Positions 1 to 64,000 of a stretch of DNA of 64,000 nt are shown one piece after another. The notes under the pieces were generated by a model. That model had not been told where the DNA came from, made no database searches, and was given only the letters and a program-made list of their open reading frames with translations. Source of the DNA: Chionis minor (taxonomy: Eukaryota > Chordata > Aves > Charadriiformes > Chionididae); assembly GCA_013398295.1 (NCBI GenBank), contig VZSF01007028.1:81118-145117 (forward strand), written 5' to 3'. Both the position numbers and the translations under genes were made by a program. How positions within the stretch are numbered: position 1 is the first letter of the stretch; each line of letters starts with the position of its first letter.

Positions 1-3000
1 TGTCTCAGATTTATTTCCCAAGATCAGAGAACAGCCTGTTGATTATGGCATCCTGGAAGAAGCCATTCGCCAATCCTGCATCAAAGAGAATCTGAAGGAT
101 GTTGATGGTGAGGGGAAAGGCTGTCTGTCCACCAGTTCCCTCTGGGCCTGGGCTTTTAGTCCAGTGCTCTACCCTAGGAAAGAGGCAGCTGGTCCCAGAC
201 CCACTCCGCATCATCTTCCTCTACAGGTTTTGTGACTAAGTGCCTCCAGCTCTATGAAACCACGGTGGTTCGTCATGGCCTTATGCTAGTGGGGCCAACA
301 GGCTCTGGGAAGACAAAGGTATGGTCGAGGCACTGCAGCAAACTGTCACCTACCTAGTAATGCAGAGGGTTAAGCTTCACGGGAGACTCGCACTCTGTCA
401 TTTCCCGCTTCTCTCACATAGAAGCCAGGGGACCAAGATGCTGCCTTTTAGTATTGATTTATAGCCACGGGGAAGTATATTAGTAGCTCACTCTTTTGAG
501 CTGGGAGATTAGACTGAAGTTTATTAGCTCTGCTGCAAATTTCTGAGGCTGAGACATACTTTGACATCTTGAGGTGCCTCAGGCCTCTTGCACGGGCAAT
601 CTAACTCCCTCCCCCTGCGTCTGGGGTGGTTTATTTCTGTGAATACGGACAGGCATCTCCTTACTTACGGTACTGTCCTTCACTACATCTCCTCTCTCAC
701 TGCCCTTAGAATGCAGTTGCTGTGAGAGCAAGTGGCCTTGTCGTTATGGAGCCGTGGCAGTTAACTCTTGCTGTCCTGCTTTTGCAGAGTTATGAAGTCC
801 TGGCAGCCGCAATGACGTCACTGAAAGGTCAGCCTGCAGCCAGTGGTGGGAATTACGAAGCAGTCAGTTACTTTGTACTGAATCCTAAATCCATCACAAT
901 GGGCCAGCTTTATGGAGAGTTCAACTTGCTAACGCATGAGTGGTAAAGTACAAAACCTGCTTTCCTTCCTTCCAGATGGGAAATGTTTTTTTTCTGGTCT
1001 TGAGCGTCTTCTCTTCAAGGCTGAGAACTATTTAGGGTAGTGGCATAAAACCAGAAGCGATCAAGTCCTTATCCTCACCGAGCTACAATGGCCAGTCACG
1101 GCGATTTAAACTGACATCTTTTATTGTGCACTTGGCCCGGCTGCCAGCACATGCCCAGACAGTTACTGCAGCTCAGCTGGCAGCATTAACTGTGTAACAA
1201 GGAATAATTCAATTGCTTTGGAGCACATGCCCCTGCTCTAAGATACAGCAGCTTAAAAACATTTGCTTTGCTTCTAAAGAGAAGTGACCTCTCTGCTGCG
1301 CACTTGAATTGTTCTGTATAAATACACTGGTGGCCTTGAATGATGAGGGATGACTTTCAGACATAAAGGGGCATTTCATTCCCGTTACCGGGGCTCCTGC
1401 TTGCTTGCATGGTTTGGAAGCGAGAACCAATAGCCCATTTGCCCTCTTGACAGCCAAGTCCTACTGCTTACGTTTCCGTACGTGACCTGAGGTTGACTTT
1501 GCAGCTCGCTTTATTCCGAAGCTAAGGTGTGAGAAGCAGTGTGAATCTTCCTGTGGCCCTGTCACCCACCACTTGCTTAGGGACAAAGCTAAAGACTCTG
1601 TTCTGTAAAACCAGGGAAATGAAATATGAAACTAACAGCCTGTAGGAGAAGTGCAAGCAAGTAAACAGTACTGACACTGAGACCCAGAGCTTCCCAACCT
1701 GGGCTCTGGTGCATCTTTACTGAAGGACGTTTTATTGGATATTCCAGTTAAGCTTGACAGTTTATTTATGATGTGACTCTACCCAAGGGCAGCCCACAGG
1801 CACATCAACATTACAAAAAGAAACATACAGCAGTCATGTAAAATGTATTTACAGAGAAATCCATCTGTGTTAATCAGCTGAGCTTTAGAACAGACTGTTT
1901 TCCCTTGATCTGGGTAACAATACCCTGGAATTCGCTAGCACCGTAACAATAACAAATAACTATTTAATAATGGGAGTAGTGTCCAAGGCCTGGACAGAAA
2001 TTGCACTCCAGGTTTCCGTGTACAGATTAAGTTCTTGCTGTCAACAGCCAGCACTGATTCTGTGTCTGTTCACCAGCTCCAGCACCACCTGGGTTCACAG
2101 GCAGCTGGGGATGGGGAACTTCAGTTTTAAAGATGGTAGAGTCATGTTCTTTAGCCTGGATTCATCCCCCTAACCTATAGTTGCCCAGCTGAAGCATCTG
2201 AGTCGGCAGAGTAGCTGTCCTGAGTCTCCCTTTACACTTGGCGGAAAAAGCGGCACCTCCAGAGAGCAGATAACCCACCTATGACTTGAACTGGGTGCCA
2301 GCAAGGCCTCTTTGCTTTTCACTGAGGACAGAGAATTTAAAGGGAAGCTTGGCACTTTATAATTAGAGAACATGAAGTCCAGATCCTAATGCCTAAAGAA
2401 ATTGTTTCATGTTGCCACTCTGGCTGAGAGGTATGTCTCGGTGCTCATCCACAAGTGAGGCACGGGTAACCTTGGGCACTTGAACCAGGGTAAGATTCTG
2501 GCTCTGTTGCCTTATGTGGTGCAAGCTTTGCCAACGATTTCAGCAAAATCAGAGTGGGCCAAGCCCTGTCTTCCTCCCATCTTTCAGGACAGATGGGATC
2601 CTTTCCTCGCTCATCCGGCGGGGAGCTGCAGCCACTGACAGCGGCAAGAAATGGTACATGTTTGATGGGCCGGTTGATGCTTTGTGGATTGAGAACATGA
2701 ACACGGTGCTAGATGACAATAAGAAGCTGTGTCTCAGCTCAGGGGAAATCATCAAGCTGACAGAGGTAACTCATCCCTCCTGCTTTTGCTGCTTGTTGTC
2801 TGTTTTCCTTCCTCCCTCTTGGAACAGGCTTGCCTTTTACTTTCTACTTGATGTCTGTTATGAACTTCTATGGAAATTGGTGTCTCGGTAGCAGCCCTGT
2901 GTTGGCCAGACCTCTGCTGTGCTGCACCAACACAACAAACAGAGGGCTCCTGCAACAAAGGGAAATACTTCAGCCTTGCCAAACTATGCTGGAAGACATA

Positions 3001-5189
3001 TCAGAAGTCACCAAGTCCTTATCCTTCTTTCTCTCCTTTTGCAATTTCCAGAGCATGACCATGATGTTTGAAGTCCAGGATCTGGCTGTTGCTTCCCCTG
3101 CCACAGTCTCCCGCTGTGGCATGGTTTACCTGGAACCCAGCATCTTGGGGCTGGAGCCCTTCATCGAGTGCTGGCTGCAAAAAATCCCAGGAATCATGCA
3201 GCCCTTCTCACAGCAGCTAGCATCTCTCTTCAGGAGATTCCTCAAGGTGAGCTACCATGCTGTTCCACCCCTTCCATGGCTTGGAGCTTGTCAGCTCAGA
3301 TATCAACCAGCCCAGACTTGTCAAAGCCTGGATTAAAATGCCATTGTGGGAACACTTCACACTACCAGCATACAAACTGCCCTGTGAATTTCCTGAGTTT
3401 AATAGATTCACTGATCCTTACAGAGGTTTCTTAGTGATTATAGTTTGGTTTATTTCCTTTTAAAATTATCTTCTGGACAAAATCATCCATTGCTTACAGT
3501 GGAGTTACTCCAGGGAGAAGGTTGTAAGAACAAGTCTTGTTATTTCTGCTCTTCTCCTGAGCCACTATTTTAATGAATAACCCAGAGCTGCAAAGGAAAG
3601 GTCTGAAGGGAGCAAACTATTTAACAGCAGTGATGGCACAAGATGCACACCACTGTTGCACAGAACCAAAAGGCAGGCCCAGAGGTTTCTTGTGGGTAAG
3701 ACTGAAGCAAGCGGTTTTACTTACTTTTCTCCAGGCAAAAACGGTGGTACTCGGAACGCAGTGGGAAACCGCAGCATTCTCAGTCATACCCTCTCTGCTA
3801 AATGTAACCTGCAGGGAGGCAAGGAGAACCCTAAGAGGTAAAAGCAAAGTCAAGTCTGTTGGATGGTGACACTGAGCTGTTCCTGCCTCTCCTTACAGGA
3901 GGCCATCGGTTTTGTCCGGAGGTTTGTGAAGGAGATAATCGCCTCAACAGACAGTAATCTCACAAGGAGCCTCCTTATGCTCTTGGAATGTTTGTTTCAG
4001 CCTTTCATTCCCATTGAGGTAGGATTTTGCTGCTATCATTTGTGTGCGCCTGTAACTCTTAAGGGCACCGAGTCATGCAGAGGGGGAGTCACTGGAGAAT
4101 AAAGTGTTGGTGCAGAAAGATCATGCTGTAGCTCATCTACGTGGCAGAAGGCAATACAACATCCAGCAAAGCACAGGTAAACCTGGAAGGATTTTGCTTT
4201 GCCCACTGAAAGAGCAAAAGGTAAACTCCATGCCTACCAAGCTGGAGGGAAGATCTTCACTTTTATTTATAGCAGAGGGAATTGGAGAAGGAATGGAAAG
4301 CAGAAATCAGAGCTAAGCAGCAATGTACTTCAGACTGCCGGTCCTTTGAGAATTAGTAGAACGCTGGACAATTTTCAAATTAAAACCCAAAGACTAAATT
4401 CTGCTCCCAGCTCCTGTTGAGTGACATTAGTTCAGGAACAGGAGTCTCTCAAGTACACCAGTGAAACGACGAGTTTTAATCCCCAGAATACATTAACAAG
4501 GCCTGTGGAAAACTAGCTGGAAAAGCTACGTAGAAGCTGAATAGAATTATGAGCACATTAAGAAGAGTCTGGGTTTTGTGTATCCTAACCATGCCTGAGG
4601 AGAATTTTACTTCTGCTCTTCTCTGTTTCTCAGGGAATTAAGATGATTCCCCAGGAGAAAGCAGCTCGTATCAGAGAGCTGATTGAACCGTGGTTTATAT
4701 TTGCCTTGACCTGGAGTGTGGGCGCTACTGGAGATTCCCAAGGTCGCATGGCCTTCAGTGCGTGGCTGAGGGAGAAGATGGCAAAGGAAAAGGTGAGTAA
4801 AGGAAAAGCAGATCCTCTCTCATTATAGAGGAATGGGTAATGAGGAACGGGAGTCAGAGCTTCTTGAAAGTCTGGAGGCTTTGAATGGGCTTCCCCTTGG
4901 GATCTGATATGCCACACTTGTCTCAAACTTGAAGGGACCCCTGGACCGGGAAGATCTGGGAGAGAGACCTGCCCTTCCTGTCCTGGGCAGCATCCCATTA
5001 CTAAAGTCTTCCTTGCAGTAGTGCAGATGCTGCTGTGAATTCAGCTGAGGGACAGCCGGCTTTACCCCATCTTTATTCCTACAGATCCAGTTACTTTTCC
5101 CAGAAGAAGGGCTGGTTTATGACTATAAACTCTGTGATGCTGGGCTTAGCAGTGCTGAAGATGATCTGGATGAGGAGGTCATTAGGGAG
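1..5189 (+). CDS. DNAH1: DNAH1 exons 1-8 of window: AAA2 module
   Basis: Coding exons at <1-107, 227-318, 788-942, 2588-2765, 3052-3246, 3899-4018, 4634-4792 and 5085-5189. The first reads [16 protein letters not shown], the segment that precedes AAA2 in this family. The second ends in the AAA2 Walker A motif GPTGSGKT, a site that binds nucleotide with a structural or regulatory role in dyneins. Exon 4 carries [19 protein letters not shown] and exon 5 carries [16 protein letters not shown], both hallmark AAA2 blocks. Exon 7 has [18 protein letters not shown]. Donors and acceptors are all GT-AG. The intron of 1.6 kb (943-2587) shows nothing else I recognise. Confidence 0.95.
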
Positions 5190-8100
5190 GTAAAATATTT
5201 CACTTTCAACTCCAAGCTGGGAAATTTCAGGGGAGGGACCAGGAAGCAAAACAGTCCTGCCAGATTTGGTAGGATTTTCTCATCAAGAGCAAATAAGAAA
5301 GGCCTGTAGGAACCCAGTGAGAATGTTTAAAGTGAAATGAAGCTTTTCATTAAAGGAAGAAGACAGTTTCTTGTCCTCAGGCTTGTAAAGCAGATCTTTT
5401 GAATCTGAGCCAAGGACTGGTCAATTCAGACCTGAGTGCCTCTGCCAGTGCTCAGAAAAGTGAGAGGGCTCTACAAGTGTGACGGCCGGAGGAGGACAGA
5501 GAGAAACTCAGATGGAAAGGTCTGTCTGTGTTAGAAAGCAGAGCACAACAGCAGAAGGGCTGTGTGCAGCAGAGTCTGGAGGGAGGAGCAAGGCAGACAA
5601 ATATGCCATGTTTTTCACAGGAGACAGTAGGGCATAGAAGGCCCATCTAACTGACAGTCACCAGCCCCTAGGCTGAAAGAAAAAAAGGAAAAAAAAAAAA
5701 GAAGAAAGAAAAATGCTTTCCCATCCTGAAATCAGAGCAAAGTAAAGAGCCCTACATGAGCGTCAGATGCTTAGCAGAAGATGCCAGTGTTAGCACTATG
5801 GGAAGACCCCATGGGGTGGTCAGGAATGAGCATTTTCTCAGTGTTCTCCAGCACATCCCTGATAAAAACCTCTATCTCACTTGTATAGTGGCCTCTGGGA
5901 GGTTAGTCTGTGACCTGATTCTAACAAAAGTCATCCATGTCTTGTACAAGTACAAAACCTCTGAGTGCCACACAGGCAATGGCACCAAACATGAAGATAG
6001 GATCCTGGCCGAGCCCTCTTTGGCCCTCTGCTATGGGAGCACTTACAGGGTAGGTCAGTTTAGGACAGAATTCCTGTTCTTGCAAATACCGTGAGTGCTC
6101 CGTCACCCTTTGATCTCAGTTTTCAGAACAGAGAGCAAGTACGCTGTTGCTGGGGCAATGATCTCTAACTCTTGGGCTACCTCCCTGCTGAAGGAAATGA
6201 GTCAGGCACTCACAGTGTCAGAATCTGAGCTGCTACACAAGGAGCCGTGACAGGGAAAACACGGCAGAAATAGTTTTCCTATTACGCTCGGAGCTAGATG
6301 CAGCTGCCCCCACTAACACGCCTGTACCTTTCAGGTGCGCTGGGAGAAGTGGCTGGACTCTACAGCAAAATTCACTATGGTTCCTGACACCAACTTCTGT
6401 GACATTATTGTGCCCACAATGAACACAGTCCGAATGGCCCATCTGCTGGAGCTGTTGCTCACCAACCGTAAGCCAGTACGTGCCCAGCTTTGCCTTTCGG
6501 TTCTTGATTCCGCGTTCTTCTCATCGACAGGGGCACTTTTTCCTCTCACAGTGCAGTCAGAAGCTAACAGCTACCTGATACTTTAAGATTATTTCCCTCT
6601 CCCATGGATTTGTATTTCTCTGCTTAACAAGAGTTCTCCATTCAGTCCCCGGGCACCACGCCAGTGCCCCAAAGGAATATCAACACTCAGCTGTTCAATA
6701 AAGATGCAGCAATTGCGAGATAGCTCATCACCATCCCTCTTTACCTGTTTCCTGCGGTTCTATTTCCTCCTTCCCTGGTTGGATTCCTTCCACACCCAGA
6801 GATCTGCTGAACAGCTGTCCTTCCTGAAGAAGCGAGCCTTCTGTCCTGTCCCAGCCTTTGAATGCCTAAGTGAGCAGTAACCTGCGTTTCCTCCAGCAAA
6901 CGTCAGAGAGCTGGGAAACAGACTGTATGCCTATGGTTGTGCCACATTGCTGTTTGTGCTTCTAGGTTCTCTGCGTTGGTCCCACTGGCACTGGGAAGAC
7001 TCTCACAATTACGGACAAGCTTTTGAAGAATTTGCCTCTCAAATACATCACCCACTTCCTGATGTTTTCGGCACGCACCTCTGCTAATCAAACCCAGGAT
7101 ATCATTGATAGCAAACTGGATAAGAGGCAAGTTTCACTTCTGTGTTTGCAAAGGCAGTATCCCTGAGCTCAGTGTTTCTATCAACTTGGCTGTTTAGTTT
7201 CATCCCAAGACCTGATGGGGCTCCAAGCACCTACAGCTGTGGATAACTAATAGGACATACAGCAAATCTGAGCTAGGATTGTGAGAGCCAGTAATAATTT
7301 GACACAATGGCAAGAAAGCGAGAAGGATTAGGGAAGGTCTGTAAAAGTCGCTCCAAGTCTAGTTATTCCACGTTTCACAGCACAGGTGTTTGCAGACCCT
7401 AGTGGGGGATCTTAATAGAAACTGGTGAGGGGAGAAAACATGGCTGCTAACACCCAATCCCACTCCCCGCGGTCAACAGCTTCCCTTTTGCCTCTGTGGT
7501 CAGCTACTGGTTTAAAGTTTCCAAGAGATTCATGAGCTCAAGCTTTGCTTTTATTTGCACCCAATATTCATTGACATATTGCATAAATAGACAAAATTTC
7601 ACTCGTGTTTGGAAGAAGCCAGTGCATCAAATATTGCTCCAGATCTTTTCCGTGCAAAGGCCCACATAAAAGGGTATGTGGAGTGTACGTGTAAGGATAG
7701 CTGAAACTGTTGACCCAGGAAACCTCTGGAGAAAAAGCTGCTTTTGGATCAAGTTAGGAGTACGTTTGCAGTAGGAGTTGTCCTGTGTCCTTACATGGCT
7801 TCTGTCCTTACAGGCGGAAGGGTGTGTTCGGGCCTCCGGTTGGGCGATACTTCATATTTTTTATTGATGATTTGAACATGCCCATGCTGGAGAAATATGG
7901 TGCTCAGCCACCCATCGAGCTGCTGCGGCAGTGGATGGACCACCAGGGCTGGTACGACAGGAAGCAGATCGGTATGACCTAGGTCCTTTGCCCAGTACTC
8001 TTGGCAAAGTTTGGCCTGTTGATAGATACTCGTAGCTGCTGTGGAGATTTGTGGAGAGGGTTTTTAACTACAACTTAGCAGTCATTCCTGATTTTTCACT

Positions 8101-11100
8101 CTTCAAGGTACTTTTAAGAAGCTGGTTGATATTAATTTTGTCTGTGCCATGGGACCTCCTGGAGGGGGAAGGAATGCTGTCACTCCACGCCTCACTCGCC
8201 ACTTCAACTACCTCTCCTTCACGGAAATGGAGGACAGCAGCAAGAAGACTGTCTTCTCCACCATCCTTGGCAGCTGGATGGGTAAGTCCTGCAAGGTCAC
8301 CGCTACCTTCTCATGTTGCCAGTCAACTCAATGATAATGGAGGTAGAAAGGGGAGGAATATCGGATCGAAGCATTGGAAGCTGGAACTTGGATTAGTTGC
8401 TTGAAGATGTTTTTGAGAAAGCGTTGTCTGAATCTTAGCAAACAGCGAGCTCATACGCTGTCTAGTCTTAGGGCCAAACTCTGCTGGTGTAATTCAGCAA
8501 ACTTCAGCTTTGGCTCTTGCAGTTTCTTTAGGTATCCCATAGCCTGGGCCTTTCCAAGAGGATTTTGTTTGTGAGAGATGATAGAGTTATCCTTCACCTC
8601 AGCAAGTAAAATTTTAACTCAGGTTTTCTGTCTTTTTCTAGCTGGACTCCTCGGAGAAAGAAGTTACGGAGATCCCGTGCGTAAGTAAGAGCAAGAAAGA
8701 TGAGAGAGAGAAAGAGACTGTGAACAGAACAAGCTGATGGGCACAGCATGGCATAGCTTACCTGTGCTTTCAGCAGACAGACACTTGCCCAGACAACAGC
8801 CTTCTGTGGCAGCAGAGCCTTCTGTTACTCTCCATCTGCTGCAGCCTGTGGACAGCTGAGCAGGGAGGATCTAAGCATGGCGCTACAGCCACCCAGAAAA
8901 AAAGGGTTCATTTGGAGTTAAATGAGTCCTCTTATATTTGACAGGGTGGGAATTTAGGATCATCTTTGCAAATGTGCCCTCATCTGTAAATCTGCCAGTA
9001 GGAAGGGAGTGAGAATAGTGGGCTATGAGAAAAGCAAAGCAGAGCTTTCTTCTGAGTGCTTGCAATATTCACAAGCATCAGTACTTGACTATGAGCTCAG
9101 GGGCACACTGAAGCATCTAGCTGTGATTTAAAAAGAATTTAAAGAATTTTGGAGATAATGCAAAAAAGTGCAAAATTCTAGGGTGTCACAGGGCTCTACT
9201 TCCCCAGGAGCGTTTGCAATGAACTTGATTGGGACTAAAAAAAAAAAAATAAATTTATGCTCTAAAACTGGCAGCTGTGCTTAAATCTTGACAGACTATT
9301 GCATAAGAAATTATTCCTCAGTGGCTCTGCATTTGCTGAGCTCAATGAATTGGAAGGCGGTTTAGAGAAGAGGGCACTCACACCTTCTAGCTTAAAAGTA
9401 GCTGGAACTCCACTGAGGGAGTACAAGGAGGGAGAAGGAAAACGTGTCTGTGAGTATTTCGGGTAGGCACCAATTACCTGCCTGGCAGTGTCTCCTCTCT
9501 CCGTGGGGTGCGTGAACTCCTAACGCCACAGAAATATTGCCATGCATTCTTCCCTCCCCAAATCTGATTCCCTTTGGTTGGGAAACTCATTGGCAAACTG
9601 TCCACTGCAGTGAGCAGGTGCTTGGTCAGGTCCCCGCATGGTCTCTGCACAGGAAAGCAGAAGAAAAGTGTGTTCCTGGCCAAGCCCTGTGTTGTGGTTT
9701 TTCACCAGCCGGTAACAAAGAACCACGCGATCGTTCGCTCACTCCCCCGCCAGTGCTGTGATGGGGGGAAAACTGGAAGAAAGAGGCAAAACTCATGGGT
9801 TGAGAGAAAGGTAGTTTAACATGAACACACCCGGCTGTGTCCCATCCCAGCTCCTTGTGAAAATTAACCTTATCCCCACCAGAACCAGGACGTCCTAGCG
9901 ACACCTCTGCCACTCAGTGCCACCTATCTGCACTGCTAGGACCTTCTCAACCCAGACTTGCTATCTCAGCATCCCTCTCCACCTTCTTCTGTCTCTGCAG
10001 CAGGAGCACTTGCAGTCAAAGACTTGAACGAGCCCTTGGTTGATGCCACTATCTGCTTGTATTTGACCATCACATCCCAGCTGCTGCCCACACCAGCGAA
10101 GTCACATTACACCTTCAACCTGAGAGACCTCTCCAAGGTGTTCCAGGGCATACTCATGGCTGAACCCAGCAAGATCGAGGTGAGTTCTCCCCTCAGCACA
10201 GCCGCGCCACCCAGGGGAAGACCAGGAATGTTCCATTTAAGGTCTTATTGTCAGGCCTACAAAGAGGCCTCAATTTCTTACTGAAGCTGCATTTTGGTAC
10301 TGTTCAATGAAGGTGGTGGTTGTCCCTTTGCCTATATTGCCTAGTAGCAGTAGTAAACAGACCCCCCCTGCCACCCCAGCCCATCCTTGGTGTGGAAGCA
10401 GGTGAGTGGCCACAGGGAGTCAGTAGGACGCAGCCTGGCTGTTCAGGGCTGGATGGAGCAGCAGGGGACCACGCAGGGTCAGGGGTGCTGTCCTGTTACC
10501 AGCTTGTAACGTTGGAGGCTTCTGCCCCTTCAGCTCTCCTGAGGGCTTTGCTCTGGCTCCAGCCTAGCCAGTAGAGATTGACTTATCACAGGAAGTGCTT
10601 GGGACCCTGGTCCTGTGCTGCATCTGAATAAAAGGATCTTTCCAAAAAATGCAAGAGCTTCTGAAAACAGTAAAAACTAAATCAAACGGGGGGAAAGATA
10701 AGGGCAAACAACATAAAATTTAAATCTCTCAAAGAAAGCCTGACATATGGACAAATAAAGGGGGGGCTAGCTGAAGCTGTAATGAGCTCTCTGCAAAGCA
10801 GCTGTTTTGACAGGAGTTGTGTTTTAGAGGAGAAGGGAATGCAGCTTCCTCCGCCCAGTTCTTTCTCCATTCCAGCTGCCTTCTAGCAGGAGTGGATCTG
10901 GCCACATGCCGGGCAGGAGCCAGCTTTCCCGACAGTGAGGTTCTTAATGCTTGTTTGCTTCTCTTGTTGGGGGTGTTTTGCTGGAATTTCCTCCCAGAGC
11001 AAACTGCACCTGCTGAGACTGTGGTACCATGAGAGCTGCCGGGTCTTCTGTGATCGCCTAGTCAGCAAGGAGGACCGGACCTGGTTTGACAACCTGATGA

Positions 11101-14100
11101 AGAGGATGATGGAGGAGTTAGGCACCACTTTTGAGGAGGTCATCCCCTCCCAGCCAGTTCTGTTTGGGGACTTCATGGAGCCAGGTGCCAATATCAAACT
11201 GTACCAAGCAATCGACAGCCAGGAAAGGGTAAGGACTGTGGGAATCATGATGTTGTGAATATGTCCGCATCTTCCAAGTCTTCTGCAAACAAAAGAAAAC
11301 AGTCAATAGTAACCGTGGGGCTGCTTGAATTGAAGGTGTCTGGAATCACAAACCCTCCCAGGGCTCTCATGTGAAATCCTATCCCAGATATGGATAGTGG
11401 CTGCGTTTGGTGCGATGGGAAGATGAGGTGGAATGAGCTGATCCACCTGGAACATTGCATTGTTGTCCTGGGGGCAGCCTGCTATGCCAAATCTCCCAAA
11501 TGCACTTGGGAATGGAAAATGAAATTTGCTGGAGAGAAATGGCAAGTTGCCCCTAAACAATACTACTTTTGCCATTAAAGACTTCACAATTGACCTTTAC
11601 AAGTAATTAATGTTACTGCCAGATTCTCTGTTGGAGAAGACACTGCAAGTACTTTGGTAGTGATAATTAAGCAAAGGCAATGAGCAGTGCTTTTTGCACT
11701 CATCAGAAACAGATGATTATCCTGTCGTCTCTCCTCTTGTGATAGCTGTGTGGCAAGGACTAGTAATTAACTGAGCTTTCCAATCTCTTTTGCAAAGTAG
11801 GTAGGCCTGTCCCCCACCGAGGTGAGCACAGCTGAGACAGCCAGGCTTACCAAGCTGCTGCACAGTCCACTGATGCCCAAGACTTTGGCATCTAGGCAGG
11901 GATCTCGGCACTGTATGAATTCCAACTCATGTTGCTTGCCCAGGCTCACAGTGAGATCGATGAGTGGATGGGACCAAATCCCAGGTGTCTTCATGCTTCA
12001 TCTTCTGCTCTGGCCTGAGGGTGATGTTGAAAAGAGCTCTGGAAAGGGCAGGAGAGACTGCTCCTGCAGCTATTCCGTGCGATGGCTGGACCAGGACCAG
12101 GAGAGGAGTGCGCTTCTCTACTCATCTACAGCCAGTGGGGATTTCTTCCAGCACCTGCCCTTTCCAGACAGGATCCTAACCCCAGGCAGTGGTCAGCTGT
12201 AGAGTGAGGAAGCTCTCCCAGAGGGAGGCCCTGGAACAGTATGGGTCAGGCAGCCATAAGCTATTTTATTTTGAACCGCTGTTTCTCCAGGGAAACGGCA
12301 CTGTTGGCAACAGCAGACCTTAGTCACTTGCCGGAGTTAGCTTAAGGTCACTGTTCAGCAGCTGCTGCCACCACCGCTAGCTAAATTCACCCAGTCCAAT
12401 GGCAGTTCCTATAGGAGCATGGAGCAAGGAGAACCATCACCTCCCCACAAGCAGCTCCTAGGGAGCAACCGAGAGAGGCGACTGCTCCCAGACCTGCTGA
12501 GCACCAGGCTCTGCCTTCCCAGGGGCTTGGCAGCGCTTACAGCCAGCCACCCACCCCCTCACGTTTGCTTTCCTCTGGTAGTCACAATTGACTCTTTCTG
12601 CCCGCAGCTGAAGGTTGTGATTGAGGATTACCTGGAGGAGTACAATCAAATCAACACCCCAGAGTTGAAGCTTGTGCTTTTCATGGATGTGATACAGCAT
12701 ATCTGCCGAATCAGCCGGATACTGCGGCAGGCTCCAGGGAATGCTCTTCTCCTGGGTGTTGGGGGAAGTGGGAGACAGTCTCTCACCAGACTGGCATCTC
12801 ACATGTAAGTAATGTGCTCCTATGCACAAACTGTGGAGCAGCTCCATCGGGGCTGCCTCCAGGGAACCTCTTTTCCTGCCCTTCCTGCTACTGGTTACAC
12901 ATTTTTCTGGTTGCTGACTCTTCAGATATAACACTCAAGAGCTAGGGCTCAGTTAACGTGCACATTGGCACTAGAAGAACTGGACTCTTTGCCTGCTGGT
13001 AGGCTGGGTTACTGCTGCGGCCGTGCGGCAAATGAGCAAATGCAGCATGGTCCATGTCAGCTCACTGGCCTGCGCAGCACTTGGCATGGCAGGGGGAGAG
13101 GCAGGGGCTTCTTCCTGGCATCTGGAAAACAAAGGCAGGAGCTACTAGTGATCAAGTAGGACTGGTGAGTCCTAGGAACCAAGAGGCCTCAAGGGGAAAC
13201 TTGAAGAGCCAGGGAACTAGGGTGAGGAAGAAAGTTCTTCCAGCTCTGAATACAGGGTGTGATCTGTGGTTAGCAGGTGCACCAGCCTCTGAGGGCAGCA
13301 TCACAAAAAAATCCACATTGAGTTGCTCCCCCTGCACTCTGAGGCACTGGGCCCAAGAAGCGATGTGACTCTGTTAGCTCATGGAGTTGTAATTCTCCCA
13401 GTTTCTAGCTAGCTCAGGTATCTCTGCTTTGAGTAAAATAGGCTCTTGGGTTGGTGGCTGGACATGCACAAGGACACCATGTGCTAGGACTCATTGCAAG
13501 AAAACAACTTGCTCGAGTCCTGTCCCCTCAAGTCCACAACATATATGCAGGATTGGCAAAAGAGGAGATTTTAATTTGATGTAACTCCACAGGCTTCTCT
13601 TTCCTTTAGGGCAGATTATGAGTGTTTCCAGATTGAGCTGTCGAAAAATTATGGCATGACTGAATGGCGAGATGATGTGAGGAAGATCATGATGAAGGCA
13701 GGCCTTCAAAGCCTTCCCAAGACGTTCCTATTTGTAGACACACAGGTACAGGAGTACTGGCATGGTGGACTCCATCACAAAAGGAGTCAGAAGTGCATCT
13801 CTTAGCTCAATAAATCCCCCTAAAGAGGATTGAAGAGTTTGATACAAACCAGGCACAATTTTTATATCTTAAGTAGTCCACCTTCATCATCTTATAAAAA
13901 AGATTGTTCTGTGGATCAAGCAAGCCTCTTTCAGCTCCATCCGAGGGTTTGATGGGATCAAAGACTTTTAGACCCAGCTGCCTGAAGCTAAGCACTGATA
14001 CTAGAAGTGCTAAGTAACATAATTCTCTTTCTTTTTAAAGATACCAGTAGATTTAGGACTTTATGCCTGCTGGTTCCACAAGGTAATGGTGGCTTGTCAC

Positions 14101-17100
14101 TGTAAACTGTAACTTGCTAAGGACTAGACCAACTTCTGGAATTCATGGTTATGTTCCCCATAGACTTTTTTACTGCCTTCATTATCATAGGAACCGAGTC
14201 CCTTCTGGCAGTGCCCTAAGCAGTGAGATGAGCATCTGTTAAATGCTGCTTGTTCCTACATCTATTTCCCTGCAGTGAGAAACATATGTGGGAGAAGAGG
14301 GGCATGGGAGGGTGCATTTAGTCAAGTAGATGACTGCTGTGTATTTCTGATTTAGCAAAGGTGGAGAGGTGAGTGCAGCTCTGGAGGGAGATCATCCCAC
14401 AGACTGTGACACATCCCTACAATTACGCTGTCTCCCACATCGATGAGCTTTATCCTAACAGTGAAGTGTTCTGTGCTGGAGGAACAAAGACCCAGAGCAA
14501 CCTGGGTTCTGGGGTCTGCGTGTAGAGCCACTGCAAGGCAGGGAGCGAGGCCCTGAGCTCTATTTGTCTGTAAGGAGTCAGCGGATGGGCAGATGGAGGC
14601 TTGTTCTCAAACCACAGCCCCACCCCTGCCTCTGAAATGGCTGAACACGGCTGTACAATTGGAAATGCTGGACAAGGGTCAGAGTATGCTTTACTGGAGG
14701 AGATAGATTGATCACAGAAATGATTTCTTGTAACAGAGGCTGAAGGGTATATTTATCCAGAAGTGATCTCCATGGCAGGTAGAGATATGACTGTCTTATG
14801 ACTTAGGCAATTACCTTTTTTTTTCCCTATCATCTGTTTAGATTAAAAACGAATCCTTCCTTGAGGATATCAACAACCTGCTCAACTCGGGTGACATTCC
14901 CAACATTTACAACCCTGATGATCAGGAGCAGATCATGACAGCTATGAAGCCCGTTGTTCGAGACCTAGGGCAGCAGCCCACCAAGGCCAATTTGATGGCT
15001 GCATACACGGGACGGGTTCGCAGCAATATCCACATGGTCCTGTGCATGAGGTACAGTTCAGGCTGTCAATGTTAGTTATTCCCTCCTTGTCCTTTGCTTT
15101 GCATCGCTTTGTCAGGGGACCTTTGTTTCCAAGCCCCTGACTTTGGAGGAGGAGTAAGGTTTGCATACCACCTTCCTGTAGGACTGGATGCTTTTTTTCT
15201 GTTTTCACACTTTGCTGGTTTCAAGATGAAGTTGGAAAAGTTTAAGAACTTGATTATGTGTGATCCAGATTAAATATAAGCTTCCTCCTCCTTCATGCAG
15301 CATTGAGCTGCTTGTTACGAAAATAGCTTGCTTGAATTTGGGGTTCAGTCACACCATGTTTACTCATGAAGCTAGCGCATAGTCCATGAGCAGCCTGCTT
15401 GCTTGACCTTGCCAGAAGGTACAGGGCATTCTCAGTGCAAGTACAAGCACTCACCTGCTTGAAATAGACTTCAGATCACATTTATTTCTTACCCCTTAAG
15501 TGTTCTTCTTAGGGAGGGACCTAGGAAACATCACCCCTCTACCATCTTAATACTTCCAGGATATACCCAGGGCTTCCGAGGAGCGAGCAGTGACATACAC
15601 ATTAGGACACACGGTTCACTGCCTGAACTTTCATTCCCTATTTCCCTCCTTAGGTATATTCCCTTCCTTCTTTCTCTGTAAGAGTCCAGGATGATTCTAG
15701 GGAAGTAAAAAAGCTATTTTATCCGTGTATCTGTAGCTAGTTGTAACATCTCTTTTCTGCATGCCTTTCCCTCAGCCCTATTGGAGAAGTCTTCCGCGCA
15801 CGCTTGAGACAGTTCCCCTCTCTTGTCAACTGCTGTACCATTGACTGGTTTAATAAGTGGCCTGCTGAAGCCCTGCAATGTGTTGCCTCCTCCTTCTTGC
15901 ATGAGATCCCACATCTTGGTGCCAGTACTGAAGATGTCGATGGGATGGTAGGTGCCACACTCAGCAGAGCTCCTGTGTGCTCAGTGTGCCATGCCTCTAG
16001 ATACACATAGACGATGGATGCAGGACACACCTGCGGAAAGGTCCTGCCCTGTAGCAGAAATGTTTCATGGCAGGGTCATTCAAATACAGAACTCATTAGC
16101 TTTTTTATGCCTTGAAATGGCTGTGTCCATTTGTCACCCTCTCTCTGTATGGCATCGAAGCCCACGTGCTCTGTTGTGACATTATACTTAGGCTCTTTGT
16201 AAGCCCCTTGCGCTCTCTCTGGGCATCACGTAGACTTGCCGACCACATGTCCAGTACTAAATAAGATTGTTTCTTTCTTCCCTCCTTGTAGATTCAAGTG
16301 TGTGTAAAAATCCATCAGAGCGTGGCAAAGAAGTGCCAAGTGTACCTGGCAGAGCTGGCCAGACACAATTATGTCACTCCCAAGAGCTATTTGGAGTTCC
16401 TCAGCATCTTCAGTTCCCTCATTGGAAAAAAGAAACAGGAACTGACGACAGCCAAGAAAAGGATGAAGAGTGGCCTGGACAAGGTTTGTCCCTCACGCCT
16501 AGGAGAGCTTTGGGGCCCGCTTGCCTGCTCTGAGCAGTGTATTTATAGCTGCAGAGATGCCCTACACATTTCCTGTGTAACAGGAGAAAACTTGTGCTAA
16601 AGCAAATCAGAACTTTGCCTCCTGCCAGGGCCAGTCTGTCTGAAGGTCTGAGTCTGTAACAGCTCTAAAAGAACAATGGTCCCCAGTCTTTGGGCGACCA
16701 CAGACCTCTCCATAGCTCATCATATCTCAGGATGTTCCTCATTCACCTTTTAATTGAAAGCCCTGTAACAGCACCATAGTTCTGCTGACTGATTGCCATG
16801 AGCTTTTGAGTAATGGCCATGATGTGCAGGCACCATTGGGCACTTCTGTTTATAAGCGCACCGGGACCAGGGCAGGACCTGCTTAGTACAGCCGGACACT
16901 GGGCAGGGAGCGCCCACCAGGGCAGCACAGCCCTTTCCTGGGGCTTTCCATGGATGCTGCCTCACTCTGCTCTGCTCTGCTCCGCTCCCACAGCTCCTGC
17001 AAACAGCAGAAGATGTAGCAAGGATGCAGGAGGAGCTGGAGTCCGCCCGCCCTCTCCTGGCACAGGCAGCCAAGGACACGCTGGCAACCATGGAGCAACT

Positions 17101-20100
17101 GCAGGTACCGTTGTTGAACAGCCCTGCGCTTCCCAAGTCTGGCTGCTCTGACCGGACACAGGGCTTGCGGATGCTTTGCAGGGATTGTACAAAATCCTGC
17201 GTGATCTGACAGTAAAAAGGCCTGGGATTAGCACAGCAGGGATTTGCACAGAGCAGCGCTGCCAGGGAGAATGGCCTTCTGCTGGGCTCCCTGCTTTGGT
17301 GTTGCTGGGGGCCAGTCACAGCCTACCAGCCAGTGGCGAGCTGAAGCGATGCCCCCTCTGAAATCCCAGTTCAGGGGTCAATTGCCCAAGCTACCGGCTC
17401 CCTTTCCTCACTGTTTTAGACCCTTAAAAGCACAGACTAGCAACACTACTGACACAATCCTCGGGTGGCCTTCGCAGCCGGGGTTGCTGAAAGGGATCAA
17501 ACACCTCCACATCCCATCCCCAGGGAGGTGATCCAGCTGCAGCCTGCCCCTGCTAGCCCAGACCTTGAGGATCATCACACAGAGTCACTCGTGCCACTGC
17601 AGAAGAGGGAACTGTCCTGTGTTGGCCACCTTCCCTCCTCTTTGTGTTCCTCCCTGTCTGTCTCCTACTGTGGGATGGTGAGACGGAGGGAACAGAGGCA
17701 CTAACATCATACAGCTCTGCATGCAAAGGGGAAGAGTCAGCAATCTCCCATGTAGCAGATAAAGATTTGGCTATATTCCACATCCCTTTACACCTCCTGG
17801 TAGTGCTTTAACCCCGGGGGTAGGCAGAAGTGACAATTTTAGAAACAAACCCCTCACATATCTTTTTATTCCTCTGTCTCCCTACACATTTGCATGCCTT
17901 TGCATCCTCTCCCTGTGCTGAGAGGAAAAATGAGTAGAACAGCTAATTCTTGTAGGACTAACACCAGAGCTGGAGCTTGTGGGCGATCTCTACAGGCTGA
18001 CAAAAACCTTCTGCCAGTGGGAAGGGGATCCCCTCCAGCAGTTAGGTCCCAGCATGTCTCTGCTGGAAGAGAACATACGACCCACCAGGACAGCTGTGAC
18101 CCTTACCCAGCAGTGCTGAGCCAACCCAAAGGGGTGCTGTGGCTCCAGCATGCTTCTGAGGCTGTCTCTGGTGGTGCAGGTGGACACGGCTGTGGCTGAA
18201 GAGACAAGAAGTGCTGTGCAGGCCGAGGAAATGAAGGCCAAAGTGAAAGCTCAGACAGCCCAAGCTATTGCAGATGACGCTCAGAAGGACTTGGCTGAAG
18301 CACTCCCAGCCCTGGACGCTGCTCTTGCCAGCCTGAGGAACCTCAACAAAAGTGATGTTACAGAGGTAACTGGGTTGAGGGGGAGTGTGACAGAGCTGGG
18401 TCTGGTCCTAGAGAGCCTCTCACTTTGCAGCAATTCCCCCTCTATAGGCTTGCAGCATCCCCAGCCTTTTCCAGCATCTCCATCCATTCCCCTGGGCTCA
18501 CAGTCTGGGCAGCTGCCCATGCAGCTTCTCAGCTTCACTCCTTCAAAAGCAAAGAGTTTGGAAGAGCAGAAAGGCAGAGCGCCTGGTTCCTCGGTGTTCC
18601 TGCATGTTCTTTCCCCACTTGTGCCAGAGAGGGCGTTGAGGAGGGCTCGCCCCATGGTGCCTGTCCTTGGGGGTAGGTGGCAGGCAGGACCACAACGCAG
18701 CCCTGTTGTGACTGCACGGCACGGGGACAGAGCTGGCAGCGCAGTCTGAGCCAGCAGCAATGCTGAAAGGAGACCCATCACAGGCAGGGAAGAGGAGTAG
18801 ACAGCAGCTGCTGGGCTGACTTCAAGGAATACTGGTTTGAAATAGAATAGTCAGAGAAAGGAGGGTGGTTGTGAGCCTGGCAAGTGTCACAGCCCGTAGC
18901 CGAGAGCGCAGACTCAGCAAGTACAAGACTTCACCGCACAGGGTGTAACAGCTGTGGAGCCGGCGTGAAAAGTCTCCTGCTTATACAGGGCTTCCAGTGC
19001 CAACTCACAAGATGCATCAATTTCATACGTATCATCTAACCCACCCACCAGCTTCAGGAAAATCTTCATTTAACAAATAAGCTCCCTGCTGCTTTTAAGC
19101 CCAGCTGCTGGGCCATCACCCAAGTAGCCTGTCACTGAAGCCAGGACTACTAAAGTTCTCTCCCAGCCCAGGATTAATGACCCAGCCCAATCTAAAAAGA
19201 GGACACCACTTCTATGGCAGGGAGAGGGCATCCCTTTGACCTATTCCTTTGCGCAGGGCAGCTCCATCAGTGGTCCCTTGGAGGATGCTGACACCTGCTT
19301 CTCCAGCTCTTCCACCACCTCTCTCAGACGATCCTCATTGCAGTAAAAATACACGTAAAGGTTGCGCTCTGTCTGCAGGAGAGGATTCTCCAGAGATCTA
19401 CGCTTGGCCTTCAAGTCACTCAGGAGGTCTGTCAGCATTTGGCGGAGGTTGTCCTGCATGGTAGTAAGTTGTTGCATCAGCTCAACGAGCTCCTGAGGGG
19501 AAGGGCCCAAACACATGTGAGCATGCAGAAAAAGGGGGATTTCCTTCCACTCATGGAAGAGCTCAACCCATCAGAAACAAACTCCCCACTTGACTCTGGC
19601 CTCTAAACATGTCCAGCCCAAGGAACAGAGGTAGCTTACTGGGCCACCTTGGCTAAGGCGCCCCAATCTCTGTACTCAACAGCACATGTGAAACAGTGAG
19701 AATCACCTTTGTCCCTCAGCCAGCCACTGCCTGACTGGATAGCTTTTGGGACAAGGCAAGGATCAGGCCAACCTCCTCTGTGGGCTGAGAGGCAGCGAGT
19801 TCTCCCCCCTCCCCACAGGCAGGGAAGACGCCCTGCGCCCCCCAGCAAGGCCTGGTGGAGCAGGAGTGCTTGCTTACCGGGGAGGAGAGCTGCAGCTGGT
19901 TGGAGCTGTTGTACAGCAGCTGGTAGAGCACCCTTGTGGAGGACTCCAGGGCAGGGAGCTGGGACACAGGAGCTGCCAGCTGTGCTTTCAGCACCCTGTG
20001 GTCCTGAACCAACTGGGAGCACTGGGCTGCTATGGCCTCATAACTGCGGAAGGGCTGGCGCGCCTCCTGATCTGGCCCCATCAGCATGTCCCAGAGCCTG

Positions 20101-23100
20101 TAGGCAGACAGGGTTGTGAGCAGTGTGCCGGCACTGAGGAGGAACAGGGGGACATAGTGTGCTGTGGGACTGGGATGCGAGCAGCTCTGGGGCCACAGTG
20201 AGAGGACAGGCACTCCTGAAGGCGTGGGAAGAGCACTGTGAAGTACCAGTCAGGGTCTCCTTGCTGGCAGACACCACACAAGCTACTCCAGACCTGTGCA
20301 GACTGAGAAGCCCCTGTCAGTGCAGGACACCCAACCAGAGAAAGCTCTTGCTCCAAGCAGCTTGTACTTCCTTCTGGCCCAGCTCTCCTTCTCCACGGCT
20401 GAAGCCTTGCCTCTACACCCTCCACCTTCATATCTTAGGCAAACCTCTGGTCTCAGTACTCGTTCCCTTCTCCAAGCCCGTACTTTGCTGCATCGACCCT
20501 CACCAGGCAGGAAGAAGCAGGTACTTCTGGAGAATTGCTCACTACCATGGAGTCAGGGTGGCTCTGTGCTGGCAGAAGAGCACTGCTAGACTGCCTGGTA
20601 GCTTGAGTCTGCTGTATGCCTCTCCCACTCCCATGCCACCTCCTCCACATCTAGTTTGTTCTCACATGCACGCACACAAGCCCTTACCGCACAGCAGACA
20701 GGTCTTTGGGGTCTATCCACATGCGTGGGCAACCCTTCTGGGAGGAGCCGGCGTCTTTGAAGTAGTCCTGCTGCTCCTGCAGCATGGTTTGGGCTTCCCT
20801 CATGGCAGTTTCCGTCTCCCTCATCCAAGCAGCCTTCTGATCCAGCTCCTTTCTCTCCAGTTTCAGACAGAGCTCCAGCAGATCCAGGCGGCTCTGCTGG
20901 TTTGCCAGCCACACAATTGCCACCTCCTGCCACTCAGCAACATGCTGCAGATGGGCAGCTTCCAGGCTGTACTGCCTCTGCAGGATGGGCAGGTGAGCCA
21001 GGCGGGCCTCTGCCTTCAGCAGGGGAGGCAGCTCCTGGGTCAGGATACGCGCGATGTCGCGACGCAGGGCGTGAAGCTGCTCCTGAAGCGTGGCAGCCTG
21101 GCACTGGAGCTCCGTCTCAACTGCCTGCTGGGCAGGGGGAAGACAAGACAAGCTGGTGTCAGGATGCACTGCTGGCACTGCCACCCCCTGCTGATATGTC
21201 AGCTGTCCTCCAGCATTCAACAGGAGGCATTGCCCGCAGCACAGGCAGACCCTACCGCAAAGGATGATGGAGGAAAGGGGGCACTGGCCCTACCTGGTTC
21301 TCCTCGAGAGCTTCCGGAGTCTTCTGGATCCACTCCAGCGCAGCACGGTTGCCTTCCACTTTTGCTGACATGACTATAACCTCCCTCTGGGCACAGATAC
21401 GCGCTTTCTCTATTTGGCACACCTCCTTCCAGTAGCTGTATCGGTTCCCCATCTTCATCGGTAGCTCATCTTCATCATTCCCAAGGCTTTTCAGCATCGT
21501 TGTTTGCTTGGTATCCATTCTCTCTGTGGCTTCCTGGTCGCCATCTCTCTCCTCCTCATCCCCCGTGCTCAACACCTCTCTCCCATTCCTCGTCATTCCG
21601 CTAGCAACTCTGCCCTCGAGCCTTGGACCGGTATTCCCTGACTTGCTGGTGCCACCTTGCATGGTGTCTTTGCGTACTCTTGATAAGGAGCTCCTCTTCT
21701 TCCTTCCGGTATTCCCCAGTTTGAGTCCATCTGTGTCCCAGTCTCCAGCCGTTCCTTTAGGGTGCTCTCTCCCTGGGCAGCTGGAGCCTGGATGCTCCCT
21801 GGTAGGACCTGCTGGATGAAATTCTCAAACATATTGGTGGCCTGTTGTTCTAGCTCTATGTAAGGGTCAAGATCCATCTCACACATCAGTGCTGGTGGCC
21901 GGCCTTTCCCCATGTCTTCATGCCACTCTGCCAGCTGCTTTGCAGCCTTGCTGATCTCGCTCAGGACAACACTCGTTCGCAAGATCACCGATTCCAGGTC
22001 CATCTGAGCCTTCCTCAAGTCCTGCTGCACTGCTTTCTCTTCTTCCTCCAAATAGCTCAGCTGCTGCTGCAGGTTGGCTGTTAAAACCTGCAGCTTGCTC
22101 TGCCACCAGAGCTGACGGTCACGATAGTCCTGAAGCTCCTGCTGCAGGGCCTCCAGAGAGGCAGCCTCGTCATCTGGTATTACGCTTGGTAGCTGTGGGA
22201 CCTGGCGGCACATCTGCAACGCCCGCTCGAGGGCATCGCCTTCCAGGATGGGCTTGCCTGCAGCCACCAGGGCATCGTAGGCCTCCACCTCAGCTGGGGT
22301 CAGGACATTGTCTTCACTCACCGTGCTGCAGAACCACTCGAGGAACTGCGCTGTCTGAGGGCAGTCAAAGAGCCAGTCAAAGTCCCTCTCGCAGAGCGTG
22401 TCTGCACGGGGGTAGAACAGCTTCAGCGTCACTACAAACTCTCCCCCTCTGTTGACTGTGTCCAGTGGGATGGCCTGGGATTGCCTCGGGCTGAACATGC
22501 CAAGGATGATCAGCACTAGAAGGGAAAAAGCGGGAGTCATCCTTAAGGGTCCTGACAACTACAGCCATTTCGAGGGTGCCACAGTAGCCCTCCTTGCTGC
22601 CTGCTTGAGGAGAGACTCGGCAGTCCCTCTACAAGTGCTACAGACCAGCTCATGGGCTGCAGCATTGCTACGGTGGGGTAGAAGAAAAACGAGGGCCCAC
22701 AGAGCAAGGGAGAAAGCTGCCCGTGCCCCATTTCCATATGGCCTCCTCTCCAGGGCCATACAGATCTAAATCCTATGTCAAGACATCTGCAGCTGGTAAG
22801 ATACACCTATCAGAGCATCAGGGCAGGCTTTTTCAGCCTGCCAATAGTTTGCTCCATGCGCTTTCTGATTCCCTTCAGATACATCTGTCCTTCTTGCCTG
22901 CGCCTTGCATCCTCTAAGTGACCTACCTCTGGTCCCAGTCTCCCCTGGGCCAGCTGAGGGATGACCACCCCCTGTCTCCATTTTGGTTTTGAAGGTACGA
23001 GCAATGCAGCGGCCTCCCCTCGGTGTGAAGATGGTGATTGAAGCCGTCTGCATTATGAAAGGAATCAAGCCCAAAAGGGTGGCAGGAGAAAAGCTAGGCT

Positions 23101-26100
23101 CCAAGGTGGATGACTACTGGGAGCCAGGCAGGGGCCTTCTCCAAGACCCAGGGAAGTTCCTGGACAGCCTGTTTAAGTACGATAAGGTGAGTGGTGGCAG
23201 AGGGAGGCCACGATCAGGGATCAGGTATTGCCTCACGGAGATCCTGCTCACAGCAGTGAAGCATAAAGTTTTTGTGGGCAATACCCTTCAGCAGCCCAGA
23301 GAATGAGGATGTATTTGGCCTGTAAGCCCTCCGGTGGGCAGGCAGCGCTTCATTGCCTTGGGCAATGGGACCCAGACACACAGGTTTTCCCCTTCTGTCC
23401 ATCTACGCTTTCCATGTGGAGGAGATAGATGGAGGTGGTATGGGAAGGGATTTACCCAGTCCCACAGCCGTGCCTCCCAGGTCTCAACATGCAGCAATTT
23501 GACTCCTCTTGCTTCAGTACGATGCCTTGACCACCCTACCAGGTCCCGGTGCAGGCTGCAGCCACTGGGGGAAGCCCTTTGAGACCCTTCCTCAGTCAGA
23601 TCTCTTGCACCCTCGTCACTGATCTCCTTTCTCTCCCACCGTTCCTTGCAGGACAACATTGCAGACAACGTGATCAGGGCCATCCAGCCCTACATCGACA
23701 GTGAGGAGTTTCAGCCAGCTGCCATTGCCAAGGTCTCCAAAGCTTGCACCTCCATCTGCCAGTGGGTGCGTGCCATGCACAAGTACCACTTTGTGGCCAA
23801 GGTCGTGGAGCCCAAGCGGGTAAGTGGCAGCGTGGCCCAGCTGCTCTAGGTGTTAGGGAACACAGCATTAGCAGCCCCCTTCTGCGGGAGATGCTGAGAG
23901 TCACCACGTTCTGCAGGTCAGGATGTAATGTTCAGACCAAGCCTTAGCAGACCCAAAGCCCCAAAACCTGTTAATATAATAAAGTAGAAGAAATCAGCCG
24001 AGAATACACTGGGACAGAAGCGATACCTTGTTTAGTGCTGAGTTCCTGGCTCAGCAGAAACTGTACTTACGGAAGCATTCCCACATCTCACTAGTGTTTC
24101 AGCCTTAACCCTCTCCAAGCCTAGCTTTTTCTTTATTATTTTGGGGCAAGCAGAGGAACCTTTCTTCCTCTTCACCACTGGGCCACATCCTGAGCTTGTG
24201 TAAGCTGTCACAGGCTCTTGGCTTTTTGGAGCTATGCAGAAATGCCCTTCTCATGCCTACCTTTATTTCTGGGCTCGCAGAACATCCCCCTGGAGTGAGG
24301 CAGGTCAACCATTGTCATACAGGGAAGGAACTCAGTGTCACCTAGTGCTTTTATGGAAAACAGACTCTTGCTCGAAGGCCTCTGGCTTTTTTGGGGAAGA
24401 ACCTGTCCACCTGCCAAACATACCCACCGTTTCCTTGTGCATCTCCCCAGCGAGCCTGGCAGGAGGCAGAAGACGACCTGCGTGCCACTCAACAGGTCCT
24501 TGAGGAAGCGAAGCAACGCCTCAGGGAGGTTGAAGGTGGCATTGCCATGCTGCAAGACAAGTACAAGGTCTGCATAGCCAAGAAGGAAGAGTTGGAGATG
24601 AAGTGTGAGCAGTGTGAGCAGAGACTGGGCCGTGCTGATACGGTAAGGGACAGAGCTGGGTTCTGCCTGCCTACATGAGACGGCCTGATTTCAGGTCAAG
24701 GAGCACAGCCATGGAAACCTCTGTGTGCCTGCGACTCACAACAGTCCTGGGTTGAAACTGCCTGGCCAGGTCGCAGCAGCACAAGAGGACTGGGAAAGCT
24801 AAGTTAGCCAGGCACTGGTGTGAAAAGCTGCTGTCCTCCTGGGCACAGCTTCTTCAGCCAGCAGTGAGTCTCCAGGATAGCCGAGAGCGAGCCCAGTAAT
24901 CCCAGGACTAAGTACTCAAAACTAGGGACAGAATTCAGGATATGGCAGAAGCCACCCTGCAACCTCTGGTCGTCAGAGTCACCTGCAGCATTACCCAGAG
25001 AGCAGCAAGTCCAGGACACGAGGTTAGAGCACACAGCAGCTCTCACGCGTGCAATTTATCCCGCAGCTCGTAAACAGCTTGGCTGATGAGAAGGTGCGCT
25101 GGCAGGACACTGTGGAGAACCTGGATTACAAGATCAACAACGTCACTGGGGACGTGCTGGTTGCAGCTGGCTTTGTGGCCTACCTGGGCCCTTTTACAGT
25201 AAGTACGATGCTCCCCGCGAGGGGCTCGGTTAGCTGCTCTGCTCCCCTGGTCTCTTGCTGTTGCTGGCCAGATCCGCTGGGAGAGAGGATCCCTCCTGGA
25301 TCTCTCCACATGTGCCAGAGGCTGCACAGGGTCCCATTTGAACGGGAACAGGAGGGTTTAGATGCTCACAGCGTACTAGATATAACTGGAAAAAAAATGC
25401 TATGACGGTGCTTCTCGTGGCAGGGACACTACCGCGTAGCACTGTGCAAAGAGTGGCTGAAGCAGCTGTCAGAGAACAACATTCCTCACACCAAGGAGCC
25501 AAACCTGATCAGCACCCTCGGAGACCCTGTGGAAATCCGCTCCTGGCAGGTAAGTTGCAAAAAAAAAAAAAAAAAACAAAAAAAACACAAACACAACAAC
25601 ACCCCAACATTTCAGGTTGAAGGTGCCTCAGGCCAAGGCTAAAACACTTAAAACACTCAGCTCACCACTCACTAGCATCACCTGTACCAAAGGACAGACC
25701 CCAAACCAAGCAGCTCAATAACAGCCAAGCACCTCCACACTGCGGAGCTGGAATTGCTGCCAGGGCTCCTTGTGCCATGAGTAGGAGAGGACCTGGCAGC
25801 ATCCAGGGCAACAGGAGCAGCTCTGAGGGCATCAGGCTTAACCCGTAAGGGCTCCCCTTTGCAAACCCCAGGCTTGCAGCAAAGCCCTCCCATCCTGCCC
25901 AACCCTAACTGTGCCAGCAGAGCTCTGTCCCATGGCTCCGCTGCTTCGGGCAGAGCTGCAGCTGTGGTCTCCGCTGCTGTTAGAGATATCCTCACCACCA
26001 TCCCCTGCCCACCACACTGGGACCACACAGGGGCCAGAGCAGCAAGGGTTTCTCTCTGGTCAGCTGTGTTGTGCTACCAGGTGTTCCCAACAGCTTTTTT

Positions 26101-29100
26101 TTTTTCCCCCATTAGATTGCTGGCTTACCCAACGACACCCTGTCTGTGGAGAATGGGGTAATAACACAATTCTCCCAGCGCTGGACTCACTACATAGATC
26201 CCCAAGGACAAGCAAACAAGTGGATCAAGAACCTGGTAAGAGCTGTGGGGAGGAAAGCTGAGCCTGCTAGGATGGGGGAAGCAACTTTCTGTTGCACGTT
26301 GCCAGAGCAGCCTCAGGCTTTGGGCTCCACAGCAGCAGGACCCCACACTGTCCCAACCCAGCATCCCCAGCACCAGACAAGCTCCACATCCATATTCATC
26401 CCAAGTGGACTTCTCTGCTTGGGGAAGTCAGTACAGGGCAGGAACAGGGACACTCTAAGCAGGAGAGGCATCAGATTCCCATTCTAGCTCCCCACCAGCA
26501 TTCTGGGGACCTTACATCCTTCACCACACCCTAGAACACACAGAACAACACTAGCATCTCTCATAACAGCCTTTAGGGTCCCTAGAACAGAAAGCATCAG
26601 TTAACATTACCTGGCTCTTGAGCACAGTCACTGCTGCTAGAGCACTACAGGCACAGACCACCACTGCCTCTCTCCCAGAAGACAACCGCCCACTGCCCTT
26701 TTGAAGGGTCGGGCAGGAGGCTCAGGCAGCTGCTCCTGTTTTGCTCCCTGAAGGCTTTTCCCACCCACCTGCTCTTACTTTGCAGGCAAACAAGCTCTGA
26801 GTTACTGGTGTGGGGCTCTGTAGGGACATGGCTCTTTGAAGGAGGTTCTCCCCAGTCCCTCCCTTCCTGCTGCCTCGTTGGGCTGACTGTAGTGCCTGAT
26901 GGCATGGGCTGAGCTTGCCAAAATTGTCAAAAACCAGCTGAGCAAGAAAAGATACAATTTCTGCTGCTCTGGGGAGCTATATCAGCCCAGTGAAACGTGT
27001 ACTGTGCGCTAGAGCGGGATGTGAAGGTGAGCAGGACACTGCCGGGACTCTGCCCTCCCCTGCTGCCTTTCAGGAGAAGGTGAACGGCCTGGAGGTGGCC
27101 AAACTGAGTGACCGGGACTTTCTCTCCAGTCTGGAAAACGCCATTACCTTCGGGAAACCCTTCCTGCTGGAGAATGTTGGCGAAGAGCTGGATCCAGCCC
27201 TGGAGCCTGTCCTGCTGAAACAGGTTCTGTGTCGCATCTTGGCGAGGAGGGCAGGGGGTGTGGGGCTGGGCTGGAGGGGGGTGTCTGCCTGGGGTGCAGA
27301 GGGTCTTGGTGGGTTTGCAGGTCTCTCTGGGCAGGCAGCGCTCGCATGGATGCTCTCTGTGCTCATCTGGCCTGGCCAGGGCTCCAACGCGTAGGCAGCC
27401 TCCCACACACCCCGGTCTCCAGCCAGCAGGCGTTTTGTCTTGGCCTGGCAGGCAGGGCCGTGGTGTACAGCTGCTGCATTCAGGTTCAGGCTTTCAGGTC
27501 TGCCAGGCAGCTTTGAGCTCTTTCTGTCCAGAGAGCCTTCAGACTTTGTCCTCGCTGCAGAGCGGAGGGCACCATGGGATGCCTTCCCTCTCGGTAACCA
27601 TCCCTGCCTCCCTGCATTTGTCCCTCTCCGGTACAGACCTGCAAACAGCAAGGTAACACAGTGATGAAGATGGGGGATACGGTGATCCCCTACCATGAGG
27701 GTTTCAAGATGTACATCACCACCAACCTCCCCAACCCTCACTACAGCCCTGAGGTCTCCACGAAGCTCACCCTCATCAACTTCACCCTCTCGCCCAGGTA
27801 CCTCCTTACCCCATTAGCTGCCCAGGATGCTCAGCCTCATTCCTCACAGTCCTCAAGCCTTCAGACCTGTTGCCCCCTCCTCACCTCCATGGCTTTTGTT
27901 GTAGTGGCTTGGAAGACCAACTGCTGGGACAAGTGGTGGCTGCGGAACGGCCTGACTTAGAAGAAGCTAGAAATCAGCTAATTGTTAGCAACGCTGAGAT
28001 GCGTCAGGAGCTGAAGAAGATAGAAGACCAGATCCTGTATCGGCTCAGCACTTCTGAAGGAAACCCTGTAGATGACTTAGAGCTCATCAAAGTGCTGGAG
28101 GCGTCCAAGCTCAAGGCAGGGGAGATCCAGGTCAGAGGTGGAGGTGCTCTCCCCCTGCGGCTGTACATCTCCTGCCAGCACTGCACTAACCACGACGTCT
28201 CCTCTGTCCCCCAGGCCAAGGTAGTGGTGGCGGAACAGACAGAGAAGGACATCAACATCACCCGCCTGCAGTATGTGCCTGTTGCCGTCCGCTCGCAGAT
28301 CCTCTACTTCTGTGTCTCAGACCTGTCCAACGTGGACCCCATGTACCAGTACTCACTCGAGTGGTTCCTCAACATCTTCCTGATGGGGATCAGTAACTCC
28401 GAGAAATCAGGTGCCTGTCTGGGACAGCCCCCTCCCATCCCCTTCCTTATTCCACGTTCCTGGCTTAGTGGCAGCAGAAGCTAGGATACCTGCAGAGTGA
28501 AGGCAAATATGCCTGCTTGCATCGGCTCTCGGCATGGTCCAGAGCTGCCCCTCCTCCTGCCCACACAAGGGAAGGGAAGATTTGGTCGCAGCCTGCCCTC
28601 CGTTCTCTTCCCCACTACTCTGCTGCCCTGTCTGACCAGGCAGGAGGATGTCGGTGCCGTCCTGGTAAAGCTGTGGCTCTGCTTGTCACAGAGTCACCTC
28701 CACGCACAGGTCCTGGCTGCTGCTGCCAGGCTGCAGGCAGCTCTCCCCGCCTGGTGGCACGTGTGAGCCGGGGTGGTGGTGGCTGGGCCCGTGTAGGCTG
28801 CCATGGTTTGCCGTGGTCTCCCTCCCAGTGCTGGGGCAGCGTTTTCTTCTGTGCGCCCAGTCTGACAGCCTTGTGCTTTGGCAGGGGTTTCTGTGCCGAG
28901 TCTATGTTGAGAGCAGCGTCTGTTCTTCCTGGCAGGGTGCGGGTGTGCTCCCTGATGAGGCACCAACGTCTGACACGGAGAGCACCCTCCACGCCACTCG
29001 CAGCACCCACCACCCTTGTCTTCTTTTTGCCTTTTTTCCAGACACCCTGAAGGACCGGATCGTGAACATCAACAACTACGTCACCTTCAGTCTCTACAGC

Positions 29101-32100
29101 AACGTGTGCCGTAGCCTCTTTGAGAAGCACAAGCTCATGTTTGCCTTTCTGGTTTGTGTCCGGATTCTGATGAACGACGGGCAGATCGATATGGTGAGCA
29201 AGTTACCGTGGTCCTTTGATGGGATCCCATCAGAGCAACTCAAGCCCAGCCTTACCAGTCCCCTTGAATAGTGTGCCAGGCTGGAAAAGGAGCTTGTTCC
29301 CTGGGGCTGGGGTCAGGCTTGCAGCCAAACCCAGGGCCTCTCTCTTCATTCAGATCTCAAACCTTTCCCTGTGGCTGCGTGCAGCTGCCTAGCCTGAATC
29401 ACTTGCAGCTTTTGCGAGTTTGCTGCCAGACTGCTGCAAAGGTCAGCAAGTTCAGAGGGAGCAGGCAGGGATTAGAAGACCGAGAAAAGCTAGTGGCACT
29501 TGAACAGTGATGTTGAACTGGTGAGTTCACTGGTGACCCTCCAGTTCACTTCCTCCTCAATATACACACCTGGCAGGAGAGGCAGCCACAAAGTTACTAC
29601 ACGATTTTACTTGGATACGGCACAAATTCACGTACCTCAGGCCTGGGCAGGTAGGTTATAATCCATCACCATGTTCTATCCCATTTCCAGGATGAGTGGC
29701 GGTACCTGTTGTCAGGAGGGACTGTAAAGGAGATGTGGGAGAACCCAGCTCCGGCCTGGCTGTACGAGAGAGCATGGGGAGACATCCTGGCTTTGAGCAA
29801 CCTGAAGAACTTCTCCGGCTTCGCTAATGATTTTGCAGCCAACCTTGCAGCATTCAGGGCCATTTTTGACAGCCCTGAGCCTCACAGGCAAGTGCCCCCT
29901 GCTTTGTCAGCTCAGCTCTACTGCACCCAGCAGATAATGGCATTCCTGGGAGAGCACGAGGAGCGAGCACAGCCACAGTGCTGGCTCCACTCACAGTCAG
30001 TGCTGTGCTGTGCCACACAAGGCAGCGCCTTGTCTCCTCAAGGGCAGCCCTTGCCTGTTACTTGCCCAAGGCAGAGCCACAGGACGCCTTTGCCCAGCGT
30101 TTTTTGGCACTTCCCCAGTGGAAGCAGCTCTGGCTTGCCTGCTGGTGGTTTCAAAGCTATGGACATCAACCTCGACCGAATGACTGGAAGGTCTTTGCCC
30201 CTTCTGAAACACCAGTGGCTACCTGCAGGCAGCTTGGGTGCTTTTTGGGGAGCTCCAGGGTCTGGCACGTCCCCTGCAAATGCACTTAATTGCTTTGCAG
30301 AGAGCCTTTGCCTGGGAAGTGGGAGGCTGAGCTTGATGCGTTCCAGAAGCTGCTGGTTCTGCGGTGTCTGCGGGGAGATAAGGTCACCAACGCCATGCAG
30401 GACTTTGTGGCACTGAAACTGGATCGGCGCTTCATTGAGCCACAGGTAACCAGCCAAACGGAAGCGCTGGTGGGGCCAGGAGTGGATCAGGAGGCCTCGA
30501 GCTTGCTGTAAACGGGCTGTCAGCATTTTCCCACTGCAGTGAGAGTGTTCATGCCTCTCTCCAGCTGCAGAGAAGGGCTGCACCAACTGTGTTGCCCAAC
30601 TTATGTCTTAGACAAGGGATATCCTACCTGTTGTCCACCGGTAAAACCACGCTGGGAGGGCGCAGATAGTGCAGGGTATGCAAGGGAAGAGTTTGACTGG
30701 AATGGGAAAGTGGTCACTGCCCTGATGCTGCCGGAGGAGAGCTGGACTAGGCCCTTAGTGAACATGAACAAGAGCACGCTGGTGCCTCAAAGAGGAGCTG
30801 GAGACCAGGCAGGGGGAGGAGGTGCTGCACGTGGTGCTGCTGTGGCCCCTCTGCTCTGACCATCTTTCTGTCTTGCAGACCACTGACCTCTCGGTCGTCT
30901 TCAGGGAGTCCACTGCCACCACGCCCCTGGTGTTCGTTCTGTCCCCAGGCACTGACCCAGCTGCCGACCTCTACAAGTTTGCTGAAGAAATGAAGTTCTC
31001 TGAGAAGCTCTCTGCCATTTCTCTGGGCCAAGGCCAGGTACGCTGCCGGTGCTGACCTGGGGCAGCACTGTCCTGTCAGCACTCCCAGCGACCTCACCTG
31101 GCTCCGAGGAGGTCCAACACCCTCGCAGCACAGTGAAAACACCCTCTTGCCTCAGGACTCTCTCCCAAATCCATCCCTAGTTCTTCTGTTCCCTCCACCC
31201 TGCCACACCGTGACCCCACAGGCTTGCAAAAGCTGCAAAAGGAAGGGCCCTTGCTGTGCCATCAGACAGCAAAGATCCAGCTGAGCCATGGGGACAAAGC
31301 CAGGCTGGAGCTCTGGGAAGTGGTCTTTCCAGCCAGCAGCCGTGTCCCTCTCTAGCTCAGCAGGGCACAACCCACGATGGACCAGGGTCTCTGAGCTCTT
31401 CTCTTCTGCCTCCTCAGGGCCCCTGTGCTGAAGCCATGATGCACAGTGCCATGGAGCAGGGCAACTGGGTCTTCTTCCAGAACTGCCACCTGGCCCCCAG
31501 TTGGATGCCTTCACTGGAGAGGCTGGTCGAAGGCATTGACCCCAGCAAGGTGAGCTGTTTTACTGAGCAGCCTGCCCGCTCGGACAATGATGGGCAGGAG
31601 GCTGGAGCCCTGGGAGGAGCCCACATCTGGTTCCATCCCATCCACAGGTTTCGCTGTAAAACCAGAGGGTCAGCGCAGGAGCAGCTGCAGTGGCTGTGCC
31701 TGCACCCTCTGAGCACTTGCTGCCATCTGGATTTCCAGGTGCATCAGGACTTTCGCCTCTGGCTCACCAGTCTACCAAGCAACCACTTCCCTGTCGCCAT
31801 CCTCCAGAACGGCTCCAAGATGACCATCGAGCCCCCCCGCGGGGTCAAGGCCAACCTGCTCAAGTCCTACATCAGTTTCGGTGATGACTTCTTGAATTCT
31901 TGCCCCAAGGTAAGACCCAGATCATGCTTTGGTTTGCTGTTCCCACCCCGTGCCTGCTCCAATGTATGCTCTCCACCTGGGCACTGCTCCCCTCTGGGCA
32001 TCGATCTTCCTTTCCACTAGAGCTCTCACGTGCTAGAGGTGGGCTAGGGGTATTTCGTGACCCTGCATCTACTCTGTGATGAGATGATTAGAAGTTTCAC

Positions 32101-35100
32101 TTTGAGAAACCGAAGCCACAGGATTTCAGAGGCCTGGTGTAAGGCCCTTGCAGCTCTCTCTAAACAAGGGAGCAGGTCACAGCCTTCCCCAGCACAGCAG
32201 CCCGACTGGGCTTTCCACCTCTCCAGTTGGCACTGCTGAATGGGCACATCTCCTCTGCCAGGTCTCAGCAGAAACTTAGCCCATCCAAGGATGCCTTGTC
32301 CCAAGCTGAGCACCTCTTCTCCTCCCCACAGGTCGCAGACTTTAAATCCTTGTTGCTGTCACTTTGCTTCTTCCACGGGACCATACTGGAGAGGAGAAAG
32401 TTTGGGCCTCTGGGGTTCAACATCCCCTACGAGTTCACGGATGGAGACCTCCGCATCTGCGTCAGTCAGCTGCAGATGTTCTTGAGCGAATACACAGACA
32501 TCCCGTACAAGGTGAGCGTGTGAGCTGCCCTTCCTGCGGAGGGGACGGGCTCACGATGCACGTGCAGGTTGGAAAGCCATGGCGGGGTCCCCGGCAGGTT
32601 CTGAAGTACACGGCCGGGGAGATCAACTACGGCGGCCGTGTGACTGATGACTGGGACCGGCGCTGCATCATGAACATTTTGGAAGATTTCTACAAGCCTG
32701 AGGTTCTGATTCCTGAGTTTGCTTATTCCGAATCGGGGATCTACAAGCAGATCAGTACCTCTTCTGACCTTGATGTAAGTACTGGAGTGAAAAATTACAG
32801 GTCGTAGATCCAGGGAGATCGTCATAGTGCAAAGGGGATCTACACCTCCCTGAAACCCGCTGCATTTCCAGTTCCCTGGGGGGAACATAAGTTTGTAACA
32901 ACCTGGGGGTCTTCAGCTACCTGGGGGAAGCTGCATCTGTTTCAAGCAATGGGGGAAAATCTTGTCCCTGTGCAGAGCAGGGGGTAGCAGCTATCACCAG
33001 AGTCCCCCGGCTGAGAGCTTTTGTACTCTGAGTCGTTTTGGTATCACGTACCTAAAGTCTCCGAGAGGCTCGGCAGGAGATGCGGCAGGAAGCTCGCTGC
33101 CAAGCTGCCCATTCTCGTAGCGTGTGTTTGCTTCCACACCAACACAGTTTGACGCCACAGCCAGACCACAAACTGTGGCCGTGGCCTCTGCTCAGCCACT
33201 AAACCTGCCTCAGAGGCGCTGCCACCCCCTCAGCCTCCCCAGCAGCCCGAGTCCTGTCTGGGCCAGCATTGATCAGGGCACGCAGGAGCCGTCCCCAGGT
33301 CAAAGCTGGCAGTTGGGTTTCCTGGCTGGGACAGGAGACAAGGAGCTGTGTAAAAGTCAGATGAACGAATCTCAAACGCCAAGGCAAGGAGTATCTCCCA
33401 ACTGAACCTGCAGGTCTGGGATCTGCTGGGTTTAGCTTATGCAGCAACCCCAGCTCAGACGTTTCTTTCAGGCCAGGCCCACAGCAGCCCGAAGGGGCAC
33501 CACAGCTTTATGCCTGTGCTCTTGGCCTCACAACCCATGTGGATTCCTCCCCAGGGCTACCTCCAGTACATCAAGAGCCTGCCACTCAACGATAGCCCGG
33601 AGCTCTTTGGCTTACACGACAACGCCAACATCACCTTCGCTCAGAACGAGACCTTCGCTCTGCTGGGGGCCATTACGCAGCTGCAGCCCAGGACCTTCAC
33701 GCTGGGAGGAAGCAGCAGGGAAGAGGTGAGTGCCCCAGTCCCGTCGGCGCTCTGGCGGCCAGCGCCCAGCACGGGCAGCGAGCAAAAGTGCTACCAATGC
33801 TAGTGCCACCCCCAGGTGCCAGCAATGGCACTGCCATCCAGGGGTTAGCTCTCCTCCTTCTCGGCAGCCGTGGCCAGGAGGATACTCACACACTTGCTCC
33901 CTTCCTTCCAGCTCGTGGAGGAGACCTCCAAGGTCATCCTGGCAAAGCTGCCTGCCCCCATGAACCTACAGGAGGTGATCCACAAATACCCGCTGCTCTA
34001 CGAAGAGTCCATGAACACAGTGCTGGTGCAGGAGGTGATCAGGTAGAATCCCTGTGGGATCACGTCCTGGGCCACCAACTGGCTGTTCCCTTGGGGCACA
34101 GCCGAGATGTGTAGGTCCCTTGAGAAACCTCATTGCTGAGCGTGGCAGTGGGGTGACAGCCACAGTAACAACTGTTTTGTCCTAGCCAGAGCCTTCAGCG
34201 GATCTGTCCTGCAGGGACTGATCAGTGTCTCCATCTGCCACTGTCAGCAATCCGGGGACAGGGGGGACAGCTACGAGACCGCCGTCAAAGAGGAATGGGG
34301 CTGGGGTTACATGGAGGCGCCTCACTCATTGTGCAGAGACCCAGACCCTCTCTGGGCAGACGTGGGCGATAAACCACTGCAGCGAGTTGCTCCGAGCCCT
34401 CTGCTCTTTCTCTGTAGGTACAACAAGCTCCTGGAGGTGATTGCTCAGACACTGAAGGATTTGCTGAAAGCTCTCAAGGGCCTCGTCGTGATGTCCTCTC
34501 AGCTGGAGCTGATGGCCAGCAGCTTGTACAACAACACTGTCCCCGAGATCTGGAACGCCAAGGTATGTGCCCCGGCCAGCCCAGTTGCCCGCAGGAGCTC
34601 ACTCAAACGAGGTGGACGGGTCGTCAGCCACCGCAGCTGAACTGGGCTGTCCCACGTGGAGCTGGCCCTTGCTCCCCTGCCACGGAGATGCCTCTTGCCT
34701 AGTTCAGCTTGTTCACGGTCCCAGGCTGGATGAATCCCTGGGCTGGGGGCAGCTGTCAGCAACCGGGGCACAAGCTCTAGGGTGTCCTCACGTGCCTTCA
34801 ACACCTTCCTCTGCGGGTGTCCCACAGGCCTACCCCTCACTGAAGCCATTGGCGTCCTGGGTGAACGACTTAGTACAGCGGATTGAATTCCTGCAGAAAT
34901 GGATCAGCCATGGGATTCCCTCCGTGTTCTGGATCAGCGGGTTCTTCTTCCCTCAGGCCTTCCTCACCGGCACACTGCAGAACTTCGCCAGGAAGTCCGT
35001 CATCTCCATTGACACCGTCTCATTTAGTTTTGAGGTCAGTAAGTCAGCCAGAGGCTGGAGTTTTCTGGTTTTTTTTTTTTTATTTGCTGCTAGAAGGCCA

Positions 35101-36202
35101 CAAAGGCAGCAGTTCTAGCTCTGACCTGCCCAAGAGCTGAAGCCACTAGCTGCCCAGCTGCCCATGGAGCCCGTCATCCCCTTTGCGCTTAGATACACCC
35201 ACCCACGCTACCAGAGACCTCCGCAAGGCAAGGCGAGACCTCTGTGCCCCTGCAGAGCTGCTCACATCCCTCTCCACAGGCTTTGCCGCAGCCGCGTGAT
35301 GGGAGCTGCCGGAAAACCCAGCGCAGCCCAGCCGTGAGCTGGGACAGGCTCCCCTTTGGCCGCGGTGACGGGGTCCTTGGGGCTGATCCTCCAGGAACAC
35401 GCCTCGATCCGGGCCCTGGGCCCGCTCTCCTCGGCAGGTGATGAAGGAGCCGGTGAGCGAGCTCACTCGCCCTCCCCACGAAGGCTGCTACGTCCACGGC
35501 TTGTTTCTGGAAGGCGCCCGCTGGGACCCCGCTGCCTTCCAGTTAGCGGAGTCGCGCCCTAAAGAGCTTTACACGGAGATGGCCGTCATCTGGCTGCGGC
35601 CTGTCGCCAACCGCAGGCCCCCAGCTGCCGGCACCTACCTGTGCCCAATCTACAAGACTCTCACCCGCGCAGGTAGGTGCCCCACAGACAGATCTCCAGA
35701 AGCGAGGGAGATTGTAGAACGAGCTGGGGAGGGCAGGCCAGGAGAGGCTGCAGGAGTTCTCCTGCCACACACTGGCATGGAGTGAGGCGGCGTTGGCCAA
35801 GTCCAACCAAGGACAAAAACATTTCTCCTGCTGTGGTTGTGGAGATGGAGCCACCAGGCACCCTGGCCATGCAGCAGTGCTTCTGGCCAGGCTCTCCTCA
35901 AGTCCAGACCCCAAAATACACACGCCTGTTTCCCCCAGCCCTGCTCAGCCTCTCACCTGGCACAGGAATGGGATGGGGGGGGTCTTACATGGGGGTCACC
36001 TGTCCGGGCCTCCCCTGGTCAGCGTGCAGCTGCCAGGGCTGCAGTACCACCCTCTTGCCCTTGCTTCCCCCCGATTACAGGCACGCTGTCAACAACGGGC
36101 CACTCTACCAACTACGTGATTGCTGTGGAGATCCCTACGGACAAGCCCCAGAAGCACTGGATCAAACGGGGCACAGCCTTGATCTGTGCCCTGGACTTCT
36201 AG
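1..36202 (+). CDS. DNAH1: Dynein axonemal heavy chain 1, C-terminal ~2,460 residues (46 exons)
   Basis: Heavy chain of an axonemal inner-arm dynein: an ATP-driven motor that slides outer doublet microtubules in cilia and sperm tails. The gene enters the window already in frame (codons start at base 2) and ends at TAG 36200-36202. All exon joins keep phase, giving about 7,380 coding bases. P-loops are visible for AAA2 (GPTGSGKT), AAA3 (GPTGTGKT) and AAA4 (GVGGSGRQ), followed by the stalk with the microtubule-binding domain, AAA5, AAA6 and the C-terminal region. Assignment to DNAH1 rather than another dynein rests on close resemblance to the known DNAH1 protein and on its neighbours BAP1 and SEMA3G, as in human 3p21.1. 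The N-terminal tail, linker and AAA1 lie upstream of the window. Exon coordinates are given in the block entries that follow. Two introns have GC donors and one hosts an antisense gene. Confidence 0.97.
6335..11228 (+). CDS. DNAH1: DNAH1 exons 9-15: AAA3 module
   Basis: Coding exons at 6335-6475, 6966-7126, 7814-7971, 8108-8281, 8642-8680, 10001-10179 and 10998-11228. Exon 10 contains the AAA3 Walker A motif GPTGTGKT, and exon 11 the Walker B block FFIDDLNMP followed by [15 protein letters not shown]. Exon 12 has [15 protein letters not shown], the conserved sensor region. Exon 13 is only 39 bases. Exon 14 carries [13 protein letters not shown]. The join of exon 10 to exon 11 (Lys-Arg-Arg-Lys-Gly) only works if the donor is GC at 7127-7128, so this intron is GC-AG. 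AAA3 is the main regulatory ATPase site in dyneins. Confidence 0.95.
7127..7813 (+). other. DNAH1: GC-AG intron in DNAH1 (AAA3)
   Basis: The exon ends GATAAGAG and the intron begins GCAAGT at 7127. The acceptor is TTACAG ending at 7813. The only nearby GT (7131) would add four bases and break the frame, so the GC donor is required. Apart from the C, the donor matches the strong U2-type consensus AG|GCAAGT. Confidence 0.9.
9687..9892 (-). mobile_element. Remnant of an endogenous retroviral LTR (bird ERV type), internally deleted
   Basis: Read on the + strand this opens with TGTTGTGGTTT, runs through CTCACTCCCCC and ACTCATGGGTTGAGA, and closes with CCAGAACCAGGAC. That is the reverse complement of a widespread avian LTR family whose forward form starts TGTCCTGGTTT. 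Only about 200 bases remain, so most of the middle is missing, and no retroviral gene is nearby. It lies in the DNAH1 intron 8681-10000. The family is recalled from general knowledge of bird repeats; the exact subfamily is not determined. Confidence 0.6.
12608..15947 (+). CDS. DNAH1: DNAH1 exons 16-19: AAA4 module
   Basis: Coding exons at 12608-12804, 13610-13745, 14842-15050 and 15776-15947. Exon 16 has [17 protein letters not shown] and the AAA4 P-loop GVGGSGRQ, in which the usual Lys of Walker A is Arg; axonemal dyneins often show this form. Exon 17 reads [16 protein letters not shown]. Exon 18 carries [18 protein letters not shown] and ends in CMR-type phase 2, joining to exon 19 with [19 protein letters not shown]. 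Exon 19 ends in [14 protein letters not shown] and a less conserved acidic stretch. The introns 11229-12607 and 13746-14841 contain nothing I recognise. Confidence 0.95.
16292..25198 (+). CDS. DNAH1: DNAH1 exons 20-26: stalk and microtubule-binding domain
   Basis: Coding exons at 16292-16483, 16994-17104, 18180-18365, 22995-23186, 23652-23819, 24451-24642 and 25067-25198; all are phase 0. The first three make the rising coiled coil ([30 protein letters not shown]). Exons 23 and 24 make the microtubule-binding tip ([46 protein letters not shown]). Exons 25 and 26 make the descending helix ([29 protein letters not shown]) ending in [17 protein letters not shown]. The intron between exons 22 and 23 (18366-22994, 4.6 kb) is the largest of the gene in this window and contains a complete antisense gene. 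Confidence 0.96.
19241..19492 (-). CDS. HAUS3-like terminal coding exon
   Basis: Encodes [20 protein letters not shown], then [19 protein letters not shown] and [20 protein letters not shown], ending in [10 protein letters not shown] and TAG at 19241-19243. It is the C-terminal block of HAUS3 with nearly the same length. The acceptor is CCTTCCCCTCAG. The 875 bases between this stop and DNAH1 exon 22 hold no clear AATAAA on the minus strand. Confidence 0.88.
   Translation of the reverse strand, partial: ELVELMQQLTTMQDNLRQMLTDLLSDLKAKRRSLENPLLQTERNLYVYFYCNEDRLREVVEELEKQVSASSKGPLMELPCAKE
19241..22515 (-). CDS. HAUS3-like gene (augmin subunit 3 family) nested antisense in a DNAH1 intron
   Basis: The product resembles HAUS3, a coiled-coil subunit of the augmin complex, which recruits gamma-tubulin to spindle microtubules. 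Similarity runs nearly end to end: [23 protein letters not shown] near the N-terminus; ARICAQ in the middle; [20 protein letters not shown] near the C-terminus. Coding exons are 21294-22498, 20688-21127, 19878-20097 and 19241-19492, with GT-AG introns and stop TAG at 19241-19243. Intact introns rule out a recent processed retrocopy. In human HAUS3 is at 4p16, not beside BAP1, so this is probably a diverged duplicate rather than the standard HAUS3; that is inference. The coding total would be near 705 codons, longer than human HAUS3 (about 603), and the frame changes inside the first exon, so either an intron there is unrecognised or the copy is damaged. No canonical AATAAA is seen after the stop. 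Confidence 0.82.
19878..20097 (-). CDS. HAUS3-like exon 4
   Basis: Encodes [20 protein letters not shown] and on to [13 protein letters not shown], matching the HAUS3 segment that reads LYQVLEG...LYQGGNQLLLSD. The exon begins with one base that completes the Arg codon split by the previous intron, and ends in phase 0. The acceptor CTACAG and the donor CCG|GTAAGC are both canonical. Confidence 0.85.
20688..21127 (-). CDS. HAUS3-like exon 3 (central coiled coil)
   Basis: Encodes about 146 residues rich in Leu, Gln and Glu ([39 protein letters not shown]), ending in [14 protein letters not shown], which matches the human HAUS3 stretch around NPRNTIDTKDYSTHR. The acceptor is a tandem CAGCAG, so splicing could start at 21127 or 21124 and add or omit one Gln without changing frame. 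The donor GCG|GTAAGG is at 20687. Confidence 0.85.
21294..22515 (-). CDS. HAUS3-like exon with start codon; internal frame change
   Basis: The acceptor is a good pyrimidine tract followed by CTTCTAG ending at 22516, which leaves 17 bases of 5' UTR before ATG 22498-22496 (purine at -3). The protein begins [15 protein letters not shown] and then aligns with the HAUS3 N-terminus ([18 protein letters not shown]). A long coiled-coil segment follows ([19 protein letters not shown]). The first frame stops at TGA 21595-21593. The frame that matches HAUS3 further on ([15 protein letters not shown]) is open only below 21825, so the switch must lie between about 21824 and 21596. The exon length is 2 modulo 3. 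The donor is CAG|GTAGGG at 21293. Confidence 0.75.
22559..22759 (-). other. Possible 5' leader or upstream ORF of the HAUS3-like gene
   Basis: Just upstream of the HAUS3-like start exon is a 66-codon ORF starting [20 protein letters not shown] and continuing with a hydrophobic run (LWALVFLLP) like a signal peptide. It stops at 22559-22561, before the acceptor at 22516. It may be part of a 5' leader exon or chance. I do not recognise the peptide and do not claim it is translated. Confidence 0.25.
25424..28130 (+). CDS. DNAH1: DNAH1 exons 27-31: AAA5 module
   Basis: Coding exons at 25424-25549, 26116-26235, 27074-27223, 27637-27797 and 27905-28130. The first two carry the AAA5 block [20 protein letters not shown] and [20 protein letters not shown]. 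Exon 29 has [20 protein letters not shown]. Exon 30 has [20 protein letters not shown] and [14 protein letters not shown]. Exon 31 has [20 protein letters not shown] and [20 protein letters not shown]. The donor after exon 29 (CAG|GTTCTG at 27224) is weak. The A-rich tract at 25557-25590 is a simple repeat. Confidence 0.95.
28215..32511 (+). CDS. DNAH1: DNAH1 exons 32-39: AAA5-AAA6 linker and AAA6
   Basis: Coding exons at 28215-28410, 29042-29193, 29691-29887, 30301-30445, 30879-31037, 31418-31549, 31739-31909 and 32332-32511. Exon 32 has [15 protein letters not shown]; exon 33 has [19 protein letters not shown]; exon 34 has [22 protein letters not shown]6 blocks follow: [47 protein letters not shown] and [20 protein letters not shown]. 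The join of exon 34 to 35 (PHREPLPG) requires a GC donor at 29888-29889. All other junctions are GT-AG. Confidence 0.95.
29888..30300 (+). other. DNAH1: GC-AG intron in DNAH1 (before AAA6)
   Basis: The exon ends CCTCACAG and the intron begins GCAAGT at 29888. The acceptor TTTGCAG ends at 30300. Using the GT four bases later would break the frame (His-Arg-Glu-Pro is kept only with GC). The donor core AG|GCAAGT is the same as in the GC-AG intron at 7127. Confidence 0.9.
32598..36202 (+). CDS. DNAH1: DNAH1 exons 40-46: C-terminal region and stop
   Basis: Coding exons at 32598-32774, 33555-33725, 33912-34042, 34418-34562, 34828-35034, 35438-35672 and 36081-36202. Blocks visible: [108 protein letters not shown] and [20 protein letters not shown]. 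The protein ends [15 protein letters not shown]. This is the dynein C-terminal region that packs under the AAA ring. Confidence 0.96.
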
Positions 36203-36348
36203 CCAGAAAACCCACCCAGCCCAGGAAACCCACCCAGCCGAGGGCCTGAGCCGGCACCTGCGTGGTCCCGTGTGGGGTAGGCAGCACGGGCAGGGGCCAA
36301 GCGCCGACCGCCAGCCAGCCGCTCCCCTGCTGCCCCCTGAGCTGTGCC

Positions 36349-36354
36349 AATAAA
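36349..36354 (+). terminator. DNAH1: DNAH1 polyadenylation signal AATAAA
   Basis: A canonical AATAAA lies 147 bases after the DNAH1 stop, so the 3' UTR is only about 170 bases. It is followed by a G/T-containing stretch (CACCCCGTGTTGTTG). Confidence 0.85.
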
Positions 36355-36551
36355 CTGAGCTCCCCTCCACCAGCATCACCTGCACCCCGTGTTGTTGCAA
36401 TCCCCACAATTACGTCCAGTTTTTAGCACCCCGGAAGGGCTGCCGGCGGGGACGGCGTGGCCCAGAGCAGGCAGTCAGTGCTCCCAGCCACACACCTGCC
36501 CCTCTCCCTTCCCTCACACCCCTCTGCCTGAGCTGGCTCTTACGGGATAGC

Positions 36552-36557
36552 TTTATT
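36552..36557 (-). terminator. BAP1: BAP1 polyadenylation signal AATAAA
   Basis: TTTATT on the + strand is AATAAA on the minus strand, about 1.3 kb after the BAP1 stop. It lies 198 bases from the DNAH1 signal, so the two genes end tail to tail with hardly any spacer. Confidence 0.8.
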
Positions 36558-37861
36558 CCTTCAGACAGATCCATTGTTTACAGAACTTGATAGTAGACAC
36601 AGCAAGATACAGAAGGGTTTTCTTCCCTTCAACAAATACCAAAAAAACAGTTTCATTCCATAGTCAAGATTTGTACAAATTTGCACAGTTGCAAAATTCA
36701 GTCCTCCCCTGGGGCAGCTCCCCTTGGCCCAGCTACGCCTCAGGAGAGAGGTGGCTTCCGAGATTGCTGCTGGGGACAGGCAGAAGCCCAGGTGCAAGCT
36801 CTGCGTGAGCAGCTTTGGGCTCCCTCCCCTGCTTCTGCCCCCCACCGCAGTCCCCATCCTGCCTTGAGCGTCACAGCAAACACTGTCACCTCTCCCCACG
36901 CTGAGAGGCTGCGCCGGGGGCACCAAGTGACTTCATGTCCAGCATCCACCCAGCAGCACCGAGGCCACCCTCTGAACTTGGTCTGTTCATAATTCACAGG
37001 GATTCTCCGGGGAACGGGCCTGGACCAACACCACGTGACCCACAGGCACTGCCAGGGCCAGAGTTGGTCCCCAGGAGAGCAGCCGTGGCAGCAGGGCCAC
37101 GCGCCGCCCCACAGCACCGCCACGGAGGGCTGGGCATAAGGCCCAGGGATGAGCCCACTCCATCCTCACTCGGCACCAGCCAAGGCCCAGCGCAGAGCCT
37201 GACTGCAGTGGCAGGGGGTGCTGCCACCCCCAAAGCAGGGCGGGCAGGGCAGGACTCCCTGGCCACCCACGGGGCAGCTCTGGGGCCCAGATGCAGGAGA
37301 ACGGGCTCTGTCCAGGAGCCGCCACGCTCAGCAACGGCCAAGGCGCAGGTAAGAACTAAAAATAAGCTTGGGGAAGGGAGGGAGAGGGATAGAAAACAGA
37401 CACAACTGTCCTGGGGAAGCACAGAGCTGCAGGCCTGGACGCAGGAGGACACAAGCCACAGCCAGCTGTGGCCAGCACAGCCTCGCGGCAGCATCGCCGG
37501 CGTTCCCACAATGCCAGACCCGCAGCGGCCGGGTGGGCTCTTCCCCTCCTGCCGCCGTGCTCAGCCACGGTGCCGAGACACAGGCCCACGGCGTCTGGGC
37601 GCTGCCGTGGCACTGGCAGGCAGCTGGGCACTCCGGCTTGCCTTCTGCAGCTGCAGGGACTCCCCTCAGGACAATGCGCTTCCACCTTCCGCAACTCGGG
37701 CTCAGAGAAAAACCCGATTTCTCTGTGTCCCCAGGCTCCTCTTCGGCCGAGGGTTTGTTGCTGTCGTCCCTCTTCCGTGGCCAAAGGGGAACATAGATCC
37801 AAGTGTCACCGCCCAAAGCCACAAAGCCCAGCTGCTGCTTCGCACAGTCTCGACTCCCAGG

Positions 37862-50292
<12,431 letters not shown>

Positions 50293-50386
50293 CTTCCCGC
50301 GGGCCGGGCCCCGCCGCCATGTCCGGCCCCTACAGCCGCCGCCGCCACCGCCCCGCCCCGGCGCGTCATCGCCGCGCGACGCCGCG

Positions 50387-50410
50387 TGACGTCATCGCCG
50401 CGTGACGTCA
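50387..50410. promoter_or_regulatory. Twin CRE palindromes at the BAP1 5' end
   Basis: Two perfect TGACGTCA sites (50387-50394 and 50403-50410) are 16 bases apart, start to start, in a tandemly repeated GCGTGACGTCATCGCC unit, with a degenerate third copy just before (50371). They lie about 95-120 bases upstream of the BAP1 ATG in a CpG-rich area with CCGCCCC boxes, where a promoter is expected. CREB/ATF factors bind this palindrome; use in vivo is inference. Confidence 0.6.
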
Positions 50411-50547
50411 TCGCCGCGCCTGCGCCACTTCGGTGCCCGGGGCAGGGGGTGGCGGCGCCGCTACAAAGGTGTCGCGGTGGCGGCCTGGGAGGGTCCTGGG
50501 GCTCGTACGGGGCTCGCAGTCGGCAGCCTGGGCTGCCCACCCCGCGA

Positions 50548-50810
50548 CCTGTCGTGAGGGACCCGGGCCTGGAACCGGGCCTTGGTCTGTCGGGAGGGAC
50601 CGGAGCCTGGAACTAGATCCGGGCCTTGGTGTGTCCTGAGGGTCCCGGGCCTGGGCCTGGAACTAGGTCTGGGCCTTGGCGTGATGCGCGGGGCCTGGGC
50701 CTGGGCCTGTTATGAGGGGTCTGGGCCTTGGTGTGTTGTGAGGGGCCTAGGCCTGTCGTGAGGGATCTCGGCCTGGGCCTAGGCCTGGGCCTGCTGTCAG
50801 AGGCTGGGCC
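50548..50810 (+). repeat. Degenerate GGCCTGG minisatellite
   Basis: Imperfect units of about 40 bases built from GGGCCTGG, GGGCCTTGGTGTGT and GTGAGGGACC repeat several times across this stretch. It is directly upstream of BAP1 on the intergenic side. Confidence 0.75.
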
Positions 50811-52975
50811 CCGCTGTGTCAAGGTGCAAAGGCTCCAGCTGAGGCCAACTGTAGCATCCCTTGCCCTGCCAGCAGCTCCACGTACGCTGCCTCGGAGGCT
50901 GTAAGGCTCCCAAGGGGGAGCGGGTGCCCCTGCGCTGCGCTTCCTTAGGAAGTGGGCTAAAAATAGGCGCCGCATCAGTCGCTGCGACCGTGTGTCCCCC
51001 GCCCCCCAGGGCTTTGTTCTCTCTCTGTTCCCACACGCACCCGGTCCCCTAGCGCTCCCTCGCCCTGCTCCTGCCCCTGGGACAAGGCTTTGCTAATACC
51101 CAGGTCGGGCTTGTTCCCTTCGGGCAGAGGAGACTGGGGGCAACAGCGCTCATGCCTGCCCACCAAAGCTGTCTCCTTCCGCCCCCCAGGGTGGGTGAGG
51201 ACGTGTTCATGCTCGTTCAGCCCCTGGAAATTCTTGGGGACTGAGGTTGCCTCCGTTGGCTGGTTATCATGAGAGGCAAGGCTGGAAGGTGAGCCATGCA
51301 GGGCCCTGTTGCACCCCTGAGGAAAGCCCTCCTACTCCAGCCTTCCTGACATAAACCTACCCAGGAGGGCCAGGCTGAGCCACCACAGGGATTTACGGTG
51401 ATTTACCAGGAGAGGGAGGCCCTTTTGGGGGCTGTTTTCTTCTGGTCTTTGTTCCTGCTCAGTTTGAAACATCGCTGGCCCCGGTGTCACCTCCAGCCTC
51501 TGCCACAGCTCTCCTCAGGCCAGGTTCCACGCGCAGCCGAGGCCCCGGAGCCCCTCTCGCTGCCTCCCCCGGGATGGGCAGCCCGGCCCCGGCTCTGCCG
51601 AGTGCAGGGGGTTGCTCGGAGGCAACGAGGTGCAGGTGTTCCAGTGGCGGTGTTCCAGTGGCGTGCCTCGTTGCAAGCTCTTCAGATCCATTAAATCCAA
51701 GCCCCGAGGAATCAGACTTCTGTCTCTTATTTCTGGCTTTACACCAATGTCCTTCCTTGTCTCTACTTGTTGTTTATCGTTCTGTACCCCCCAGGCCTGC
51801 GATTAACCGAATGCTTGTGCTTGGCTCCAGTCTGGCCCGTAAATCGAAGCTATTGGCTCCGCTCCCCTCCCTGCAGGACGTGTCCCGGCCCGCCAGCCCC
51901 ACCGCAGTGCTCCCACCCCAGGAGACACCCCATGCAGGCACCGTGGGTTTGCAGGAGAGGTGGGATGGGGAGGTGGAGAAGAGGGTTGGGACCCATCGCT
52001 CATCTCCACAGGCGCGCCATGGGACGGGGCAGCGCTGCCGGGGGACTTTGCTCCCATCAAAGGCATCGCGTCAAGCCGTGCTGCTCCGCTGCTGCAGCAC
52101 AGACGCACGCACAGAGGGAGGAACGATGATATCACGACCTGGCTTTGCACGAGCTATTTTAGGGGGTTTAATTTTTTTTTTTTTTTTTTTTCTTTCCCGT
52201 TCCTCTCCCTCCGAACAATGCCTGTCCCGGCGGGGCTGCGGTTCACACCATTGTGTGGGGCTGCCCTGCCTCAGGAAGGGGGAGATCCTTATCACCCCAG
52301 GCTGACCGGGCGAGTGAGATCACGTCGCAGGAGGAAAGCGAGCGAGCACCTTGCCGGCAGCCTACGGGTGCCCCCCACGCACCTTCCCCCCAACCCCGGC
52401 ATTCGGGGGAGGCCCTGGGTGCTGGTGAACTCCACCAGCCGGCATCAAGCCTCCCCAAACCAGCCTTGTCCCACCCAGCCCCGCAGGGCCACCAACCGCC
52501 AGAAACACGCCCGGGCTGGGGTGCAGCCCCCCTGCAGACTGTGCTGGGGCCACCTTCTGCTCCTGCCCAGGCATAGTGACAGCGGTGGCATCAATGCCTC
52601 TCCTGTGTTTACCAAGGAACGGGTCTAACCTGCCCACAGCCGTTTGCTTTCTTCCCCAACCCTGCCCAGCCCTTAAACAGTCTGCGGCTGGCGGGTGGAC
52701 AGGGGGGAAGGGGGGAGCTGCACCCAGACACAGGCTGGCAGCGCTGAGCGTGTCCTGGTGCCGCAGGGAAGGTTGGAGGGAGCCCTGTCCCCTGGGGCAT
52801 GCCCTGGGCAGCATGGCACGGCTCTGGCTCCTCGGGCACAGGGGATGGCAGGGCTCATCCTGGGCACAGAGGCTTTTTGGGGTGATGGGCGGTTTTTTCC
52901 CCCGTGAGAGCAGGCGTCATCTTTCCCAGGCCCCGTGCTGGCGTGGAAAGACCCCAGAGCCATCAGCCGCTCCCC
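50811..52975. other. Intergenic DNA between BAP1 and SEMA3G
   Basis: GC-rich sequence with no exon I can support on either strand. A T-run lies at 52168-52190. The many overlapping ORFs here have no conserved motif. In human PHF7 lies between BAP1 and SEMA3G; no PHD-finger cysteine pattern was seen. Confidence 0.65.
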
Positions 52976-52995
52976 GCGGCACCGCGCCCGGCCTC

Positions 52996-53001
52996 TTTAT
53001 T
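52996..53001 (-). terminator. SEMA3G: SEMA3G polyadenylation signal AATAAA
   Basis: TTTATT on the + strand, about 360 bases beyond the SEMA3G stop, gives a short 3' UTR. Confidence 0.75.
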
Positions 53002-53357
53002 TGCAGAGAAAGCCAGCCAGCAAGCTCCCTGGGGTGATGGCACAGCGGTGGCACCGTGCGTGCCGAGCCCCAGCCCGTCCCGGTGACTGTGGCCCCGCAC
53101 CCGTCATGGCACCCAGCTGTGGGGCTGATGCGTCCCACCACGCCACCCGTTTCAGAGGTGGCCCTGCAGCCACTGAGGGTGACAGGGACCTGCCCAGGAG
53201 CACGCCCCAGCATCCCGTCCACCGCAGGCAGGGGAATGGAGGGACGGGGCTGGCGCCGCTGAAGCCACCCACCAGGACAGGAGTCCCCTGGGGCCACCAG
53301 CAGCAAGGGGAGCCAGTCCTCACCCACGGCCCCCCCATGTCCGTTACTCTGCCCTCT

Positions 53358-60443
<7,086 letters not shown>

Positions 60444-60840
60444 CTGCCAGGGAGGGAGGAAAGTGTCAAGAGGAGCCATCCCAGCCCCGAAGACCCGTGG
60501 GTCATCATAACCACCGCTCGCCCCAAATGTCCCGTGCCGGCCATGGGCACAAGTGCTTGCCTCGAGCCTGGGGGATGTCCTGCTCGCTGGCAGGATCCCT
60601 CCGTTTGCTGTGCGCGCTGGGCTCCATCCCAGAGCCCACCCCGCCGGGACAGCACAGCCCTGTGGTCCTGAGCTGTCACCCAACATGAGGACGGGAGAGA
60701 GAAGTGGTGGATTATGCCCCAAGGTAAGTGCCGTCTCGCGCCCCTGGGAGCCTCCCCCACCCGGGGCGCAGCCGTCAGAGGATGCTGCAGCAAAGGGGCA
60801 TCATGGCGAGGAAGGACAGACAGGGGTGCTGTGCAGGCTC

Positions 60841-60880
60841 CCAGCCTCCGAACGCCCTTCCCAGCCTCCGAACGCCCTTC
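60841..60880 (+). repeat. Exact 20-base tandem duplication
   Basis: CCAGCCTCCGAACGCCCTTC is present twice, back to back, without a mismatch. Confidence 0.95.
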
Positions 60881-63176
60881 ACGCCTGCTCAGGAAATGTG
60901 AAAGGATGCCTGGACCCCCACCCTGGCGGTGGCACCAAGGGGTCCTGGCTTTTTCAGGGGGCGACCAAAGGGCTGCGATGGGCAAGAGGCAGGAGGGTCC
61001 CTCCGAGCCGCTGCTTCCAAGTACCGCGGAGCCATCCCAGGGCCAGAAGAGCTGCTCCCAGCCGCTGCGGGCAGCATCATCCCTCTCCATCCCTTCCCAG
61101 AGGCGCAGACATCCCGGCCTCACCCTGCCCGGGGTGCTGCTCTCCCTCCCAGCCGAGAGCAAAGCTGTGGAGCCGGCGGGCAGCGGGGTCCCGAGCAAGT
61201 TTGCTGGTGGCAAGCTTTGGTTGAACCACCCCAGGCTCCTACCGCGGTCGTGCCGCAGGGAGTCGGGGTGCACGAGAGCATGGCAAAGCCCGTGCCTGCT
61301 GTCAGCCCCAAACTGGGCTCACACGGAGCCTGGGAGGGTGGTGAGAGCGCACACGGCGTGGGCAGAAAGCAGGTCCTGCCCACCCCGTGTGCCAGCTGGG
61401 GGCACAATAGCAGGCACCCAGCCAGTGCCATGGGGAAACCGGCACACAAAACCTGCCGCCGCCACTGCCACCACCGGACCTTGCTGTCGAGGAGGCTTCC
61501 TCCTCGCCATGGCACAGGGATGGTGCTCGGGGAAAGGCACCGGCACAGGGAAGCTGAATCCCTGGCATGGACATCACATCCCAAAGCAACAGGCTCTGAT
61601 GGTCAAGGCTCACGAAGGAAGTCCAAGCCCAAATTACATGGGACACTGAGGGGACCCTCACAGTGACGATGACGCGGGGGCGGTGGCGCGACTGGCTCCT
61701 GGTGGGAAATGACTTTCAGGGTCAGTGAGCCGAAAATCCCGGCATGGTGGCGCCCATCCAGCTGCCGCAGAGGAAGATGGCAAGACGGAGTAGCTCAGCT
61801 TCAGTGGGCTTTGAAACCCTGTCCCAGCGACTGCCCGAACCCCGGGCCAGGCCACTGCCACCGCTGGGTGGAGGAGGAGGAAGACAAAGCGCCATTGATA
61901 AGTGCAGCCGTGTCCCCAGACACCCTCTGCCAAGGAAGGCCGCCAGCCGTCGCTGCTGACCCCAGCGAAACCCCCAGCCCAAGCATCCCCCACGCATGTC
62001 CCTGTGAGAGAGGAGGTGGCACTGGGACAAGCCCAGCTGCCAGCAGCCTAGGAAACTGGGGTACCAAGCCCTGCTCCTGCTGGGGGGATGTTTGTCACCT
62101 CCAGTGAGGAGGTGGCCGGCGGCAGAATGTCCCCATCCTGGTGGGAAATGCCTCTTCTGGGACCTGCAAGGGAGACAGGGTCCGTCCCCAGGGGGAAGTA
62201 CGGCCACCTCCACCCCATCACACACAGCTTCCATCCCCGCCAAGTTGCTCAAGGGCAGTCCCAGTGCCCTAACTGGCGATGCTGGTGGCATGGAGGGATA
62301 CAGCCTCACGGGGAAAACCCCTGCGCCTGCAAGCCAACCTGGCACCAGGGGCCCCTCCAATCCCACCTCCCCAGGGGTACCCTCCTCCCCGTGTCCTCCC
62401 CGCATCTCGGATCCTCCCATATCACCGAGCCCAGCCCAGGAAAACACTGCCGTCTCCTTCTATTCTTGCCCTGCAATAATATTTTCCCAGCTCAGAATAA
62501 CATTGGCAAAGTCGTCGGGCTCCTTTTATTGTTTCAGGCAAGGCTTCCCCCTCTCCCCCAGCCCCGGCAAATTCCTTCTGCGCCTCAAGTTACACCGGCT
62601 TGGGGCGCCTTCCCCTTCCCGGGCTTCACCTCCCCAGGGAGCAGCACCCTGCCATGCTCCATCCATCCCCAGCACCCCTTTACCCCCAGGCTGGGGGTCC
62701 CATAGAAGCCCCCCCGCCCCGAGCACAGCTGCAGCAGGACAAGGGTCTTTTGGGGGAGACAGCAGAGAGCTTGGAGGGCACCGGGCTGTGCTGCGATGCT
62801 CCCGATGCAAGCAGCAGCAAAATGCTCTTTCCCCTCTTACACGAGCCACTGCTGGAAGCCAAAGGAGAAGGAAAAGAGCGGCTCGAAGCGAGCGGGAGAG
62901 CTGGGGACGCAGACGCCTTCCCCTATAGTCCCCCCCGAATGTCACCCTGCAGCCAGAGCCACCAGCCACGCACAGCCCAAGCCGATGAGCTCAAGCGCAA
63001 GCAGCTTCACTTAGCCCCAGTTTTAATTTCAGAGACTTCTAATGGTTTTAATTGAAATTTTCATTTTCTTTTTCTTCCCCCCAGGGAGAAGGCGGCGGCA
63101 GAATTTGTTTCATGGGAAATTTCGGTTTCTGCTTCCAATTTGGAAGAGGAACAGAATAATCAGCTTAAGAAGCACA

Positions 63177-63226
63177 AAAAAAAAAAAAAAAAAAAAAAAT
63201 CAAAANAAAAAAAAAAAAAAAAAAAA
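63177..63226 (+). repeat. Poly(A) tract with ambiguous base
   Basis: Two runs of A separated by TC and one N (63206). It could be a simple repeat or an old retrotransposed tail; no element body is recognised upstream. The exact length is unreliable because of the N. Confidence 0.8.
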
Positions 63227-64000
63227 GCTTCAAAAGGTTGCTCCCTACCCTGCGGGAGGTCAAGGAGCCCACCCGGCCCTGGGGAGCCCCTCGCACCTGG
63301 GAAACGGCACGGCACGGCCGGACTTTGGGCTGGAGGGGATCAGATGCCAAGCCAGACCTGAGCCGGGACCTGAGCCCCACAACCAGGCTCTGCCGGGCCC
63401 CCAAACCTCCCTGCCCCGCTGCCAAACCTGGCCTGAGGACACCGATCCCACCACAGGGCACAGCCAGGAGCCGTCCCCGGCGCCTGCTGCCTCCCAGGGT
63501 AAGCGGGACCACTGCGTGCCTCAGTTTCCCCCTTCCAAAAGGGAGAGAGCCCCTGGGGCCACCTGCTCTGCCCCAGGACAGAGCCAGGGACTCAGCCAGC
63601 CCCTGGCCCGGCAATGGGGACCCCCAACCCGGGCAGCGCAAGAGCAGACGGCAGCTTTCCCCTGGGACAGGGATGTGCTCCGCAGCTCCGGGGGCTCTCG
63701 AAGAGCTGGGCTCTTTCCCCTCTTTGAGAAGGGGGAAGATATGCATCGTGTGATATATTTTAATTTCTGGTTGTTATTTTTTTAGAGCAGGTTCATTGCT
63801 TTTAGGCAAGGAGGAGGAGATCGGGGCGCTCCCGACCCCTCTGTCAAGTTTGGCTGGAAGCAGCCCATGGATTAAGCTGGCAGAGCGGGGGCTGCAGCGA
63901 GCCAGGGCGAGATCGGGGAAAGAGTTTTAATTAAAACCAAGCGCTCCCAGCGCAGCAGCACCCCGAGGGTCCGTCCCCCCCCCAAATCCCCCGGCACCCC

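Follow-up and report, generated by a model that had tools for sequence, protein, structure and literature searches.

Within the 64,000 nucleotides of Chionis minor DNA that we analyzed (the window; contig VZSF01007028.1, positions 81,118 to 145,117), a HAUS3-like gene lies antisense inside DNAH1, and it is almost certainly an old, conserved paralogue of HAUS3. Judged by its sequence features, the gene is real. It consists of four coding exons on the minus strand (22498-19241), for which both the ATG and the stop codon were verified. Exon 1 (21294..22498) begins with the ATG at 22498 and matches HAUS3; its 301-residue frame aligned with the PDB entry for human HAUS3 (E 1.1e-30). Exon 2 (20688..21127, phases 0 and 2) is flanked by GT...AG introns at the places found in ordinary HAUS3, and is followed by exon 3 (19878..20097, phases 2 and 0). 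Exon 4 (19241..19492) ends in a TAG stop and matches the HAUS3 C-terminus (E 4.6e-10). The Pfam HAUS-augmin3 profile (cut-off 29.4 bits) gave 168.5 bits for the window frame, 151.6-209.6 for the paralogue proteins P0004, P0262, P0267, and P0269, and 176 for P0001. A chance match is rejected by the E values for exons 1 and 4 together with the Pfam score, which bear out the original prediction of a four-exon, minus-strand HAUS3-like gene.

All three introns of the nested gene are GT...AG with phases 0, 2, and 0, and the ordinary HAUS3 of the same genome has its introns at the same three places and in the same phases. The nested copy is thus not a recent retrocopy, as had been argued earlier from the presence of introns. 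The start of the protein, MF..R.S, is kept as far as turtles and squamates. In a scan for acceptors, we found an acceptor-like TTCTAG ending at 22516, 18 bases upstream of the ATG, so a noncoding first exon may lie further up.

The complete coding region of the paralogue falls within a single intron of DNAH1 (18366..22994, plus strand), whose exon edges are GT/AG. The exon upstream of this intron (18180..18365, plus strand) matched residues 30-95 of human DNAH1 (8i3j_A; E 6.2e-25) and the exon downstream (22995..23186, plus strand) matched residues 95-158 of the same chain (E 1e-32). Since the two flanking exons encode adjoining DNAH1 residues, the antisense placement claimed for the gene is upheld. 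BAP1 lies upstream of the paralogue on the same strand. This arrangement resembles that of HAUS3 and POLN, for which a shared first exon has been described (PMC4591814), in that a HAUS3-type gene adjoins a gene on its own strand and possibly shares transcripts with it. It differs in that the link to BAP1 comes from a single database name, that of one squamate paralogue protein (P0273, "BAP1 isoform X3").

A search of the Chionis minor genome with PF14932 located the ordinary HAUS3 on a separate contig; one of the 14 control genomes also matched in this search, below the cut-off. The ordinary copy lies upstream of, and on the same strand as, exons of an A-family polymerase of the POLN type (contig C1053; one of the three polymerase exons scored above the cut-off). 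The standard HAUS3 near POLN is therefore present in the same species, and the nested copy is not beside POLN. Public annotation does name the nested gene HAUS3, as would be expected if the ordinary gene had moved into DNAH1. However, an ordinary HAUS3 is found elsewhere in the same genome, and 64 species are common to the lists of paralogue and ordinary HAUS3 proteins. We therefore regard the nested gene as a paralogue; relocation of the orthologue is rejected for the Chionis minor genome and has next to no chance of being correct.

A tailored protein search returned 64 paralogue proteins, from 49 birds, three crocodilians, four turtles, seven squamates, and one unlabelled source, so that 14 of the 64 are nonavian. 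The same search, in which proteins shorter than 620 residues could not appear, returned none from mammals, frogs, or fish. Conservation in other birds, crocodiles, and turtles, on which the standing of the gene had been said to depend, was thus found and extends to squamates, and this distribution places the origin of the paralogue no later than the ancestor shared by living sauropsids. The paralogues formed a clade with 100/100 support in a 32-row tree, separate from ordinary HAUS3, on a very long stem branch following the duplication (1.44). The tree favors a duplication after the mammal split, with older dates not rejected. The great age proposed at the outset agrees with the presence across sauropsids, the shared introns, and the 100/100 clade, and the assignment of the gene as a HAUS3 paralogue agrees with the ordinary copy elsewhere in the genome and with conservation in birds and beyond. 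The claim that it is fast-changing holds in part: in 18 bird species the paralogue evolves 1.42 times as fast as ordinary HAUS3, in addition to its very long stem. The distribution of substitutions shows the paralogue to be under constraint at the protein level. Both the 49 changes on the stem shared by Chionis and Pluvianellus (p 8e-6) and the 26 changes private to Chionis (p 5e-5) avoid conserved sites.

When the paralogue was aligned with ordinary HAUS3, the match ran end to end (probability 100%, 34% identity, 589 columns), and the two proteins are collinear over their full length with the same order of helices. Agreement with ordinary HAUS3, as a fraction of consensus residues, was best in the N- and C-terminal blocks (0.50-0.55) and stood at 0.18-0.33 over most of the middle. 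Besides its placement in DNAH1 rather than beside POLN and an identity of about 34%, the paralogue differs from ordinary HAUS3 in an N-terminus that is 14-16 residues longer and in about 100 extra residues, probably disordered, between human residues 221 and 252. The AlphaFold model of the paralogue was poor (pLDDT 54, pTM 0.21). A Foldseek search with this low-confidence model gave 7sqk_C and 8at3_B as its best matches (HAUS3 at E 2.3e-16, TM 0.13), which says little about shape because of the quality of the model.

Exon 1 is not a single open frame in the Chionis minor assembly. At 21591..21595 on the minus strand, five bases, the first three being TGA, occupy the place of a single codon in intact relatives. 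This TGA (21593-21595) closes frame A, and the reading frame shared with the relatives restarts at 21590. The gull and vulture proteins (P0003 and P0004) read without interruption through the site. The public protein models for Chionis and Pluvianellus both skip from FIQQVL to STGDEEER, apparently by way of a hidden intron across the linker. Such an intron is unlikely, since our splice-site scan found no acceptor with a pyrimidine tract at the linker and the linker remains in frame in other species. The break could be an error, an allele, or a recent loss. It is possible, though we think it doubtful, that the copy in Chionis, perhaps together with that in Pluvianellus, has recently become a pseudogene while the gene functions elsewhere. 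The break speaks for this, as does the long branch leading to the pair (0.13 vs 0.039 for Burhinus). Yet an assembly error would give the same appearance, the four exons contain no further stop or frameshift, every splice site is intact, and both sets of changes described above avoid conserved sites. A recent loss of this kind would be compatible with the augmin function considered below.

HAUS3 pairs along its full length with HAUS5 (PMC9512787), and the two have been called paralogues that together make one coiled coil (PMC10102177). By a modest preference, we read the nested gene as encoding an alternative augmin subunit 3, which is what such a paralogue would most likely be. An ancient duplicate of HAUS3, introns included, lies antisense in the DNAH1 intron and has been retained since at least the common ancestor of present-day reptiles and birds. 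The insert of about 100 residues would fall within the arm built by HAUS3 together with HAUS5. In particular cells, the paralogue may replace ordinary HAUS3 in the HAUS1/3/4/5-type half of augmin, where the insert may alter docking of the arm to the HAUS2/6/7/8 half or control of the arm. The frame break in the Chionis copy counts against this reading, as does, weakly, the missing HAUS5 match described below. The long stem of 1.44 and the weak agreement in the middle would also fit a functional coiled-coil protein that has departed from augmin and taken on another role, such as one at centrioles or in sperm, and the location in the cilia gene DNAH1 could be taken the same way. The germline role raised earlier would be speculative. 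We consider this departure unlikely; both terminal blocks and the complete order of helices are retained, and the DNAH1 location by itself tells nothing of function.

GC-rich bird genes are often hidden in assemblies. This bears on HAUS5, for which the Chionis minor genome gave no match in a weak search whose controls were silent, human and Xenopus HAUS5 being far apart; HAUS6, searched like HAUS5 for duplicates of further augmin subunits, matched weakly in two exons of a single locus, at only 28-30 bits. Across 363 bird genomes, HAUS5 is reported as lost to varying degrees (PMC10992995). Given the coiled-coil kinship of HAUS3 and HAUS5, the paralogue might instead pair with ordinary HAUS3, at least in birds without HAUS5, making a second kind of augmin in sauropsids in which it substitutes for HAUS5. 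Despite the missing match and the avian losses, we find this quite improbable. Squamates, according to the same source, retain HAUS5 and they also have the paralogue, so replacing HAUS5 cannot have been its first task. If true, the pairing would account for the way birds cope with a patchily lost HAUS5.

Public databases already contain the paralogue as "HAUS3", as "uncharacterized LOC...", or in the one case above under BAP1; the suggestion of an undescribed subunit can therefore apply to function only. In Chionis minor both copies (P0001 and P0121) carry the identical name, so scans that list HAUS3, such as one for selection (PMC9339318), may use the wrong copy or a mixture. Users of bird gene sets should be aware that two distinct genes are called HAUS3. 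Vertebrate augmin is described with one HAUS3 among eight subunits in PMC9512787 and PMC10102177. A second subunit 3 since the ancestor of reptiles and birds would mean that many vertebrates have more than one way of building augmin, and the paralogue, if it is an alternative subunit 3, would offer a natural handle on why augmin has more than one build.

Four coding exons lie on the minus strand from 22498 down to 19241; the introns separating them have GT...AG boundaries and phases of 0, 2, and 0. The exon 1 frame matched human HAUS3 (PDB) with an E-value of 1.1e-30, exon 4 matched the same protein with an E-value of 4.6e-10, and the Pfam HAUS-augmin3 family scored the nested gene at 168.5 bits (cut-off 29.4). 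Since the flanking plus-strand exons on both sides encode adjoining stretches of DNAH1, the entire nested coding region is contained within a single DNAH1 intron (18366-22994). The original prediction of four HAUS3-like coding exons nested antisense in DNAH1 was therefore borne out; the DNAH1-internal position was observed in the Chionis minor genome only. Upstream of the nested gene and on the same strand are BAP1 exons, from 46807 to 37865, with a candidate first exon at 50292-50257 (12 residues, E 0.009); two of three pieces tested matched the BAP1 peptidase family. When the window was scanned in 500-base steps, no CpG-rich stretch was found at the nested gene, and one was found at 50000-50499, near the BAP1 start. 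A paralogue protein from the squamate Rhineura, P0273, carries the name 'BAP1 isoform X3'. This single name hints that the position near BAP1 goes back to the lizard-bird split, and that the paralogue transcript may start at BAP1.

A PF14932 search of the whole genome returned two loci, one on contig C1053 at 303 bits and the window locus on C2470 at 169 bits. For this genome, the nested gene is therefore a paralogue and not a relocated HAUS3. The ordinary HAUS3 on C1053 (exons at 168873-167950, 166836-166400, 164704-164476, and 163136-162903) encodes 607 residues with 57% identity to human HAUS3. The prediction had proposed looking for a standard HAUS3 near POLN, and three A-family polymerase stretches lie downstream on this contig, on the HAUS3 strand (111555-85591), one of them over the cut-off; four further stretches are found on C3207. 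The HAUS3-POLN neighbourhood is already known (PMC4591814), and from it we take the C1053 polymerase for POLN and the C3207 one for POLQ. The nested and ordinary genes align end to end (34% identity over 589 columns), and their introns fall at matching residues in matching phases. This speaks for a duplicate that arose by copying HAUS3 together with its introns.

The window's protein, used as query, brought up 339 proteins and the ordinary copy 542; the best 120 of each were listed and all were from birds. By best match, the 120 from the first search were assigned to the paralogue and the 120 from the second to the ordinary copy. The two lists held 114 and 112 species names, with 64 common to both among the matches listed. 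A third search was shaped to omit short models, and its 64 proteins, all listed, came from 49 birds (including ostrich, kiwi, swan, and galliforms), 3 crocodilians, 4 turtles, 7 squamates, and 1 unlabelled source; the 36 new proteins were all assigned to the paralogue by best match. No mammal, amphibian, or fish paralogue was among these 64, in a search where proteins shorter than 620 residues could not appear. The suggested conservation in birds is thus supported by both the best 120 of 339 matches and the third search. In nine tabulated species with chromosome-scale contigs in both lists, the longest paralogue contigs were 23-35 Mb in eight and 102 Mb in one, and the longest ordinary-copy contigs were 48-132 Mb and differed from those of the paralogue.

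We placed 21 paralogues, nine bird ordinary copies, and the human and Xenopus proteins in a tree of 32 proteins, with reptile ordinary copies left out. The paralogues formed one clade (100/100), within which birds, crocodilians, turtles, and squamates each grouped. This clade has a very long stem (1.44) and groups with the ordinary copies from birds (96/86), with human and Xenopus falling outside. Because trees joining the bird ordinary copies to human (p 0.146) or to Xenopus (p 0.10) were not rejected, the tree gives a minimum age only: the duplication dates back at least to the origin of living sauropsids, and may be older.

Over 18 bird species, the rate of change of the paralogue was 1.42 times that of the ordinary copy, and the paralogue was the faster of the two in 153/153 species pairs. 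Together with the long stem, this bears out in part the prediction of a fast-changing gene. The differences in the window's protein are skewed off conserved sites. With 151 other paralogue rows as the reference, they fall at 1/67, 8/129, 36/257, and 58/133 sites in order of falling conservation, a spread far from even (chi-square p ~1e-15); this measure is at the protein level and is no substitute for dN/dS. The paralogue also accelerates on the branch common to Chionis minor and Pluvianellus socialis, which measures 0.13 vs 0.039 for Burhinus. Weakened constraint or adaptation would each fit this long branch; the 49 changes common to the pair (p 8e-6) and the 26 private to Chionis (p 5e-5) are likewise skewed off conserved sites. 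Exon 1 is in frame to 21596 and then meets a TGA at 21593-21595, and the frame of its relatives restarts at 21590, so that five bases stand against one codon in the gull protein. Public Chionis and Pluvianellus models both jump this linker, at the same residues. An assembly error, a segregating allele, and a recent loss all fit the break.

Taken together, the nested gene is a real, old, and conserved paralogue of an augmin subunit that is already in databases under confusing names. P0001, a database entry named 'HAUS3 protein, partial [Chionis minor]', has 602/602 residues present in the window's protein with 0 mismatches, and P0121, also named HAUS3 from Chionis minor, fully matches the C1053 gene product. 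The same name, 'HAUS3 protein, partial', thus stands on two different Chionis minor genes, and gene sets assembled by name may mix the two types. We found no paper describing this paralogue in the literature searched for it.

As described in PMC9512787, HAUS3 and HAUS5 align along nearly their full length and fold back as a four-helix arm, and they come together with HAUS1 and HAUS4 at the bulge and along the other arm; HAUS3 198-364 (frog numbering) was modelled jointly with augmin's other half. In 40-residue blocks, the paralogue is closest to ordinary HAUS3 at its ends (0.50-0.55 of consensus residues) and retains 0.18-0.33 between them. An insert of ~100 residues lies between human HAUS3 residues 221 and 252, inside that jointly modelled segment. 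No structure is predicted for the insert: in P0004, a public database protein, residues 251-369 have pLDDT <50, though the whole model is poor. Judged from sequence, the paralogue most likely still builds the HAUS1/3/4/5 half of augmin, with the insert changing the docking or control of that half. The partner subunit, HAUS5, gave no match in the Chionis minor genome search, a weak result because its controls were silent, HAUS6 matched at 28-30 bits only, and HAUS5 is poorly conserved (261 bits for human vs Xenopus; 557 bits for HAUS3). According to PMC10992995, HAUS5 is lost to various degrees across 363 bird genomes and present in squamates. Should some birds truly lack HAUS5, the paralogue would be a natural candidate for its stand-in, a bold lead.
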